DNA from: Nocardioides mesophilus
GTDB taxonomy: Bacteria; Actinomycetota; Actinomycetes; Propionibacteriales; Nocardioidaceae
Reading direction: 5' to 3'
NCBI RefSeq assembly: GCF_014395785.1
Contig: NZ_CP060713.1
Span: 4,182,501-4,246,500, forward strand
Length of the DNA: 64,000 nt
Numbering within the stretch: the first letter of the stretch is position 1; the number at the start of each line of letters is the position of its first letter. Both the position numbers and the translations under genes were made by a program. The notes under the pieces were generated by a model that saw only the letters and a program-made list of their open reading frames with translations, was not told the origin of the DNA and did no database searches. Positions 1-64,000 of the stretch are shown piece by piece.

Positions 1-2
1 TC

Positions 3-1013
3 CCGCAGCCCGAGGTGGTCGCGGACACCACCAACCCCCGTGGCTTCTCGGAGTCGCAGTGGGTCGTCGACCTGCACGACGAGCTGCTGGCGCGCACGAA
101 CGTCCAGGTCGGCGACGCCCGCCCGGTCGCCTGGTCGCAGACCGGCCGGCTCACCGAGCGTGACCGTCTGCAAGCCCGGGTGGTCGGCTGGCTCGAGGAG
201 CAGCTGGCGCTCGGCGACGAGCTGGTGATCAAGGACCCACGACTGTCCTGGTTCCTCGACCTCTGGCGCACCTCGGCGGTCCGCGCCGGCGCCGAGCCGT
301 CGTACGCCACGATGCTCCGACCGCCCGCCGAGGTCGTGGGCAGCAAGCGTGCCCACTACAACCGCAGGATGGACGACGCGCACGGCGTCGCCCAGTGGGT
401 CAACATGATGCTGGGCACCGAGCACCGCACCCGCGGCTCGGACCGGGTCTTCGTCCGCTACCACGACCTGCTGGGGGACTGGCGCACGACGGTCTCCCGG
501 GCGGGCGGCGCGCTGCACCTGTCCGGGGTCGCGGAGCCGGCCGACGACGCGGTGCGACGCGTCGAGGAGTTCGTCGATCCCGGACTCCGGCGGATCCAGC
601 TCACCTGGGACGACCTCGAGCTGCCCTCCCGGCTGGAGGAGATCGCCCGCGAGACCTGGTCGGTCCTGGACTCCTTCGCCACGCCTGAGGATCCCGGCGA
701 GGCCCACGACGGCGAGCAGGAGGCCCAGGCACGGCTCGACGAGCTCCGCATCGCCTACGACGCCTTCTACGCCGAGTCCGAGGCGGTGGCCCGCTCGTCG
801 GTCATCGCCGCCGGTACGACGGCCCGGTCCCGGACCGAGCGCCCGGACGCCTCGGCTCCGGTCGCGACCGCCGCACCCCGCGCCGCGGGCCGGCCGGCCG
901 GCCCTGTCGAGCGGCTGGCCCGGCGTACCCCACCGCGGCTGCGGGCTCTGGTGCCCGCCAGGCTCCGCCGCTGGGCCCGCCGACGCAGCGCGTCCCGACC
1001 CGGCAACGCCTGA
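3..1013 (+). CDS. Sulfotransferase family protein, 5'-truncated by window edge
   Basis: The reading frame is open to the left edge, so the true start and the 5'-PAPS-binding loop lie outside the window. Visible parts are a KDPRLSWFLDLW segment followed about 20 residues later by LRPPAEVVGSK, the arrangement of the 3'-phosphate-binding region in PAPS-dependent carbohydrate sulfotransferases. The last ~90 residues are Ala/Arg/Pro-rich and end in a strongly basic tail (RRWARRRSASR), possibly membrane-apposed. It lies 6 bases before a family 2 glycosyltransferase, so a role in sulfating an exported glycan or lipid is inferred. The acceptor is unknown. Confidence 0.7.
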   Translation, partial: PQPEVVADTTNPRGFSESQWVVDLHDELLARTNVQVGDARPVAWSQTGRLTERDRLQARVVGWLEEQLALGDELVIKDPRLSWFLDLWRTSAVRAGAEPSYATMLRPPAEVVGSKRAHYNRRMDDAHGVAQWVNMMLGTEHRTRGSDRVFVRYHDLLGDWRTTVSRAGGALHLSGVAEPADDAVRRVEEFVDPGLRRIQLTWDDLELPSRLEEIARETWSVLDSFATPEDPGEAHDGEQEAQARLDELRIAYDAFYAESEAVARSSVIAAGTTARSRTERPDASAPVATAAPRAAGRPAGPVERLARRTPPRLRALVPARLRRWARRRSASRPGNA

Positions 1014-1019
1014 CCCGCG

Positions 1020-2141
1020 GTGCCTCGCCTCCCCGGATCCTCGCACCGCGACCTCGCCGGCCCTGCCCCTGCGCCCCGGCTGAGCGTCGTGGTCCCGGCC
1101 TACCAGGTCGAGGAGTATCTCGGCGACTGCCTGGACAGCATCCTGGCGCAGACGTTCACCGACCTCGAGGTGGTGGTCGTCGACGACGGCTCCACCGACC
1201 GGACCGGCGAGATCGCGGACCGGTACGCCCGCCGGCACCGGCGGCTCCGGGTGGTGCGCCAGGCCAACGGCGGGCTCGGAGCGGCCCGCAACGTGGGAGT
1301 CGGCCACTGCACCGGCCGGCTGCTGGCCTTCGTCGACAGCGACGACGTGCTGCCCTCGGACGCCTACGAGGTGATGGTCGCGGCGCTGGACCGGACCGGG
1401 TCCGACCTCGTGGTCGGCGCCGTCGAACGCTTCGACGGCGCCCGGCGCTACATGACCCCGCTGATGCGGGAGAACCACGAGCGTGAGGCGCTCCGCACGA
1501 CCGTCGAGCAGCAGCCGACCCTGCTGGCCGACGTCTTCGCCTGGAACAAGGTCTTCCGCCGCAGCTTCTGGGACCGGCACGGCCTCTGCTTCCCCGAGCG
1601 GGTCCGCTACGAGGACCAGCCGGCGATGACCCGCGCGCTGCTGGCCGCCGACGCCGTGGACGTGCTCACCGAGACCGTCTACCTGTGGCGGGTGCGCGGG
1701 GACGGCACGTCGATCAGCCAGCGTCGGCACGAGGTCGCCGATCTGTCGGACCGGCTGCTCACCAAGAGGTCGAGCACCGAGGCGGTCCTGGCGCAGGCGT
1801 CGACGCGGGTGCAGCGGACCTGGTTCGCCACGGTCCTGCCGGTCGACATGTGGGAGTACTTCCGCGCGGTCCCGGGCTGCTCGGCGGAGTACTGGTCGCT
1901 GCTGCACGACGGGGTGGTCTCCCTCTGGAACCCCGCGACCGTGCCGTTCGAGGAGACCGCGCTGCCCCCACGGCAGCGGCTGATGGGCTGGCTGGTCGCC
2001 GCTGACCGCCGTATCGACCTCGAGCGCCTGCTGGAGTTCCTCGACGCCCACGACGGCCGGCTGCCGGTGGTGGACGGGGCCTACGCGCATCCGTTCCGCG
2101 ACGAGCCGGGGCTGCCGACGTCGTTGCTGCGGCCGGGCTGA
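1020..2141 (+). CDS. Family 2 glycosyltransferase
   Basis: A 373-residue GT-A fold glycosyltransferase. After a short Pro-rich N-terminus comes LSVVVPAYQVEEYLGDCLDS, then DDGSTDRT for nucleotide-sugar binding, ANGGLGAARN, and the metal-binding VDSDD. The C-terminal half (WDRHGLCFPERVRYEDQ, then VYLWRVRGDGTSIS) is typical of GT2 enzymes that decorate surface polysaccharides or teichoic-type polymers. The GTG start is 6 bases after the sulfotransferase stop, so the two are probably cotranscribed. No transmembrane segment is evident, so the enzyme should work on the cytoplasmic face. Donor and acceptor cannot be told from sequence. Confidence 0.85.
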   Translation: MPRLPGSSHRDLAGPAPAPRLSVVVPAYQVEEYLGDCLDSILAQTFTDLEVVVVDDGSTDRTGEIADRYARRHRRLRVVRQANGGLGAARNVGVGHCTGRLLAFVDSDDVLPSDAYEVMVAALDRTGSDLVVGAVERFDGARRYMTPLMRENHEREALRTTVEQQPTLLADVFAWNKVFRRSFWDRHGLCFPERVRYEDQPAMTRALLAADAVDVLTETVYLWRVRGDGTSISQRRHEVADLSDRLLTKRSSTEAVLAQASTRVQRTWFATVLPVDMWEYFRAVPGCSAEYWSLLHDGVVSLWNPATVPFEETALPPRQRLMGWLVAADRRIDLERLLEFLDAHDGRLPVVDGAYAHPFRDEPGLPTSLLRPG

Positions 2142-2225
2142 GGTCCGACCCCGGGCGTCGCATGGACACCCCGGCCCGCGGGTAGACCCCTCAGCGTCGA
2201 CCGAGACGATGACGAGGAGACCCCG

Positions 2226-3194
2226 ATGACGCGCTACGGCTACACCCTGATGACCGAGCAGTCCGGACCGAGGGAGCTGGTGCGCTACGCCGCGGCCGCC
2301 GAGCGGGCCGGTTTCGACTTCGAGGTCTCCAGCGACCACTACTTCCCCTGGCTGGACGCACAGGGTCACGCCGGCTACGCCTGGAGCACGCTCGGGGCGG
2401 TCAGCCAGGTCACCGAGCGGGTGGAGCTGATGACCTACGTGACCTGCCCGATCATGCGCTACCACCCGGCGGTCGTGGCTCAGAAGGCCGCCACGCTGGG
2501 GGTCCTGAGCGAGGGACGGTTCATGCTCGGGCTCGGTGCGGGGGAGAACCTGAACGAGCACGTCATCGGCGAGGGCTGGCCGCCGGTCAACGCCCGCCAC
2601 GAGATGCTCGAGGAGGCGGTGCACATCATCCGGGACCTGCTCGGTGGCGGCTACGTGAACTTCGTCGGCGACCACTTCCGCGTCGACTCCGCCAAGGTCT
2701 GGGACCTGCCGGACCACCCGGTCGAGATCGGTGTCGCGGTGTCCGGGAAGCAGTCGGTCGAGACCTTCGGACCGCTGGCCGACCACCTGATCGCGGTGGA
2801 GCCCGACGCCTCCCTCGTCGAGCGTTGGGACGACGCCCACCCCGGGCCCTCCCGCAAGATCGGCCAGATCCCGGTCTGCTGGGGGCCGGACAAGGACGAG
2901 GCGATCCGGACCGCGCACGAGCAGTTCCGCTGGTTCGCCGGAGGATGGAAGGTGAACGCCGAGCTGCCCGGCACCGCAGGCTTCGCCGCCGCCACGCAGT
3001 TCGTCACCCCCGACGACGTGGCCGAGAACATCCCGTGCGGTCCGGACCTCGACGCCATCGTCGCCGCCGTCTCGGAGTTCGCCGCCGCCGGCTTCACCGA
3101 CGTGGCGCTGGTCCAGATCGGCGACGCCGGCCAGGAGGACTTCTTGTCGATCGCCGAGAAGGAGCTGCTGCCCGCGCTGCGGGAGGCCGGCTGA
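2226..3194 (+). CDS. F420-dependent LLM-class oxidoreductase (G6PDH-like subfamily)
   Basis: A 322-residue luciferase-like TIM barrel. EVSSDHYFPWL near the N-terminus and ERVELMTYVTCPIMRYHPAVVAQKAATL match the F420-dependent glucose-6-phosphate dehydrogenase-like subfamily, as does GLGAGENLNEHVIGEGWPP. Known relatives use coenzyme F420 in the cytoplasm for hydride transfer, but many do not oxidise glucose-6-phosphate, so the substrate is left open. The ATG is preceded by a good ribosome binding site (GAGGAGA, 2214-2220). It stands alone between the glycosyltransferase and a lipoprotein peptidase. Confidence 0.85.
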   Translation: MTRYGYTLMTEQSGPRELVRYAAAAERAGFDFEVSSDHYFPWLDAQGHAGYAWSTLGAVSQVTERVELMTYVTCPIMRYHPAVVAQKAATLGVLSEGRFMLGLGAGENLNEHVIGEGWPPVNARHEMLEEAVHIIRDLLGGGYVNFVGDHFRVDSAKVWDLPDHPVEIGVAVSGKQSVETFGPLADHLIAVEPDASLVERWDDAHPGPSRKIGQIPVCWGPDKDEAIRTAHEQFRWFAGGWKVNAELPGTAGFAAATQFVTPDDVAENIPCGPDLDAIVAAVSEFAAAGFTDVALVQIGDAGQEDFLSIAEKELLPALREAG

Positions 3195-3249
3195 CGAGCC
3201 CGACCGGGTCCCTGTGGACGACGCCCGGCGCCGGTCGGCGGTCGTTGCC

Positions 3250-4986
3250 ATGATGGGCCGCATGACGACGACGCGGACAGTCCTTCTCGGGGTCCTCACC
3301 GCGGTCCTGCTGGGCTCCTGCACCGGGCCGGGCGCCGGGACCGATGCCGGGGCCGAGACGGCACCGCTGCGCCTGGACCCGTCGGTGTCGTTGACCGCGG
3401 CCGGGGTGAGCCTGGCGCGCTCGGCCGGCCTGGACGGGCGCACCCCGTCGTACGACGTGCGGGCTGACGTGACGCCGGGCTCCGGGAAGGTGCGCGGCAC
3501 GGTGGTGGCCGTCCTGCCGGTGGGGGCAGGTGCCGGCCGCGTGCACCTGCGCTACTTCGCCGGGCTCCCCGACTTCGAGTCGGACGCCGCCGTGGGCGCG
3601 GTGCAGGTCGACGGTCGGCGGGTCGAGGCCACGCTCGAGAAGTCGATGCTCACCGTTCCGCTGGCAGCCGACCACGACGACGAGGTCACCGTCGTCGTGC
3701 CCTTCCACTACACCGTGAAGCAGACGGCGCCCGCCGGCCTCCTGGACTCGCTGGGAGGCATGGGCGGTCCGGCGGACGTGGGACTGCTGGGGCGCCGGGA
3801 GGACGTGGTCAACCTCGGGCACTGGTTCCCGCTGTGGGTGCCGCCGGGCAGCTCCGCCGACCCGGACCCGGCCGGCTACGGCGACATCGGGAACTTCCCG
3901 GCCGCGCTGGTCCGGCTGCGGCTGGGCGTCCCTTCCCGCTGGCAGGTCGTCGACGGTGGCGTCCGCACCGACGAGGAGGTCGCCGACGGCCGGCGCGTGG
4001 TGACCTCCGAGGGCTACGGCATGAACGACCTGGTGGTCAGCGTGGTGCGCGGCTACACCAGCAAGGAGCAACGTCTCGAGGGCGGGTTGTCCGACGTGAC
4101 GGTGACCGCCTGGGCGCCGGCGTCCGCGGCGGGCGAGCTCGACGCGGTGCTGGAGGAGACGGCCGACGCACTGGGCACGCTCTCGGAGTCCTTCGTTGAC
4201 TATCCCTGGCGTGAGTTCGACGTCGTGGCCGCACCGCTCGGCGCCGGGGTCGGCGGGATGGAGTGGCCGGGCGCCACCTGGATCGAGGCGGGACTGTTCG
4301 GCGGCGGGCTCCCGGGGATGGCCGGCCTCGACGGTCTGCTGGGCGACCTGGACCTCGGTGACCTGGGGCTCGGTGACCTGGGGCTGGGGGACCTGGGTGG
4401 CATGGGGGACCTGGGTGGGATGCTGCAGACCCTGCGGCTGTGGACGATCGCCCACGAGGTCGGGCACGAGTGGTGGCACATCCTGGTCGGCAACGACTCC
4501 GTGCGCGACCCGGCGCTGGACGAGCCGCTCGCGCAGTACTCCGCCTGCTTGGTGCTGCGGGCCCGGCTGGGTGGCGACGCCGATCCGCTCTGCCACACCC
4601 ACATCGACTCGGCCTACGAGCAGATGCGGATGCTCGGCGACCAGGACGGCCCGGCGGACCGGGCCACCGATGAGTTCAGCTCCTCGGGGCAGTACGCCGG
4701 CGTGGTCTACGGCAAGGCCGCCGCGTTCTACCTGGCGCTGGAGGAGCACTACGGATCCGGGCCGGTGGTGGCCGCGCTGCGGGCGATCACCGAGGAGCAT
4801 GCCTTCGACATGCTGACCCTCGACCAGCTGCGGGTCGGGCTTGGCCGCCGGCTCGACGATCCGGACGGCTTCGACCGACTGTGGCAGCGCTGGATGAGCG
4901 GCACGCACGGGGACACCGACCTCGGCGTCCCGGCCACGGACGGTCTCCTGGGCGACCTGCTGGGCGACCTGCCCGGGCAGGGCTGA
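3250..4986 (+). CDS. Secreted M1-like zinc metallopeptidase lipoprotein
   Basis: The protein starts with a lipoprotein signal (TVLLGVLTAVLLGSC; lipobox Cys at residue 24 when started at the ATG at 3250; a second ATG at 3262 is equally usable). A gluzincin zinc site is clear: HEVGH at about 402-406 followed after exactly 18 residues by the third ligand Glu in DEPLAQ, as in M1 aminopeptidases. The upstream half is beta-rich, as in M1 N-terminal domains. Just before the zinc helix is an unusual Gly-Asp-Leu-Gly repeat (bases ~4332-4425), echoed at the C-terminus (DGLLGDLLGDL). It should be anchored on the outer face of the membrane. The usual GAMEN motif is replaced by GGMEW, so peptide specificity is uncertain. 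Confidence 0.75.
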   Translation: MMGRMTTTRTVLLGVLTAVLLGSCTGPGAGTDAGAETAPLRLDPSVSLTAAGVSLARSAGLDGRTPSYDVRADVTPGSGKVRGTVVAVLPVGAGAGRVHLRYFAGLPDFESDAAVGAVQVDGRRVEATLEKSMLTVPLAADHDDEVTVVVPFHYTVKQTAPAGLLDSLGGMGGPADVGLLGRREDVVNLGHWFPLWVPPGSSADPDPAGYGDIGNFPAALVRLRLGVPSRWQVVDGGVRTDEEVADGRRVVTSEGYGMNDLVVSVVRGYTSKEQRLEGGLSDVTVTAWAPASAAGELDAVLEETADALGTLSESFVDYPWREFDVVAAPLGAGVGGMEWPGATWIEAGLFGGGLPGMAGLDGLLGDLDLGDLGLGDLGLGDLGGMGDLGGMLQTLRLWTIAHEVGHEWWHILVGNDSVRDPALDEPLAQYSACLVLRARLGGDADPLCHTHIDSAYEQMRMLGDQDGPADRATDEFSSSGQYAGVVYGKAAAFYLALEEHYGSGPVVAALRAITEEHAFDMLTLDQLRVGLGRRLDDPDGFDRLWQRWMSGTHGDTDLGVPATDGLLGDLLGDLPGQG

Positions 4987-5102
4987 GGGGCTCGACCGCC
5001 CGATCGGACCCAATCTCATGGTCCGTTCGGACTATTCGGCGTGTTTGAGCGTCATGACTGCCGGCGCGGCCGGTTCCATGGTGGAGACGAGGGAACTGGG
5101 AG

Positions 5103-5261
5103 ATGAGACTCGTGATTACCAAGGACAGCAAGAACGGCCGCGACAAGCGCACCAGTGGGGAGCGCGGCCAGCGCTCACGCAGCTGCAACTGCGGCCAGCA
5201 GCTCGACATCTGCGCACGTGCGCACTGCCCGCGCTGCGGGCGCACCCTGAACCGCTCCTGA
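5103..5261 (+). CDS. Small Cys-rich zinc-ribbon-like protein, 52 aa
   Basis: The ATG at 5103 opens a 52-codon frame ending at TGA 5261. The N-terminal half is very basic and hydrophilic (KDSKNGRDKRTSGERGQRSR). The C-terminal half carries five cysteines and a histidine in the order CNC, C, HC, C (CxC-x8-C-x4-C-x2-C), which could bind one zinc. A purine-rich stretch (GAGGGAA) precedes the start. No named family is recognised. A small nucleic-acid-associated or stress protein is possible, without direct support. Confidence 0.55.
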   Translation: MRLVITKDSKNGRDKRTSGERGQRSRSCNCGQQLDICARAHCPRCGRTLNRS

Positions 5262-5369
5262 GCGGCCCCGAGCCGGTCCGCAGCGTGCCGTCGCGGCGTC
5301 CGGGTCCGTGTGGATCCACGGGCTAAGGTACTCAGCGACGAGACGTTGGGGCACGAGCGAGGGGTGCGG

Positions 5370-5984
5370 GTGGAGACGCAGGGCGAGGCGGTGTCGCGCG
5401 GCCCGCGTGTCTGGACCATCCCGAACGTCATCAGCGTCATCCGGCTCGCCGGGGTGCCGCTGTTCCTGTGGCTGGTCCTGGTCCCGGAGGCTGACGGCTG
5501 GGCCCTCACGGTGCTGATGCTGTCGGGGATCAGCGACTTCCTCGACGGCTATCTCGCCCGCAAGCTCAACCAGACCTCACGGTTGGGCGAGATCCTGGAC
5601 CCGGTGGCCGACCGGCTCTACATCCTCGCGACCGTCGTCGGGCTGGCAGTCCGCGACATCATCCCGTGGTGGCTGGCGCTGCTGCTGCCGGCGCGCGACC
5701 TCTTCCTCTGGGGCCTGGTGCCGTTCCTGCGCACCCGCGGCTACAGCGCGCTGCCGGTGCACTTCCTCGGCAAGGCCGCGACCGCCAACCTGCTCTACGC
5801 CTTCCCGCTGCTGCTTCTCGGCGACGGCCAGGGCGTGCTCGCGCTGCTCGCCAAGGTGTTCGGGTGGGCGTTCGCGATCTGGGGCACGGGCCTGTACTGG
5901 TGGGCCGGCTTCCTCTACGCCTGGCAGGTGCGCAAGCTGCTCGCCGACCATGACCGAAGGGCGCCCGCGTTCGATGCGAACTGA
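5370..5984 (+). CDS. CDP-alcohol phosphatidyltransferase (PgsA-like)
   Basis: An integral membrane enzyme that transfers a phosphatidyl group from CDP-diacylglycerol to an alcohol. The full CDP-AP signature D-x2-DG-x2-AR-x8-G-x3-D-x3-D is present (SDFLDGYLAR, then GEILDPVAD), surrounded by hydrophobic helices. The GTG at 5370 has a GAGGGG Shine-Dalgarno about 6 bases upstream; an upstream GTG at 5310 would add 20 non-conserved residues. It corresponds in position to mycobacterial pgsA2 at the head of the DUF881/gcvH block. The acceptor (glycerol-3-phosphate, inositol-phosphate or other) cannot be read from sequence. Confidence 0.85.
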   Translation: METQGEAVSRGPRVWTIPNVISVIRLAGVPLFLWLVLVPEADGWALTVLMLSGISDFLDGYLARKLNQTSRLGEILDPVADRLYILATVVGLAVRDIIPWWLALLLPARDLFLWGLVPFLRTRGYSALPVHFLGKAATANLLYAFPLLLLGDGQGVLALLAKVFGWAFAIWGTGLYWWAGFLYAWQVRKLLADHDRRAPAFDAN

Positions 5985-6897
5985 GCAGAAGGCCGACCGG
6001 CCCTCAGCCCAGGCGGGACGCGAACGAGCGGCCCGGCAGCTGCCGCCACCGCCGCCCGCGGCCGTCATGGGGCTGCTCAACTACCTGACCGCGACCTCGC
6101 TGGACGAGGACTACGCGCACGTGTCGCGCACCCGCGGGGACGGTGGCGGCGCGGCCGACGGCAGCGGTCCGGGCCGACGGCGTCCCCGACGGCCCGGTCG
6201 CGCGGCGCTGCTGGTGCTGGCGGCCTTCGGTCTCCTGGTGGCCACGGCCGCCGTACAGACCTCGCGCTCCGCCGACGACTCGCAGTCCAGCCATGACGAG
6301 CTGGTGAAGCAGGTGGTGGCCCGCAAGGCGCAGCTCGCGGACCGGCGCGAACGGGTCGACGACCTCACCAACGAGGTCCGCACCCTGGAGACGCAGAACC
6401 TCGACGCCTCCGTCGAGGGGCGGGCGGTCCAGGCGCGGCTGACCCAGCTGGGGCTGAACACGGGCGCGGAGGCCGCCCGCGGTCCCGGCGTGCGGATCGA
6501 GGCGAACAACGGTCCCGCGGACAACCCGAAGGCCGAGATCCTCGACGTCGACCTGCAGAAGATGGTCAACGGCCTGTGGTTCGCGGGCGCCGAGGCCATC
6601 GCCATCAACGGCCAACGGCTCAGCAACCTCAGCGCGATCCGGCTGGCCGGCTCCTCGATCACGGTGAACTACGACAAGCTCGCGGCGCCCTACTCCGTCA
6701 CGGCGATCGGCGACCCGGACACGCTTGCGTCACGGTTCGTCGAGAGCCCGGGAGGTCAGTGGTGGCTGGACCTGCGCGCCCTCTATGGTGTGACGTTCGA
6801 CATCGAGACCGTGAGTTCTGGAGAGAAGCAGCTGACCGTGCCACCCGCCCCGCGACTGGACCTGCGCTTCGCCCACACTCCCGAGAAGATCCGATGA
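5974..6897 (+). CDS. DUF881 family membrane-anchored protein (first copy)
   Basis: After a Pro-rich cytoplasmic N-terminus there is one transmembrane helix (GRAALLVLAAFGLLVATAAV), an extracytoplasmic coiled coil with repeated QLADRRERVDDL-type heptads, and a C-terminal DUF881 domain (GPGVRIEANNG, then AEAIAINGQRL and YSVTAIGDPDTL). The ATG at 5974 overlaps the end of the phosphatidyltransferase gene; a GTG-less upstream ATG at 5950 is also possible. The DUF881 / small basic protein / DUF881 trio is a conserved actinobacterial arrangement. A role at the cell envelope or division site is suspected for the family but not settled. Confidence 0.85.
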   Translation: MRTEQKADRPSAQAGRERAARQLPPPPPAAVMGLLNYLTATSLDEDYAHVSRTRGDGGGAADGSGPGRRRPRRPGRAALLVLAAFGLLVATAAVQTSRSADDSQSSHDELVKQVVARKAQLADRRERVDDLTNEVRTLETQNLDASVEGRAVQARLTQLGLNTGAEAARGPGVRIEANNGPADNPKAEILDVDLQKMVNGLWFAGAEAIAINGQRLSNLSAIRLAGSSITVNYDKLAAPYSVTAIGDPDTLASRFVESPGGQWWLDLRALYGVTFDIETVSSGEKQLTVPPAPRLDLRFAHTPEKIR

Positions 6898-7226
6898 TCG
6901 CTGGTCTGGGTCTCGTCCTCGGGGTGCTGATCGGGCTGGTGCTGCAGCCGACCGTCCCGGATTGGCTGCAGCCCTACCTGCCGATCGCCGTGGTGGCCGC
7001 GCTCGACGCCGTCTTCGGTGCGCTGCGTGCCTTCCTGGACGGCATCTTCGACGACAAGGTGTTCGTGGTGTCGTTCGTGAGCAACGTGCTGATCGCGGCG
7101 CTGATCGTCTACCTGGGGGACCAGCTCGGCGTCGGCGGCCAGCTCTCGACCGGCGTGATCGTCGTGCTGGGCATCCGGATCTTCTCCAACGTGGCCGCGA
7201 TCCGCCGCCACCTGTTCCACGCCTGA
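6894..7226 (+). CDS. Small basic family protein (DUF1290), three-helix membrane protein
   Basis: A 110-residue hydrophobic protein whose ATG overlaps the TGA of the preceding DUF881 gene (ATGA). The beginning MIAGLGLVLGVLIGLVLQPT, the central AALDAVFGALRAFLDGIFDD and the end RIFSNVAAIRRHLF are characteristic of the small basic protein family. It has about three transmembrane helices. Translational coupling with the flanking DUF881 genes suggests a membrane complex; its function is unknown. Confidence 0.85.
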   Translation: MIAGLGLVLGVLIGLVLQPTVPDWLQPYLPIAVVAALDAVFGALRAFLDGIFDDKVFVVSFVSNVLIAALIVYLGDQLGVGGQLSTGVIVVLGIRIFSNVAAIRRHLFHA

Positions 7227-7232
7227 TCCGTG

Positions 7233-8050
7233 ATGAGCAGAGACCGCACCCCGGAGCAGACCGGACCCGCCCCCGAGCCGGACGAGGTTGCCCCGGGGCA
7301 GACCGGACCGGCGACCGAGCCTCCTCGCGACGGCCGTCAACGGCTGCTCGCCAGCCTCCGCCGTCCCGGCGGCCGGGGTCAGGTGACCGCGGCGATCCTG
7401 CTGGCAGTGCTCGGCTTCGCCGCGGTGGTGCAGGTGCAGTCCAACCAGCAGGACGCGACCTACGTCGGCGCCCGCCAGGACGAGCTGATCGCGCTGATCA
7501 ACAGCCTCTCGCTGGCCACCCAGCGCGCGGAGAACGAGATCGCCCAGCTCGAGCAGACCCGCAGCTCGCTGCTCAACGACACCGAGGCCAGGCGCACCGC
7601 CCTGGAGCGGGCGCGGGAGCGGGCCGACCAGCTCGGGATCCTGGCCGGCACCCTCCCGGCCGTCGGGCCCGGGATCCGCATCACCGTCGAGGACGACAGC
7701 GGCGCGGTCGGCGCGAACAACCTGATCAACGGCATCCAGGAGCTGCGCGACTCGGGCGCCGAGGCGATCGAGATCAACGACCAGGTCCGCGTGGTGGCGC
7801 AGACCGCGGTCCGCGACCTCGCGGAGGGGGCGTGCTGGTCGACGGCAAGCAGCTGTCGGCCCCCTACGTCATCGAGGCGATCGGCGACCCCGACACCCTG
7901 GCCGGAGGGTTGAAGATCCTGAAGGGTTTCGTGTACGAGGTCGAGCGGGTCGGCGGCACCGTCGACATCGAACAGCTCGACACCGTGAACATCACCTCGC
8001 TGCACGAGAGTCCCGCGCCTGAGTACGCCGAGCCGGTGCCCAACCAGTAG
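7233..8050 (+). pseudogene. DUF881 family protein (second copy), frameshifted
   Basis: The ATG at 7233 opens a DUF881 protein with a transmembrane helix (AAILLAVLGFAAVVQV), a coiled coil, and the domain start GPGIRITVEDDSG. The frame is lost after DLAEG at a run of five G (7826-7830). The remainder, VLVDGKQLSAPYVIEAIGD through the stop at 8050, continues in the +1 frame with normal family sequence. One extra G would restore a ~272-residue protein. As both halves are well conserved, a sequencing or assembly error in the homopolymer is more likely than decay. It would complete the DUF881 / small basic protein / DUF881 unit upstream of gcvH. Confidence 0.8.
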
Positions 8051-8129
8051 TCTGCCGGGACCCGGCAGCCGCCGGAGCGGACACCCTGGTCCGCCACGCA
8101 GCCACACGAGAAGTTCGAGGAGCGCCGAC

Positions 8130-8510
8130 GTGTATCCCGAGGACCTGAAGTACACCAGCGAGCACGAGTGGGTCCGGGACCCCGGACAGTCCGACGCGTC
8201 GGTGCGCATCGGCATCACCGACTACGCCCAGGACGCGCTCGGCGACATCGTCTACGTGTCGTTGCCCGAGGTCGGCACCGACGTCGAGGCAGGCACCTCC
8301 GTCGGAGAGCTCGAGTCGACGAAGTCGGTCAGCGACGTCTACGCGCCGGTGTCCGGCACGGTCGTCGCCCGCAACGAGACCCTCGACGGCTCCCCGGAGC
8401 TGGTCAACACCGATCCCTACGGCGACGGCTGGCTCTTCGAGGTCACGCCGAGCGATCCCGCCGCGGTGGCGGCGCTGATGGACGCCGACGCCTACCAGCA
8501 GACGATCTGA
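8130..8510 (+). CDS. gcvH: Glycine cleavage system H protein
   Basis: A 126-residue lipoyl-carrier protein that shuttles the methylamine intermediate of glycine between the P, T and L proteins. The lipoylation lysine is K65 in ELESTKSVSDVYAPV, and the C-terminus has the typical DPYGDGWLFEV. The start is GTG at 8130 behind GAGGAG. The gene is separated from gcvP by the FHA/MerR genes, as in mycobacteria. An imperfect inverted repeat (8551-8580) follows it. Confidence 0.95.
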   Translation: MYPEDLKYTSEHEWVRDPGQSDASVRIGITDYAQDALGDIVYVSLPEVGTDVEAGTSVGELESTKSVSDVYAPVSGTVVARNETLDGSPELVNTDPYGDGWLFEVTPSDPAAVAALMDADAYQQTI

Positions 8511-8550
8511 GCGTCCGGCCGGCCGGCGCCGGGGCCACCGGCTGTGGGGG

Positions 8551-8580
8551 ATCAGGGTGGACGAGAGCCTGACCCCTGAT
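8551..8580 (+). terminator. Possible terminator hairpin after gcvH
   Basis: ATCAGGG at 8551-8557 pairs with CCCTGAT at 8574-8580 with one bulged C. No T-run follows, so termination is only a possibility. Confidence 0.3.
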
Positions 8581-8595
8581 AGGTTCGGGGAACCG

Positions 8596-8620
8596 TCAAC
8601 CTCGACATGTGGTTGAGAGT
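8596..8620 (+). promoter_or_regulatory. MerR-type operator, copy 1 (upstream of FHA-ftsR)
   Basis: An imperfect palindrome with half sites TCAACC (8596-8601) and GGTTGA (8611-8616) centred on 8606. Nineteen of 25 positions are identical to the element at 10467-10491 upstream of the second merR gene. Two matching dyads each in front of an operon encoding a MerR protein suggest autoregulation or cross-regulation. Confidence 0.6.
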
Positions 8621-8651
8621 TTCTGACCGGCAGCCCTACGGGAGGATCCCC

Positions 8652-9194
8652 ATGCCGTTCTGCACGCAGTGCGGACACCAGAACCCGGACGACGCCCGGT
8701 TCTGCTCACAGTGCGGTGCACGCCTCGCCGCTGACCAGGGCACGACCGCGGCCGTGCCGGAGTCACCGAGCGAGAGCACCGCGACGATCACGTTCGGCGG
8801 CCCCGCCAAGGAGGCGGAGCACCGCGAGGAGCGAGCGCTCAACGACGCCGACGCCGCCGCCGTAGACGCGCTGCCGACCGGGAGCGCCCTGCTGGTGGTG
8901 CAGCGTGGTCCCTCGGCGGGCAGCCGCTTCCTGCTCGACACCGACGTGGTGTCGGCCGGGCGGCACCCCGACAGCGAGATCTTCCTCGACGACGTCACGG
9001 TCTCCCGGCGGCACGCCGAGTTCCGGCGCAGCGAGAGCGGCTACACCGTGGCCGACGTCGGCAGCCTCAACGGCACCTACGTCAACCGGGACCGGATCGA
9101 CGAGGTCGAGCTGCAGGGCGGCGACGAGGTGCAGATCGGCAAGTACCGGCTGGTCTACTTCGCCAGCCACGGGGGAGCGGGCAGCCGGCGGTGA
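8652..9194 (+). CDS. FHA domain protein with N-terminal zinc ribbon (GarA-like)
   Basis: The start ATG 8652 follows GGAGGA (8641-8646). Residues 4-21 form a CxxC-x10-CxxC zinc ribbon (C4, C7, C18, C21). A flexible linker follows, and the C-terminal FHA domain contains SAGRHPDSEIFLDDVTVSRR and DVGSLNGTYVNR, the phosphothreonine-binding face. Mycobacterial GarA in the same position controls glutamate metabolism and is switched by threonine phosphorylation in an N-terminal ETTS motif. That exact motif is absent here (the linker has ESTATIT), and the zinc ribbon is an addition compared with GarA. The gene overlaps ftsR by 4 bases. Confidence 0.85.
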   Translation: MPFCTQCGHQNPDDARFCSQCGARLAADQGTTAAVPESPSESTATITFGGPAKEAEHREERALNDADAAAVDALPTGSALLVVQRGPSAGSRFLLDTDVVSAGRHPDSEIFLDDVTVSRRHAEFRRSESGYTVADVGSLNGTYVNRDRIDEVELQGGDEVQIGKYRLVYFASHGGAGSRR

Positions 9195-9928
9195 AGAGCA
9201 CCGCAGCGTCCGCGCGTGCGCGGCTCAGCATCGGTGAGGTGCTCGAGGAGCTGCGGCCGGACTTCCCGGGCCTCAACATCAGCAAGATCCGCTACCTCGA
9301 GTCCGAGGGGCTCGTGGAGCCCGAGCGGACCCCGGCCGGCTACCGCAAGTTCTCCCGCCAGGACGTGGAGCGGCTGCGCTACGTGCTCACCGCCCAGCGG
9401 GAGCACTACCTGCCGCTGAAGGTGATCCGCGAGCACCTCGACGCGATGGATCGCGGCCTGGAACCGCCGGCGCTGCCCTCCACCGGTCCGCAGGTGCCGC
9501 GGGTCGTGCTCGCCGGCGACGGCATGCCGTCCCCGGAGGCGTTCGCCACCGGCGGTCCGGAGCTGCGGCTGTCCCGTCGCGAGCTCCTCGAGACCGCGGA
9601 GATCGGCGAGGAGCTGCTCGACCAGCTGCTGGCCTTCGGCATGGTCCGGATGCGCGCCGGGTCCAAGCACTTCGACGGCGACGCCGCGGTGGTGGCGCGC
9701 ACCGCGGGCGAGCTCGCGGCGTACGGCCTCGAACCGCGCCACCTGCGCGCCTTCAAGACCGCCGCGGATCGCGAGGTCGGTCTGCTCGAGCAGGTGGTCG
9801 CGCCGATGCGCGGCCAGCGCGACGCCGGAGCGCAGGCACGGGCCGAGGACGCCGTCCGCCAGATCGCGGCACTGTCGGTGAAGCTGCATGCCTCGTTGGT
9901 GAAAGCTGGTCTGGGCACCGGTCGCTGA
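9191..9928 (+). CDS. ftsR: MerR family regulator, FtsR-like
   Basis: A 245-residue MerR-type regulator. The N-terminal winged helix contains ISKIRYLESEGLVEPERTPAGYRKFSRQDVERLRYVL, unbroken in this frame, and is followed by a long C-terminal domain. It is the positional counterpart of Rv1828/FtsR, which activates cell-division genes in corynebacteria. The GTG start overlaps the FHA gene stop (GTGA), so it is translationally coupled. The palindrome at 8596-8620 at the head of this operon is a candidate for its own binding site. Confidence 0.85.
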   Translation: MKSTAASARARLSIGEVLEELRPDFPGLNISKIRYLESEGLVEPERTPAGYRKFSRQDVERLRYVLTAQREHYLPLKVIREHLDAMDRGLEPPALPSTGPQVPRVVLAGDGMPSPEAFATGGPELRLSRRELLETAEIGEELLDQLLAFGMVRMRAGSKHFDGDAAVVARTAGELAAYGLEPRHLRAFKTAADREVGLLEQVVAPMRGQRDAGAQARAEDAVRQIAALSVKLHASLVKAGLGTGR

Positions 9929-9956
9929 CGCGTGCCGTCGCGCTTCCCAGCGGGAG

Positions 9957-9962
9957 TAGGGT
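9957..9962 (+). promoter_or_regulatory. -10 element (TAGGGT), leaderless start of the bifunctional nuclease gene
   Basis: TAGGGT ends 6 bases before the GTG at 9969 and there is no Shine-Dalgarno, which fits a leaderless transcript starting at the initiation codon. Confidence 0.5.
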
Positions 9963-9968
9963 TGTTCT

Positions 9969-10436
9969 GTGCGCGAAGTCGATGTGATCGGTGTCCGGGT
10001 GGAGATGCCCTCCAACCAGCCCATCGTCCTGCTCCGGGAGGTGGGAGGTGACCGGTACCTCCCGATCTGGATCGGGGCCGTGGAGGCGACGGCGATCGCC
10101 TTCGCGCAGCAGGGCGTGGTGCCGCCGCGACCGCTGACGCACGACCTGATGAAGGACATGATCGCCGCGACCGGCAACGACCTGTCCGAGGTCCGGATCA
10201 CCGAGATGAAGGACGGCGTCTTCTACGCCGTCCTGGTCTTCGGCTCCGGGGTGGAGGTGAGCGCCCGGCCGTCGGACGCCATCGCCCTGGCGCTGCGCAC
10301 CGGGAGCCGGATCGTCTGCGCCGACGACGTCCTCGACGAGGCCGGTCTCGAGGTGCCCGACGAGCAGGAGGACGAGGTGGAGAAGTTCCGCGAGTTCCTC
10401 GACCACGTCACCCCCGAGGACTTCGAGTCGCACTGA
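9969..10436 (+). CDS. Bifunctional nuclease family protein (DUF151)
   Basis: A 155-residue DUF151/bifunctional nuclease domain protein: VRVEMPSNQPIVLLREVGG, RYLPIWIGAVEATAIA, and PSDAIALALR are the family signatures. An acidic C-terminal extension follows (DEQEDEVEKFREFLDHVTPEDF). Plant and Thermotoga relatives were reported to have DNase/RNase activity. The bacterial role in the gcvH-merR block is unknown, although the position is conserved in mycobacteria (Rv1829). Confidence 0.85.
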   Translation: MREVDVIGVRVEMPSNQPIVLLREVGGDRYLPIWIGAVEATAIAFAQQGVVPPRPLTHDLMKDMIAATGNDLSEVRITEMKDGVFYAVLVFGSGVEVSARPSDAIALALRTGSRIVCADDVLDEAGLEVPDEQEDEVEKFREFLDHVTPEDFESH

Positions 10437-10466
10437 TCCACAGGCGCCCGGTGGCCCTCGATAGCC

Positions 10467-10491
10467 TCACCCTCAAGGTGAGGTTGAGGGT
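10467..10491 (+). promoter_or_regulatory. MerR-type operator, copy 2 (upstream of second merR)
   Basis: The dyad TCACCCTC / GAGGTTGA matches the element at 8596-8620 at 19 of 25 positions (shared TCA-CCTC-A-TG-GGTTGAG-GT). It lies about 33 bases upstream of a good -35/-10 pair at 10524-10552. Confidence 0.6.
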
Positions 10492-10523
10492 TGCGACACG
10501 CTGAACGACTCGGCCACCGGTCG

Positions 10524-10552
10524 TTGACCGGGTCCCGGCAGGGCCCTAACGT
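10524..10552 (+). promoter_or_regulatory. Promoter of the second merR gene
   Basis: TTGACC at 10524-10529 and TAACGT at 10547-10552 are separated by 17 bases, a housekeeping-type promoter. The leader to the GTG at 10653 would be about 95 bases. Confidence 0.5.
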
Positions 10553-10652
10553 GAGGGATGTCTTCGCTGTAACTCCACCGCTGTGCTCCGTTCCGAGCGC
10601 GTCGGCTTCCCCCGGAGAGACAGGCTGAGCGAAGCCGACCATGGAGGTCAAC

Positions 10653-11267
10653 GTGACGGGCAACGGTGACAAGTCACCCCAGAAGATGGACGCGGCCGCC
10701 GCCGTCCAGGCCGAGCAGGCCGCCCAGGCCGCCGGTGAGCAGGGCCTCCTGTTCGACGACGACGTCTCGCCGCTGCCGAGCGACGCCGGCTACCGCGGTC
10801 CCACCGCGTGCAACGCCGCCGGGATCACCTACCGCCAGCTCGACTACTGGGCGCGCACCGGCCTGGTGGAGCCGACCGTCCGCGGGGCGACCGGTTCGGG
10901 CACCCAGCGTCTCTACTCCTTCCGCGACATCCTGCTGCTCAAGGTGATCAAGCGCCTCCTGGACGCCGGCATCTCGCTGCAGCAGATCCGCACCGCGGTG
11001 CAGCACCTGCGCGCCCGCGGCACCGACGACCTCACCCGCGTGACGCTGATGAGCGACGGCGCCTCGGTCTACGAGTGCACCAGCAACGACGAGGTCATCG
11101 ACCTGCTGCAGGGCGGTCAGGGCGTCTTCGGCATCGCGATCGGCGGTGTCTGGCGCGAGATCGAGGGCTCGCTCGCCGAGCTCCCCAGCGAGCGCACCAC
11201 CCCGGAGAGCACGGATCACAGCGCCGACGAGCTCGCCGCCCGTCGGCGGGCCCGCGCCACCGGCTGA
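10653..11267 (+). CDS. MerR family regulator (Rv1830-like)
   Basis: A MerR-type regulator of 204 residues when started at the GTG 10653, chosen because GGAGG lies 5 bases before it; an in-frame ATG at 10641 would add 4 residues. After an Ala/Gln-rich N-terminal region, the winged helix reads YRQLDYWARTGLVEPTVRG, then RLYSFRDILLLKVIKRLLDA. The central ISLQQIRTAVQHLR is the helix following the wing. The C-terminal half has a conserved GVFGIAIGGVWREIEGSL. It corresponds to mycobacterial Rv1830, implicated in growth and division control. The repeated dyad upstream suggests it and FtsR share targets. Confidence 0.85.
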   Translation: MTGNGDKSPQKMDAAAAVQAEQAAQAAGEQGLLFDDDVSPLPSDAGYRGPTACNAAGITYRQLDYWARTGLVEPTVRGATGSGTQRLYSFRDILLLKVIKRLLDAGISLQQIRTAVQHLRARGTDDLTRVTLMSDGASVYECTSNDEVIDLLQGGQGVFGIAIGGVWREIEGSLAELPSERTTPESTDHSADELAARRRARATG

Positions 11268-11394
11268 GCCGGTCCTCCCGCTCGACCTCCGCCGTCGCCG
11301 GTGCCCCTCGTGGGTGCCGGCGACTCGCCTGTCCGGGAGCGACCGACCCGCGGCCGACCCGCGGTCGGGCAGCGGTCGGCGTCGGTTCCTGGTG

Positions 11395-11400
11395 TACCGT
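11395..11400 (+). promoter_or_regulatory. -10 element (TACCGT) before the glycine riboswitch
   Basis: TACCGT would start a transcript near 11407, just 5' of the riboswitch aptamer. No clear -35 is visible. Confidence 0.35.
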
Positions 11401-11409
11401 GGAACCGCT

Positions 11410-11545
11410 GCTGACACCGCGCGGGAGAGTCTCCGCCGGGCGCCGGTCCCCGTGATCGGCGCACCGTCGCGGAGCGCCGAAGGGGCAATTCCTCCCCGGA
11501 ACCTCTCAGGCGCCCGGACCGGGCGGAACAGGCAACTCTGGAGGT
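11410..11545 (+). ncRNA. Glycine riboswitch
   Basis: The leader of gcvP contains the conserved blocks of a glycine aptamer in order: GGGAGAG (~11423), GCCGAAGGGGCAA (~11476), CCCCGGAACCTCTCAGG (~11494), GGACCG (~11516), and AACAGGCAACTCTGGAGG (~11527). Only one complete aptamer is seen; a tandem partner is not evident. It should sense glycine and turn on gcvP expression, the usual arrangement for this enzyme. Confidence 0.85.
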
Positions 11546-11623
11546 TCGACCGCGGCTGCTCGCGGCTGTCCCGACAGAGGGGGAGGCGACCTGACCGGCA
11601 CGTCCCACAGCCCAGGAGCCTCG

Positions 11624-14506
11624 GTGTCCGACCACCCCACCCTTTCCCAGCTCGACGCCGCGGCGCCGTTCCGCCGTCGCCACGTCGGCCCCGACGCGGA
11701 CGCCCAGGCCACGATGCTCGCCGCGCTTGGGATGAGCTCGCTGCAGGAGCTGATGGAGGCCGCGGTGCCCGGTGGCATCCGGCTCTCGGCCCAGCTCGAC
11801 CTGCCGCCCGCAGCCTCCGAGCAGCAGGCGGCCCGCGAGCTGCGCGCGGCCGCGGCGGAGAACCACCCGCGCGAGCCGATGATCGGGCTCGGCTACCACG
11901 GCACCCTCACCCCGGCCGTCGTCCGGCGCAACGTGCTAGAGGACCCGGCCTGGTACACCGCCTACACCCCCTACCAGCCCGAGATCTCCCAGGGCCGCCT
12001 GGAGGCGCTGCTGAACTTCCAGACGATGGTGGGCGACCTCACCGGCCTGCCCACCGCCAACGCCTCGCTGCTCGACGAGGGCACCGCGGCGGCCGAGGCG
12101 ATGACGCTGGTACGCCGCGCCCAGCGCTCCGCGTCCGGCCCGTTCCTGGTCGACGCCAACGCCCTGCCGCAGACGATCGCCGTGGTGCAGACCCGTGCCG
12201 AGGCGATGGGCATCGAGGTCGTCGTGGCCGACCTGGCCGCCGGGCTGCCCGAGGGCCCGCTGTCCGGCCTGCTGGTGCAGTACCCCGGCGCCGACGGCCG
12301 CGTGCTGGACCCTCGGCCGCTGGTCGAGGCCGCCCATGAGCGGGGCGCGCTCGCCGTCGTCGCCGCGGACCTGCTCGCGCTGACCCTGCTGGAGTCACCC
12401 GGCGCGCTCGGCGCCGACGTGGTGGTGGGCTCCACGCAGCGCTTCGGCGTGCCGCTGTTCTACGGCGGCCCGCACGCCGGCTACATGGCGGTGCGCAGCG
12501 GGCTCGAGCGGCACCTCCCGGGACGGCTCGTCGGGGTGAGCGTCGACGCGGCCGGCCGGCCGGCGTACCGGCTCGCGCTGCAGACCCGGGAGCAGCACAT
12601 CCGTCGCGACAAGGCGACCTCGAACATCTGCACCGCGCAGGTGCTGCTGGCCGTGGTCGCGTCGATGTACGCCGTCTACCACGGCCCCGACGGGCTCCGG
12701 TCGATCGCGCAGCGGACGCACCGCTACGCCGCGGTGCTGGCCGCCGGGCTGCGGGAGGCCGGCCTCGACGTCCTCGAGGGTGCCTTCTTCGACACCGTGA
12801 CGGTGCGGGTCCCCGGCCGGGCCGACGCGGTGCTGGCTGCGGCTCGCGACGCCGGCGTGCACCTGCGCCGGGTCGACGCCGACACCGTCGGGGTCTCGAC
12901 CTCGGAGACCACCGGCCGTGAGCACCTCGAGGCGGTGCTCGACGCGTTCGGCGCCGGCGAGGTGGACCTCGACGACGTCGACGCACGGGCCGGCGACGAG
13001 CTCCCGTCCGAGCTGCTCCGCGAGACGCCGTACCTCACCCACGAGGTCTTCCACGCGCACCGCTCGGAGACCGCGATGCTGCGCTACCTGCGGCGGCTCT
13101 CGGCGCGCGACTACGCCCTGGACCGCGGCATGATCCCGCTCGGCTCGTGCACGATGAAGCTCAACGCGACGACCGAGATGGAGCCGGTGAGCCTGCCGGG
13201 CTTCGCCGACCTGCACCCGTTCGCCCCGGCCGAGGACGCCGCCGGCTACCGCCGGATGATCGACCAGCTCGAGGGCTGGCTGGCCGAGGTCACCGGCTAC
13301 GACCGGGTCTCGATCCAGCCGAACGCCGGCTCCCAGGGCGAGCTGGCCGGGCTGCTGGCGATCCGCGGCTACCACCGCTCCCGCGGCGACGAGGCCCGCG
13401 ACGTCTGCCTGATCCCGTCCTCGGCGCACGGCACCAACGCCGCGTCCGCGGTGATGGCCGGGATGCGCGTCGTCGTGGTGAAGGCCGCCGCCGACGGCGC
13501 CGTGGACCTCGAGGACCTCCAGGCGCAGTGCGAGAAGCACCGCGAGGACCTGGCCGCGATCATGGTCACCTACCCCTCCACGCACGGTGCCTACGAGGAC
13601 GGCATCACCGAGCTGTGCCGGATCGTGCACGAGCACGGCGGCCAGGTGTACGTCGACGGGGCGAACCTGAACGCGCTGCTCGGCCATGCCAAGCCCGGCG
13701 AGTTCGGCGGCGACGTCTCGCACCTCAACCTGCACAAGACGTTCTGCATCCCGCACGGCGGCGGCGGCCCCGGCGTCGGCCCGGTCGCGGTCCGCGAGCA
13801 CCTCGCGCCGTTCCTGCCCAGCCACCCGATGCACCCCGAGCCCGGGCGCCGCGAGGGCATCGGCCCGATCAGCGCGGCGCCGTACGGCTCGGCCGGGATC
13901 CTGCCGATCTCCTGGGCCTACGTGCGGATGATGGGGCCCGACGGGCTCACCGAGGCCACCGCGGTGGCGGTGCTGGCGGCCAACTACGTCGCCAAGCGGC
14001 TCGGCGAGCACTTCCCGGTGCTCTACCAGGGGCACGGCGGCCTGGTCGCGCACGAAGCCATCCTCGACCTGCGCGAGCTCACCCGCAGCACCGGCGTGAG
14101 CGTCGACGACGTCGCCAAGCGGCTGGTCGACTACGGCTTCCACGCGCCGACGATGAGCTTCCCGGTCGCCGGCACCCTGATGGTCGAGCCGACCGAGTCC
14201 GAGGACCTCGCCGAGCTCGACCGGTTCTGCGAGGCGATGATCGCGATCCGCGCCGAGATCAACAAGGTGGCCGCGGGGGAGTGGACCCCGGAGTCGTCAC
14301 CGCTGCGCGGGGCGCCGCACACCGCCCGGGCGCTCACCGGCGACTGGGACCGGGCCTATCCGCGCGAGCTCGCGGTCTTCCCGACCGGCTACGACCCGGA
14401 CAAGTACTGGCCGCCGGTCGGCCGGATCGACCAGGCCTACGGCGACCGCAACCTGGTGTGCGCCTGCCCCTCGCCCGAGGCGTTCGCCGAGGAGCCGCTG
14501 GGATGA
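11624..14506 (+). CDS. gcvP: Glycine dehydrogenase (decarboxylating), P protein
   Basis: A 960-residue full-length, single-chain P protein that decarboxylates glycine and loads the aminomethyl group on GcvH. The N-terminal half starts with [13 protein letters not shown]. The C-terminal half carries the pyridoxal-phosphate lysine K705 in [17 protein letters not shown]. The GTG start at 11624 follows a GGAG and about 80 bases of leader after the riboswitch. It overlaps the following hydrolase gene by 4 bases. GcvT is not in the window. Confidence 0.95.
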
Positions 14507-15852
14507 GCGTGGCGCAGTCCACCGCCCGGCGTCTGCAGGCGCTCGTCGCGACCGACCAGGTCCAGGGCCGGCTGCCGTCGCTGGTGGCCGGTGTGGTCCG
14601 CGACGGCGCGCTGGTGTGGACCGGAGCGCACGGCGCGGTCACCGGGACCGACGCGACGCCCGGCCCGGACGTGCAGTTCCGGATCGGCTCGATCACCAAG
14701 ACGCTGGTCGCGGTCGTCGTGCTGCAGCTGCGCGAGCAGGGTCGGCTCGACCTGAACGACCCGCTGGAGAAGCACCTGCCCGGCGTGGCCTATGGCGACC
14801 GGACGATCCGGTCCCTGCTGTCGCACTCCTCCGGGATGCACTCCGAGCCGGCGGGGGACTGGTGGGAGCGCAGCCCGGGCGTCTCGTTCGACCAGCTCGC
14901 GGAGCGGCTCGCCGACGTGCCGGCCGCCTTCCCCTCCGGCGCGACCTTCCACTACACGAACATCGCCTTCGGCCTGCTCGGCGAGGTCGTGGCCCGGCTG
15001 ACCGGCGGCACCTGGTTCGACGCGGTCCGCGAGCGGGTCCTGGAGCCGCTGGACATGCGGCGGACGACGTACCTCCCCGCAGGGCCCGCGGCCCGGGGGT
15101 TCAGCGTTCACCACCTCGCGGGCACCCTCACCGAGGAGCCCGCCCACGACGCGGGTGCGATGGCGCCGGCCGGTCAGGTCTGGAGCACGATCGAGGACCT
15201 GGCCCGGTACGCAGCGTTCCTGGCGGCGGCGGAGTCCCCGGTGCTCCCGTCCTCGGCGATGCGGGAGATGACCACACCGCAGTCGGGCACGCAGGCCGGC
15301 GGGATGAGCGGCGGCTACGGCCTCGGCTTCCGGCTGGCCGCCGGAGGGTCGGGGACGCTGGTCGGGCACACCGGCTCGATGCCCGGCTTCCTCGCCGGAC
15401 TGTTCGCGGACCGGCCCCGCCGTACCGGTGCGGTGCTGCTCGCCAACGGCACCTCCGGGCTGCGGTGCGAAGGCCTCGCGGTCGACCTCCTGACCACGCT
15501 GGAGAGCTGCGAGCCGACGATCCCGCCGGCCTGGACCCCGACGACCGGGCTGCCCGCTTCGGTGTCGGAGGTGCTCGGCGTGTGGCACTGGGGCAACACC
15601 GCCTACGAGGCGTCCTGGCGGGGCGAGGAGCTGGTGTTCCGGATGCTCGGCAACGGCGTCGACGCGCACGCGTTCGCGCTGACCGCCGACGGGACGTTCG
15701 TCGGCTCGCGCGGCTACCACCACGGGGAGCGGCTGCAGGTGGTGCGGGCGGACGACGGTCGGGTCAGCCACCTGGTCTGTGCGACCTTCGTCTACACCCG
15801 CACGCCGTACGACCCGGAGGTCCCGATCCCCGGGGGCCATCCCGCCCTCTGA
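14503..15852 (+). CDS. Serine hydrolase, beta-lactamase/class C-like
   Basis: A 449-residue member of the penicillin-binding-protein-like serine hydrolases. The catalytic SxxK is in SITKTL, the YxN in HYTNIAFG, and the third motif is GHTGSMPG. A small C-terminal domain follows. No signal peptide is visible, so the enzyme is predicted to be cytoplasmic, like several esterase or peptidase members of the family. It starts inside the gcvP stop (ATGA) and is therefore probably cotranscribed with it, with no obvious metabolic link. Its stop codon lies inside the first base pairs of a large palindrome. Confidence 0.85.
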
Positions 15853-15937
15853 TTACCACGGGATGTCGGTGTTCTGATGCTTCCCATGGGCTGCGGCCCA
15901 TGGGAAGCATCAAACTTCCGACATCCCGTGGTAATCG
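15850..15937. repeat. Nested long palindrome (REP-like element), complete copy
   Basis: Outer arms GATTACCACGGGATGTCGG (15851-15869) and its exact complement (15918-15936) enclose inner arms TGATGCTTCCCATGGG and CCCATGGGAAGCATCA around a 6-base tip CTGCGG. It lies between the convergent serine hydrolase and TldE genes, so it may act as a bidirectional terminator, although no T-run flanks it. A partial copy lies at 37411-37471. Confidence 0.8.
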
Positions 15938-15942
15938 TGGGG

Positions 15943-17334
15943 CTACTGGGCCTGGGAGACCGTGGACATGTTGAAGTCCGGCGCCCGGAGCGCCGGCGTC
16001 GCCGTGCGCGGGAAGTAGTCGCCCCACTCGCGGGAGAAGCTCGGCCCGGTGGCGGAGGCCTCCGAGAACCGGTCGAGCAGCGCGACCGGGCTCTCGTTGA
16101 AGCGGAAGTTGTTCACCGCGCCGGTCACCTCGCCGTCCTGGACCCGGTAGACACCGTCGCGGGTGAGCCCGGTCAGGAGCAGCGTCTGCGGGTCCACCTC
16201 GCGGATGTACCACAGGCAGGTGAGCAGCAGCCCGTCCTGCATGCCGGCGACCAGGTCGTCGGTGCTGCCGGTGCCGCCGTCGACCGAGACCACCAGGTTG
16301 TCGACGTACGGCGTGACCGGCTGGCCGGTGAGCCCCGCCGAGTGCCGGGTCTGCAGCAGCGCGGTGAGCTCGCCGTCCCGGACCCAGTCGGTCCTGGCGA
16401 GCGGCAGGCCGTTGTCGAAGACGCTCTCCAGGTTGCTGCTCTGCGTGGCGGTGACGAACGGCGCCGCCCCGAGGCCGGGGTAGGCGGGGTCGGAGAACAT
16501 CTGCACGGGACGCCGCGAGAGGCGCTCCCCGATCCGGGTGCCGCCGCCACGTGCGGAGAAGACCGTCTGCCCGTCGTGCGCCTCGCGGGCGCCGGCGGTC
16601 CAGTAGGCGTAGATCATCAGGTCCGAGACCGCCGTCGGCGGCAGGATCGTGTCGTAGCGGCCGGCCGGCAGGTCGATCCGGCGCTGCGCCCAGCCGAGCC
16701 GGCGCACCAGCTCGGCCTCCATCGCGTGGGCGTCGACGTCACGGAAGTCGCGGGTGGAGCCGCCGACCCAGGCGCTGGTGCTGAGGTCGGTCGGCTTGGC
16801 GGTGCACCCGTAGTGGCCGCTGGGCTGGACGTGTCGCAGCCGCAGTCCGGTGCTCGAGCCGAGGTACGTCGTGGTCATCTCGTGGTCCACGAACCCGTAG
16901 AGGATCCGGCTCTGGGCCGTGGCCCGTCCGAACGACTCCCCGAGGGCCGGGGCGAAGTCGGCGTACACGTCGATCGAGGTCTCCTCGGGCCGCTCCGCCC
17001 AGTCGGCGGTCGCGTCGCCGGTGACGAGCTCGGCGGCGTCCTCGGCCGGCTCGGAGGCGGCTGCAGCCGCGTCGGCCGCCTCGACGAGTCGGCCCACCTG
17101 ATCCAGCGAGGCGGCGGTCGCAGAGACCGAGCCGGTCGAGGTGCCCTCCGCACCGTGGTGGAAGGCGACCACGGTGACCGTGACGTCCTGCATCACCCCG
17201 TTGGTGGTCAGCGTGTTGTTCGCCCAGCGCAGGTTGGCCCGCGTCGAGCTGCGGACCAGGACGGTGCAGGCCTGGGACCGGGAGGCCTTCAGCGCGTGCT
17301 CGACGAGCTCCTGGGGCGTCGGTGCGGTCATCAT
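15943..17334 (-). CDS. pmbA: TldD/PmbA family protein, TldE (PmbA) subunit
   Basis: A 463-residue subunit of the heterodimeric TldD/TldE metalloprotease, which trims peptides such as microcin precursors and antitoxins in other bacteria. TldE lacks the metal motif and supplies structure; it has the family C-terminal GEVTGAVNNFRFNESP and an ATQSSNLESVFDNG segment. The ATG at 17334 overlaps the tldD stop (ATGA), so expression is coupled. A longer open frame continues upstream through tldD but is only its shadow. Confidence 0.9.
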   Translation of the reverse strand: MMTAPTPQELVEHALKASRSQACTVLVRSSTRANLRWANNTLTTNGVMQDVTVTVVAFHHGAEGTSTGSVSATAASLDQVGRLVEAADAAAAASEPAEDAAELVTGDATADWAERPEETSIDVYADFAPALGESFGRATAQSRILYGFVDHEMTTTYLGSSTGLRLRHVQPSGHYGCTAKPTDLSTSAWVGGSTRDFRDVDAHAMEAELVRRLGWAQRRIDLPAGRYDTILPPTAVSDLMIYAYWTAGAREAHDGQTVFSARGGGTRIGERLSRRPVQMFSDPAYPGLGAAPFVTATQSSNLESVFDNGLPLARTDWVRDGELTALLQTRHSAGLTGQPVTPYVDNLVVSVDGGTGSTDDLVAGMQDGLLLTCLWYIREVDPQTLLLTGLTRDGVYRVQDGEVTGAVNNFRFNESPVALLDRFSEASATGPSFSREWGDYFPRTATPALRAPDFNMSTVSQAQ

Positions 17335-18857
17335 GCTCCCTCGGTGCGGGTGTTGAGGACGTTCACGTCGCGGAACAGTGCGGTGGGGCATCCGTGCGAG
17401 ACCGAGGCGACCTGCCCGGGCTGCGCCTTGCCGCAGTTGAACGCGCCGCCGAGCACCCAGGTGTCCGGGCCGCCGACGGCCTCCATCGAGTTCCAGAACT
17501 CGGTGGTCGTGGCCTGGTAGGCCACGTCGCGCAGCTGGCCGGTGAGCACGCCGTTCTCGATTCGGTAGAACCGCTGACCGGTGAACTGGAAGTTGTAGCG
17601 CTGCATGTCGATGCTCCAGGAGCGGTCCCCGACGACGTAGATCCCGCGCTCCACCCGGGAGAGCAGCTCCTCGGTGCTCGGACCACCGTCGGGGGCCGGC
17701 TGCAGCGACACGTTGGCCATCCGCTGGATGGGGATGTGCCCGGGGGAGTCGGCGTACGCGCAACCGTTGGACCGGCCGCCGTTCAGCGCGGCGCCGTGCT
17801 CGTGGGCCATCGACCGGTCGAGCTGGTAGCCGACGAGCACCCCGTCGCGGACGATGTCCCAGCTCTGGGTCTGCACGCCCTCGTCGTCGTAGCCGACGGT
17901 GGCCAGGCCGTGCTCGACGGTGCGGTCCCCGGTCACGTGCATGACCGGTGAGCCGTACTGCAGGCTGCCGAGCTTGTCGAGCGTCGCGAAGGACGTGCCG
18001 GCGTAGTTGGCCTCGTAGCCGAGCGCCCGGTCCAGCTCGGTGGCGTGGCCGATCGACTCGTGGATCGTCAGCCACAGGTTGGAGGGGTGGATCACCAGGT
18101 CGTAGCGGCCGGGCTCCACCGACGGCGCCGCGAGCTTCTCGGCGAGCAGCCGGGGAAGTGCCTCGAGCTCGGCCTCCCAGTCGTAGCCGGTGCCGAGGAG
18201 GTACTCCCACCCGCGGCCCGCCGGGGGAGCGATGCTGCGCATCGAGTCGAAGGCGCCGGTCTCCGGGTCGGTGCCGAACACCTCGAGCTGGGGGTGCAGC
18301 CGGACCCGTTGCTGGGTGGTCGTGGTGCCGGTGAGGTCGGTGTAGAACTTGTTCTCGACGACCTGCTTCAGGGACCCGCTGGAGTGGGCGACCCCGGGGG
18401 CGTCGAAGAGCCGGCGCGACCAGGACGCCAGCAGCTCCACCTTCTCCTCCAGCGGGACGGTGAGCGGGTCGATCTCGTAGGAGCTCACCCAGGTGACGTC
18501 GTGGTGGACCGGCTCCGGGGCGAGCACCACCGGGGTGGTGGTCATCGCGGCGGCGACCTGCGCGGTGCGCACCGCGGTCTCGGTGATCCGGACGGCGGAC
18601 TCCGGACCCATCGCGACCCCGGAGGCGAAGCCCCAGGCGCCGTCGTGGATGACGCGTACGGCGAAGCCGATGTCCTCGGTGTCCGAGGCGCCCTGCAGCC
18701 GGCCGTCGCGGACGCTGATGTCCTGGGACCGGATCCGCTCGAACCGGAAGTCGGCGTGGCTGACGTGGAAGTCCTGCGCACGGGCCAGCGCGGCCTCGGC
18801 CATCCGCCGGTAGGGCAGCGCCGTGAAGGTGCGGTCGATCGGGTGCGGCGACGTCAT
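17331..18857 (-). CDS. tldD: TldD metalloprotease subunit
   Basis: A 508-residue catalytic partner of TldE. The zinc-binding HExxxH is present as HESIGHATELDR, followed by GSPVMHVTGDRT. The C-terminal conserved part reads GGRSNGCAYADSPGH and ends near the Cys of FNCGKAQPGQVASVSHGCPT. The ATG at 18857 is supported by a TAGATT hexamer (18866-18871) 8 bases upstream and no ribosome site, consistent with a leaderless mRNA. It heads the tldD-tldE operon. The natural substrate here is unknown; no peptide precursor gene is adjacent. Confidence 0.9.
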   Translation of the reverse strand: MTSPHPIDRTFTALPYRRMAEAALARAQDFHVSHADFRFERIRSQDISVRDGRLQGASDTEDIGFAVRVIHDGAWGFASGVAMGPESAVRITETAVRTAQVAAAMTTTPVVLAPEPVHHDVTWVSSYEIDPLTVPLEEKVELLASWSRRLFDAPGVAHSSGSLKQVVENKFYTDLTGTTTTQQRVRLHPQLEVFGTDPETGAFDSMRSIAPPAGRGWEYLLGTGYDWEAELEALPRLLAEKLAAPSVEPGRYDLVIHPSNLWLTIHESIGHATELDRALGYEANYAGTSFATLDKLGSLQYGSPVMHVTGDRTVEHGLATVGYDDEGVQTQSWDIVRDGVLVGYQLDRSMAHEHGAALNGGRSNGCAYADSPGHIPIQRMANVSLQPAPDGGPSTEELLSRVERGIYVVGDRSWSIDMQRYNFQFTGQRFYRIENGVLTGQLRDVAYQATTTEFWNSMEAVGGPDTWVLGGAFNCGKAQPGQVASVSHGCPTALFRDVNVLNTRTEGA

Positions 18858-18970
18858 GGGGGGGGAATCTATGCGTTCTCGCACGGCGGCCGAGGATCTG
18901 GGCCGGGGTGTCGCGGACTCGTCCCGGCTCGGGTCGGAGGACCGGGACGGCCGCTGCTCGAGGGCCGGGC

Positions 18971-19471
18971 TCAGGTCTGGCCGTCCACCTCCTGGGCCTC
19001 GTGCAGGACCGGCTGTTCGCCCATCCAGGTGGCGGGCAGGACGTCGAACCCGGCAGCACGGAGGGCGTCGAGCACCGCGGCGTCGTCGTCGACGACGACG
19101 GCCACCGGCTTGCTCCGGGCCAGCACGCGCAGGCGCTCGACCTTGAACAGCCGGCTCGGGCGACGGTCGGTCGCGGGCCGCAGGTGCACCGGTCCGGGAG
19201 GTAGCGAATGCGCGGCGAGCCACCGCTCGGTGTCGCGGCGACAGCCCTCGGGTCGACCGGAGAGGTACACGACGTCGTGCACGGCCGCGAGAGCCTCGAC
19301 CACCCGCCGCCCCTCGGCCAGCACGGGATCGGCCGGGGCTGCGCCGAAGAAGCCGGCCCAGTCCTTCGGTCGTGCGGACAGGTGGTGCAGCCGGTGCCGC
19401 ACGTCGGCGAGCACCCCGTCGAGGTCGATCACCGCCAGCATCCGCGCCGGTGGCGGCTGCTCGCGGGTCAT
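18971..19471 (-). CDS. HAD-superfamily phosphatase, polynucleotide 3'-phosphatase-like
   Basis: A 166-residue HAD protein. Motif I is DLDGVLADVRHR, and RPKDWAGFF follows. Motif II is LSGRPEGCRRDTERWLAAH and the acidic motif is VVDDDAAVLDALR. The combination of a short insert with RPKDW and LSGRPxxxRxxTxxWL resembles the phosphatase domain of T4-type polynucleotide kinase, which removes 3'-phosphates from DNA or RNA ends. The ATG overlaps the sbcC stop (ATGA), so it is the third gene of an sbcD-sbcC operon. A role in cleaning DNA ends for SbcCD is inferred. Confidence 0.7.
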   Translation of the reverse strand: MTREQPPPARMLAVIDLDGVLADVRHRLHHLSARPKDWAGFFGAAPADPVLAEGRRVVEALAAVHDVVYLSGRPEGCRRDTERWLAAHSLPPGPVHLRPATDRRPSRLFKVERLRVLARSKPVAVVVDDDAAVLDALRAAGFDVLPATWMGEQPVLHEAQEVDGQT

Positions 19472-22400
19472 CCGACCAGCAGCTGCGCGCGGATCGAGGA
19501 TCCGTGCGGGGTCTTGAGCACGTGCAGCTGGTTGGGGATCCGGCTCCGCAGCTCGCCCACGTGACTGACCACGCCGACGGACCGGCCGCCCGAGCGCAGG
19601 TTGTCGAGGCGGTCCATCACGTCGTCGAGGGTCTCGGGGTCGAGCGTGCCGAATCCCTCGTCGACGAAGAGCGTCTCGATCTCGGTGCCGCCGGCCTCCT
19701 GGGTCACCACGTCGGCCAGCCCGAGCGCGAGCGCGAGCGAGACGACGAACGTCTCGCCGCCGGACAGGGTGACCGGGTCGCGCACGTCTCCGGTCCACTG
19801 GTCCACGACCTCGAGGCCGAGCCCGGCCTGGCTGGACCGGCGGGCGGCGCGAGCGGTGCGCTGCAGCAGGTAGCGCTGGTCGCGCATGTGCGCCAGCCTC
19901 TCGTTGGCGGCGTCGAGCACCTGGTCGAGCCGTCGGGCCAGGACGTAGGCCGAGAGCCGCATCTGGAGCTGGTTGTCGCTGCCCATGCCGCGGACCAGGC
20001 GGGCCATGGCGTCGGCGCGCACGAAGCTCTCGCGCATCGGCGCCCAGTCCTCCAGGGTCGCGGCGAGCCGGGTGGCGTGGCCGGTCAGCGCCTGCGACGC
20101 CTCCTCGAGCTGGTGGAAGCGCCGGGCCACCTCCTCGGCGGCCGTCGCGGCGGCCTCCACCTGGGTCTCGGCGGCTCGGACCGCCTCCGGGCCGGCGTGC
20201 TCCAGGCCTGCCACGTCGGGGTCCTCGAGGACCGCCTGCACCCGCGCGGTCGCCTCCGACCGGGCCGTCAGCACAGCGGTGAGCCGCTCGCGGTCGTCGT
20301 CGTCGAGACGTGCGGCGCGCACCGCCTCGAGGTCTGCGAAGTGTCCCGCCGCGGCTGCTCGCGCGGCCTGGGCGAGTAGGTCGTCGCGCCGGTCCCGGGC
20401 CTGCCGGACGCGCTCGACCAGCTCGAGCTGGCCACGCCAGACCTGCAGGGACCGCTCGAGCACGCCGATCACCTCGGCGACGCCCTCGGGCTCGACGTCG
20501 TCGCCCAGGAGCGTCCGCAGCTCGTGCCGGGCCTCGGCAACGGACTCGCGCAGCGACTCGACCGAGTGCTCCGTGGTCGCGATGCTCACGGTGACGCCCT
20601 GCACCCGCGTGGACGCCTCGACCTGCTGCTGCTCCAGAGCGGTCACCTCGGCGGCCACCGCCGTGAGCTGGGAACGAGCCGCGGCGCAGTCGGCCTGCTC
20701 GGCGCGGAGTGCGACCAGCTCGGCAGTGACCGTCGCCGCGTCGCGGCCCTCGCCCACCGCGAGGAGCTGCTGCAGGTCACGCTCGGCCTCCGCCGCGGCC
20801 GCGGCCGCGGCGACGTGCCGCTGCTGCGCGGCGTCGAAGGCGGCCGCGGCGTCGTCCTGCTCGCGCTGCGACACCTGGCCTCCGCCCGGCGCCGCGGGCG
20901 CCGGGTGCGCCGGGCTGCCGCAGACCTGGCACGGCTCGCCGTCGACGAGCACGCCGGCGAGCTCGGCCGCCATGCCGTCCAGCCGGAGCTGGGTGATCCG
21001 TTGGACGGTGTCGCGGCGGTCGGCGGCGGCGTCCCGGGCGTCGCGGGCCAGGTCGACGAGCCCGCTCACCCGCGCCCGCGCCGCCGGCAGCCCCGCGACG
21101 GCCGCTGACCGGGTCTCGGCCGCTGCGAGCTGAAGCTCCACGGCCTCCGCGCGCCCGGCGACCGAGGCCAGTCGGGCGAGGTGCTCGCGCTGCCGGGCCA
21201 GCAGCTCGGGAAGACGACCGAGCTGCTCCTGGAGCAGCGCGATCTCGGACCGGCTGGCGCTGAGGCGCCGCTCCAGCTGCTCGATCCGGGCCGTGTCGGC
21301 GACGATGCCTGCCGCCCGCGGGAGCACCGCGCGCAGCTGGGGGACGAGGTCGCGCGTCACGTCGACGCGGCGCCGCAGCGGGGCCTGGGGATCAGGCTCC
21401 GGGCTCGGCTCGACGCGCTGAGGGGCCGTCGCGGCAACCGGGTCGGTGTGGGTGTCGCCGTGATCGGACGCGGGGCCGACCGTCGTGCGCGGGGTGACCT
21501 CGTCGAGCTCGAACAGCCCGACGTCGACGAGGTCGTCGTCCCGTGCTCCACCGTCTGCACGGTGGCCTTCATCGGCGCCGACTGCGGAGCCCGAGCCGGC
21601 GGGGGAGATGGAGCCGGTGGGGGAGATGGAGCCGGCGAGGGAGCCGGGCACTGGCGTGCTGCCGGTGGGCGTCCTCACGGCCTCGTCGCCGAGGTCCGCG
21701 GCACGCAGCCGGGGGAGGTCCGGGAGCGCCGGAAGGGCGGCGGCCCGGGCCGCGGCGGCCTGCTGCTGCTCCTCCAGGAGCGCGACGTCGGCGCTCGCCT
21801 GCTCCACCAGACCGAGCAGCGGAGCGCAGTCGGCGGCCCGGCGGTCCGCGCCCAGGGCAGCGGTCGCCTCCTCGGCCGCGTCGCGGGTCTCGTCGAGCTC
21901 GCGTCGGCGCGCCAGGGCCTGCCGGCGGCGTTCGTGCAGCCGGTGCCGCAACCGGGCGGCCTCGCACCGGGTCCGGGCTGCGGCGAGCGCGTCGCAGGCG
22001 CGCTGGTGCTCGATGCCGGCCGCGGCGGCGGCTTCGTGCGCGGCGTCCCGGACCGAGGTGACCCAGGCCTCGACGGCACCGCTGCCGACCGCGGCGGGAA
22101 GGCCGTCGCCGGTCACCGCGTCCGGCAGGGGCTCGCCGGACCGCTCCGCGACCAGGTCGAGGAGCCGGCGGGCGGTCCCCTCGAGATCCTGGGCCTCCTC
22201 GCGCAGGCTGCGGCTGCGGTCCTGGATCCAGTCCTCGATGCGCGAGAACCGGTCGGTCTGAAACAGCTGCTGCAGCACGTCGTGCCGGTCCTGGGAGCTG
22301 GCCTGGAGGAAGCGTGCGAAGTCTCCCTGGGGCAGCATCGCCACCTGCTGGAACTGTGCGGCCCGCATGCCGACGAGGTCGGAGATCTGCAGCCCGACCT

Positions 22401-22797
22401 CCGCCGCACGGGAGCTGAGCAACCGTTCCTCGCCGTCGACCACCTCGAGCAGGCTCGCCCGGGCCGGCTCGACCCGGGTGCCGGTGCCGCGTCGCTTCGG
22501 ACGGGTCCACTCGGGGGAGCGGCGCAGCCGGAACCGGCGCTCGCGGACGCTGAAGTCGAGGAAGACCTCCGGGGCGACGAGGTCGTCGGCATGCTGGGAC
22601 TTGAGCGTCTTGACCCCCCGCACGCCCGGAACCGTGCCGTAGAGCGCGAAGCAGACCGCGTCGAGGATGCTGGTCTTGCCCGCTCCGGTCGGGCCGGTCA
22701 GCAGGAACAGCCCCGCGTCGTTGAGCGCGTCGAAGTCCACCTCCTCGGTGCCCGCGAAGGGTCCGAAGGCGGTCAGCTGGAGCCGGTGCAGCCGCAT
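19468..22797 (-). CDS. sbcC: Exonuclease SbcC (Rad50-like ATPase)
   Basis: A 1109-residue SMC-like ATPase that partners SbcD in processing hairpins and double-strand ends. The Walker A site is GPTGAGKTS at about residues 35-43. The coiled-coil tip carries a zinc hook CQVC. The C-terminal signature is LSGGETFVVSLALALG, followed by the Walker B FVDEGFGTLDPETLD. About 380-460 residues from the start is a low-complexity Gly/Ser/Pro and acidic insert, encoded in part by an 18-bp tandem repeat (21593-21646). The start at 22797 overlaps the sbcD stop (ATGA). Confidence 0.9.
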   Translation of the reverse strand: MRLHRLQLTAFGPFAGTEEVDFDALNDAGLFLLTGPTGAGKTSILDAVCFALYGTVPGVRGVKTLKSQHADDLVAPEVFLDFSVRERRFRLRRSPEWTRPKRRGTGTRVEPARASLLEVVDGEERLLSSRAAEVGLQISDLVGMRAAQFQQVAMLPQGDFARFLQASSQDRHDVLQQLFQTDRFSRIEDWIQDRSRSLREEAQDLEGTARRLLDLVAERSGEPLPDAVTGDGLPAAVGSGAVEAWVTSVRDAAHEAAAAAGIEHQRACDALAAARTRCEAARLRHRLHERRRQALARRRELDETRDAAEEATAALGADRRAADCAPLLGLVEQASADVALLEEQQQAAAARAAALPALPDLPRLRAADLGDEAVRTPTGSTPVPGSLAGSISPTGSISPAGSGSAVGADEGHRADGGARDDDLVDVGLFELDEVTPRTTVGPASDHGDTHTDPVAATAPQRVEPSPEPDPQAPLRRRVDVTRDLVPQLRAVLPRAAGIVADTARIEQLERRLSASRSEIALLQEQLGRLPELLARQREHLARLASVAGRAEAVELQLAAAETRSAAVAGLPAARARVSGLVDLARDARDAAADRRDTVQRITQLRLDGMAAELAGVLVDGEPCQVCGSPAHPAPAAPGGGQVSQREQDDAAAAFDAAQQRHVAAAAAAAEAERDLQQLLAVGEGRDAATVTAELVALRAEQADCAAARSQLTAVAAEVTALEQQQVEASTRVQGVTVSIATTEHSVESLRESVAEARHELRTLLGDDVEPEGVAEVIGVLERSLQVWRGQLELVERVRQARDRRDDLLAQAARAAAAGHFADLEAVRAARLDDDDRERLTAVLTARSEATARVQAVLEDPDVAGLEHAGPEAVRAAETQVEAAATAAEEVARRFHQLEEASQALTGHATRLAATLEDWAPMRESFVRADAMARLVRGMGSDNQLQMRLSAYVLARRLDQVLDAANERLAHMRDQRYLLQRTARAARRSSQAGLGLEVVDQWTGDVRDPVTLSGGETFVVSLALALGLADVVTQEAGGTEIETLFVDEGFGTLDPETLDDVMDRLDNLRSGGRSVGVVSHVGELRSRIPNQLHVLKTPHGSSIRAQLLVG
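21593..21646. repeat. 18-bp tandem repeat inside sbcC
   Basis: Three adjacent 18-base units begin GAGCCGG at 21593, 21611 and 21629. The first two differ at one base, the third is diverged. On the coding strand they give a GSISP(A/T) hexapeptide repeat in the coiled-coil region. Confidence 0.7.
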
Positions 22798-24002
22798 CAG
22801 CCCACCGCCTCCCGGGCGGGCGACCGGCCGGTCGCCGGGTCGAGGTCGTCCTCGGTGATCCGGCAGGAGTCGCACGCCAGCTGCAGCAGCAGGGCCTCCT
22901 CGGTGGTGGCCTCGAGGTCGCGGACCTCGGCGACGAAGCCGAGCGCGACGTCGAGGTCGCTGCGGCCGTCGACCCGGGGCAGGACCGGCCCCCGGGACCG
23001 GGTGACCCCCTCGGGCTCGAACGCGAGCAGCAGCGTGTGCGGGAACCGGTCGCGCAGCCGCTCCATCGCGTGCATCGGGCGGCGGGCGTCGGTGAGCGTG
23101 ACCTGGAGCCAGCTGTCCTCGGCGTCGGCGAGCGCCGGGTCGCGGAGCAGGTCCTCCAGCGGGCCGCGCAGGCTGCGCAGCGACCGGGGCACGGGCGCCG
23201 GGACGAAGTCGGCGCTCTCGACGCCGTCCTGACCGAGCTCGACCAGCCAGGAGCCCTTGGTGTGGCGTGCCTCCGAGAAGGAGTAGGCGAGCGGCGATCC
23301 GCTGTAGCGCACGGTGTCGGTGAGGACGTGCCGGCCGTGCAGGTGGCCCAGCGCCGCGTAGTCGACCCCGGTGAACAGGTCGGTCGGTGCGATCTGGAGA
23401 CCTCCCACGGAGATGTCGCGCTCGCTGTCGCTGGCCGCCGGGACGGACGCCTCGGCGCTGCCCGCGACGAAGGCGTGCGCCATCACCACCGATCGGGTGC
23501 CCGGGCGCCCGGCGAGGTCGGCGTGGACCCGCCGCATGGCCTCGCCCAGGGTCGCCTCGTGGCTGCGCGACTCCAGGCGCCACGCGTCGCGGACGGCATC
23601 GGGCTCGAGGTAGGGCAGGCCGTAGACGGCCACCGGGCCGTGGGCGTCCTCGAGCACCACGGGGGAGCCGACGTCCTGCCAACGGGTCCGCAGGTGCACC
23701 CCGGCCGCGTCGGCCAGGCGGGAGTTGAACCCCAACCGGATCTGGGAGTCGTGGTTGCCGCTGGTCACCACGGTCGTGGCACGCGACGCCGCGAGCCGGG
23801 CGAACGTCTCGTCGGCCAGCCCCACCGCGTCGACCGAGGGGAGCGCCCGGTCGTAGACGTCACCGGAGACCACCACCAGGTCCACCTGCTCGCTCTCCAC
23901 GGTCGCGAGCAGGTGGTCGACGAAGCCGGCCTGGGCGTCGAGCAGCCCCACCCGGTGGAAGGAGCGCCCCAGGTGCCAGTCGGAGGTGTGGAGGATTCGC
24001 AC
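22797..24002 (-). CDS. sbcD: Exonuclease SbcD (Mre11-like nuclease)
   Basis: A 401-residue calcineurin-like nuclease. The metal-binding motifs are all present: HTSDWHLGR, SGDVYDR, TSGNHDS, and GHLHGRH. It heads the minus-strand operon sbcD-sbcC-HAD phosphatase. The GTG at 24002 has no ribosome site but TAGCGT (24010-24015) ends 7 bases upstream, so the operon is likely leaderless. Confidence 0.9.
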   Translation of the reverse strand: MRILHTSDWHLGRSFHRVGLLDAQAGFVDHLLATVESEQVDLVVVSGDVYDRALPSVDAVGLADETFARLAASRATTVVTSGNHDSQIRLGFNSRLADAAGVHLRTRWQDVGSPVVLEDAHGPVAVYGLPYLEPDAVRDAWRLESRSHEATLGEAMRRVHADLAGRPGTRSVVMAHAFVAGSAEASVPAASDSERDISVGGLQIAPTDLFTGVDYAALGHLHGRHVLTDTVRYSGSPLAYSFSEARHTKGSWLVELGQDGVESADFVPAPVPRSLRSLRGPLEDLLRDPALADAEDSWLQVTLTDARRPMHAMERLRDRFPHTLLLAFEPEGVTRSRGPVLPRVDGRSDLDVALGFVAEVRDLEATTEEALLLQLACDSCRITEDDLDPATGRSPAREAVG

Positions 24003-24041
24003 GTCTCAGACGCTAGAGGGCGGCGCCGACAGAACCGGCGG

Positions 24042-24908
24042 TCACACGCCGATGCGCTCCGGTGCGCTGTAGGTCACGAACCGGTCCGGCCGCAGGAAGC
24101 CCACGGTGCACAGCCCCGCCCGCTGCGCCAGGTCCACCGCCAGGCTCGACGGGGCGCCGACGGCCGCCAGCACCCCGACCCCGGCCGCGACGGCCTTCTG
24201 GACGATCTCGAAGCCGATCCGGCCGCTGACGGCGAGCACCGGTACGCCGGTCGGGGCGCCCGCCAGCAGCCGGGCCCCGACCACCTTGTCCACCGCGTTG
24301 TGGCGGCCGATGTCCTCACGGACGACGAGCGGCTCCCCGTCGGCGGTGAAGAGCCCGGCCGCGTGCAGGCCACCGGTGGTCGCGAACACCCGCTGCGCCT
24401 CACGCAGCCGGGCCGGCAGGGCGTGCAGCACCCCGGCCGGCACCACGACCGGAGCCGTCTCGCGGGCGGGCCGGACGTCGGCCAGGCCGAGCACGTCGTC
24501 GATGCTCTGCGTCCCGCACACCCCGCACGCGGACGACGCGGCCGAGAGGCCGGCGTACCGCTCGGCGGGCACCGAACGGGGTGCGGACCGCAGGGTGACG
24601 GTCACGACGTTGTGCTCCTGCTCGGGCAGCAGGTCCTGGTCCGTGCAGTAGGCCACGGTGTGCAGGTGCCCCTGACCGGTGACCGTGCCCTCGGCGAGCA
24701 GGAAGCCGGCGGCGAGCTCGAAGTCGTGCCCGGGAGTGCGCATGGTCACCGCGACGCGGTACGCCGGTCGGCCGGGCCAGCTGCAGCGGATCTCCAGCGG
24801 CTCCTCGGTCGCCAGGCGGTCCTCGTGCTGCAGCACCCTGCCGTCGACATGCTCGTGGACGCGCGTCCTGGTGGACGGTCCGGGTCGTCGGGAGAGCGCC
24901 ACGCCCAC
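24042..24908 (-). CDS. fdhD: Formate dehydrogenase accessory sulfurtransferase FdhD
   Basis: A 288-residue FdhD, which passes sulfur from a cysteine desulfurase to the molybdenum (bis-MGD) cofactor of formate dehydrogenase. The catalytic cysteine pair is in SSACGVCGTQS. The family blocks RTPGHDFELAAGFLLAEG and VREDIGRHNAVDKVVG are present. Translation may begin at GTG 24908 or 24902. No formate dehydrogenase gene is in the window, so its client is encoded elsewhere. Confidence 0.92.
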   Translation of the reverse strand: MGVALSRRPGPSTRTRVHEHVDGRVLQHEDRLATEEPLEIRCSWPGRPAYRVAVTMRTPGHDFELAAGFLLAEGTVTGQGHLHTVAYCTDQDLLPEQEHNVVTVTLRSAPRSVPAERYAGLSAASSACGVCGTQSIDDVLGLADVRPARETAPVVVPAGVLHALPARLREAQRVFATTGGLHAAGLFTADGEPLVVREDIGRHNAVDKVVGARLLAGAPTGVPVLAVSGRIGFEIVQKAVAAGVGVLAAVGAPSSLAVDLAQRAGLCTVGFLRPDRFVTYSAPERIGV

Positions 24909-24972
24909 AGCCTATATTTGACTGCCTAGGGCGGCGGTCGGCGGCCAGGCGAGCAGGACGGGGAGGGTATCG

Positions 24973-25725
24973 GTGGGATCGCACGATCCGGCCCCCTCCC
25001 GGCACGAGGGGTGGATGACGGAGTCCGCCTCCTCGCTCGCACTTGCCGGCTTCCTCACCCTGGTGTTCGTCGGGTTCACGCTGCTGGCCATCGAGCCGCT
25101 GATCGCCTTCGACGCCTACTTCAACCTGCGGCCGCCGCCGCCGTCGTGGGTGCCGGTGCTGCACGTGCTGGACCGGGTGGGCCAGCGGGCGATCTGCCTG
25201 CCGGTGCTGGCGGTGGTCACGATCGCGTGCTGCCGGCGCGAGGAGTCGTGGCGTCCCGCCGTGCTCGCGGCCTCCTCGGTCTTCGCGCTCAACCTGGTCG
25301 TCGGGCTGCTCAAGATCGGCTTCGGCCGGGCGCAGCCGGCGAGCGCGGACCCGTCGTTCTTCATCGGCGGGATGGCGTACCCCTCCGGCCACACGGCGAA
25401 CATCGTCCTGGTCTACGGGCTGGCCGCCTACCTGCTGGGCCGCTACTTCCGGCTCGGGCGCGGCGCGCTGGTCGCGCTCTGGACCGGGGTGGCGGGTCTC
25501 TCGCTGCTGATGGTCGTGGTCTCGGTGACCCTGAACTGGCACTGGTTCGCGGACCTGATCGCGGGCCTGCTGGTCGGCGGGATCGTCCTCGAGCTGGCGG
25601 TGGCGGCCGATGCCGCGATGCCCCGGCAGGCGTTCGACGGCGGGCTCCGGCAGGGCGTGCGCGTGGTGCTGGCCGCGGTACGGCGTCGCCGCACCGGACC
25701 GCCCGGCCACGGCGATGTCGCCTGA
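24973..25725 (+). CDS. PAP2-family membrane phosphatase
   Basis: A 250-residue phosphatidic acid phosphatase type 2 protein with about six transmembrane helices. Acid phosphatase motifs appear as KIGFGRAQP, YPSGHTAN, and NWHWFADLIAG; the Arg of the usual SRxxxxxH is not obvious (TLNWHWFAD), so motif 3 is atypical. Likely substrates are lipid phosphates or undecaprenyl pyrophosphate at the outer face of the membrane. The GTG start is preceded by GGGGAGGG. It is divergent from fdhD. Confidence 0.8.
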   Translation: MGSHDPAPSRHEGWMTESASSLALAGFLTLVFVGFTLLAIEPLIAFDAYFNLRPPPPSWVPVLHVLDRVGQRAICLPVLAVVTIACCRREESWRPAVLAASSVFALNLVVGLLKIGFGRAQPASADPSFFIGGMAYPSGHTANIVLVYGLAAYLLGRYFRLGRGALVALWTGVAGLSLLMVVVSVTLNWHWFADLIAGLLVGGIVLELAVAADAAMPRQAFDGGLRQGVRVVLAAVRRRRTGPPGHGDVA

Positions 25726-25744
25726 GCGGGAACCGTCCGGATCG

Positions 25745-26509
25745 GTGACGCGTCGCACCCACATGCGCCTTCTCGGAGCCCTCACCCTGTCCGTCCTGCT
25801 GCTCACCGGCTGCGGGTCCACCCGGGCAGGGGTCCCTTCGACCTCCCCGACCGGCGGCGACGGTGCGGCCTCGCACGGCTGCGGTGCTGCCGGGCTCGCC
25901 CGCGCCGCGGACCGGACCGGCACGCTCACGGCTACGAGCGGTGAGGTGGTCGAGGTCGGCATCACGGGGGAGGGGCGGTGCGGTGAGGCGTTGGTCGTCC
26001 GCTCGGACGGCGGTGTGGTCGACGCGCTGGCGACGAAGACGCTCGACCTGGACCCCGCGACCGCCCGGGTGGTGCGGCTCGAGGGCACGGCCACCGAGCT
26101 GCTCTGGGTGAGCTCCGAGGGCCATCCGCGCGGGGGCTTCCAGCCGCACCTGTTCGAGGTGACCGGCCGGCCCGGGGCCCCCGTCGTCACCGAGCTCACC
26201 GCGGACGGCGCGCCGCTGCTGCCGTTCCTGGCCACCGACGGCGGTGCCGCTCCGATGACGGCGGTCTGCGCGGCTGGCGGGCGGGTTGCCCTGCTCACGG
26301 CGACGACGAGTGAGCCGCCGGGGGTGGTGCTGGCCTGGGACGTGCTGCGGACGACGTACGACGTCTCGGCCGGCCGGGTCCGGGAGGTCTCTCGCACCCA
26401 GGTGCGCGACCATGCGGCCGACCCGGTGCTGCGCACGGAGATGCCGGCCCTGTTCGAGCCGACCCGGCTGTTCGCCGACTGCTCGGCGTCGTGGGGCCGA
26501 CCGGCCTGA
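25745..26509 (+). CDS. Putative lipoprotein, unknown function
   Basis: The start at GTG 25745 (or ATG 25763) gives a lipoprotein signal peptide MRLLGALTLSVLLLTGCGS with a clear TGC lipobox. The mature part is about 230 residues, beta-rich, with cysteines near the start, middle and end (SHGCG, GRCGE, AVCAAGG, FADCSA) that may form disulfides outside the cell. No domain is recognised. It follows the PAP2 gene by 20 bases and may share its transcript. Confidence 0.65.
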   Translation: MTRRTHMRLLGALTLSVLLLTGCGSTRAGVPSTSPTGGDGAASHGCGAAGLARAADRTGTLTATSGEVVEVGITGEGRCGEALVVRSDGGVVDALATKTLDLDPATARVVRLEGTATELLWVSSEGHPRGGFQPHLFEVTGRPGAPVVTELTADGAPLLPFLATDGGAAPMTAVCAAGGRVALLTATTSEPPGVVLAWDVLRTTYDVSAGRVREVSRTQVRDHAADPVLRTEMPALFEPTRLFADCSASWGRPA

Positions 26510-26543
26510 GCACGGCTCGGCCTCCCTGTGCCAGAGTCGTTCC

Positions 26544-26963
26544 ATGGACGACAGCGCCCGCAGGGTCGAGATCGAGCGGTTGGAGAAGGGGCTCTACGAG
26601 GCGGTGAACCTGCGCGGGGGCCGGCTGCGGTTCGGCACCGCGGAGGGTGCGGACTTCTCCCCGGTCGAGCTGCTGCTCGCCGCCATCGCCGGCTGCACCG
26701 CGATCGACGTCGACTTCATCACCTCCAAGCGGTCCGAGCCGGAGCGGTTCTCGGTCACCATGACCGCCAGCAAGGTCCGCGACAGCCAGGGCAATCGGCT
26801 CGAGGACCTGCAGGTCGAGTTCGACCTCGCCTTCCCCGAGGGGGAGGCCGGTACGGCGGCCCGCGAGATCCTGCCGAGCGCGGTGCAGCGGTCCCACGAG
26901 CGGCTCTGCACGGTCAGCAGGACCGTCGAGCTCGGCACGCCCGTGGACGTGCGGCTGCGCTGA
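26544..26963 (+). CDS. OsmC family protein
   Basis: A 139-residue OsmC/Ohr-fold protein. FSPVELLLAAIAGCTAIDVDFI carries the single conserved cysteine of the first peroxidase position, and the C-terminal region has LPSAVQRSHERLCTVSRT, holding the second cysteine. Members reduce organic hydroperoxides or have unrelated roles; the two cysteines are compatible with thiol peroxidase activity. The ATG has no clear ribosome site. Confidence 0.8.
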   Translation: MDDSARRVEIERLEKGLYEAVNLRGGRLRFGTAEGADFSPVELLLAAIAGCTAIDVDFITSKRSEPERFSVTMTASKVRDSQGNRLEDLQVEFDLAFPEGEAGTAAREILPSAVQRSHERLCTVSRTVELGTPVDVRLR

Positions 26964-27020
26964 GCCGCCGGGTCAACGACCCCGGGACGCCCGGCACGAG
27001 CTGCCGCGCCGGCTCGGGGC

Positions 27021-28091
27021 TCACGTGTTCGCCCCGCGCGCAGCGACCGGGAACGACCCGACCAGGACCCCCTCCTCGACGACGTGGAGCTCGTCGGCGA
27101 GGTTGACCGCCGAGCAGACGTGGTTGGGCACGACCCGGACCCGGTCACCGGGCCGGGGGAGCGGGCCCGGCCAGTCCACCACGGCGTGGTGCTCCGAGAG
27201 CTGCGTGAGCCGGGCGCCGGGGTGGTCCAGCAGCCGGCCGAAGCCGGTGGCCCACCCCGGCCGGTCGGCGCCGAGCACCTTGCTGCCGGAGTCCAGCACC
27301 ACGCGACCGGCCACGGTGCTGACCACCGTGGCCAGGCAGGTGAGCGCCAGCTGGTCGGGCTCCGCGGTGCCGAGCTCCCACTGCTGGGCGTCGCCGAAGA
27401 CGTAGACGCCCGGCCGCATCTCGGTCAGCGGCCCGCCCTCGAGGTCGGCGGTGGGCGTGGAGCCGCCGCTGACCACGGTGACCTCGAGGCCGCGGTCGCG
27501 GACCGCGGCCGCCGCGGTCGCCAGCGCATCCGCCTCCTGGCCGGCCACCTGTGCCTGCGAGCCGGGCAGGTAGGAGTGTCCGGGGAACGTGAACACGCCG
27601 AGCACCGGCAGGCCGAGGTGCGCCACCTGCTCCGCCAGCTCCCCGGCCCGGTCCGGCGTGACGCCGCTGCGGTGCTGCCCGCTGTCCACCTCGACGAGGA
27701 CCCGCAGCCGCCCGTCGGCCCCGCCCAGCTGGGCGGCCAGGGCCCGGGCACCCTCGACGGTGTCGACGCCGACGCTGACGACAGCGGACTCCAGCACCCC
27801 GCGCAGCCGGCGGCCCCGGTCGGCGTCGACCCACAACGGGTAGGCCACGAAGAGGTCCTCGAAGCCGGCGGCCGCGAACACCTCGGCCTCCGACACGGTG
27901 GCCACGGTCAGCCCGGTCGCGCCGGCGGCCAGCTGGAGGCGGGCGATGTCGGGGGACTTGTGGGTCTTCGCGTGCGGGCGCAGCGCGATCCCGCGGCGGC
28001 GCGCCAGCTCCGCCATCCGCTGCACGTTCCGATCCAGGACGGTGCGGTCGACCAGCAGCGCCGGGGTCGCCGGCTCGCCGGGCAGGTGCAT
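27021..28091 (-). CDS. Alanine racemase N-terminal domain protein, D-threonine aldolase-like
   Basis: A 356-residue fold-III pyridoxal-phosphate enzyme. The N-terminal barrel contains TPALLVDRTVLDRNVQRM and RPHAKTHKSP, whose lysine binds PLP. The C-terminal beta domain ends with NHVCSAVNLADE, the zinc-binding His/Cys pair seen in D-threonine aldolase and D-serine dehydratase. It is therefore likely a metal-assisted lyase of D-hydroxy amino acids. The ATG overlaps the stop of the upstream aldo/keto reductase gene (ATGA), so they are coupled. Confidence 0.8.
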   Translation of the reverse strand: MHLPGEPATPALLVDRTVLDRNVQRMAELARRRGIALRPHAKTHKSPDIARLQLAAGATGLTVATVSEAEVFAAAGFEDLFVAYPLWVDADRGRRLRGVLESAVVSVGVDTVEGARALAAQLGGADGRLRVLVEVDSGQHRSGVTPDRAGELAEQVAHLGLPVLGVFTFPGHSYLPGSQAQVAGQEADALATAAAAVRDRGLEVTVVSGGSTPTADLEGGPLTEMRPGVYVFGDAQQWELGTAEPDQLALTCLATVVSTVAGRVVLDSGSKVLGADRPGWATGFGRLLDHPGARLTQLSEHHAVVDWPGPLPRPGDRVRVVPNHVCSAVNLADELHVVEEGVLVGSFPVAARGANT

Positions 28092-29140
28092 CAGGCGCCG
28101 CCGGAGCCGACGCCGAGCCGCTTCCAGTGGTCGACCTCGCCCATGTCCTCGAGCAGCGCGTAGGGGTAGGCCGGCAGGCCGGGGGCCGAGACGGCGGTCA
28201 GGGCCGCGGTGTCGGCGGCGTCGAGCACCAGGTCGGCGGCGTCGAGGTTGCTGCGCAGCTGCTCCACGGTGCGCGCGCCCAGCAGCACCGACGCCACCCC
28301 GGGGCGGTCCCGCAACCAGGCGAGCGCGACGTGCGCCATCGGCCGGTCGAGCCGGGCGGCCAGTTCGGCGACCACGTCGAGGATCCGCCAGGTCCGGTCG
28401 GTGTTGCGGACGTCGTACGCCTCGACCCCGCGACCGGGGTCCTCCCCGAGCCGCGTGGCGCCGGTGGGGCGCTGGTCGCGGGCGTACTTCCCGGCGAGCC
28501 AGCCGCCGCCGAGCGGTGACCAGGGCAGCACCCCCAGGCCTTCCTCCAGCGCGCAGGGGAGCACCTCCCACTCCACGGACCGGTCGAGCAGGTTGTACTG
28601 CGGCTGCAGCGCCACCGGCACGACGTGTCCTCCGAGCCGCGCGGTGCTCAGCACCTTCTGCAGCTGCCACCCGGTCAGGTTCGACCAGCCGAGGCTGTGG
28701 ATCTTGCCCTGCCGGACCAGTCCGCTGAGGGTGTCCAGCGTCTCCTCCAGCGGCGTGTGCCGGTCCCAGGCGTGCACGTAGTAGAGGTCCAGGGCCTCGA
28801 CGCCGAGACGCGTCAGGCTGCCGTCCACGGCCGTGACCAGGGCGCGCCGGGAGGCGCCGTACGACCCGGCGGGCGGGCGGAACCGGCCCTTGGTGGCGAT
28901 CACGGGGGAGGGCTGGTCGCGGCGGTCGCGCAGCCACCGTCCGACGATCCGCTCGGACTCGCCGTCGGCGTACACGTCGGCGGTGTCCACCAGGGTGCCG
29001 CCGCGCTCGACGTAGAGGTCGAGCTGGGCCCGGGCGTCCTGCTCCGTGGTCTCGGCGCCGAAGGTCATCGTGCCGAGACCGAAGGGGGAGACGGCGGAGC
29101 CGCCCCGGCCGATGTCGCGCAGGTCATGGGCAGCAGTCAT
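28091..29140 (-). CDS. Aldo/keto reductase
   Basis: A 349-residue AKR barrel. The catalytic tetrad fits D and Y in DTADVYADGES, K in ATKGRF, and H in YYVHAWDRHTP. The NADPH-binding end reads GARTVEQLRSNLDAADL. The ATG at 29140 was chosen because the upstream in-frame codons (to 29176) are Cys/Arg-rich and not family-like. It is the first gene of a two-gene unit with the PLP lyase; the carbonyl substrate is unknown. Confidence 0.88.
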   Translation of the reverse strand: MTAAHDLRDIGRGGSAVSPFGLGTMTFGAETTEQDARAQLDLYVERGGTLVDTADVYADGESERIVGRWLRDRRDQPSPVIATKGRFRPPAGSYGASRRALVTAVDGSLTRLGVEALDLYYVHAWDRHTPLEETLDTLSGLVRQGKIHSLGWSNLTGWQLQKVLSTARLGGHVVPVALQPQYNLLDRSVEWEVLPCALEEGLGVLPWSPLGGGWLAGKYARDQRPTGATRLGEDPGRGVEAYDVRNTDRTWRILDVVAELAARLDRPMAHVALAWLRDRPGVASVLLGARTVEQLRSNLDAADLVLDAADTAALTAVSAPGLPAYPYALLEDMGEVDHWKRLGVGSGGA

Positions 29141-29196
29141 GGGGCACATCCGACACCCTCGGCACCGGGAGATCAAACCGCGATCACGCGACGAGA

Positions 29197-29225
29197 CCCG
29201 CGCCCCCGGTCGCCGGGGGCGCGGG
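29197..29225 (-). terminator. Strong hairpin downstream of the PfpI gene
   Basis: CCCGCGCCCCCGG (29197-29209) and its exact complement (29213-29225) form a 13-bp stem with a 3-base loop, further extended by imperfect pairing of the flanks. It lies 19 bases beyond the stop of the minus-strand PfpI gene. There is no T-run. Confidence 0.6.
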
Positions 29226-29243
29226 CCTCACGTCGTCACATGC

Positions 29244-29813
29244 TCAGCCGACGTTGGTGGCGGCGCCGTGCTGCAGCGACTCCAGCAGGGCGGAGACGAA
29301 CGCCGGGAGGTCGTCGGGGTTGCGGCTGGTGATCAGGTTGCCGTCGACGACGACCCGCTCATCGGTCCAGGTGCCACCGGCGTTGCGGATGTCGGTCTGC
29401 AGGCTCGGCCACGAGGTGAGCGTGCGGCCCTCGAGGACACCGGCCTCGACCAGCGTCCACGACGCGTGGCAGATCGCGGCGACCGGCTTGCCGGAGGCAA
29501 CGAAGTCGCGCGCGAAGCCGACCGCCTTCTCGTCCATCCGGAGGGCGTCGGGGTTGGCGACGCCGCCGGGCAGCACGAGCGCGTCGAAGGAGTCCAGGTC
29601 GGCCTCGGCGACGGTCTGGTCGACCTTCTGCGTGTCGGCCTTGTCGAGGTGGTTGTAGGTCTGCACCTCGCCGGCCTCCGGGCTCACCAGAACCGGCTCG
29701 AAGCCGGCGTCCTTCACGGCGTCCCAGGGCTCGGTGAGCTCGACCCGCTCGATGCCTTCGGCGGCGACCAGGAACGCGACCTTGCGGGGGCTGTCGGACT
29801 GGGTGTGGGACAC
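29244..29813 (-). CDS. DJ-1/PfpI family protein
   Basis: A 189-residue DJ-1/PfpI domain protein of the general stress (YhbO-like) type. The nucleophile elbow is AAICHASWTL, and the fold begins KVAFLVAAEGIERVELTEPW. These proteins are linked to stress survival, with chaperone or deglycase activity debated. The start is GTG 29813 with GGAAGG about 9 bases upstream. It is divergent from dps, which also suggests a stress locus. Confidence 0.88.
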   Translation of the reverse strand: MSHTQSDSPRKVAFLVAAEGIERVELTEPWDAVKDAGFEPVLVSPEAGEVQTYNHLDKADTQKVDQTVAEADLDSFDALVLPGGVANPDALRMDEKAVGFARDFVASGKPVAAICHASWTLVEAGVLEGRTLTSWPSLQTDIRNAGGTWTDERVVVDGNLITSRNPDDLPAFVSALLESLQHGAATNVG

Positions 29814-29938
29814 GATGTGATGCCTTCCGTTCGTGGGGTGCGTACGCCGTGCCCGTACCCGCCGCACCGCGAGGTCATGCCCGCCGGGACAGGTCGACCG
29901 GGGCGTTTCCGCACCGACCGCCGGGGAAGAAGTGCCGC

Positions 29939-30496
29939 ATGGCACCCACGACGAAGATCCACTACACCGTCCCCGGCATGACCGAGGAGGACGCCACGCG
30001 CGTCATCGACATGCTGCAGACCCGTCTCCACGCCCACAACGACCTGCACCTGACGCTCAAGCACGTGCACTGGAACGTCGTCGGGCCGCACTTCATCTCC
30101 GTGCACGAGATGATCGACCCGCAGGTCGACGCGGTCCGGGCGATGGCCGACGCCACCGCCGAGCGGATCGCGACGCTGGGCGGCTCCCCGCAAGGCACCC
30201 CGGGCGCCCTGGTGCGCGAGCGCAGCTGGGACGACTACAGCCTCGGCCGGGCCACCACCCAGGAGCACCTGGCCGCGCTGGACATGGTCTACCGCGGGGT
30301 GATCTCCGACACCCGCGCCTCGGTCCAGGAGCTGGACGACCTCGACCTGGTGACCCAGGACCTGCTGATCGGCCAGCTGGAGAAGCTCGAGCTGTTCCAC
30401 TGGTTCATCCGGGCCCACCTCGAGGACCAGGGCGGCAACCTCAGCACGGCCGGCTCGGCGACGGAGAAGGGTGCGGCCGAGGCGGCCGACGACTGA
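29939..30496 (+). CDS. dps: Dps family ferritin-like DNA-protection protein
   Basis: A 185-residue Dps. The inter-subunit ferroxidase ligands are visible as LKHVHWNVVGPHF (His) and HEMIDPQVDAVRAMADATAERI split over the next helix (Asp and Glu). The protein forms a 12-mer that stores iron and consumes peroxide. The ATG 29939 has GGGGAAG upstream. The last ~20 residues are a hydrophilic tail (STAGSATEKGAAEAADD), possibly DNA-facing. Confidence 0.92.
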   Translation: MAPTTKIHYTVPGMTEEDATRVIDMLQTRLHAHNDLHLTLKHVHWNVVGPHFISVHEMIDPQVDAVRAMADATAERIATLGGSPQGTPGALVRERSWDDYSLGRATTQEHLAALDMVYRGVISDTRASVQELDDLDLVTQDLLIGQLEKLELFHWFIRAHLEDQGGNLSTAGSATEKGAAEAADD

Positions 30497-30536
30497 GCCG
30501 CGGCGGCGCTACCGGGAGGTTGCGGCCGGCCCCGGC

Positions 30537-31736
30537 TCAGGCCGGGAGCCGGTCGGCCCGGGAGGTGCGCCGGGACCGGGCCGCCGGCGCGACCAGCAGC
30601 CCCACGACGGCGGCCCCGCAGGCGACCAGGATGGCGTGGCGCACGCCGACGTGGTCGGCGAGCAGGCCGACCAGCGGCGGGCCACCGAGGAACGCGGCGT
30701 AGCCGATCGAGCTGACCACCGAGAGCCGTACGGCGGCGCGGTCCTCCTCGTCGGCCGCCGCGCTCATGCCGAGCGGGAAGCCGAGCGAGGCGCCGAGCCC
30801 CCACAGGACGGCCCCGGCCATCGCGCCGGGCAGGCCGGGGGAGAGCACCACGACGAGCACCCCGGCGACCACCAGGCCGGCCGTGGCCCGGAGCACCGCC
30901 ACCCGGCCGAACCGCTCGACCGGGGAGCCGCCGAACAGCCGGCCCAGCGTCATGGCGGCGACGAAGACGCCGAAGCCGATGGCGCCCACCGACTCGACCG
31001 CGCCGTAGCCGTCGACCAGGGAGAGCGCCAGCCAGTCGTTGGCGATCCCCTCGCAGAGCGCGAACGCCATCACCAGCAGGCCGATCGCCAGGGTGCGCGG
31101 CTCCCGCCAGGCGGACAGCAGCGAGGGCCGCGGCCGGGTGTCGCGCTGGTCGGCGTCCTCCACCGGCAGGAACCGGCGCAGGCTCACCGGGACGACCAGG
31201 GCGATCACCACCACGGTGCCGACCAGCTGGCTGGACAGCGCCACGTCGAGGCGGGCGCAGGCGGCGCCGACCAGCGCGCCGAGCACCGTGCCGAGGCTGA
31301 AGCCGGCGTGGAAGCGCGGCATGATCGTCCGGTCCAGCCGGTGCTCGACGTCGGCGGCCTCGACGTTCATCGCCACGTCCCAGCCGCTCGTGCCGATCCC
31401 GTAGGCGAACATCCCCAGGCCCACCACGGGCACGGCGGCGACGCCGACCCCGAGGCCCATCACCAGCAGCCCGAGGCCGGTCAGGGTGGCCCCGGTGAGC
31501 ACGGTGCGGGCCGGTCCGAGCCGGCCGATCACCGCGCCGGAGAGCGGCAGCGCGACCAGCGTGCCGCCGGAGAGGCACAGCAGCAGCAGCCCGACGCCGC
31601 CGGGGGTCAGGCTCAGCGCGTCCTTGAGGGCCGGGACGCGGGAGACCCACGAGGCGAAGGCCAGTCCGTTGAGCAAGAACACGACCGCCACGGCCACCTT
31701 GGCCCGCTGGACCGTCACCTGCGTCTCCTTCGACAT
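30537..31736 (-). CDS. Major facilitator superfamily transporter
   Basis: A 399-residue, about 12-helix MFS protein. It begins VAVVFLLNGLAFASWVSRVPALKDAL and has the intracellular loop GRLGPARTVL and the second-half GRLFGGSPVERFGR, the usual MFS A-like motifs. The N-terminal FASWVSRVP is typical of the sugar/drug MFS group related to YbjJ. The substrate is not known. The start at 31736 excludes an upstream in-frame extension rich in Arg and Pro. Confidence 0.85.
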   Translation of the reverse strand: MSKETQVTVQRAKVAVAVVFLLNGLAFASWVSRVPALKDALSLTPGGVGLLLLCLSGGTLVALPLSGAVIGRLGPARTVLTGATLTGLGLLVMGLGVGVAAVPVVGLGMFAYGIGTSGWDVAMNVEAADVEHRLDRTIMPRFHAGFSLGTVLGALVGAACARLDVALSSQLVGTVVVIALVVPVSLRRFLPVEDADQRDTRPRPSLLSAWREPRTLAIGLLVMAFALCEGIANDWLALSLVDGYGAVESVGAIGFGVFVAAMTLGRLFGGSPVERFGRVAVLRATAGLVVAGVLVVVLSPGLPGAMAGAVLWGLGASLGFPLGMSAAADEEDRAAVRLSVVSSIGYAAFLGGPPLVGLLADHVGVRHAILVACGAAVVGLLVAPAARSRRTSRADRLPA

Positions 31737-31866
31737 CCGCGGCACTGCGCTGCCGAAGCCCGGCTGCTGGCCCGGCTCCCGACAGAGGACCCGACATAGT
31801 GCTCCGGGCGGATTGGAACGGTCAAATCCACGGGCGCGGCTGCCCGTTCCGACCTGGTTCACCCGT

Positions 31867-31872
31867 TATCCT
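31867..31872 (+). promoter_or_regulatory. -10 element (TATCCT) of the EEP-like gene, leaderless
   Basis: TATCCT ends 6 bases before the ATG at 31879 and no ribosome site is present, consistent with a leaderless transcript. Confidence 0.5.
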
Positions 31873-31878
31873 CGCTGG

Positions 31879-32730
31879 ATGTTCGCGAGGACGCCCAGCA
31901 CCAGCGGCCCGACACGCCCGGCCCTTGCCGGGCCCCGACGGAGCACCGGGAGTCGGCTGACGCAGGCGGCGCTGGTGCTGTGCGTGGCGCTGACCGGCGT
32001 GCTGGTCGCTCCCGACGCGCAGGCGGCGGACTCGCTGCGCAAGAGCCGGCAGGCCACGGCGAACATCCGCTTCAACATGTCGCGGGAGCACCAGCGCGCG
32101 GACATCGCCAAGGTGGCGCGCCGCAGCGACGTGATCGGCTGGCAGGAGATCAACCGCCGCTGCCAGGTGAAGGCGATCGACCGTCGCTCGCAGTACAACA
32201 CCTACTGGCCGGGCGGTCGCGACGAACGCGGACGTCCGCGCCTGACCGCCCAGAACACCAGCCCGATCTCGTACCGGCCGCGCAAGTGGCAGCACCTGCG
32301 GTCCGGCTCGGTGCGCGCGGTGCCGGCGATCAACGAGGTCTCGCGCGACCGTTATGTCAACTGGGTGCTGCTGCGCGACCGCAAGACCGGCCGGGTGGTG
32401 GCCCGCTGGAACACCCACTTCGTGCCGGGCGGCTGGGCGCGCGAGAAGCTGCCGCACACCCGCAAGCGTCGCCGTGCCTGGTTCCAGCAGCGCGCCGTCG
32501 TCCTGGCCACCATCGGGCACCTCCGGGAGAAGGCGCGGTTCGTGATCGGCGGCGCCGACGTGAACCGGTTCCGGCTCGACTTCCTGGGCGACGCCGTGGC
32601 CTACGACACCGACGGCGCGCACTTCGACTACCTGACGCACGTACGACGGCGCCGGATGCGGCAAGTGCCGGTGAAGGTGGTCGAGCTGCACTCCGACCAC
32701 GACGCGATGATCGGCACCTACCCGTACTAA
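31879..32730 (+). CDS. Secreted endonuclease/exonuclease/phosphatase-like protein
   Basis: A 283-residue protein with a Sec signal peptide (AALVLCVALTGVLVAPDAQA, cleavage after AQA). The mature part looks like a compact EEP fold: ANIRFNMS, SDVIGWQEINRR with the metal-binding Glu, WNTHFVPGG, GGADVNRFR, and the terminal HSDHDAMIG with the catalytic Asp-His. It is very rich in Arg. It is probably a secreted metal-dependent phosphoesterase or nuclease. It is the last plus-strand gene before the dif site. Confidence 0.7.
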   Translation: MFARTPSTSGPTRPALAGPRRSTGSRLTQAALVLCVALTGVLVAPDAQAADSLRKSRQATANIRFNMSREHQRADIAKVARRSDVIGWQEINRRCQVKAIDRRSQYNTYWPGGRDERGRPRLTAQNTSPISYRPRKWQHLRSGSVRAVPAINEVSRDRYVNWVLLRDRKTGRVVARWNTHFVPGGWAREKLPHTRKRRRAWFQQRAVVLATIGHLREKARFVIGGADVNRFRLDFLGDAVAYDTDGAHFDYLTHVRRRRMRQVPVKVVELHSDHDAMIGTYPY

Positions 32731-32731
32731 G

Positions 32732-32756
32732 CATCCGGGGGAGGACAGCCCGGATG
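32732..32756 (+). terminator. Hairpin after the EEP-like gene
   Basis: CATCCGGG (32732-32739) pairs perfectly with CCCGGATG (32749-32756) directly after the stop codon. No T-run follows. Confidence 0.5.
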
Positions 32757-32796
32757 ACTGTGGCGGGGAGGCGCCGCACCGCTTCTCGTGCACGGT

Positions 32797-32824
32797 AGTT
32801 GACATAATGTGCCTTATCGGCACT
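32797..32824 (-). other. dif: dif-like XerC/XerD recombination site (replication terminus)
   Basis: Read on the minus strand, the site has an 11-base XerC-type arm AGTGCCGATAA, a 6-base spacer GGCACA, and an 11-base XerD-type arm TTATGTCAACT. Compared with the E. coli arms GGTGCGCATAA and TTATGTTAAAT, 8 of 11 and 9 of 11 bases agree. It lies in a short AT-richer patch between convergent genes. The strand bias of GGGGGAG switches at this point, which independently supports a chromosome-dimer resolution site. Xer binding has not been shown. Confidence 0.85.
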
Positions 32825-32849
32825 TTATCCCAGGGGTGGAGCGGGGCGG

Positions 32850-33185
32850 TCAGGACCACCCCATCGTCCACGTGCCGCCCTCGACGACCGCGTCGTCCGA
32901 GCAGTCCTGCTCGTCGGGCTCGACGGTTCCGCTGCGCAGCGCCTCGGCCCAGCCCGGCAGCGGCGACATCCCATGGGCACGTAGTTGCCCGGTCGACGGC
33001 AGGTCGACGACCGAGATGGCGCGCAGCCGGTCGTCGGCGCCGTAGCCGCCGCGCAGCAGGCCCTGGCGCAGCAGCGCGTCGACCTCCGCGCGGGCGAGCC
33101 CGGTGAGGCGGCAGAAGTCTTCCACCGCGACGACCTCGAGGTCGTCCGACAGCAGCCGGTGGCCGGGGCCGTCGTCAGCGGTCAC
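32850..33185 (-). CDS. Small MerR-like/CbpM-like HTH protein, unknown function
   Basis: A 111-residue protein started at GTG 33185, which has an AGGGGGTGG purine stretch before it; an ATG at 33209 would add 8 residues. Residues ~15-45 ([20 protein letters not shown], then [12 protein letters not shown]) look like the winged-helix start of MerR or CbpM proteins. The C-terminal half is acidic with no known domain. It is convergent with the EEP gene across the dif site. Confidence 0.6.
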
Positions 33186-33227
33186 GAGACCACCCCCTGT
33201 CGGGCTCATTCTACGAGCAGCGGCGGG

Positions 33228-33233
33228 TACCGT
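33228..33233 (+). promoter_or_regulatory. -10 element (TACCGT) of ppgK, leaderless
   Basis: TACCGT ends 7 bases before the ATG at 33241 with no ribosome binding site. Confidence 0.45.
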
Positions 33234-33240
33234 CCCCGCC

Positions 33241-34029
33241 ATGAGCATTGCGTCCCGCACCACCACAACAGCGCCGGTCGGCGTCGACTTCGGCGGCAGC
33301 GGCATCAAGGCGGCGACCGTCGACCTCGGCACCGGACGGTTCGCCTCGGAGCGGATCCGGATCGAGACCCCGGAGCCGGCGACGCCGGCCGCGGTCGCCG
33401 AGGTCGTCGCCGAGCTGCTGGACCGTCTGGGCACGCCGGCTTCCGCGGCGGTCGGCCTGACCGTCCCGGGCGTCGTGGCGCACGGGACGGTGCGCTCGGC
33501 CGCCAACATCGACAAGTCCTGGATCGGCACCGACGCCGACACGCTGTTCAGCGACCGGCTGGGCCGCGAGGTGACGGTGCTCAACGACGCCGACGCCGCC
33601 GGCCTGGCCGAGGTCCGCTACGGCGTGGCCCGGGACCGCACCGGCCTGGTGATCGTGACCACGCTCGGCACCGGGATCGGCTCGGCGATGGTCTACGACG
33701 GCGTACTGGTGCCCAACTCCGAGCTCGGCCACCTGCCGATGCACGGCGGCCCGGCCGAGCACCGGGCCGCCAACAAGGTCCGGGAGGACCACGACCTGAG
33801 CTGGGCGCAGTGGGCGGAGCGGCTGACCGAGTACTACCGGCTGCTGGAGGGGCTGTTCTCCCCGGACCTGTTCGTGGTCGGCGGCGGGGTCAGCAAGCGC
33901 GCCGCGTCGTTCCTGCCCCTGGTGGACATCGACACCCCGATCGTGCCGGCGGCGCTGCTCAACACCGCCGGCATCGTCGGGGCGGCACTGCTGGCGCAGG
34001 AGCGCCCCCACCTGGCGCTGCCGGGCTAG
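33241..34029 (+). CDS. ppgK: Polyphosphate glucokinase (ROK family)
   Basis: A 262-residue kinase that phosphorylates glucose with polyphosphate or ATP in actinobacteria. The phosphate 1 motif is [19 protein letters not shown], and the actinobacterial PpgK block [16 protein letters not shown] precedes [10 protein letters not shown]. The catalytic stretch is [14 protein letters not shown], followed by ELGHLPMHG. The gene ends tail-to-tail with the DUF3072 gene, sharing the palindromic CTAG. Confidence 0.93.
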
Positions 34030-34301
34030 CCGGTCGGTCCGGAGTCGCCCCGGCCGGTGGCCGCCTGCAGCCGGTCGATGTGCTGGGACGCCTCCGCCTT
34101 GGTCAGGTCGGCCTGGAGCGTCTCACCCGCCTCGCGGGCCAGCGTGTCGAGGTAGCTGCGCTGCGCGCCGGTCATCGGCTCGTCGCCGGTGGCCCAGTCG
34201 TTCGGGTCCTTCTCGGTGGTGTTGCCGGCGGGGGCGCCGAGCACGTCCGGCTCCCCCGTCGACATCTGGTCCTGGTTCGAATGCATGTTCGATTCGGTCA
34301 T
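34026..34301 (-). CDS. DUF3072 family protein
   Basis: A 91-residue hydrophilic protein. The C-terminal 45 residues carry the DUF3072 core, [20 protein letters not shown], and an Ala/Lys helix ending [10 protein letters not shown]. The N-terminal half is low-complexity and Asn/Asp/Glu-rich. Function is unknown. The stop is TAG inside CTAG (34026-34029), shared with the opposing ppgK stop. Confidence 0.8.
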
Positions 34302-34363
34302 GCGGGGAGTCGTACCCACCTCGGGCCGGCTCACACCCCCCGCCACCGCGTTCCCGGCCCGGG

Positions 34364-35380
34364 TCAGGGACGCAGCAGCACCTTGATCGCGCGCCGCTCG
34401 TCCATGGCCCGGTAGCCCTCGGCGACCTCGTCCAGCGGCAGCGTCAGGTCGAAGACCAGGCCCGGGTCGATCCGGTCGGTGAGCACCCGGTCGAGCAGGT
34501 CGGGCAGGTAGGTACGCACCGGGGCCATCCCGCCGGCGAGGCCGACGTTCTTGCTGAACATCCGCCGGATCGGCAGCTCCACGCCGTGCGGGACGCCGAC
34601 GAAGCCGACGGTGGAGCCGGGCCGGGCGATCTTGAAGGCGGTGTCCATGGAGGCGCCGGTGCCGACACACTCCAGCACGGCGTCCGCGCCGATCCCGTCG
34701 GTGAGGTCGAGGATCCGCTGCTCCCCCTCCTCGCCGCGCTCGGCGACGATGTGGGTGGCACCGAACTTCTCCGCGAGCTTCTGCCGGGACTCGTGCCGCG
34801 ACATCGCGACCACCCGTTCGGCGCCGAGCTCGGCGGCGGCGAGCACGCCGCACAGGCCCACGGCGCCGTCGCCGACCACGACCGCGGTCGAGCCGGGACG
34901 CACCCCGGCGGCGACCGCCGCGTGCCAGCCGGTCGCCATCACGTCGGAGAGCGTGAGCAGCGACGGGATCTGGTGGGCCTCGGGCATTCCGTCGGTCTTC
35001 ACCAGCGACCCGTCGGCCTGGTGGACGGTGATGAACTCGCCCTGGCCCCCGGTGGTGAACCCCTGGTGCACGCAGGCCGAGGTGATGCCGGCCCGGCAGT
35101 GCGGGCAGGTGTTGTCGCAGTGCACGAACGGCACGATCACGAAGTCGCCGGGCCGGAAGTGCCGGACGTCGGCGCCGACCTCCTCGACGACGCCGACGGC
35201 CTCGTGGCCGATCGGCGAACCGGCGTCGATCGGGTTCTCGCCGCGGTAGGGCCACAGGTCCGAGCCGCAGATGCAGGATGCGGTCACCTTGACGATGGCC
35301 TGGGCGGGATGGTCGATGGTGGGCTGCGGACGCTCCTCGAGACGGATGTCGCCGGCAGCATGAATGGTGGTCACGCGCAT
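34364..35380 (-). CDS. Zinc-dependent alcohol dehydrogenase
   Basis: A 338-residue medium-chain dehydrogenase. The catalytic zinc ligands are in CICGSDLW and GHEAVGVVEEVG. The structural zinc loop is CDNTCPHCRAGITSAC, a slightly extended cysteine cluster. The NAD(P)-binding motif is VVGDGAVGLCGVLAAAELGAERV. The ATG is preceded by AAGGA. It is divergent from the HTH-MurA gene, with a palindrome in the shared 110-base interval. The alcohol or aldehyde substrate is unknown. Confidence 0.9.
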   Translation of the reverse strand: MRVTTIHAAGDIRLEERPQPTIDHPAQAIVKVTASCICGSDLWPYRGENPIDAGSPIGHEAVGVVEEVGADVRHFRPGDFVIVPFVHCDNTCPHCRAGITSACVHQGFTTGGQGEFITVHQADGSLVKTDGMPEAHQIPSLLTLSDVMATGWHAAVAAGVRPGSTAVVVGDGAVGLCGVLAAAELGAERVVAMSRHESRQKLAEKFGATHIVAERGEEGEQRILDLTDGIGADAVLECVGTGASMDTAFKIARPGSTVGFVGVPHGVELPIRRMFSKNVGLAGGMAPVRTYLPDLLDRVLTDRIDPGLVFDLTLPLDEVAEGYRAMDERRAIKVLLRP

Positions 35381-35462
35381 GAGGGAGATCCTTCCACCGC
35401 CCGGCCCGGCCGAATCCCCCGGTCCAGCGCGCCGGACGACGCGCCCGTCGAGAGGTTTGTCC

Positions 35463-35480
35463 TATCTCATATCTGAGATA
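35463..35480. promoter_or_regulatory. Palindromic operator over the HTH-MurA promoter
   Basis: A perfect 7-bp inverted repeat TATCTCA / TGAGATA with a 4-base centre TATC. Its last two bases are the first two of the -10 hexamer TACCGT (35479-35484), which ends 6 bases before the ATG at 35491. It is the obvious binding site for the XRE domain of the adjacent protein and could also affect the divergent dehydrogenase gene. Confidence 0.65.
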
Positions 35481-35490
35481 CCGTGCTGCC

Positions 35491-37017
35491 ATGACGCAGG
35501 ACTACCTGGCCCGGATCGGCAACCTCATCCGCGACGCCCGCAAGCACCGCGGCTGGACCCAGAGCCAGCTCGCCGACGTGCTCAGCACCAGCCAAAGCGC
35601 CATCAACCGGATCGAGCGCGGCCACCAGAACCTCAGTCTGGAGATGATCGCCCGGATCGGCGAGGCGCTGGACTCCGAGCTGGTCTCGCTCGGCAGCGGC
35701 CCGACGCACCTGCGGGTGGAGGGCCCCACCACCCTCTCGGGCAGCATCGTGGTCAAGTCCTCGAAGAACGCCGGCGTCGCGCTGCTGTGCGCGTCACTGC
35801 TGAACAAGGGCCGTACGACGCTGCGCCGGGTGGCCCGGATCGAGGAGGTGAACCGGCTGCTCGAGGTGCTCAACAGCATCGGTGTGCAGACCCGCTGGCT
35901 GAACTCCGACAACGACCTCGAGATCGTCCCGCCCGCGGAGCTGAACCTGCTGGCCATCGACGCCACCGCGGCCCGCCGTACCCGCTCCATCATCATGTTC
36001 CTCGGCCCGCTGATGCACCGCGAGGACGTCTTCGACCTGCCGTACGCCGGCGGCTGCGACCTCGGGACCCGCACCGTCGAGCCGCACATGACCGCGCTGC
36101 GGCCGTTCGGCCTGGAGGTCAAGGCGACCGACGGCAGCTACCACGCGACGGTCAACCGGGCGGTCTCCCCCACCCGCCCGATCGTGCTGACCGAGCGCGG
36201 CGACACGGTCACCGAGAACGCGCTGCTGGCGGCCGCCCTCAACGACGGCGTCACCGTGATCCGCAACGCCAGCCCCAACTACATGGTCCAGGACCTCTGC
36301 TTCTACCTGGAGAAGCTCGGCGTCCACATCGACGGCATCGGCACCACCACGCTGACCGTGCACGGACGCACCGAGATCGACGTCGACGTCGATTACGCCC
36401 CTTCCGAGGACCCGATCGAGGCGATGTCGCTGCTCGCCGCCGCGATCGTGACCCGCTCGGAGATCACCATCCGCCGGGTGCCGATCGAGTTCCTCGAGAT
36501 CGAGCTCGCGCTGCTCGAGGAGATGGGCTTCCAGTACGAGCGGAGCGAGGAGTTCGTCGCCGCCAACGGGCACACCCGGCTGGTCGACATCACCACGAAG
36601 GTCTCGGCGCTGCACTCCCCCATCGACAAGATCCACCCGATGCCGTTCCCCGGTCTGAACATCGACAACCTGCCGTTCTTCGCGGTGATCGCGGCGGTCG
36701 CCGAGGGCCAGACCCTGCTGCACGACTGGGTCTACGAGAACCGCGCGATCTACCTCACCGAGCTGACCCGGCTGGGCGCCGCGGTGAAGCTGCTCGACCC
36801 GCACCGGGTGATGATCGAGGGCCCGACGCACTGGTCCGGCGCGGAGATCGTCTGCCCGCCGGCGCTGCGGCCGGCGGTGGTGATCCTGCTGGCGATGATG
36901 GCCTCGAAGGGCACCTCGGTGCTGCGCTCGGTCTATGTCATCAACCGCGGCTACGAGGACCTCGCCACCCGGCTCAACGCGCTGGGGGCGCGGATCGAGA
37001 CGTTCCGCGACATCTGA
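35491..37017 (+). CDS. XRE-type HTH fused to MurA-like enolpyruvyltransferase
   Basis: A 508-residue fusion. Residues ~6-65 form a Cro/C1-type helix-turn-helix (RDARKHRGWTQSQLADVLST, then SQSAINRIERG). From ~70 on is a full UDP-N-acetylglucosamine enolpyruvyltransferase fold. Both catalytic features of MurA are kept: the KN pair (K92, N93 in SSKNAGVALL) and the cysteine of the active loop (C189 in GGCDLGTRTVEPH). The gene has a leaderless-type start and an operator-like palindrome on its -10 region, so autoregulation is likely. It may be a regulator that senses UDP-GlcNAc or PEP, an active paralogue of MurA, or both. A separate housekeeping MurA is assumed but not in the window. Confidence 0.85.
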   Translation: MTQDYLARIGNLIRDARKHRGWTQSQLADVLSTSQSAINRIERGHQNLSLEMIARIGEALDSELVSLGSGPTHLRVEGPTTLSGSIVVKSSKNAGVALLCASLLNKGRTTLRRVARIEEVNRLLEVLNSIGVQTRWLNSDNDLEIVPPAELNLLAIDATAARRTRSIIMFLGPLMHREDVFDLPYAGGCDLGTRTVEPHMTALRPFGLEVKATDGSYHATVNRAVSPTRPIVLTERGDTVTENALLAAALNDGVTVIRNASPNYMVQDLCFYLEKLGVHIDGIGTTTLTVHGRTEIDVDVDYAPSEDPIEAMSLLAAAIVTRSEITIRRVPIEFLEIELALLEEMGFQYERSEEFVAANGHTRLVDITTKVSALHSPIDKIHPMPFPGLNIDNLPFFAVIAAVAEGQTLLHDWVYENRAIYLTELTRLGAAVKLLDPHRVMIEGPTHWSGAEIVCPPALRPAVVILLAMMASKGTSVLRSVYVINRGYEDLATRLNALGARIETFRDI

Positions 37018-37069
37018 GCGGCCGAGGCGGGCCCGGCCGGTCCGGCCCCGGCCGGCAGGGTCCCGCGGC

Positions 37070-37330
37070 TCAGCCGAAGAGCGTCTCGATGTAGGACCGC
37101 GACACCGGGGCCTTCGGCGGCGGCGCGACCATGTCGGCGGTGATCCGCGGCAGCGGCTGGGTCTTCGGCCCGGAGTCGCGGTGGTAGTCGTTCTCGGCCT
37201 CGATCAGGACGCCGAGATCGGCGCGCTCGAGGAAGATCCCGTGGCAGGACCCGCACTGGTGCACCGACACGTCCCCGACCGGGCGCGGGCTCATCTGCGA
37301 CTGACACTGGGGGCAGGTCATCTCGTCCAT
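37070..37330 (-). CDS. Zinc-ribbon (zf-TFIIB type) protein
   Basis: An 86-residue protein whose first 45 residues are a TFIIB-type zinc ribbon: CPQCQSQMSP, then VHQCGSCHGIFLERADL. The rest is polar and Pro-rich and ends SRSYIETLFG. Such proteins are widespread in bacteria with unknown roles. TACGGT (37337-37342) ends 6 bases before the ATG with no ribosome site, so it is likely leaderless. Confidence 0.8.
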   Translation of the reverse strand: MDEMTCPQCQSQMSPRPVGDVSVHQCGSCHGIFLERADLGVLIEAENDYHRDSGPKTQPLPRITADMVAPPPKAPVSRSYIETLFG

Positions 37331-37410
37331 GCCCCGACCGTACTCGGGCCGCCGGCGGCTGCGTCGGCGGGCCGCGGTGCGTCACGACCCGGCCCTTCCC
37401 ATGGTGATCT

Positions 37411-37471
37411 GACGCTTCCCATGGGCTGCGTCCCAGGGGAAGCATCAGACGTCCGACATCCCGTGGTAATC
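37411..37471. repeat. REP-like palindrome, partial second copy
   Basis: The right half matches the 15850-15937 element (inner arm with two mismatches, then CCGACATCCCGTGGTAATC complete at 37453-37471). The left outer arm is missing and replaced by unrelated sequence. It sits between divergent genes (37330 minus, 37572 plus), so it cannot serve as their terminator. Confidence 0.75.
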
Positions 37472-37571
37472 GTGAGGCACCTGAGTACGCGGGCGGATGC
37501 GGCGCGGCGCGCCGGTCGGCGAGCATGAGGTCATGAGGCGCGGGAGCATTGATGTCGGTGATACTGCACGC

Positions 37572-38396
37572 GTGACGCGCCCCCGCACCGGATACCCGTT
37601 CCTCGACGAGCCGTTCGAGGTGGCCGGCAGCCAGTGGCCGGTGCTGGCGTTCGCGCACCGCGGCGGCTCGTTCCACCCGGAGATCGAGGGGCTGGAGAAC
37701 ACGCTGGCCGCCTTCCAGCACGCCGTCGACCTCGGCTACCGCTACCTCGAGACCGACGTGCACACCACCCGCGACGGGGTGCTGCTCGCCTTCCACGACG
37801 CCGTCCTCGACCGGGTGACCGCGAGCACCGGCAGCCTCGCCGAGCTGCCGTACGACGTCGTGGCCGATGCGCTGATCGGCGGCCGGGAGCAGATCCCGCG
37901 GCTGGTGGACCTGCTCGACCGGTTCCCCGAGGCCCGCTTCAACATCGACCTCAAGTCCGACCAGGCGGTCACCCCGCTGGCCGCGCTGATCCACCGGCGC
38001 GGACTCGCCGACCGGGTCTGCGTGGCGAGCTTCTCCCCGCGCCGGCTGCACCGGTTCCGGCGGCTGGCCGGGCCGCGGGTCGCCACCGCGTGCGGGCCGG
38101 CAGCGGTGGTCGCCACCCGGTTCGCGCCGACCCGCGGCGCCTCGGTGCGCCTGGTCCGCTCCCCCGGCGTCGCGCTGCAGATCCCGCACCACCGGGGCCC
38201 GGTGACCGTGGTGACCCGCGAGCTGGTCCGGCGTGCGCACGCGGCCGGCCGGCACGTCCACGTGTGGACCGTCGACGTCGCCGAGCAGATGCACGAGCTG
38301 CTCGACCTCGGCGTCGACGGCCTGATGACCGACCGCACCGACGTGCTCCGCGACGTCCTCCGGGACCGCGGCCAATGGATGGGAGACCCCTCATGA
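37572..38396 (+). CDS. Glycerophosphodiester phosphodiesterase
   Basis: A GDPD barrel of 274 residues from GTG 37572 (in-frame ATGs at 37497 and 37533 are possible but unsupported). The catalytic regions are AHRGGSFHP, ENTLAAFQHAV, ETDVHTTRDGVLLAFHD, and FNIDLKSD. The end DLGVDGLMTDRTDVLRDVL is typical. GATACT (37560-37565) ends 6 bases before the GTG, suggesting a leaderless mRNA. The enzyme releases alcohols from glycerophosphodiesters, in the cytoplasm as no signal peptide is seen. The stop overlaps the UMF1 transporter start (ATGA). Confidence 0.88.
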   Translation: MTRPRTGYPFLDEPFEVAGSQWPVLAFAHRGGSFHPEIEGLENTLAAFQHAVDLGYRYLETDVHTTRDGVLLAFHDAVLDRVTASTGSLAELPYDVVADALIGGREQIPRLVDLLDRFPEARFNIDLKSDQAVTPLAALIHRRGLADRVCVASFSPRRLHRFRRLAGPRVATACGPAAVVATRFAPTRGASVRLVRSPGVALQIPHHRGPVTVVTRELVRRAHAAGRHVHVWTVDVAEQMHELLDLGVDGLMTDRTDVLRDVLRDRGQWMGDPS

Positions 38397-39769
38397 GCCT
38401 CGGCCCCGCCGGCATCGCGAACCTGGAGCCGCTGGTCCGGCGCCGCGAGCAGCGGGCCTGGTACTGGTACGACTGGGCGAACTCGGCGTACGTCACCACC
38501 ACTGCGGCGGTGCTGTTCTCGCCGTACCTCACCTCGGTCGCCGAGGTGGCCGCCTGCGGCGAGGCGGGAACCACCGACGCACCCTGCCGCACGGACCTGT
38601 CGGTGCTCGGCCTCGCGGTCTCCCCCGGCTCGTTGGTGTTCTACCTCGTCACGGTGGCGACGATCCTGTCCGCGCTGGTGCTGCCGGTCGTCGGCGCGGC
38701 CGCGGACCGCTCGTCGCGCAAGAAGAGCCTGATGGCCGGCTACGCGTGGGCCGGCAGTGCGAGCGCGATGCTGATGTTCTTCGTCTCCGGCGGCAACTGG
38801 CAGCTCGGCGCGCTGCTCCTGGTGTTCGCGACCCTCTGCCTGGGGGCCTCGCTGGTGGTCTACGACGCGATCCTGTGCGAGATCGCCGCCCCCGACGAGC
38901 GGGACCGGGTCTCCTCGCGCGGCTGGGCGCTGGGCTACCTGGGCGGGGGCACCCTCCTCGCGCTCAACTTCGGTCTGCTGACCCTGATGCCCGACGACCA
39001 GAGCCTCGCGGTCCGGCTCTGCCTGCTCTCGGCGGGCATTTGGTGGGCCGCGTTCACCGTGATCCCGTTCCTCGGCGTCCGCAACCGGGAGCCGGTGGGG
39101 GTGGTCCCCGAGTCCGGCTCGCTGCTCCAGCAGAGCTTCGGTCAGCTGCTGGGCACGCTCCGGGACCTGCGGCGCTACCCGGTGACCCTGACGTTCCTGC
39201 TCGCCTACCTGTTCTACAACGACGGCATCCAGACGGTGATCTTCGCCTCCTCCGTCTACGGCGAGAAGCAGCTGGGCTTCGAGAAGGCGACCGTGCTGCA
39301 GGCGTTCCTGGTGGTCCAGTTCGTCGGCATCCTCGGCGCGCTCGCCTTCGGCCGGCTGGCCGGGCGCATCGGCGCCCACCGGGTGATCCTGGTCGGGCTC
39401 GGCATCTGGATGCTCGTCGTGCTGGCCGCCTACGTCACCCCCGAGCGGCAGATCGGGCCGTTCCTGGTGCTCGCGGTCGGCATCGGCCTGGTCCTGGGCG
39501 GCACCCAGGCGCTCTCCCGGTCGTTCTTCAGCCAGCTGGTCCCCCGCGGCCGGGAGGCGGAGTACTTCAGCCTCTACCAGGCCGCCGAACGGGGCACCAG
39601 CTGGCTGGGGACGTTGGTGTTCGGGGTGGTGCACCAGCTCACCGGCTCCTACCGGCCGGCGATCTTCGCGCTGATCCTGTTCTTCGTGGTCGGCGGGGCC
39701 CTGCTGCTCCGGGTCGATCCGGCCCGCGGCATCCGGGAGGCCGGCAACGACGAGCCGGCGGTGATCTGA
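38393..39769 (+). CDS. UMF1-family MFS transporter
   Basis: A 458-residue membrane protein with about 12 helices. WYWYDWANSAYVTTTAAVLF is the hallmark N-terminus of the UMF1 (YxiO/Atg22-like) family. The later LFYNDGIQTVIFASSVYG and AERGTSWLGTLVFG support it. The family is suspected to export small solutes. It is translationally coupled to the phosphodiesterase, so the pair may handle products of phospholipid turnover. Confidence 0.88.
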   Translation: MSLGPAGIANLEPLVRRREQRAWYWYDWANSAYVTTTAAVLFSPYLTSVAEVAACGEAGTTDAPCRTDLSVLGLAVSPGSLVFYLVTVATILSALVLPVVGAAADRSSRKKSLMAGYAWAGSASAMLMFFVSGGNWQLGALLLVFATLCLGASLVVYDAILCEIAAPDERDRVSSRGWALGYLGGGTLLALNFGLLTLMPDDQSLAVRLCLLSAGIWWAAFTVIPFLGVRNREPVGVVPESGSLLQQSFGQLLGTLRDLRRYPVTLTFLLAYLFYNDGIQTVIFASSVYGEKQLGFEKATVLQAFLVVQFVGILGALAFGRLAGRIGAHRVILVGLGIWMLVVLAAYVTPERQIGPFLVLAVGIGLVLGGTQALSRSFFSQLVPRGREAEYFSLYQAAERGTSWLGTLVFGVVHQLTGSYRPAIFALILFFVVGGALLLRVDPARGIREAGNDEPAVI

Positions 39770-39852
39770 GTCTCCTTGCGCCTCCTCCCGGGTGTGTCGG
39801 GCCGCAGACCTGGGTACCTTGGCTGTGACGAAGGTTGCAACTCGGTGTTCGG

Positions 39853-39879
39853 GGGAATCTCTCCCCTGTCAGCGTCGTT
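39853..39879 (+). promoter_or_regulatory. Sigma-R/SigH-type promoter upstream of rbpA
   Basis: GGGAAT (39853-39858) and GTT (39877-39879) are separated by exactly 18 bases, the Streptomyces sigma-R consensus for thiol-oxidative stress genes. rbpA is a known sigma-R target in Streptomyces. A leader of about 90 bases would precede the rbpA start. Confidence 0.75.
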
Positions 39880-39976
39880 GTGACCCATGAGACCGCGGCT
39901 TTGCCGTCATCCCCCGTCGGCAGCCGCGTCTCTGAGACGTACACGGGGATTTTCTTACACCACCAGGAGGTGGCCC

Positions 39977-40363
39977 ATGGGAGAGCGCACACTGCGCGGA
40001 GCCCGGCTCGGCGGCCAGAGCTTCGAGGACGAGCGCGGCATCGAGTTCGCCGCTCGTCAGAACATCGGATACGCCTGCCCGCAGGGGCACGAGTTCGAGA
40101 TCCCGATGTCGGTCGAGGCCGAGGTCCCGGCGAACTGGGAGTGCCCGCGGTGCGGCGCCCAGGCGCTGAGCAAGCACGGTCAGACCCCTGAGGTGAAGGC
40201 GGAGAAGCCCGCCCGCACGCACTGGGACATGTTGCTCGAGCGCCGCTCCATGGACGAGCTCGAGGAGATCCTCACCGAGCGCCTGGAGCTGCTCCGGGGC
40301 GGCGAGATCGGCCCGGCGCACCTGCACCGCCAGCAGACCAAGAAGAAGGCCAAGTCGGCCTGA
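39977..40363 (+). CDS. rbpA: RNA polymerase-binding protein RbpA
   Basis: A 128-residue RbpA, the actinobacterial protein that binds the beta' and sigma subunits and stabilises the open complex. N-terminal MGERTLRGARLGGQSFEDE, the zinc-ribbon-like core CPQGHEFEIP, then WECPRCGAQAL, and the sigma-interaction helix RTHWDMLLERRSMDELEEIL are all present. It has an ideal AGGAGG site (39965-39970). Confidence 0.97.
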   Translation: MGERTLRGARLGGQSFEDERGIEFAARQNIGYACPQGHEFEIPMSVEAEVPANWECPRCGAQALSKHGQTPEVKAEKPARTHWDMLLERRSMDELEEILTERLELLRGGEIGPAHLHRQQTKKKAKSA

Positions 40364-40375
40364 GCCGCCCTGCGG

Positions 40376-40891
40376 CTACTCGTTCACGACCTCGCCCTGG
40401 ACCACCGACTCGTCGGGTCCGGGGCGTTGTCGCGTCCGGGGGTCGGTGCCGGCCGTGGACCGTCCCGACCCGCCCGGACCGCCCGGCCCCATGGGCCCGG
40501 CCCAGGTGGACACCACCAGGCGCCGCGTGATCACCCGGGTGAGCGCGCGCCGGGCCAGTGGCCGGGTCAACGGCAGGATCGCGAAGAGACCGACCACGTC
40601 GGAGAGGAACCCGGGGGTCAGCAGCAGCGTGCCGCCGATGAGGATCAGAGTCCCGTCCGCGAGCTCGCGGGCCGGCATCCGGTGCTCGCGGAGGGCCTCC
40701 TGGAGCGCGGTCCAGGCCCGGCCGCCCTCGTGCTTGACCAGCCAGCTGCCGAGGAAGCCGTCGGCGATCAGCAGCGCCACGGTCCACCAGGCGCCGATCA
40801 CCTGACCCACCTGGATCAGCAGGTAGATCTCGACGATCGGGACCACTACGAACAGGACGGCCAGGACCCCCCAGGGGACTCGTCGACGCAT
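40376..40891 (-). CDS. fxsA: FxsA family membrane protein
   Basis: A 171-residue FxsA protein. It has an N-terminal pair of helices (VLFVVVPIVEIYLLIQVG and WTVALLIADGFLGSWLVKH), then GGTLLLTPGFLSDVVGLFAI. The C-terminus is hydrophilic and Gly/Pro-rich. Known FxsA affects T7 phage exclusion by F plasmids. The gene is near rbpA and ppm in actinobacteria, as here. It is downstream of ppm on the minus strand, 10 bases apart. Confidence 0.88.
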   Translation of the reverse strand: MRRRVPWGVLAVLFVVVPIVEIYLLIQVGQVIGAWWTVALLIADGFLGSWLVKHEGGRAWTALQEALREHRMPARELADGTLILIGGTLLLTPGFLSDVVGLFAILPLTRPLARRALTRVITRRLVVSTWAGPMGPGGPGGSGRSTAGTDPRTRQRPGPDESVVQGEVVNE

Positions 40892-40901
40892 GGCTTCCTC
40901 C

Positions 40902-41675
40902 TCAGACCGGGACGCGGTCGCCTCTCATCTTCGAGAGTACGGCGCCCGCCTGACGCCGTCGCTCCCGCAGTCCCCAGCCGGTGATCCGGCGTAGCGACTC
41001 GGTGGCCACCGAACGGTCCATCTTGGACTCGCCCCGGACCCGCTCGACGAACTCGATCGGCACCTCCGCGATCCGCAGGCCGGCCTTGGCGGTCCGCCAG
41101 GCGAGGTCGGTCTGGAAGCAGTAGCCGGAGGACTCCACGCTGCCCAGGTCGATCGCCTCGAGCGTGGACCGGCGGAACAGCCGGTAGCCCGCGGTCACGT
41201 CGCGCACCGGGATGCCGAGCGCGGCGCGGGCGTAGAGGTTGCCGCCGACCGAGAGCGCCTTGCGGCTCAGCGGCCAGTTCACCACCGAGCCGCCCTTGAC
41301 CCAGCGCGAGCCGATCACGAGGTCGGCGCCCTCCAGCGCGTCCAGCAGCCGGTGCAGCTGCTCGGGCTGGTGCGAGCCGTCGGCGTCCATCTCGCCGACG
41401 ACGTCGTACCCGCGCTCGAGCGCCACCGCGAAGCCGTGCAGGTACGCCGCCCCGAGGCCGGCCTTCTGCGTCCGGTGCACCACGCTGACCCGGGGGTCCT
41501 CGGCCGCCAGGGTGTCGGCGAGCCGGCCGGTGCCGTCCGGGGAGCCGTCGTCGACGACCATCACGTCGACCTCGGGCTCGGCCGCGCGCAGCCGCCCCAC
41601 GATCCACGCCAGGTTCTCCACCTCGTTGTAGGTCGGGATCACCACGACCACCCGCCCCAGCGCTGCCCTGCTCAT
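40902..41675 (-). CDS. ppm1: Polyprenol-phosphate mannosyltransferase (Ppm1 catalytic domain)
   Basis: A 257-residue GT2 enzyme that makes polyprenol-phosphate-mannose, the donor for lipoglycan and protein mannosylation. The nucleotide motif is [13 protein letters not shown], with [11 protein letters not shown], and [13 protein letters not shown] carries the metal Dx[15 protein letters not shown] is typical of dolichol-phosphate-mannose synthases. In Mycobacterium the domain is fused with Lnt; here the two are separate but overlap by 4 bases. Confidence 0.92.
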
Positions 41676-43216
41676 GCCACCCCTGTTCCCTGCGTCTCCC
41701 GCACGCCGACCCCCGGCGAGCGCTGACGATAGCCGAGTCCGGCACCGCGCACGGTGCAGACGGCCGCAACGAGGACCAGCAGCGCCTGAACCCACGGGCC
41801 GGTGCGCAGTCCCCAGGAGCCACCCGCCAGCCCGGTCAGTGACTCGCTGAGCACCGTGCGGGTGCGCACCGGCGCCTGGGCGAGGACCTCGCCGTCGGGC
41901 GCCACGATCCCGCTGATGCCGTTCGTCGCCGCGACCACGACCGGCAGGCCGGTCTCGATGGCCCGCAGCCGGGAGATCGCGAACTGCTGCTCGACCTGGC
42001 CGGTGCCCATGTAGGTGGCGTTGTTGGTCTGCACCACCAGCACCCGGGCGTCGCCGGCGACGTCTCGCACCACGTCGTCGTAGGCGACCTCGAAGCAGAT
42101 CACGTCGCCGATCGTGACCCCGTTCATGTCCAGCAGCCCCGGCTCGGTGCCGGCGACCATGTCACGCGGCACCTGGTCGAGCCGGGTGATGTACGGCGCG
42201 AACACCTCCCGCAGCGGGATGTACTCGCCGAACGGCACCGGGTGCCGCTTGGAGTAGCGCTCCCCCGGGCCGGTGCCGGGCTCCCAGACGATCCCCTGGT
42301 TGTAGACCTCGCGCGGCCCGGGCCCGTCCACCATCGCGCCGACCAGGACCGGGACCCCGATCGCGTCGACCGCACGCTGGATGTCGGCGTAGACCGTCGG
42401 GTCCGAGAACGGGTCGATGTCGGTGGAGTTCTCCGGCCAGATCACCAGGTCCGGGGCGGGTCGCTTCCCGGCCTTCACCTGGCGGGCCAGCTCGAGCGTG
42501 GCCGCCACGTGGTTGTCCAGCACCGCGCGGCGCTCGGAGAACGGGTTCATCCCCTCCCCCGGCACGTCACCCTGGACGGCGGCGACCGAGAACGGGTTGG
42601 CGTCGGCCGCGGGGTCGGCGGCATGCACCGGCGCCACCGACGCGACCGAGGCGAGCAGGCAGCTGCCGACGAGCCCGGCCACCGCGGCGACCGGCCGCTC
42701 CCGCAGCCGCAGCAGCGCCCACGCGAGGGTGGTGCCGACGAGCGCGACGGCGAAGGTGGTGCCGGCCGCTCCGACGTACGCCATCAGCGGCGCCGCCGGG
42801 GTGTCGATGGTCGCGAACGCGAGCCGGCCCCACGGGAAGCCGCCGAACGGCATCGACCCGCGCAGCAGCTCCACCGCGACCCAGACCGCGGCGCTCCACA
42901 GCGGCCACCACCGCAGCCGGGTGACCGCGGCGGTGGCCAGGCCGCCGAGGCCGTAGAAGAGCGCCTCGAGCAACGACAGCGCCACCCAGGCGTCCGGGCC
43001 GATCACCCGCAGCCAGGGCAGCAGCACGAGCAGGAACGCCGTCCCGAAGACCAGGCCGCCGAGGAAGCCGTCCCGCAGCCGGGCGCCGCGGACCACCAGG
43101 GTCAGCATCGCCACCGCCACCGGCACCAGGTAGGCCCAGGCGTAGGGCTCGAAGCCGAGGGCCAGCAGCACCCCTGCGACCGCGGCGACCGCCAGACGCG
43201 CGGGCAGCGATCTCAC
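41672..43216 (-). CDS. lnt: Apolipoprotein N-acyltransferase
   Basis: A 514-residue enzyme that adds the third acyl chain to lipoproteins in the membrane. N-terminal helices ([20 protein letters not shown] onward) precede a nitrilase-like domain with [11 protein letters not shown] (Glu), [14 protein letters not shown] (Lys), and [12 protein letters not shown] (Cys nucleophile). The start GTG 43216 has an AGGAG site 8 bases upstream and a complex leader beyond. The upstream in-frame extension to 43435 is Arg/Gly-rich and judged non-coding. Confidence 0.92.
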
Positions 43217-43607
43217 GTGCGGGCTCCTGCCACTCACTCGACGACTCGGCTGGCTCAATCTATCCAGGCGCGAAAAGAGCCCGAGGACCCTTCGGACCGA
43301 CTCCGTCCCCGCCGGCTGCGGGGATCGGCGCCGTTGTCTACTGGGCACCGGGCTCGTTTCGCGTCCACCCCCGTCGCCGCTGCCGGTGCCCGGCCGGCCA
43401 CGTGGTCCTGGGTTCGTGGTACCCGACCCGGTCACGCGGCCACCTGGACGCCGACCGACGAACCGGCCTGCTTGGTGGACTCCGGGGGAAGGTTGCTAGG
43501 TACGCCCGGCGATGTCAACCGGCCACTGAACAGGCGATTCGGACGAAACCGCAGGTCACGGGGCACTGAGGTCACATCAGATTTATCGGACTATTTTGCC
43601 GGGCGGC
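43217..43607. other. Long non-coding interval upstream of lnt with nested stem-loop
   Basis: No gene is seen. On the minus strand, GAGCCCG (43349-43355) can pair with CGGGCTC (43277-43283), which is followed by TTTT (43276-43273). Within it, CCCCGC/GCGGGG (43307-43323) forms an inner hairpin. This looks like a terminator or attenuator in the lnt leader. AT-rich bases near 43581-43597 may include promoter sequence. Confidence 0.4.
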
Positions 43608-43630
43608 GGCGTGTCGCCGGCGGACACGCC
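43608..43630 (-). terminator. Hairpin after the kal gene
   Basis: GGCGTGTC (43608-43615) pairs perfectly with GACACGCC (43623-43630) 11 bases beyond the stop of the lysine operon. No T-run follows. Confidence 0.45.
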
Positions 43631-43640
43631 GAAAGCGGCG

Positions 43641-44081
43641 TCACGACCGGGCCGGGACCACGACCACCCCGGTCGCGGTGGTGGCCACCACCGGCTCGGT
43701 GAGCACCCGCGCCGCGGACTCCGAGAGGTCGGGCCGGCCGCGGGCGACCACGACCGCCCGGAACGCCAGGGTCCGGGACCGGGAGCCGACCCGGACGACC
43801 TCGGCCGTGACCTCGAGCACGTCGCCGGCGCGCACGGGCGCCAGGAACTGCACGTCGGAGTAGGACGCGAACAGGCCCTCGTCGCCGTCGGTGCGGATGC
43901 ACATCTCGGTGGCGACGTCGCCGAACAGGCCGAGGGAGTAGGCCCCGTCGACAAGGTTGCCGGCGTAGTGGGCGTGCGCGTAGGGGACGTAGCGCCGGTG
44001 GGTCACGACCAGTCCGACGCGGGCGTCCCGGCCGCCGTCGGTGCTCTGCCCCTCGGTCCGGTCGGTGCTCTGCTCGGTCAT
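43641..44081 (-). CDS. kal: 3-aminobutyryl-CoA ammonia-lyase (hotdog fold)
   Basis: A 146-residue hotdog-fold protein with the Kal features THRRYVPYAHAHYAGNLVDG and FGDVATEMCIRTDGDEGL. It removes ammonia from L-3-aminobutyryl-CoA to give crotonyl-CoA, the last lysine-specific step of the aminomutase route. It is the last gene of the kdd-kamDE operon and overlaps kamE by 4 bases (ATGA). Confidence 0.88.
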   Translation of the reverse strand: MTEQSTDRTEGQSTDGGRDARVGLVVTHRRYVPYAHAHYAGNLVDGAYSLGLFGDVATEMCIRTDGDEGLFASYSDVQFLAPVRAGDVLEVTAEVVRVGSRSRTLAFRAVVVARGRPDLSESAARVLTEPVVATTATGVVVVPARS

Positions 44082-44860
44082 GAGGCCTGGGCCCTCTCGG
44101 TGCTGCGGGGTCGGTGGGTGACGAGCCGGTCGACGACGTACGACGCGACCTCGCCGGGGGTGGTGCCGCGGGCGAAGACCCGGTCCACGCCCAGCTCGGC
44201 GGCCATCGACTCGTCGAAGCGCGGGCCGCCGACGATCAGCAGCGGCCGCCGGTCGCTGGGGTAGGCCTCGCGGAACGCCGCGGACATCTCCTTGGTGTTG
44301 AGCAGGTGCGCGTCGCGCTGGGTGACGACCTGGGAGACCAGGATCGCGTCCGCCTTCTCGGCGCGGGCCCGCTCGACGAGGTGCGGCACTGACACCTGCG
44401 CGCCGAGGTTGACCACCTTGATCTCGCGGTAGTACTCCAGGCCCTTCTCGCCGGCGAACCCCTTGATGTTGAGGATGGCGTCGATCCCCACGGTGTGGGC
44501 GTCGCTGCCGATGCAGGCTCCCACCACGACCAGCCGGCGGCGCAGCCCCTTGCGGATCGCGAGGTTGACCTCCTTGGGCGCGAGCAGCGGGTAGTCGCGC
44601 TCGACGACCACCACCTTGCTGGTGTCGACCAGGTGGTTGACCCGTCCGTAGACCACGAAGAAGGTGAAGTCCGGACCCATCGGCCGGGCGTGCACGACCA
44701 TCGCCGGGTCCATGCCCATCTTGTTGGCCAGCTGCGCCGCGGCACCCTCGGCGAGCTTGGCGTTCGTGCCCAGCGAGGACATCGGCAGTGTGAAGGACAG
44801 CTGCACCATGCCGTCGCCGGTGGTGTCGCCGTACGGGCGCAGGATCGTGCCCTCGCTCAT
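44078..44860 (-). CDS. kamE: Lysine 5,6-aminomutase beta subunit
   Basis: A 260-residue B12-binding subunit. The cobalt ligand is H122 in SDAHTVGID and, 11 residues later, K133 in NIKGFAGEKG aligns with the PLP-binding lysine K144 of the clostridial enzyme. The Rossmann-type end VGGPRFDESMAAELGVDRVF is typical. With KamD it shifts the terminal amino group of beta-lysine to give 3,5-diaminohexanoate, using adenosylcobalamin and PLP. It overlaps both neighbours by 4 bases. Confidence 0.93.
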   Translation of the reverse strand: MSEGTILRPYGDTTGDGMVQLSFTLPMSSLGTNAKLAEGAAAQLANKMGMDPAMVVHARPMGPDFTFFVVYGRVNHLVDTSKVVVVERDYPLLAPKEVNLAIRKGLRRRLVVVGACIGSDAHTVGIDAILNIKGFAGEKGLEYYREIKVVNLGAQVSVPHLVERARAEKADAILVSQVVTQRDAHLLNTKEMSAAFREAYPSDRRPLLIVGGPRFDESMAAELGVDRVFARGTTPGEVASYVVDRLVTHRPRSTERAQAS

Positions 44861-46464
44861 GACTTCTCCTCCAGGATCTCCGAGGCGGGGTTCAGGTAGC
44901 CGGGCGCCTTGCGGGCCACGCCGTCGAGTCCGCGGCCGGCGTCCGAGGGGCGCTTCATGAGCCCGAACGTGCCGTCGGCGATCGCCTCCAGCAGGCCGTG
45001 CTTGCCCTCGTGCTCGACGATCCGCTCCAGCAGCTCGATGCTCTCCCCCACCACCTGCCGCGCCCGCTGCACGATGAAGCCGTCCGGAGCGGGGACGAAG
45101 TCCTCGTGCAGGTTGCCGGCGGCGTTCATCACGTAGCGGACGTTCTGCAGCGCCAGGTCACGGTCGGAGAGCCACGGCGTGACCACCGCCTCGGTCATCA
45201 TCCCGACCAGCAGGATGCTCTGCCCGGTCATCACCCCGGCCAGGTTGAAGAACGCGTCGAGCATGTAGCCGCGGAACACGTCCCCGGTCATGTGCCGGGT
45301 CGGCGGCATCCACTTCAGCGGCGCCTTGGGGAACAGCTCGCGGGCGAGCAGCGCGTGCGCGAGCTCCATGCGGAAGCTGTCGGGCAGCTCCGGGGTGATC
45401 TCGAACGCGTGCCCCAGGCCGAGCTGCCAGTCCTCGAGCCCGGCCTCCTTGGCGAAGTACTCGTTGAGCAGCTGGGAGACCGTGACCGTGTGCGCGGCCT
45501 CGACCGCGTCGGCGGTGGTGAGGTAGTTGTCCTCGCCGGTGTTGATGATGATCCCCGCGCGGGCGTGCACCTGTCGGCTGAAGCGCTGGTCGACGAAGGT
45601 CCGCACCGGGTTGATGTCGCGGAAGAGGATGCCGTACATCGAGTCGTTGAGCATCATGTCCAGCCGCTCCAGGCCGGCCAGCGCCGCGATCTCCGGCATG
45701 CAGAGCCCGGAGGCGTAGTTGGTGAGCCGGACGTAGCGGCCGAGCTCCCGGCTGGACTCGTCCAGCGCGGCCCGCATCAGCCGGAAGTTCTCCTGGGTGG
45801 CGTAGGTGCCGGCGAAGCCCTCCCGGGTCGCCCCCTCCGGGACGTAGTCGAGCAGCGACTGGCCGGTGGAGCGGATCACCGCGATCACGTCGGCGCCCTC
45901 GCGGGCCGCCTGCTGCGCCTGCGGGATGTCCTCGTAGATGTCGCCGGTGGCGACGATCAGGTAGATCCACGGCTGGTGGTCCGGGTCTCCCCAGCGCTTG
46001 ACCAGCCGGTCCCGCTCGCGGCGTCGGCCGTCGACCCGCTTGATCCCGGCCCCGACCTGCTTGCGCGCCGCGGCGCCCGCCCGGGTCAGGTCGCGCCCCT
46101 CGGGCAGGCGGAACCGCACCGAGCCGGCCGCGGCCTTCTGCGCCAGCGTCGAGAGGTCGTCGGCCTCGCCGCGGACCAGGGCGTCCCACACCGGCAGCGA
46201 CACCCCGTGCTCGAGCCCGACGTCCCCGCGGACGGCGTCGAGGAGCCGGTTGACCCACGGGATCCCGTCGGCGTCGGCCCCGCTGAGACCGGCGAGCCGC
46301 AGCGTGGCCCGCTCCACCGAGACGGTGGTGTGCTGCTTGGCCAGCGACACGATCGGCCGGCCCGCCTGGCGCGCGAGGGTGCGGGCCTTGCGGACGGTCA
46401 CCGGATCGAGGTCCAGCTTGCCGCGGCGCGGGGTCGCTCGGGTGGTCGAGCCTGTCGGAGCCAC
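44857..46464 (-). CDS. kamD: Lysine 5,6-aminomutase alpha subunit
   Basis: A 535-residue catalytic subunit with a TIM barrel that binds PLP and the adenosyl moiety. WIYLIVATGDIYEDIPQAQQ, STGQSLLDYVPEGATREG, and NTGEDNYLTTADAVEAAHTV are characteristic. The start GTG 46464 has AAGGAGAG upstream and shares one base with the amidohydrolase stop. Together with KamE it forms the adenosylcobalamin-dependent mutase. An activating chaperone gene is not seen nearby. Confidence 0.93.
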   Translation of the reverse strand: MAPTGSTTRATPRRGKLDLDPVTVRKARTLARQAGRPIVSLAKQHTTVSVERATLRLAGLSGADADGIPWVNRLLDAVRGDVGLEHGVSLPVWDALVRGEADDLSTLAQKAAAGSVRFRLPEGRDLTRAGAAARKQVGAGIKRVDGRRRERDRLVKRWGDPDHQPWIYLIVATGDIYEDIPQAQQAAREGADVIAVIRSTGQSLLDYVPEGATREGFAGTYATQENFRLMRAALDESSRELGRYVRLTNYASGLCMPEIAALAGLERLDMMLNDSMYGILFRDINPVRTFVDQRFSRQVHARAGIIINTGEDNYLTTADAVEAAHTVTVSQLLNEYFAKEAGLEDWQLGLGHAFEITPELPDSFRMELAHALLARELFPKAPLKWMPPTRHMTGDVFRGYMLDAFFNLAGVMTGQSILLVGMMTEAVVTPWLSDRDLALQNVRYVMNAAGNLHEDFVPAPDGFIVQRARQVVGESIELLERIVEHEGKHGLLEAIADGTFGLMKRPSDAGRGLDGVARKAPGYLNPASEILEEKS

Positions 46465-48077
46465 TAGCTCAGCTCTCCTTCTGATTCGTGGGCGACCGCC
46501 CCGTGCACCAGCGTCATCACGCAGCGGGGCAGGTCGAGGTCGGGGTGCAGGTCCGGCAGGTGTGGTACGCCGGCGCGCGGATCGGTCGACCAGGCGGCGA
46601 CCCGGGCGTCCGGGGTCTGCACCACCAGGTCGCCGGGGACGTCGAAGACGGCCACCGAGGCGGGCGCCCCGATCGCGATCACGCCGCCCTCGTCGCGGGC
46701 GGCGGCCCGCCAGCCGCCCCGGGTGTGGGCGTTGAACGCGGCGCGGACGGTGACCCGCTCGGACTCGGTGTGGTGCCAGGCGGCGGCCCGCACCCCTGCC
46801 CACGGGCCGAACGGCGTGACCGGGGTGTCGGAGCCGAAGGCCAGCGCGACGCCGGCGCGGTTCAGCGTGGCGAACGCGTTCATCGCCAAGGCGCGGTCGG
46901 CGCCGAGGCGCTGGGCGTACATGCCCTTCTCGCCGCCCCAGTACGCGTCGAAGGCCGGCTGCTGGCTGGCGGTGATCCCGAGCCGGCCGAGGGTCTGCAT
47001 CTGCTCGGGCGCCACCATCTCCAGGTGCTCGAGCCGGTGCCGGCCGCGGACCACGGCGCTCTCCCCCAGCGTCTCGGCGGCGGCGGCGAACCCGCGGGTG
47101 ACCGCGTCGACCGCCCGGTCCCCGATCACGTGGAAACCCGCCTGCAGCCCGGCCTGGGTGCAGGTGACGACGTGCGCGGCGACCTGCTCGGCGTCGAGGT
47201 AGAGGTGGCCGTCGTGGCCGGGGTCGTGCGGGTGGTCGGCGTACGGGGCGTGCAGTGCCGAGGTCCGCGAGCCGATGGAGCCGTCCATGCACAGGTCGCC
47301 GGCGAGGCCGACGGCGCCGAGCTCACGGGCCAGGTCGACGGCGTCGAGCTCGCCCCAGTAGGCCACCACCTCCGGCAGCCCGCCGGCGGCGGTCAGGTTG
47401 CGCGCGACGAGGAGGTCCTCGGGCGGGCAGATGTGAGGTGCGCCGAGCTCGTGGACCATCCCGATCCCCTCGGCGGCCGCGATCCGCAGCGCCCGGAGGA
47501 TCGCGTCCTCGCGCGCCGAGGGCGGCAGCAGCCGGAAGAGGCCTTCGCGCACCGCGTGGTGGGCGTCGCGCTCGACGCGGCCGGTGACGTCGTAGCCGTC
47601 GGCGTGCACCACGTCCGGGCAGGCGTCGAGGAACGCTGTGGAGACCACTGCGGAGTGCTCGTCGACCCGGGCGAGGTAGGCGGGCCGGCCGCCGAGGGCG
47701 CGGTCCACCTCCTCGCGGGTGAAGGGCCGCTGCTCGGGCCACCGGGTCTCGTCCCAGCCGTAGCCGAGCACGACCGCGTCGCTGGTGGTGCGTCCGTGGG
47801 CCGCGAGCACGTCGAGCGCCTCGTGCAGGTCGGCGGTCCCGGAGAAGTCCGCGCCGGCGGCGGCGAGCCCGGTCTGCGCCAGGTGCGCGTGCGCGTCGAC
47901 GAACGCCGGCGTGACCAGCCGGCCGTCGAGCTCGACGATCCGGTCGGCGCCGTCCTCGAAGTGCACGGACGCGTCGTCGTCGCCGGTCCAGACGATCGCC
48001 CCGTCCTCGATGCACAGGGCGGTGGCGTGCGGGTCGGCAGGCGTGTGGACGTAGCCGCCACGGAGCAGGATCTTCAT
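46464..48077 (-). CDS. Amidohydrolase family protein (YtcJ-like)
   Basis: A 537-residue metal-dependent hydrolase of the amidohydrolase_3 group. Metal ligands are in VDAHAHLAQTG, FHVIGDRAVDA, RHRLEHLEMV, and the Asp in FGSDTPVTPFGP. Relatives hydrolyse exocyclic amides or N-formyl/N-acyl groups. Inside a lysine-aminomutase operon it could free lysine or a lysine-derived lactam or amide for degradation, but this is inference from position alone. It lies between kdd and kamD. Confidence 0.8.
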   Translation of the reverse strand: MKILLRGGYVHTPADPHATALCIEDGAIVWTGDDDASVHFEDGADRIVELDGRLVTPAFVDAHAHLAQTGLAAAGADFSGTADLHEALDVLAAHGRTTSDAVVLGYGWDETRWPEQRPFTREEVDRALGGRPAYLARVDEHSAVVSTAFLDACPDVVHADGYDVTGRVERDAHHAVREGLFRLLPPSAREDAILRALRIAAAEGIGMVHELGAPHICPPEDLLVARNLTAAGGLPEVVAYWGELDAVDLARELGAVGLAGDLCMDGSIGSRTSALHAPYADHPHDPGHDGHLYLDAEQVAAHVVTCTQAGLQAGFHVIGDRAVDAVTRGFAAAAETLGESAVVRGRHRLEHLEMVAPEQMQTLGRLGITASQQPAFDAYWGGEKGMYAQRLGADRALAMNAFATLNRAGVALAFGSDTPVTPFGPWAGVRAAAWHHTESERVTVRAAFNAHTRGGWRAAARDEGGVIAIGAPASVAVFDVPGDLVVQTPDARVAAWSTDPRAGVPHLPDLHPDLDLPRCVMTLVHGAVAHESEGELS

Positions 48078-48120
48078 GGCGACATCCTCACACCCGTGCC
48101 CCGGCACGGAGGCGCGGCCA

Positions 48121-49179
48121 TCACAGCCTGCGCTCGAAGAGCCGCCGGACCCCCTCGTTCTCACGCACGAGCGTGAGCGCGAGGTCGGCGTGACCGGGGA
48201 CGTAGCCATTGCCGACCAGCATCGTCACGTCGGCCGCCAGGCCCTCGGCCCCGAGGGCGGCGGCGCTGAACGAGGTGGCCATCGAGAAGAAGATCACGGT
48301 GCCGCCGTCACGGGTGGACAGGATCGCGCCGCCCTCGCAGCCGGGCACGTCGACGCAGACCACGGTGACGTCGGCCGGGCCGCCGGCGGCGGTGACCGCC
48401 TCGGCGAGTGCGACCGGGTCGCGGGCGTCCGCGAGCGCGACCGCGTCCGCGAGGCCGGCCGCGCCGAGCAGGTCGGCCTCGGCCTGGACGGGGACCACTC
48501 CGATCGTCCGCGCCGCGCCCGCGGCCCGGGCGGCCGCCAGCGCCAGCGACCCGGACTTCCCGGCCGCCCCGACGACGGCGACGACCGGTGCGTCGTACCC
48601 CCCGACGACGCGGGCGGTCAGCGCCGGGGCCCCGCAGACGTCCATCACCGCGAGCGCGAGGGCGGGCGACAGGTCCTCGGGGAGCTGCGCCGCGATGGAG
48701 CGGCCGAAGAGGATCGCGTAGCCGTCGGCGGGGACCTGCTCACCCCGGCCGTCCCAGTCACGCAGGCCGTCCTCGATGACCAGCGGCGTGAGCGTGAGGG
48801 ACACCAGCGTGGCGACGCGGTCCCCGACCGCGAGGCCGAGGGGAGACTCCGGCCCGACCTCCTCGACGGTGCCCACCAGCATGCCGCCGCTACCGGTCTC
48901 GGGGTTCTGCATCTTGCCGCGCTCGGCGACGATCCGGAGCACGGCCGCGCGCACGGCGTCGCCGTCGGCGTGTCCTGCGGCGTCGGTGTGGGTGCGCTCG
49001 AGCTGACGGAAGGACGCGGCGTCGAGGTTGAGCCGCTCGACGCGGACCCGGACCTCGTCGGGCCACAGCTCTCTGCGGGTGTCCAGCCGGGTCGCCGCCT
49101 GCGGCAGCACGCCGCGGGGCTCGAGCACCCGGTGGAGGCCGACCGGGCTGGACCGCGTGGTGGCGGCGGCATCGTTCAC
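48121..49179 (-). CDS. kdd: L-erythro-3,5-diaminohexanoate dehydrogenase
   Basis: A 352-residue NAD-dependent dehydrogenase. It contains SGGMLVGTVEEVG, a VVAVVGAAGKSGSLALAAAR nucleotide-binding loop, and GGTVIFFSMATSFSAAALGA, all typical of Kdd. It oxidatively deaminates 3,5-diaminohexanoate to 5-amino-3-oxohexanoate. The GTG 49179 with AAGGA upstream was preferred to an ATG at 49206. It is the first gene of the minus-strand operon and is divergent from kamA. Confidence 0.9.
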   Translation of the reverse strand: MNDAAATTRSSPVGLHRVLEPRGVLPQAATRLDTRRELWPDEVRVRVERLNLDAASFRQLERTHTDAAGHADGDAVRAAVLRIVAERGKMQNPETGSGGMLVGTVEEVGPESPLGLAVGDRVATLVSLTLTPLVIEDGLRDWDGRGEQVPADGYAILFGRSIAAQLPEDLSPALALAVMDVCGAPALTARVVGGYDAPVVAVVGAAGKSGSLALAAARAAGAARTIGVVPVQAEADLLGAAGLADAVALADARDPVALAEAVTAAGGPADVTVVCVDVPGCEGGAILSTRDGGTVIFFSMATSFSAAALGAEGLAADVTMLVGNGYVPGHADLALTLVRENEGVRRLFERRL

Positions 49180-49342
49180 GGCTAGTCCTTCGCGCAGATC
49201 GACCATCGGGCGGGAAATCTTCCGGCGCGGCATTGGACGCACCGCAGATCCTTTGCGTACTCTGGCACGTGAGGTTGACGTCACACAAACCGACGCGCCC
49301 GGCTGCCTCGCCGGGCGGCCGGGCACCCCCACGAGGAGAACC
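49180..49342. promoter_or_regulatory. Divergent kdd/kamA control region
   Basis: The 163 bases separating the two lysine transcription units hold a possible kamA promoter (TTGGAC 49233-49238 and TACTCT 49258-49263, 19-base spacer) and the palindrome TGACGTCA (49276-49283) inside a wider GTGA/TCAC dyad that could bind a regulator. Assignment is tentative. Confidence 0.35.
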
Positions 49343-50821
49343 ATGAGCATCCAGACCGTGTCCGGCGGCATGACAGCCCCGACCTGGGCGGAGTCCGGCC
49401 AGCCTTACCCCTACGCCCGCACGGAGCTGGTGGAGCCCGACTGGACCCGCTTCCCGGGGTGGAAGGACGTCACCGCCGAGGACTGGGCCTCGGTGCAGTG
49501 GCAGCGCGCCCATTGCGTGAAGAACGTCAAGCAGCTGCGCACCCTCTGGGGCGACCTGGTCGAGGAGCGGTTCTACGAGGACCTGGAGCGCGACCAGCGG
49601 GAGCGCGCCACGATGTCGATGCTCGTGCCGCCGCAGATGATGAACACGATGGCCCCGCGCGACGTCCCCGCCGGCCCCGGCTCGCTGACCGAGGCGATGT
49701 ACGCCGACCCGATCCGTCGCTACATGCTCCCGGTGTTCAGCGACCGGCGCACCGACTGGCCCTCGCACCCGCACGCCACCCGCGACTCGCTGCACGAGCA
49801 CGACATGTGGGTGGCCGAGGGACTGACCCACCGCTACCCCACCAAGGTGCTCGCCGAGCTGCTGCCGACCTGCCCGCAGTACTGCGGCCACTGCACCCGC
49901 ATGGACCTGGTCGGGAACTCCACCCCGGTGATCGACAAGCTGAAGTTCCTCGGCAAGCCGGTCGACCGGCACGCCGAGATGCTCGACTACCTGCGCCGCA
50001 CGCCGTCGGTGCGCGACGTGGTCGTCTCCGGCGGCGACGTGGCGAACATGCCGTGGCCCCGGCTCGAGGAGTTCCTCACCCAGCTGCTCGAGATCGAGAA
50101 CATCCGCGACATCCGGCTGGCCACCAAGGCACTGATCGGCCTCCCCCAGCACTGGCTGCAGGACGACGTACGCGCCGGGGTGGAGCGCGTGGCCCGCGTC
50201 GCCCGTCAGCGGGGCGTCTCGCTGGCCATGCACACGCACGCCAACCACGCGAACTCCATCACCCCGATCGTCGCCGAGGCCAGCCGGGCGATGCTCGACG
50301 CCGGCCTGCGGGACGTGCGCAACCAGGGCGTGCTGCTCGCCGGCGTCAACGCCGACCCCAACTCGCTGCTCGACCTCTGCTTCGCGCTGCTCGACGGCGC
50401 GCAGATCATGCCTTACTACTTCTACATGTGCGACATGATCCCGTTCAGCGAGCACTGGCGGGTCTCGGTCGCCGACGCGCAGCGGCTCCAGCACCACGTG
50501 ATGGGGTACCTCCCCGGCTTCGCGACCCCGCGGATCGTCTGCGACGTGCCGTTCGTCGGCAAGCGCTGGGTGCACCAGCTCGCCGACTACGACCGGGAGC
50601 TGGGCATCTCCTACTGGACCAAGAACTACCGCACCTCGATCGAGTCCACGGACCCCGAGGCGCTGCAGCGGCACTACGAGTACTACGACCCGATCCACAC
50701 GCTGCCCGAGGCCGGTCAGCAGTGGTGGCGCCAGCACTCCGGCGACAACCTCGTCGAGGCGGAGCGTCTCGCGGCCGAGTCGCGTCGCGCGGCCGAGCAG
50801 CAGGCGCTCACCCTGGCCTGA
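49343..50821 (+). CDS. kamA: Lysine 2,3-aminomutase (divergent, radical SAM)
   Basis: A 492-residue radical SAM enzyme that turns L-lysine into beta-lysine. The cluster cysteines are C177, C181 and C184 in CPQYCGHC. GLTHRYPTKV, VRDVVVSGGD, THANHANSIT, and VRNQGVLLAGVN align with clostridial KAM. The Asp residues that read the substrate side chain seem kept (CDM, CDVP), and K407 in FVGKRW replaces the usual GGGGK loop as the likely PLP lysine. The C-terminal Cys-rich zinc region is missing and a ~45-residue segment near the N-terminus is extra. The ATG follows GAGGAGA. Confidence 0.85.
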   Translation: MSIQTVSGGMTAPTWAESGQPYPYARTELVEPDWTRFPGWKDVTAEDWASVQWQRAHCVKNVKQLRTLWGDLVEERFYEDLERDQRERATMSMLVPPQMMNTMAPRDVPAGPGSLTEAMYADPIRRYMLPVFSDRRTDWPSHPHATRDSLHEHDMWVAEGLTHRYPTKVLAELLPTCPQYCGHCTRMDLVGNSTPVIDKLKFLGKPVDRHAEMLDYLRRTPSVRDVVVSGGDVANMPWPRLEEFLTQLLEIENIRDIRLATKALIGLPQHWLQDDVRAGVERVARVARQRGVSLAMHTHANHANSITPIVAEASRAMLDAGLRDVRNQGVLLAGVNADPNSLLDLCFALLDGAQIMPYYFYMCDMIPFSEHWRVSVADAQRLQHHVMGYLPGFATPRIVCDVPFVGKRWVHQLADYDRELGISYWTKNYRTSIESTDPEALQRHYEYYDPIHTLPEAGQQWWRQHSGDNLVEAERLAAESRRAAEQQALTLA

Positions 50822-51248
50822 GGGTCGGCTGCTGCTCAGCGAGCGACGCGAGGAGGCGCCGATAGGTGTCCTCCACTGCTCCCTCGACACTCGGAATGAC
50901 CATCACGTCGGGGCGTTGGTCCGGCAGGGCCCGAAGCGCTGCGTGTCGTTCGCGCAGCGCGTCGGTCCGAACGGCGCACCCCTCGAACAGCGAGATCTCC
51001 GTGGAATCGGTCAACAGCTGCGGCAGCACGACATCCTGGCCGCTGGCCAAGTAGCCCTCGATCATCCCGAGGGCAGCGGGACGGATGAGGGTCCCAGCCT
51101 TCGGAAAGTCGTTCGACCACCCGCCGATCAGGCTCCGCAGCACGTCGATGTCGCAGTTCAGCACTCCGGGGTGCTCGTCGGCGTACCGCCTGGCGATCGT
51201 GGACTTGCCGATGCCCGGCGGGCCGTTGAGGTGAAGGAGATAGGGCAC
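50808..51248 (-). CDS. Small AAA/P-loop kinase-like protein
   Basis: A 146-residue P-loop protein with Walker A LNGPPGIGKSTIARRYADEH close to the N-terminus and CDIDVLRSLIGGW as the substrate-binding acidic segment. No full kinase lid is obvious. It resembles small nucleotide or antibiotic kinases of the AAA_33/AAA_18 group; the substrate is unknown. TACCGT (51256-51261) ends 7 bases before GTG 51248. Its stop lies inside the end of kamA. Confidence 0.7.
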   Translation of the reverse strand: MPYLLHLNGPPGIGKSTIARRYADEHPGVLNCDIDVLRSLIGGWSNDFPKAGTLIRPAALGMIEGYLASGQDVVLPQLLTDSTEISLFEGCAVRTDALRERHAALRALPDQRPDVMVIPSVEGAVEDTYRRLLASLAEQQPTLRPG

Positions 51249-51356
51249 CCCCAGGACGGTACTGCCGCCCGGCCCCGACTCGTCGCACGTACTTCGGCAC
51301 GCTGGCGCAGTACTGCGGCAGCACCGCGGGCACCAGGAAGAGCTACGTTCTTGGTC

Positions 51357-51971
51357 GTGCCCGACCTCGCCTCCATCGTCGATGCCACCCCGTGTGGGCA
51401 GCGCGTGGTCCTGGTCGCCGTGGACGGGGTCGACGGGAGCGGGAAGACGACCTTTGCCGGTCTGCTCGCCGCCGAGTACCTCAACCGCGGCAGGGTCGCC
51501 CTGGTCGTGCACATGGACGACTTCTTGAACCCTCGAGCGATCCGCTATCGGCGGGGACGAACGTCGCCCGACGGGTTCTTCCTCGACACCTACGACCTGG
51601 GGACGTTCGCAGCCAACGTCCTCGAGCCTCTGGCGCCCGGCGGCGACCGAGCCGTTGTCGCCCGCGCATTCGATCTCCATGCCGACGGCCCGGTGGCCGA
51701 TGACCCTGTCGTCGTGCCGCCGGGCGCCGTCGTCATCGTGGAGGGCATGTTCCTTCACCGTGACGAGCTCGTCACCCGGTGGGATCTGTCCGTGTTCCTG
51801 GATGTTCCGTTCACCGTCACTGCCAGCCGCATGGCCCGACGCGACGGCAGCAACCCGGATCCTGAGCACCCGTCGATGTCGAGGTATGTAGGCGGGCAAC
51901 GCTTGTACCTCGACAGCTGCAGGCCGGCCGACCGTGCGACGTTCGTGATCGACAACTTCGACGAGGGGTAG
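51357..51971 (+). CDS. Uridine kinase-like P-loop protein
   Basis: A 204-residue P-loop kinase with Walker A VDGVDGSGKTTFAGLL and HMDDFLNPRAIRYRRGR, the arrangement of uridine kinase/phosphoribulokinase-like proteins. FLDTYDLGTF and IVEGMFLHRDEL follow. The phosphate acceptor is unproven. TACGTT (51344-51349) ends 7 bases before the GTG, again leaderless. It is divergent from the other small kinase. Confidence 0.8.
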   Translation: MPDLASIVDATPCGQRVVLVAVDGVDGSGKTTFAGLLAAEYLNRGRVALVVHMDDFLNPRAIRYRRGRTSPDGFFLDTYDLGTFAANVLEPLAPGGDRAVVARAFDLHADGPVADDPVVVPPGAVVIVEGMFLHRDELVTRWDLSVFLDVPFTVTASRMARRDGSNPDPEHPSMSRYVGGQRLYLDSCRPADRATFVIDNFDEG

Positions 51972-51982
51972 GCGGAAGTACG

Positions 51983-52267
51983 TCAGCGAGCGTCCCTGTT
52001 CTCACCCCAGCCGAACCGACTCTCGGCAACGAAGTCGACCAGGTTCGAGCGCAGCCGCTCGATCCATTCCTCCACAGTCATCCCCTGCACGTGGCCCTGG
52101 ACGACGAGGTCGCGAAACGTCTCCCCTCTCGCGGTGAGCGAGAGTGAGACCGAGCCGCCCAGCTCGTCCGAGTCGCTCAGCTCGAACGCGGATACCTCGT
52201 CGTCCTTGAAGACGGCTCGCATGGCTGGCAGCACGACTGCGCTGGCCACGTCGACGAGATTCGTCAT
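51983..52267 (-). CDS. Hypothetical protein, 94 aa
   Basis: An acidic 94-residue protein with one mixed alpha/beta segment (FELSDSDELGGSVSLSLTAR) and a C-terminal helix MTVEEWIERLRSNLVDFVAE. No family is recognised. TAGCTT (52275-52280) ends 7 bases before the ATG, so a leaderless start is likely. It lies downstream of the kinase in the opposite direction. Confidence 0.5.
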   Translation of the reverse strand: MTNLVDVASAVVLPAMRAVFKDDEVSAFELSDSDELGGSVSLSLTARGETFRDLVVQGHVQGMTVEEWIERLRSNLVDFVAESRFGWGENRDAR

Positions 52268-52277
52268 GTGCAGGAAG

Positions 52278-52568
52278 CTACGCCGACGTCGCCTGCGGAT
52301 CCCCCCTGCTAGGACCCGCCTCCGCCAGGACGCGCAGGATGCGCAGCGATGCCGAAGGGATGGCAGCTCTGACTCCTTCGGCCATCGCCTGGGCACTGTC
52401 CTCGTCCTCGAGGATGACGACGGCGACCGCCGACGTGAGCGCGGTCGGCTCCTGCGCCCAGAAGCCACGCACAAAACCTGGCTGCTGACGCACTGTGGCC
52501 GCGATGTGCGCCAGCTGGTCGGCTTCCAGCTCTGCCTCTACTGGCCATTCACCGATGATCGCGAACAA
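52278..52568 (-). CDS. Hypothetical protein, possible dimeric alpha-beta barrel
   Basis: A 96-residue protein from TTG 52568, with GGAGG a few bases upstream. FAIIGEWPVEAELEADQLAH, then QQPGFVRGFWAQEP, resembles the start of antibiotic-biosynthesis-monooxygenase/dimeric-barrel proteins. The assignment is weak. It ends 11 bases before the 94-residue gene start. Confidence 0.5.
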   Translation of the reverse strand: MFAIIGEWPVEAELEADQLAHIAATVRQQPGFVRGFWAQEPTALTSAVAVVILEDEDSAQAMAEGVRAAIPSASLRILRVLAEAGPSRGDPQATSA

Positions 52569-52619
52569 GACGCCTCCATGGTCGTGTCTCAGCTCAGAAC
52601 TGGTTTCGCGCGGGGCGCG

Positions 52620-53108
52620 TCAGGCGGCGACGAGGTCGTCGATCTGGTTGATCGCCGAGGAGGCACCCTCGACGACGCCCATGTCGAGGACCTTCTGCAG
52701 CGCCTCGGCCGTGGCGTAGGTGCTCACGAAAGTGGCGCGGGTGCCACCGTCGTGCTCGGCGAAGGAGAAGACGTTGCGGCCGACGGGCAGGTCGGGGTTC
52801 TTGGTGAAGTGCTCGTCGAGCGCGAAGCCGTCGTCGAACGTGAAGCCGTGGGGCTCGTCGACGGTCTCGACCTCCCAGTAGCCGTAGAACTTCTCGCCCT
52901 CGGGGCTCGTCATGTAGTAGTTCATCCGGCCGCCGGGGACCAGGTGGTGATCGACGAAGGTGGCCGGGTAGGTCGGGGGTCCCCAGACCCGCTCGAGCTG
53001 ACGCGGGTCGGCGTACACCTCCCAGATCCGCTTCGGCGCGGCGGCGAAGTCCGCGACGATGGTGAGGCTACGGGCGTCGAGGTCGTGCGAGACGTGAGTA
53101 ACAGGCAT
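52620..53108 (-). CDS. SRPBCC (AHSA1-like) domain protein
   Basis: A 162-residue START-like protein of the AHSA1 group. FAAAPKRIWEVYADPRQLER, WGPPTYPATFVDHH, and PGGRMNYYMTSPEG are its typical blocks. It follows an ArsR-type regulator by 5 bases, a very common pairing, in which the regulator controls the SRPBCC protein. The ligand is not known. Confidence 0.88.
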   Translation of the reverse strand: MPVTHVSHDLDARSLTIVADFAAAPKRIWEVYADPRQLERVWGPPTYPATFVDHHLVPGGRMNYYMTSPEGEKFYGYWEVETVDEPHGFTFDDGFALDEHFTKNPDLPVGRNVFSFAEHDGGTRATFVSTYATAEALQKVLDMGVVEGASSAINQIDDLVAA

Positions 53109-53113
53109 GAGGA

Positions 53114-53488
53114 TCAGTCCTTCTGCGTGGGGCGGGCGGTGGGCGCCCGCTGGGTCTGGGACTCCGGCTCGGCGATGAGCTCGTCGATCCGGGAGATGCG
53201 GCCGCGCCAGAGGGACTCCAGCTCGGTGAGCATCGCGCCCACCGACCGCACCGCTTGCACGTCGCCGCTGGCCAGGGCTTCGCGCCCCTGCCGGCGCTTG
53301 GTCAGCAGGCCTGCCCTCTCCAGCACGGCGACGTGCTTCTGCACCGCGGCGAAGCTCATGTCGTAGGACGCCGCGAGCGTCGAGACGGAGTGCTCTCCGG
53401 CCAGCACCCGGCGCAGGATGTCGCGCCGCGTCCGGTCCGACAGCGCGTGGAACCAGGCATCCGCCCGGTCCTCGTCCGCTCCGTCCAT
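53114..53488 (-). CDS. ArsR-type HTH transcriptional regulator
   Basis: A 124-residue winged-helix regulator with DAWFHALSDRTRRDILRRVL and SFAAVQKHVAVLERAGLL, the recognition helix, and no metal-binding cysteines, as usual for regulators paired with SRPBCC proteins. The dyad at 53501-53514 and the -10 TAGATT (53495-53500) directly before its ATG suggest autorepression of a leaderless message. Confidence 0.88.
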   Translation of the reverse strand: MDGADEDRADAWFHALSDRTRRDILRRVLAGEHSVSTLAASYDMSFAAVQKHVAVLERAGLLTKRRQGREALASGDVQAVRSVGAMLTELESLWRGRISRIDELIAEPESQTQRAPTARPTQKD

Positions 53489-53500
53489 GGAGACAATCTA

Positions 53501-53514
53501 CAACCACTTGGTTG
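53501..53514. promoter_or_regulatory. ArsR operator dyad
   Basis: CAACC and GGTTG are separated by ACTT and abut the -10 hexamer of the ArsR gene; the placement is that of a repressor site. Confidence 0.55.
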
Positions 53515-53539
53515 CACGTTGTCAAGAGGGCCGGCGCGG

Positions 53540-54171
53540 CTACCGGCGGACGCCCAGCCGCTCTCGCAGGAGGTCGGCGCCCGGGCCGGAGAGGTCGTCG
53601 ACGGCCACCGCCCGCCCGGCCAGCGCCATGGCCAGCGCCTCGCTGGGTCCGTCGACCGCACGACCCTCCCCCCACGACCAGTCCTGATCGTCCGCGACCA
53701 GCCGCAGTCCTTCGGCGCGCCTCCTCGGGACGAGGCCGGGCACCCCGAGGGCAGCCAGTCGAGCACCATCCGCCAGTCCTCGAGGGTCACGTCCTGGGGA
53801 AGACCCAGCGGCCTCGCGCAGTCGCGCAGGTGAAGGCAGCCGTCCGCCATCTGTCCCATCGGCCCCACCCCCGGGGCCATCCCGTGATGATCGGCACGGT
53901 CTCGAAGAAGGGCGGTCAGCTCGCGGACCGGACGTCGGGCCAGATCACCCGCGACAGCCTCACTCGCCCGATCGAGGGAGCCGCGGGCCCGGACCACCTG
54001 CACCAGGAATCCGCGGGTGTTCCCGACCAACGGCATCACCAGATGGCCGAGGACCTCACGCACCGTCCAGGCGTCACACAGGCTTCGGGTCTCGAGCTGG
54101 TCCTCGTCGAGACCATCGAAGAAGTCGGCCAACATCCGACGGTTCGCTGCCGTCCGCACCCGCGAGTCCAC
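53540..54171 (-). pseudogene. Maleylpyruvate isomerase family (mycothiol-dependent) protein, frameshifted
   Basis: The start at GTG 54171 has TATGAT (54178-54183) 6 bases upstream. The N-terminal part (RMLADFFDGLDEDQLETRSL, then CDAWTVREVLGHLV) is the DinB-like mycothiol-binding helix bundle. After DWLPSG the frame is lost at a run of four C on the plus strand (53743-53746). The rest, PGLVPRRRAEGLRL through GPGADLLRERLGVRR, continues in another frame to 53540. Adding one base restores a normal ~210-residue protein. The substrate is unknown; sequencing error is suspected. Confidence 0.75.
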
Positions 54172-54236
54172 CCCGTGATCATAGGAACAGACACCCGGTC
54201 CCCGATGGACTCCGGCAATGCCACGCCGAGGCTCCC

Positions 54237-55169
54237 TCAGCGGAGGGCGGTGAGCGCCTCCACCAAGCGGGCGGCGGGACTGTTCAGGCCCCACTGCTCG
54301 GCCAGCCGGGCGACCGCCTCCGGGTCGGCCGGGGTCAGCGGGAGCGTGAGGTCGGGAGCGTCGAGGTCGAGGTCGCGCGCGACGGCCACCACCCGAGGTG
54401 CCACGGCGAGGTAGTCGGCCGCGTCCTTGATCTTGCGGCGCGGACCGGGGGCGAGGTCGGAGGCCGGGTCGTCGGCGGCCGCGAGGATCCCTGGTACGTC
54501 GCCGAAGCGACCCAGCAGGGTGGCGGCGGTCTTCTCCCCCACCCCGGCCACCCCCGGCAGGCCGTCGGAGGTGTCCCCGCGCAGCGTCGCGAAGTCGGCG
54601 TACTGGCCGGCCTCGACGCCGTACTTCTCCCGCACCACCTGGCCGGTGATCCGCTCGTGCTTGCCGACTCCGCGCGCGGTGTAGAGCACCCGGACCTCCG
54701 CCGTGTCGTCGACGAGCTGGAACAGGTCCCGGTCCCCCGTGACGATGTCCACGGGCATCCCGGCGCCGGTGGCGAGCGTGCCGATCACGTCGTCGGCCTC
54801 GTAGTCGTCGGCACCCACGATCGTGATGCCGAAGGCCTCCAGGACCTCCACGATCACCGGGATCTGCGCCTCGAGAGGGTCAGGCACCTCCTCGACGTCG
54901 GAGCCGCCGGGGACCTCCCGCTCGACCCGGTGCGCCTTGTAGGACGGGATCAGCTCGACCCGCCAGTTCGGACGCCAGTCGTTGTCCCAGCAGCAGGCGA
55001 GGTGGGTGGGTCGGTAGTCGGTGACGAGGCGCGCGATGAAGTCCAGCAACCCGCGCACCGCGTTGACCGGCGTGCCGTCGGGGGCGGTGAAGGAGTCGGG
55101 CACCCCGAAGTAGGCACGGAAGTACAGCGAGGCGGTGTCGAGCAGCATCAGGCGCTGAGGAGCGGGCAC
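54237..55169 (-). CDS. 5'-3' exonuclease (PolA N-domain-like)
   Basis: A 310-residue stand-alone flap exonuclease domain. Metal-binding acidic patches are in MLLDTASLYFRAYFG, GADDYEADDVIGTL, and TGDRDLFQLV; the helix-hairpin-helix is GLPGVAGVGEKTAATLL. It should remove 5' flaps or RNA primers beside DNA polymerase I. It corresponds to the gene near helY in mycobacteria. TATGAT (55176-55181) ends 6 bases before the GTG, a leaderless start. Confidence 0.9.
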   Translation of the reverse strand: MPAPQRLMLLDTASLYFRAYFGVPDSFTAPDGTPVNAVRGLLDFIARLVTDYRPTHLACCWDNDWRPNWRVELIPSYKAHRVEREVPGGSDVEEVPDPLEAQIPVIVEVLEAFGITIVGADDYEADDVIGTLATGAGMPVDIVTGDRDLFQLVDDTAEVRVLYTARGVGKHERITGQVVREKYGVEAGQYADFATLRGDTSDGLPGVAGVGEKTAATLLGRFGDVPGILAAADDPASDLAPGPRRKIKDAADYLAVAPRVVAVARDLDLDAPDLTLPLTPADPEAVARLAEQWGLNSPAARLVEALTALR

Positions 55170-55230
55170 CCGCCGATCATAGGCATGCCACGCCGCGTGG
55201 ACGGGCCCCCCCGTGGGTGGCCCGGGCCGC

Positions 55231-55236
55231 TAGTCT
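55231..55236 (+). promoter_or_regulatory. -10 element (TAGTCT) of the Lrp-type gene, leaderless
   Basis: TAGTCT ends 6 bases before the GTG at 55243; no ribosome site is present. Confidence 0.5.
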
Positions 55237-55242
55237 GCAGCC

Positions 55243-55680
55243 GTGGAAGACCTCGACCAACGCATCCTGTCGCTGCTGGCGGCCGACGGCCGGATGTCGT
55301 TCACCGACCTCGGCAAGTCCACCGGTCTGTCCACCTCGGCCGTCCACCAGCGGGTCAAGCGGCTCGAGCAGCGCGGGATCATCAAGGGGTACGGCGCCGT
55401 GGTCGACTACGACCAGATCGGCAAGCCGCTCACCGCGTTCATCTCCATCCGGCCCATCGACCCCTCGCAGCCCGACGACTCCCCCGACCGACTCTCCGGC
55501 GTCAGCGAGATCGAGAGCTGCTGGTCGGTGGCCGGCGACGAGTCCTACATCCTCAAGGTGAGGGTGCCGACCCCGGCCGACCTCGAGGACCTGCTGGCCC
55601 GGGTCCGGTCGGTGGCGAACGTGTCCACCCGGACGACGATCGTGCTCTCGACCCCCTACGAGAACCGCTCGGTGGGCTGA
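55243..55680 (+). CDS. Lrp/AsnC family transcriptional regulator
   Basis: A 145-residue regulator with an N-terminal HTH (EDLDQRILSLLAADGRMSFT, STSAVHQRVKRLEQRGIIKG) and a C-terminal RAM ligand-binding domain (SCWSVAGDESYILKVRVPTP). It likely responds to an amino acid. Its targets are not evident, and the lysine cluster is only a distant neighbour. Confidence 0.9.
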   Translation: MEDLDQRILSLLAADGRMSFTDLGKSTGLSTSAVHQRVKRLEQRGIIKGYGAVVDYDQIGKPLTAFISIRPIDPSQPDDSPDRLSGVSEIESCWSVAGDESYILKVRVPTPADLEDLLARVRSVANVSTRTTIVLSTPYENRSVG

Positions 55681-55692
55681 GCGTGCTCCTCC

Positions 55693-58479
55693 TCAGTCGC
55701 TGACCGAGGAGTAGGAGACCACACCACGGCGCAGCGCCCTGCTGGACTCCCGGGCGGTGCGGCGCAGCGCGTCGTTCCCGGCGGCGTCGGCGACCTGGTC
55801 GGTCAGGTCGAGCAGCTGCTTCATCCAGCGCACGAAGTCACCGGCTGCCAGGTCGGTCTCGTCGAGCACCTCGTCGAGCGCGGCGCCCTCGGCCCAGCGG
55901 TAGGCGGCCCAGGCGAACCCGAGGTCGGGCTCGCGGAGGAAGTCGAGGTGGTTCTCCCGCTCCAGCGCGTCGAGGCCCGCCCAGACGCCGACCATGTCGC
56001 CCAGCACCTGCCGCACCGGCCCGTCCGGCAGCCGCGGTGAGCGTGCGTCGTCGGCGCGCCGGGTCTCGAAGACCAGCGCGGACAGCGCGGCGGCGAGGCC
56101 GCTGGTCCCGAGCCCGTCCCATAGTCCCTGCCGCAGGCACTCGGCCGCCACCAGGTCCATGTCGGTGTAGATCCGCATCAGCCGCGTGCCGGTCTCGGTG
56201 ACCGCGTCGTCCTCGAGGTAGCCGAGCGAGGTGAGCACGTCGCAGACCCGGTCGAACTGCCGGGCGATGGTGTTGGTGCGCTGCTCGATGCGCCGCGCGA
56301 GCGTCCGGGTGTCCCGGTCGAGCTTGAAGTGCCGCTCGGCCCACCGCGCGTGGTCCTCGCGTTCGGGGCAGGCGTGGCACGGGTGCCGGCGCAGCTCCTC
56401 GCGGACGCGGGCGATCTCGCCCTCCCCGCCCCGGGCGGGGCCCCCGGAGGTACGGCGGCCGCCGGACCGCTCCGCACCGCCCGACGGCGGCGGCGGGGTC
56501 AGCCCCTGCGTGCGGGTGCGCAGCGCCGAGGCCAGGTCGCGCCGGGACTGCGGGTTGCGCGCGTTGAAGCTCTTCGGCACCCGCATCCGGGTGAACGCGG
56601 CGACCGGCACCGGGAAGTCGGCCATCGAGAGCCGCCGGGCCTGCCGGTCGGCGGTGAGGACGTAGGGGCGAGGCCCGTCGCGGTCCGAGTGCACCCCCGG
56701 GTCGACGACCACGGCCATCCCGGCGAACCGGCCGGCCGGCACCTCGATGACGTCACCGATCCGCAGCGACTCCAGCGAGGCGAGCACCTCGTCGCGGCGG
56801 TCGGCCCGCCGGGCCTTGGCCATGTCGGCCTCCACCTGCGAGAGCTGGCGGCGCAGGCGGGAGTACTGCATGAAGTCGCCGAGGTGGCAGGTGGCCGCCT
56901 CGGCGTACCCCTCGAGGGCCTCCTCGGCCTTGCGCAGCTGCCGGGCCAGCCCCACCACGGCCTTGTCGGCCTGGAACTGCGCGAACGAGGACTCCAGCAG
57001 CTCGCGGGCGGTGGCCCGGCCGACCTGGTGCACCAGGTTGACCGCCATGTTGTAGGAGGGCCGGAACGACGAGCGGAGCGGATAGGTGCGGGTGGAGGCG
57101 AGGCCCGCCACCGACTTCGGGTCCAGGCCCGGCTGCCAGAGCACCACGCCGTGGCCCTCCACGTCGATGCCCCGCCGTCCGGCCCGGCCGGTGAGCTGGG
57201 TGTACTCCCCCGGCGTGATGTCGGCGTGGGTCTCGCCGTTCCACTTCGACAGCTTCTCCAGCACCACGCTGCGTGCCGGCATGTTGATGCCCAGCGCCAG
57301 CGTCTCGGTGGCGAAGATGACCTTGCAGCGGCCGGTGGCGAACAGCTCCTCGACGCACTCCTTGAAGGTGGGCAGCATCCCGGCGTGGTGCGCCGCGACG
57401 CCGCGGGAGAGGCCGTCGAGGAAGTCGTGGTAGCCCAGGACGTGCAGGTCCTCCTCGGGGAGGTGCCGGCACCGCTCCTCCACGAAGGCGACGATCTCGT
57501 CGCGCTCCGCCGCGGAGGTGAGGCGGAGGTTCGCCGCGAGGCACTGCGTCACCGCGGCGTCGCAGCCGACCCGGCTGAAGATGAACACGATCGCCGGCAG
57601 CAAGCCTTGCGAGTCCAGCTTCTCCACGACCTCGAACCGCGACGGCAGCCGCGGACCGCGCTGCGGCGGGCCGCTGCTGCGGCGGTCGCGCGGACCGCCG
57701 CGCCGCCGCCGGTCGCCGGCCCGGCCGGCGCGCCAGTCGTCGCGGGCCACCCGGAACAGCTCGGGGTTCACCCGGGCGTCCGGACCGGTGGCGCCGTCGT
57801 CGGCGAAGAGGTCGTACATCCGCCGCCCGACCAGCACGTGCTGGTAGAGCGGGACCGGCCGGCGCTCCTCCACGATCGTGGCGGTCTCGCCGCGCACGGT
57901 GGCCAGCCAGTCCCCGAACTCCTCGGCGTTGGACACGGTGGCCGAGAGCGAGACGATCGCCACCGACTCGGGGAGGTGGATGATCACCTCCTCCCAGACG
58001 GCGCCGCGGAACCGGTCGGCCAGGTAGTGCACCTCGTCCATGACGACGTACCCGAGCCCGGTCAGCGTCGAGGAGCCGGAGTAGAGCATGTTGCGCAGCA
58101 CCTCGGTGGTCATCACCACGATCGGCGCCTCGCCGTTGATGGTGTTGTCGCCGGTGAGCAGGCCGACCTGGTCGGGGCCGTAGCGGCGGACGAGGTCGGC
58201 GTACTTCTGGTTCGAGAGCGCCTTGATCGGTGTGGTGTAGAAGCACTTGCGGCCCTGGTGCAGGGCGAGGTGGACGGCGAACTCCCCCACCAGGGTCTTG
58301 CCGGAACCGGTCGGCGCGGCGACCAGCACGCCCTGCCCGGCCTCGAGCGCCTGGCACGCCTCCACCTGGAAGGGGTCCATCTCGAAGTCGTAGAGCGCCC
58401 GGAAGTCGGTCAGCACCGGGTTGCCCTTGGTGCGCCGGAAACGTGCGTAGCGCTCGGCCGGGCTCTCGGTCTCGGTCAT
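55693..58479 (-). CDS. helY: DEAD/DEAH-box helicase (HelY/Ski2-Mtr4-like)
   Basis: A 928-residue superfamily 2 helicase. Walker A is APTGSGKTLVGEFAV, motif Ia TTPIKALSNQKY, motif II MDEVHYL, motif III SLSATVSN, and the C-terminal core has TETLALGINMPARSVV and QLTGRAGRRGID. A Gly/Arg linker with [10 protein letters not shown] lies after the ATP-binding half. The C-terminal region carries DSHCT/DUF3516-type repeats. It overlaps the lipid kinase gene stop by 4 bases. The role is probably RNA handling, by analogy to Ski2/Mtr4. Confidence 0.92.
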   Translation of the reverse strand: MTETESPAERYARFRRTKGNPVLTDFRALYDFEMDPFQVEACQALEAGQGVLVAAPTGSGKTLVGEFAVHLALHQGRKCFYTTPIKALSNQKYADLVRRYGPDQVGLLTGDNTINGEAPIVVMTTEVLRNMLYSGSSTLTGLGYVVMDEVHYLADRFRGAVWEEVIIHLPESVAIVSLSATVSNAEEFGDWLATVRGETATIVEERRPVPLYQHVLVGRRMYDLFADDGATGPDARVNPELFRVARDDWRAGRAGDRRRRGGPRDRRSSGPPQRGPRLPSRFEVVEKLDSQGLLPAIVFIFSRVGCDAAVTQCLAANLRLTSAAERDEIVAFVEERCRHLPEEDLHVLGYHDFLDGLSRGVAAHHAGMLPTFKECVEELFATGRCKVIFATETLALGINMPARSVVLEKLSKWNGETHADITPGEYTQLTGRAGRRGIDVEGHGVVLWQPGLDPKSVAGLASTRTYPLRSSFRPSYNMAVNLVHQVGRATARELLESSFAQFQADKAVVGLARQLRKAEEALEGYAEAATCHLGDFMQYSRLRRQLSQVEADMAKARRADRRDEVLASLESLRIGDVIEVPAGRFAGMAVVVDPGVHSDRDGPRPYVLTADRQARRLSMADFPVPVAAFTRMRVPKSFNARNPQSRRDLASALRTRTQGLTPPPPSGGAERSGGRRTSGGPARGGEGEIARVREELRRHPCHACPEREDHARWAERHFKLDRDTRTLARRIEQRTNTIARQFDRVCDVLTSLGYLEDDAVTETGTRLMRIYTDMDLVAAECLRQGLWDGLGTSGLAAALSALVFETRRADDARSPRLPDGPVRQVLGDMVGVWAGLDALERENHLDFLREPDLGFAWAAYRWAEGAALDEVLDETDLAAGDFVRWMKQLLDLTDQVADAAGNDALRRTARESSRALRRGVVSYSSVSD

Positions 58480-59354
58480 GGCCCGACCAGCACCTTCAGG
58501 GCACGCGGCACCGCGGTGACGGTGAGCGGCAGCGGGCCGATGCGCTCCCCGTCGGCGTACGCCGTGATCCCGGGCGCCGTCACGGTGACCTCACGGACCC
58601 GGTGGTGCTCGTACTCCGGCAGCGTCACGTGCGTGCCGCGGAACAGCTTGGGGTAGACCCGCACCAGCTTCGCCTTCGTCATGGGATGGATGACCACCAC
58701 GTCGAGGAGCCCGTCGTCGAGCTCGGCCCCCTCGGTGATCCGCAAGCCGCCGCCGAAGGACGGTCCGTTCCCCACCGCGACCAGCATGGCTTCGACACTA
58801 CGCTGCGAGCCGTCGAGCTCAAGGCAGTAGGGCAGCGGCTCGAAGACCCGCAGCTCGGCCAGGGTGGCCAGGTTGTAGCGCATCTGTCCCTGCGGCCAGA
58901 CCATCGCGTTGGCGCGTTCGTTGACCTTGGAGTCGAAGCCCGCGGCGAGCACCGTGACGAAGTAGGTGTCCCCGGCCCGCGCGAGGTCGATCTCGCGGAC
59001 CCGGGAGGCGACCACCACGTCGGCGGCGGCCTGCGGGTCGTGGCGAGGGACCCTGAGGCAGCGCGCGACGTCGTTGCCGGTGCCCGACGGGATCACCCCC
59101 AGCGCGGTCTCGGAGCCGGCCAGCGCCTGCACCGCGATGTGCGCCAGGCCGTCGCCCCCGCAGACCACCAACGCCTCGAGGCCGTCCTTGACCACACCGC
59201 GAGCCAGCTCGGCGGCCTCGTCAGCGTCGCGGCCCTCCAGCTGGCGGACCTCGAAGCCGGCCTCGTGCAGCCGCGGCAGCGCGATGGCCGCGGTGCGCCG
59301 GGCCCGGCCCTTGCCGGACGCGGGGTTGGTCAGGAGGGCGATCTGCCGGGCCAC
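58476..59354 (-). CDS. Diacylglycerol kinase family protein (DagK/YegS-like)
   Basis: A 292-residue lipid kinase. ALLTNPASGKGRARR, VVCGGDGLAHIAVQAL, and VIPSGTGNDVARCL are the three signature blocks; the C-terminal beta domain ends with ITAYADGERIGPLPL. It phosphorylates diacylglycerol or a related lipid at the membrane. The GTG start has TATCCT (59361-59366) 6 bases upstream, so leaderless; a longer frame to 59396 is unsupported. Confidence 0.9.
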   Translation of the reverse strand: MARQIALLTNPASGKGRARRTAAIALPRLHEAGFEVRQLEGRDADEAAELARGVVKDGLEALVVCGGDGLAHIAVQALAGSETALGVIPSGTGNDVARCLRVPRHDPQAAADVVVASRVREIDLARAGDTYFVTVLAAGFDSKVNERANAMVWPQGQMRYNLATLAELRVFEPLPYCLELDGSQRSVEAMLVAVGNGPSFGGGLRITEGAELDDGLLDVVVIHPMTKAKLVRVYPKLFRGTHVTLPEYEHHRVREVTVTAPGITAYADGERIGPLPLTVTAVPRALKVLVGP

Positions 59355-59412
59355 GCCGCGAGGATACGCGGGACAGCCCCCGCCCCGGACCGACACGACC
59401 TACGGTGAACGC

Positions 59413-60302
59413 ATGAGCACAGACGAGGCGTTGACGGTCCCCACTCCCGACGGCCGGACGCTGGAGGTCCTGACCTTCGGGGAGCCCGGCGGCTTCCCGC
59501 TGCTCTACCACTCCGGGCACCCGTCCGCCGCCGTGCACGACCCCCTGATCGACCGGGCCGCGCGGGCCAACGGGCTGCGGGTGGTGACCTACTCACGGCC
59601 GGGATACGGCTCCTCCACGCCACGGCCGGCGCCGTACTACGTCGCCGACGACATCCAGGACAGTGCCGAGATCCTCCGCCACCTCGGGATCGAGGACTTC
59701 GTGACGCTGGGCTGGTCCGGCGGTGGTCCGCGGGCCCTGGGGTGCGCGGCTCTGATGGCGGCCCACTGCCGGGCCGCCGCGACGCTCGCCGGAGTCGCCC
59801 CCTACGACGCCGACGGCCTGGACTGGTTCGCCGGCATGGCCCCGGAGAACGTCGAGGAGTACACCGCCGCCGCCGCCGGCCGGGAGGCTTACCAGGTCTG
59901 GTGCGAACGGGAGACCCCCGACTTCTTCGCGGCCTCCCCGAGGACGTCGCGGCGGCGTTCGGCTCGCTGGTGACCCCGGTCGACGTGGCCGCTCTCACCG
60001 GCGAGCTCGCCGAGACGCTGGCCGAGAGCCTCCACCGCGCCGGGGCCCAGGGGGTGGTCGGGGTCCGTGACGACGGGATCGCCGTGACCACGCCGTGGGG
60101 CTTCGACGCCTCGAGCATCCACGTGCCGGTCGCGGTGTGGCAGGGCCGGCAGGATTCGATGGTGCCCTACGCCCACGGCGAGTGGCTGGCCGCGAACATC
60201 CCGGCCGCCCACGCGCACCTCTTCGACGACGAGGGGCACCTCTCGCTCGCCTCCCGGATGGAGACGATCCTCGCCGACCTCGTCGAGCTCGGCGGCGTCT
60301 GA
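59413..60302 (+). pseudogene. Alpha/beta hydrolase, frameshifted
   Basis: The ATG has TACGGT (59401-59406) 6 bases upstream. The first ~175 residues have an alpha/beta hydrolase start (PLLYHSGHPSAAVHD) and a nucleophile elbow GWSGGGPRALG. The frame breaks after FFAASP at four C (59936-59939). The rest, EDVAAAFGSLVTPVD to the stop at 60302 with GRQDSMVPYAHGEW and DDEGHLSL (catalytic His), lies in another frame. One extra C restores a normal ~296-residue protein. The substrate is unknown. Confidence 0.8.
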
Positions 60303-60325
60303 GCCCGACGGGCGCGCTCCGTCGG

Positions 60326-61348
60326 TCAGGAGCCGGCGAAGCCCTCAGGGTGCCGCGACTGCCAGCGCCAGGTGTCGCGGCACATGTCCTCGATGGTCCG
60401 GGTGGTGCGCCAGCCGAGCTCGTCCGCGGCACGCGTGGGGTCCGCCCAGTAGGCAGGCAGGTCGCCGGGCCGGCGGTCCACGACCTCGTAGGGCAGCTCG
60501 CGGCCGACGGCGCGCTCGAAGGCGTGGAACAGCTCCAGCACGCTGGTGCCGCGTCCGCTGCCGAGGTTGTAGGCGCGCACCGGCTCGACCATCGCGTCCA
60601 GGTGCTCCAGGGCCGCCACGTGCCCGGCGGCGAGGTCGTCGACGTGGATGTAGTCACGCTCGCAGGTGCCGTCGCCCGTCGGGTAGTCGTCGCCGAAGAC
60701 CTGCAGCCTCTCCCGGCGGCCGACCGCAACCTGGGCGATGAACGGCATCAGGTTGTTCGGGATGCCCTGCGGGTCCTCCCCCAGGTCGCCCGAGGCGTGG
60801 GCGCCCACCGGGTTGAAGTAGCGCAGCAGCGCGACCCGCAGGTCGTCCGAGGCGCCGGCGACGTCGCGCAGGACGTGCTCGTTCATCACCTTGGTGCGGC
60901 CGTAAGGGCTGGCGGCCGACAGCGGCTCGTAGTCCTCCTGGTAGGGCACCGGCGCCCGGTCGCCGTACACGGTCGCCGAGGAGGAGAACACCAGCCGGTG
61001 CACGCCGTGCGTGCGCATGGCCCGCAGCAGCGAGAAGGTCGAGTCGAGGTTGTTGGTGTAGTACTCCAGCGGGCGCACCACGCTCTCCCCCACCGCCTTG
61101 TGCCCCGCGAAGTGGATCACGGCGTCGAGGTGCTCGGTGGCGAACAGGTGCTCGGTCTTGTCCACGTCGGTGAGGTTGACCGCGTGCACCGGCAGCCGGA
61201 CGCCCGAGAGCGCCTCCAGCCGGGAGACCACGGTCGGCTTGCTGTTGGCGAAGTCGTCCACGACGACCACGTCGTGACCCGCCTCCAGCAGGTGCAGGAC
61301 CGTGTGAGAACCGATGTAGCCGGCACCGCCGGAGACCAGGACGCGCAT
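60326..61348 (-). CDS. galE: UDP-glucose 4-epimerase
   Basis: A 340-residue short-chain dehydrogenase. NAD binding is VSGGAGYIGSHTVLHLLEAG. The catalytic SxnYxxxK is SSSATVYGD, then SPYGRTKVMNE. FNPVGAH and DDLAAGHV are typical. It interconverts UDP-glucose and UDP-galactose. TAGCCT (61355-61360) ends 6 bases before the ATG, so leaderless. Confidence 0.95.
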   Translation of the reverse strand: MRVLVSGGAGYIGSHTVLHLLEAGHDVVVVDDFANSKPTVVSRLEALSGVRLPVHAVNLTDVDKTEHLFATEHLDAVIHFAGHKAVGESVVRPLEYYTNNLDSTFSLLRAMRTHGVHRLVFSSSATVYGDRAPVPYQEDYEPLSAASPYGRTKVMNEHVLRDVAGASDDLRVALLRYFNPVGAHASGDLGEDPQGIPNNLMPFIAQVAVGRRERLQVFGDDYPTGDGTCERDYIHVDDLAAGHVAALEHLDAMVEPVRAYNLGSGRGTSVLELFHAFERAVGRELPYEVVDRRPGDLPAYWADPTRAADELGWRTTRTIEDMCRDTWRWQSRHPEGFAGS

Positions 61349-61375
61349 CCGTCCAGGCTAGGGCAGACGAGGCGC

Positions 61376-61762
61376 TCAGAGGCGCAGCGCCACCAGGAAC
61401 CGGCCCGGACGGGCGCCGACCGCCTTGGCCAGCCGGCCCACGGCGTCCAGGGCGAGCTCGGCGGAGAAGGCCGTTCCCGGCACGGCCAGGGTCAGCCGGT
61501 CGTCGTAGTCCACCAGCACGACCTGGCCGTAGGTCCACGCCTGGTGCGCCCGGCGGCGCCACTCCTCGTCCAGCACCGGCTGCGGGAACGCCCGGTCGGC
61601 GGCCAGCAGGTCGCAGGTCAGCCGGCCGTCCTCCCCCGAGAGCTCGCCGCGCACCAGGTGGCCGGTGTGCAGCCCGGTGCCGGCGGTCCAGGTGACGTCA
61701 CCGGTGCCGAGCCAGTCCGGCAGGTCGAAGGGGTCGACGTCACGGACGCTCGCCTCGTGCAC
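61376..61762 (-). CDS. Hypothetical protein, 128 aa
   Basis: A 128-residue protein from GTG 61762, with WTAGTGLHTGHLVRGEL and RAHQAWTYGQVVLVDYDDRL. No family is recognised. It ends 28 bases before the galE start and begins 4 bases after the tatC stop, so it is probably the last gene of the tat operon. Confidence 0.6.
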   Translation of the reverse strand: MHEASVRDVDPFDLPDWLGTGDVTWTAGTGLHTGHLVRGELSGEDGRLTCDLLAADRAFPQPVLDEEWRRRAHQAWTYGQVVLVDYDDRLTLAVPGTAFSAELALDAVGRLAKAVGARPGRFLVALRL

Positions 61763-61765
61763 CGC

Positions 61766-62659
61766 TCAGTCGTCCTCGTCGAGGTCGGACCGCCTGATGT
61801 CGCCGTCGGGGCCCTCGATGTCCGAGGCCTCCTCGTCGTCGAGCTCGTCGTACGCCGGCCGGTTCCGCGCCCGACGCCGGTCCACGAACCGGGCGATCAG
61901 CTCCGAGACCAGGAACAGCAGCGTCATCGGGATCGCCAGCATCAGCATCGAGAACGGGTCGGTCGAGGGCGTCGCCACGGCGGCGAACACGAAGGTGCCG
62001 ACCACGATCCAGGGCCGGTAGGCCACCAGCGTCTTGGCGGGCAGCACGCCGGCCAGGTTCAGCAGCACCACGAACAGCGGGATCTCGAAGGCGACCCCGA
62101 AGACCAGCATCATCCGGGTGATGAACCGGAAGTAGTCCCCGAAGTCCACCAGGCTCTGGATCGAGGCCGGGGTGAAGCCGATCAGCACCTCCATGCCCTT
62201 GGGCAGCACGTAGTAGCCGACCGCGACGCCGGCGACGAACAGCGGTCCCGCCACGACGGCGAAGAGCTTGGTCCAGCGCCGCTCGTGCGGGTGCAGGCCC
62301 GGCATCACGAAGGCCCAGATCTGGTAGAGCCAGATCGGGCTGGTGAGCACCGCCGCCGCCATGGCGCTGATCTTCAGCTGCAGCATCAGCGAGGTCGCCA
62401 CCCCGGTGACGACCGGCTCGGTGCGGACCCCTTGCTCCTTGAGCTTGGCGCGGGCGCTCTCGTAGGGGTCGAGCAGCAGGTTGAACAGCTGGTCGTAGAA
62501 GAACCAGGCCACCACGATCCCGACGGTGAGCACCAGGGTGACGATCAGCAGCCGGGCGCGGAGCTCCCGGAGGTGGTCGGCGAGGGCCATCCGGCCGTCC
62601 TCGCCGACCGGCTGCTGCGGCTTGACACGGAAAAGCCGCAGAACTCCTGCTGTGGACAT
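61766..62659 (-). CDS. tatC: Sec-independent protein translocase TatC
   Basis: A 297-residue six-helix TatC that recognises twin-arginine signals. MALADHLRELRARLL, SPIWLYQIWAFVMPGLHPHE, and FGVAFEIPLFVVLLNLAG are conserved. The C-terminal ~30 residues are acidic. It lies 24 bases after tatA; tatB is not in the window. Confidence 0.95.
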   Translation of the reverse strand: MSTAGVLRLFRVKPQQPVGEDGRMALADHLRELRARLLIVTLVLTVGIVVAWFFYDQLFNLLLDPYESARAKLKEQGVRTEPVVTGVATSLMLQLKISAMAAAVLTSPIWLYQIWAFVMPGLHPHERRWTKLFAVVAGPLFVAGVAVGYYVLPKGMEVLIGFTPASIQSLVDFGDYFRFITRMMLVFGVAFEIPLFVVLLNLAGVLPAKTLVAYRPWIVVGTFVFAAVATPSTDPFSMLMLAIPMTLLFLVSELIARFVDRRRARNRPAYDELDDEEASDIEGPDGDIRRSDLDEDD

Positions 62660-62683
62660 CAGGCGAGGGAGGACCGGCGCGGA

Positions 62684-62986
62684 TCAGCGCTCGGTGTCGT
62701 GGCGGTACTGGTCGTCGGTGGTCTCGAAGTGACCCGCGGCCTCGGTCGTGCGCCGTGCCTCGATCTGGCGCTGCTCCTCGGTCTTGTACTTCGCGTTCTT
62801 GTCGTCGTCCTCGTCGTCGAGCAGGCCCTTGGTCTCGGCCTTGAAGATCCGCAGCGCGCGGCCGCTCCCGCGGGCCAGCTCCGGCAGCTTCTTGGCACCG
62901 AAGAGCAGCACCAGCACGAGGAGGATCAGCAAGATCTCGGTGGGGCCGAGGTTCATCGCCATGGGTACTGCGAGGGAGCTGCTCAT
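62684..62986 (-). CDS. tatA: Sec-independent protein translocase TatA
   Basis: A 100-residue TatA with one transmembrane helix (LGPTEILLILLVLVLLFG), the hinge AKKLPELARGSGRALRIFK, and an acidic amphipathic tail. The ATG 62986 is preceded by GAGGA; a second ATG (62962 or 62956) would give a shorter N-terminus more like other TatA proteins. Cotranscribed with tatC. Confidence 0.92.
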   Translation of the reverse strand: MSSSLAVPMAMNLGPTEILLILLVLVLLFGAKKLPELARGSGRALRIFKAETKGLLDDEDDDKNAKYKTEEQRQIEARRTTEAAGHFETTDDQYRHDTER

Positions 62987-63035
62987 GAGGTCCTCATCTA
63001 CGTCGTGGTCGCCGTTGCCATGGTAGCGCCCTGGC

Positions 63036-64000
63036 CTAGGTGTAGTGCGCCAGCGCGGCCACGGCCGTGCGGCGGACGTCGTCGGCGATCGCGGCGGGCT
63101 GCTCGACGCTCACCGAGGAGCCGAGCCGCAGCAGCAGCCGGGACAGCCAGGCCGGGTCGCCGACGCGCAGATCGACCCGCAGCCGGCCACCGGGGGCCTC
63201 CTCGACACGCTCGGTGGGGTAGTACTCGGCCACCCAGCGGGCCTGCGGCTCCAGCAGCAGGGTCACCAGCAGGTCCTCCGGCGAGGGCTGGAACAGCCCC
63301 GCGGACAGGTCGCGCGGCGCCACGTCGTGCTGCTGCGCGGGCGTGTCGAGCAGCTCCGCGGAGGAGATCCGGTCCAGGCGGAACAGCCGCTGCCCCTCCG
63401 CCGAGTGACACCACGCCTCGAGGTAGTCGTGGCCCTCTGCACTCACCAGCCGCAGGGGGTCGACGGTGCGGGCCGTGGACTCGTCGCGGGCCGGGACGTA
63501 GTAGTCCAGTCGGACCTGCACCCCGCGCTCGAGGGCCTGGCCGAGCCGGGAGCGTACGGCGGCCAGCCCGGAGTCCTGGGTCGGCAGGTGCACGTCGACG
63601 TGCGCGGCCAGCGCCGCCGCGTCGCCGGCCGCCGCCTCGAGCTTGCCCAGCGTGCGGTCCACCACCGGGCGGACCTCGGCGCCGCCGGTCTCCCGCAGCG
63701 CGCGGAGCGCGACGATCAGGGCCGACGCCTCCGAGCTGTCCAGCCGGAGCGGACGGGTCAGGTAGTCGGCGTTCGAGACCCGGATGACCCCCTCTCCCTC
63801 CAGGGCGTCCATGTCGACCTCGATCAGGTCACCCATGCCCAGCCCGGGCAGGCCGCAGAACCACAGCACGTTGAGGTCGCGGGCGATCTGGCCCGCCGAG
63901 ACGCCGAACTCCGCGGCGGCCTCCGCCACCGGAACCTCCCGCCGGGCCTGGATGTAGGGCACCAGCGCCAGCAGCCGGGCCACCTGTTCCCGGGCCCCGC
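63036..64000 (-). CDS. pafC: WYL-domain protein PafC, 5'-truncated by window edge
   Basis: The frame is open to the right edge (AREQVARLLALVPYI in sequence order), so the first few residues are missing. An N-terminal winged helix (VAEAAAEFGVSAGQIARDLN, then VLWFCGLPGLG) precedes a WYL domain (LDYYVPARDESTARTVDPLR) and the C-terminal WCX. With PafB it activates DNA-damage genes independent of LexA. It is upstream of tatA, as in mycobacteria. Confidence 0.92.
   Translation of the reverse strand, partial: GAREQVARLLALVPYIQARREVPVAEAAAEFGVSAGQIARDLNVLWFCGLPGLGMGDLIEVDMDALEGEGVIRVSNADYLTRPLRLDSSEASALIVALRALRETGGAEVRPVVDRTLGKLEAAAGDAAALAAHVDVHLPTQDSGLAAVRSRLGQALERGVQVRLDYYVPARDESTARTVDPLRLVSAEGHDYLEAWCHSAEGQRLFRLDRISSAELLDTPAQQHDVAPRDLSAGLFQPSPEDLLVTLLLEPQARWVAEYYPTERVEEAPGGRLRVDLRVGDPAWLSRLLLRLGSSVSVEQPAAIADDVRRTAVAALAHYT

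Follow-up and report, generated by a model that had tools for sequence, protein, structure and literature searches.

A chromosomal dif site of actinobacterial type in Nocardioides mesophilus and the polarised G-rich motif that points to it

The 28 bases at positions 32797-32824 of the window, by which we mean the whole analysed stretch of 64,000 nucleotides (G000:C1:4182501-4246500, on a one-contig chromosome of 4,488,624 bases), form, we are almost certain, a chromosomal dif site of the actinobacterial type that would work via FtsK/XerCD dimer resolution. It was observed directly that the site is there, has one copy, lies opposite dnaA and is conserved, that a short motif converges on it, and that the same genome has XerC-like, XerD-like and FtsK-gamma genes. 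As a dif site it is ordinary and very well supported; the short DNA signposts oriented toward it are unusually clear.

The site reads AGTTGACATAATGTGCCTTATCGGCACT on the plus strand and AGTGCCGATAAGGCACATTATGTCAACT on the minus strand, and occupies 4215297-4215324 of the chromosome. On the minus strand it has the 11+6+11 layout, with an XerC-type arm (AGTGCCGATAA, 32814-32824), a 6-bp spacer (GGCACA, 32808-32813, the first three bases of which are TGT on the plus strand) and an XerD-type arm (TTATGTCAACT, 32797-32807), and the letters agree with the arms and spacer that the initial annotation had described there. The assignment of the arms to XerC and XerD is our assumption by analogy with E. 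coli, from whose dif arms, as we take them to read, the present ones differ at 5 of 22 positions. With three mismatches allowed and the spacer left free, the pair of arms has one match in the window and none in any of 100 dinucleotide-preserving shuffles, and in the whole chromosome the 28-mer is found once (reversed-pattern controls gave 0), likewise the arms with a free spacer. The expectation of a single copy per genome was thus borne out, and a stronger dif elsewhere, which the annotation had named as a refuting observation, did not appear within three mismatches. The runner-up arm match in 800 kb of the organism's own DNA carries 7 mismatches of 22, in a scan where the site itself was split by a stretch boundary and places with more than 6 first-arm mismatches were unscored. 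A hairpin at the site was considered and rejected, since 47 of 200 shuffles fold at least as well in single-strand form (z -0.72).

Codon-phase GC follows plus-strand coding up to 32730 and minus-strand coding from 32850, and the pattern is gone at 32731-32849; these 119 bases, in which dif sits, separate two convergent genes at their 3' ends, an intergenic placement that had been proposed correctly. The left gene (31486-32730, plus strand) and the right one (32850-33584, minus strand) are open reading frames of uncertain true start and without a Pfam or NCBIfam match. Three mechanical open reading frames that run into or up to the gap (31822-32871, 31980-32798 and 32807-33106) were taken as spurious, because they are at odds with the codon-phase GC reading.

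Position on the chromosome was measured from dnaA as a proxy for oriC, and the sole DnaA C-terminal domain found lies at 1922923. From there dif is 0.511 of the circle away, about 48 kb off the exact antipode, so that the expected location opposite oriC holds. In 15 one-contig genomes, the present one included (G000, G003, G018, G044, G014, G036, G025, G069, G061, G053, G201, G155, G089, G365 and G196), the distance from dnaA to dif ranges from 0.418 to 0.548 of the circle, with a median deviation from 0.5 of 0.023. Read by eye, dif has the same orientation relative to dnaA in 8 of these genomes and the opposite one in 7, a split to be expected if terminus inversions are tolerated and dif functions in both orientations.

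GC skew, read from 40 stretches of 20 kb, switches sign at dif only weakly: 10-kb means are +0.0074 on the left and -0.0093 on the right over 400 kb (Mann-Whitney p 0.022), and the cumulative skew within the window has its maximum slightly left of dif, in 4-kb windows covering 26-32 kb. Of the predicted coincidence with a GC-skew extreme, what stood is a weak sign change over 400 kb and a local peak in the window. None of the three refuting observations named in the annotation (several copies, a place far from the skew extreme, a stronger dif elsewhere) turned up in these data. GC skew alone is too weak to place the terminus better than within tens of kb, and it contributes little to the case for dif.

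Much sharper is the polarity of the heptamer GGGGGAG. Left of dif the window holds 18 copies between 2540 and 32743 (the nearest at 32737-32743), all on the plus strand, and right of it 19 copies between 34251 and 61637 (the nearest at 34251-34257), all on the minus strand, so that 37 of 37 point toward dif. The number itself is within dinucleotide expectation (27.6, sd 5.65; 7 of 100 shuffles reach 37), and the exceptional property of these copies is their polarity, not their abundance. Without prior choice of a motif, GGGGGAG also tops the 7-mers by bias in the 400 kb surrounding dif, with 138 copies toward it and 7 away (66 plus and 2 minus on the left, 5 plus and 72 minus on the right), and within 25 kb all 32 point toward dif. 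The best single breakpoint falls in a 1.5-kb interval, 4215237-4216751, with dif inside, and this confirms the strand-bias flip that had been reported at the site. Density per 10 kb is 6.4 within 25 kb of dif and then 3.0, 2.3, 3.7 and 3.8 out to 200 kb, with no smooth rise.

Genome-wide there are 570 forward and 544 reverse copies of GGGGGAG, and 338 and 360 of the reversed control. Among the first 100 forward copies, 46 precede dnaA, over a length of 1.92 Mb, and 54 follow it within 0.41 Mb, and therefore the bias changes near the origin too; it is weak in the last 0.41 Mb before dnaA, because 23 of those 46 copies are there. Nineteen samples of 20 kb taken elsewhere gave 65 copies in the right orientation and 8 in the wrong one, 5 of the 8 in three samples at 1.34-1.81 Mb, and the sample spanning dnaA gave 1 right and 4 wrong (66:12 when it is included). 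Hardly any copy around dif is misoriented, then, and at the origin the polarity disappears.

The motif can be defined more closely by single-base changes, where ratios give copies pointing toward dif against copies pointing away, in the 400 kb of own DNA and around dif in 20 relatives. CGGGGGAG stands at 85:2 in own DNA and 224:0 in the relatives. Position 2 admits A (CAGGGGAG, 11:0 own and 44:0 in relatives) but not C or T (36:23 and 4:5, own); CAGGGGAG is a one-base variant outside the published octamers, and either purine is accepted at the second base. Position 1 can also be T or A (29:0 and 21:4, own), and G is rare there (3:1). YGGGGGAG as a whole gives 114:2 in own DNA and 296:2 in relatives, and the motif as refined here, YRGGGGAG, 129:3 and 348:2. 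The canonical GGGCAGGG is unpolarised, at 10:11 in own DNA and 33:30 in relatives. Two further words were tried as alternative guides and set aside: the KOPS sequence GGGNAGGG, at 33:24 in own DNA and 85:46 in relatives, with an excess that comes mostly from GGGGAGGG (16:5 and 36:6), and GAGAAGGG, which we take to be a B. subtilis motif, at 18:3 in own DNA but 32:17 in relatives.

All 22 arm bases with up to three mismatches were found in 44 of 78 genomes of relatives and in 133 of 394 genomes of the class, the own genome counted in both, and the reversed-pattern control in the class search hit 1 of 394 genomes (G300). The core TTGACATAA-N6-TTATCGG with one mismatch occurs in 68 of the 78 genomes, own included, and in 59 of 62 of good quality; from the difference between 68 for the core and 44 for the full arms we conclude that the arms are conserved on their inner side and variable in their outer bases, those of the XerC arm most. 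Ten of the 78 genomes lack the core, 6 of them less than 90% complete and 4 of them 92-100% complete (G008, G016, G045 and G074). A base-by-base comparison covered 59 sites out of 60 loci searched; because GACATAA and TTATCGG had served to select them, it informs on the outer bases and the spacer alone, and the spacer's TGT is kept in 55, 58 and 55 of the 59. The exact 28-mer has no match in genome_contigs, and with four spacer bases left free it gives 11 loci, including Arthrobacter, Gordonia, Aldersonia and a metagenome-assembled genome titled Nocardioidaceae bacterium. The proposed comparison with dif sites of related actinobacteria thus came out in favour of the site, both through the core and through the dif of Frankia alni, quoted in the available part of Kono et al. 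2011 (PMC3025954), which by eye differs at 5 of 28 bases, 3 of them outer bases of the XerC arm, 1 in the spacer and 1 outer base of the XerD arm. In several draft assemblies the core lies within a few hundred bases of a contig start (G113:C162:36, G121:C17:89, G043:C39:151, G388:C2:244, and G013:C13:447 with C56:19).

In 20 relatives from seven families, chosen for a site within three mismatches and likely contig room and hence not a random draw, GGGGGAG within 20 kb counts 172 plus and 3 minus on the left and 0 plus and 169 minus on the right, 341 of 344 pointing toward dif. Genome by genome it is the 7-mer with the strongest bias in 13 and the runner-up in 2, and its ranks of 6, 7, 28, 113 and 34 fall in the five genomes with the fewest copies, 6 to 10 (L133, L135, L143, L151 and L153). 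Neighbouring genes were compared in 14 of these relatives. At 35491-37017 on the plus strand the window encodes a MurA-type UDP-GlcNAc 1-carboxyvinyltransferase with an N-terminal XRE-type helix-turn-helix, and a gene of 79-92% identity lies within about 15 kb of dif in 5 of the 14; the gene belongs to the terminus region and combines its two domains in an unusual way.

Candidates for the recombinases and the pump that such a site would need are encoded in the chromosome. The XerC-like gene at 3.48 Mb has XerC as its best model (308.8 bits, under the cut-off of 335.15) and the XerD-like gene at 4.11 Mb has XerD (326.9 bits, just under 329.6); both are thus below the strict equivalog cut-offs and both exceed the cut-off of 279 of the Xer subfamily NF001399, with 281.8 and 367 bits respectively. 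The open reading frames beside the XerD-like gene we read as an alanine dehydrogenase and a ParA-type ATPase. Two more tyrosine-recombinase frames (L005 and L007, G000:C1:4118187-4120942) are separated from dif by about 94-97 kb and from xerD by about 8-11 kb, and are perhaps part of an integrated element. One FtsK gamma domain is found in the chromosome, above cut-off. Its recognition helix is RVGFAKAGRLMD, as in 19 of the 20 sequences read, with RVGFAKAGRLVD in 1 (20 of 21 were read, L180 of G025 being missed by the pattern). In alignment RVGFAKAGRLMD takes the place of KIGYNRAARMIE and RIGYNRAARIIE in FtsK gamma domains of solved structure, a change from GYNRAARxxE, whose N, R and E read the DNA, to GFAKAGRLMD.

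From the E. coli system we would expect the following course of events. An odd number of crossovers would leave two sister chromosomes joined as a dimer, and the septal pump FtsK would load on directional G-rich motifs, most likely YRGGGGAG, and travel along each arm toward the point where the motifs converge. At dif it would meet XerC and XerD bound on the two 11-base arms, and its gamma domain would activate XerD, leading to a crossover at the 6-base spacer and to splitting of the dimer. Loading, pumping and recombination at dif are all carried over here by analogy. On sequence grounds YRGGGGAG is probably the FtsK guide of this class, and we consider it likely, with a fair margin of doubt, that it is the class KOPS that replaces GGGNAGGG, matched by the changed recognition helix of FtsK gamma. 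If this is true, the motif and the helix would have co-evolved, and at least seven families would have retained both.

Some relatives carry two or more dif-like matches (G064, G107, G122, G335 and G366 for the full arms; G013, G019, G048, G055 and G075 for the core, which is found exactly once in 62 of 68 genomes and more often in 6), possibly owing to dif-using mobile elements, second replicons, split contigs or mixed assemblies, and cases such as G064, G335 and G366 lend some colour to the thought that our 28-mer is a decoy, the attachment remnant of an element that uses XerCD, with the true dif elsewhere. The single copy within three mismatches, nearly antipodal to dnaA and with the motif breakpoint on it, leaves this a negligible chance, the more so as a position roughly opposite dnaA holds in the 14 other one-contig genomes, and we regard the idea as refuted in practice. 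A subtler doubt concerns the motif: its polarity might be a by-product of mutational skew, ribosome-binding sites or leading-strand codon use and not a mark of an FtsK guide. To some extent GC skew and gene direction do go with the replichores, a weaker bias is seen in other words as well (AGGAGG, 229:152 in own 400 kb), the abundance in the window is unexceptional, and part of the bias survives a change of the last base to C or T (CGGGGGAC 18:2 own and 45:14 in relatives; CGGGGGAT 12:3 and 18:9). However, with gene strand taken from codon-phase GC and 23 motifs in unclear places set aside, 41 of 43 copies of GGGGGAG in genes running against the fork still point toward dif (19 of 19 on the left, 22 of 24 on the right), against 75 of 79 in genes running with it; the motif tracks the replichore, not the genes. 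The reversed word GAGGGGG gives 37 to 25, and changes at positions 3 to 6 of CGGGGGAG leave little or no bias (for instance CGGCGGAG 37:52 and CGGGGCAG 20:19, own). Independence of gene strand, together with the effect of one-base changes, argues against ribosome-binding sites, codon use and plain skew as the cause, and we find a by-product very improbable.

It is a separate matter whether the forks usually meet here. The initial annotation had placed the replication terminus of the chromosome at this site, and as far as FtsK and XerCD are concerned dif is that terminus, while the meeting of forks at it is presumed. Replicons in which dif and the coverage minimum lie apart are reported in the accessible part of one paper (PMC13342612), and GC skew is weak and noisy here; dif is nearly antipodal to dnaA, nevertheless, and the skew does switch sign nearby, so a terminus proper that lies elsewhere seems unlikely to us. 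With the terminus tied to a single 28-bp site, the replichores, gene order and strand biases of this chromosome become correctly readable, and YRGGGGAG becomes a sharp candidate for the sequence that steers FtsK in the class.

Neither the site nor the motif is of a new kind, since both an actinobacterial dif and the Corynebacterium octamer have been published (PMC3025954, PMC2830990). The available text of Kono et al. 2011 reports a predicted dif for each of 66 actinobacterial genomes (PMC3025954), and an actinobacterial consensus of Hendrickson and Lawrence 2007 is cited in the part seen of PMC2830990. With these dif sites ours shares the 11+6+11 layout, the core CCGATAA-N6-TTATGTCA, the single copy, the position opposite oriC and the strand-bias flip, and with E. 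coli dif the same layout and much of the inner arms, besides the XerC-like, XerD-like and FtsK gamma genes. The E. coli guide motif differs, GGGCAGGG being neutral in our 400 kb.

Parts of four Corynebacterium papers show (T/C)GGGGGAG and G(A/T/C)GGGGGA plotted as architecture imparting sequences (AIMS) to find dif, one of them with 856 leading against 61 lagging copies (PMC2830990, PMC3022926, PMC3219685, PMC3350403); YGGGGGAG has served for this purpose since 2010 (PMC2830990), and a fifth paper in that line treats C. ulcerans (PMC3164646). In their available portions the octamer is not called an FtsK motif, and a literature search outside which most subscription journals lay found no test of YGGGGGAG as an FtsK guide and no tested KOPS in the class; as far as their accessible text goes, none of three FtsK/KOPS papers (PMC11898615, PMC11537254, PMC13277299) gives an actinobacterial motif. 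The same octamer converges on dif here, with its strand bias on the leading strands (138:7 within 200 kb, 65:8 in the 19 samples), and what is added to the Corynebacterium AIMS is its extension to Nocardioidaceae and six other families of the class, the tolerance of A at position 2 and the demonstration that it follows the replichore. KOPS are described as a subclass of architecture imparting sequences in the part seen of Hendrickson et al. 2018 (PMC5993296). Like KOPS, the motif is rich in G and asymmetric, runs from ori toward dif and changes strand there; unlike them it has another sequence, and the gamma helix here is RVGFAKAGRLMD as against RIGYNRAARIIE and KIGYNRAARMIE. What is less ordinary, judged from the sequences compared, is a neutral GGGCAGGG beside an almost absolute polarity of YRGGGGAG that tracks the replichore and not the genes, and an altered recognition helix of FtsK.
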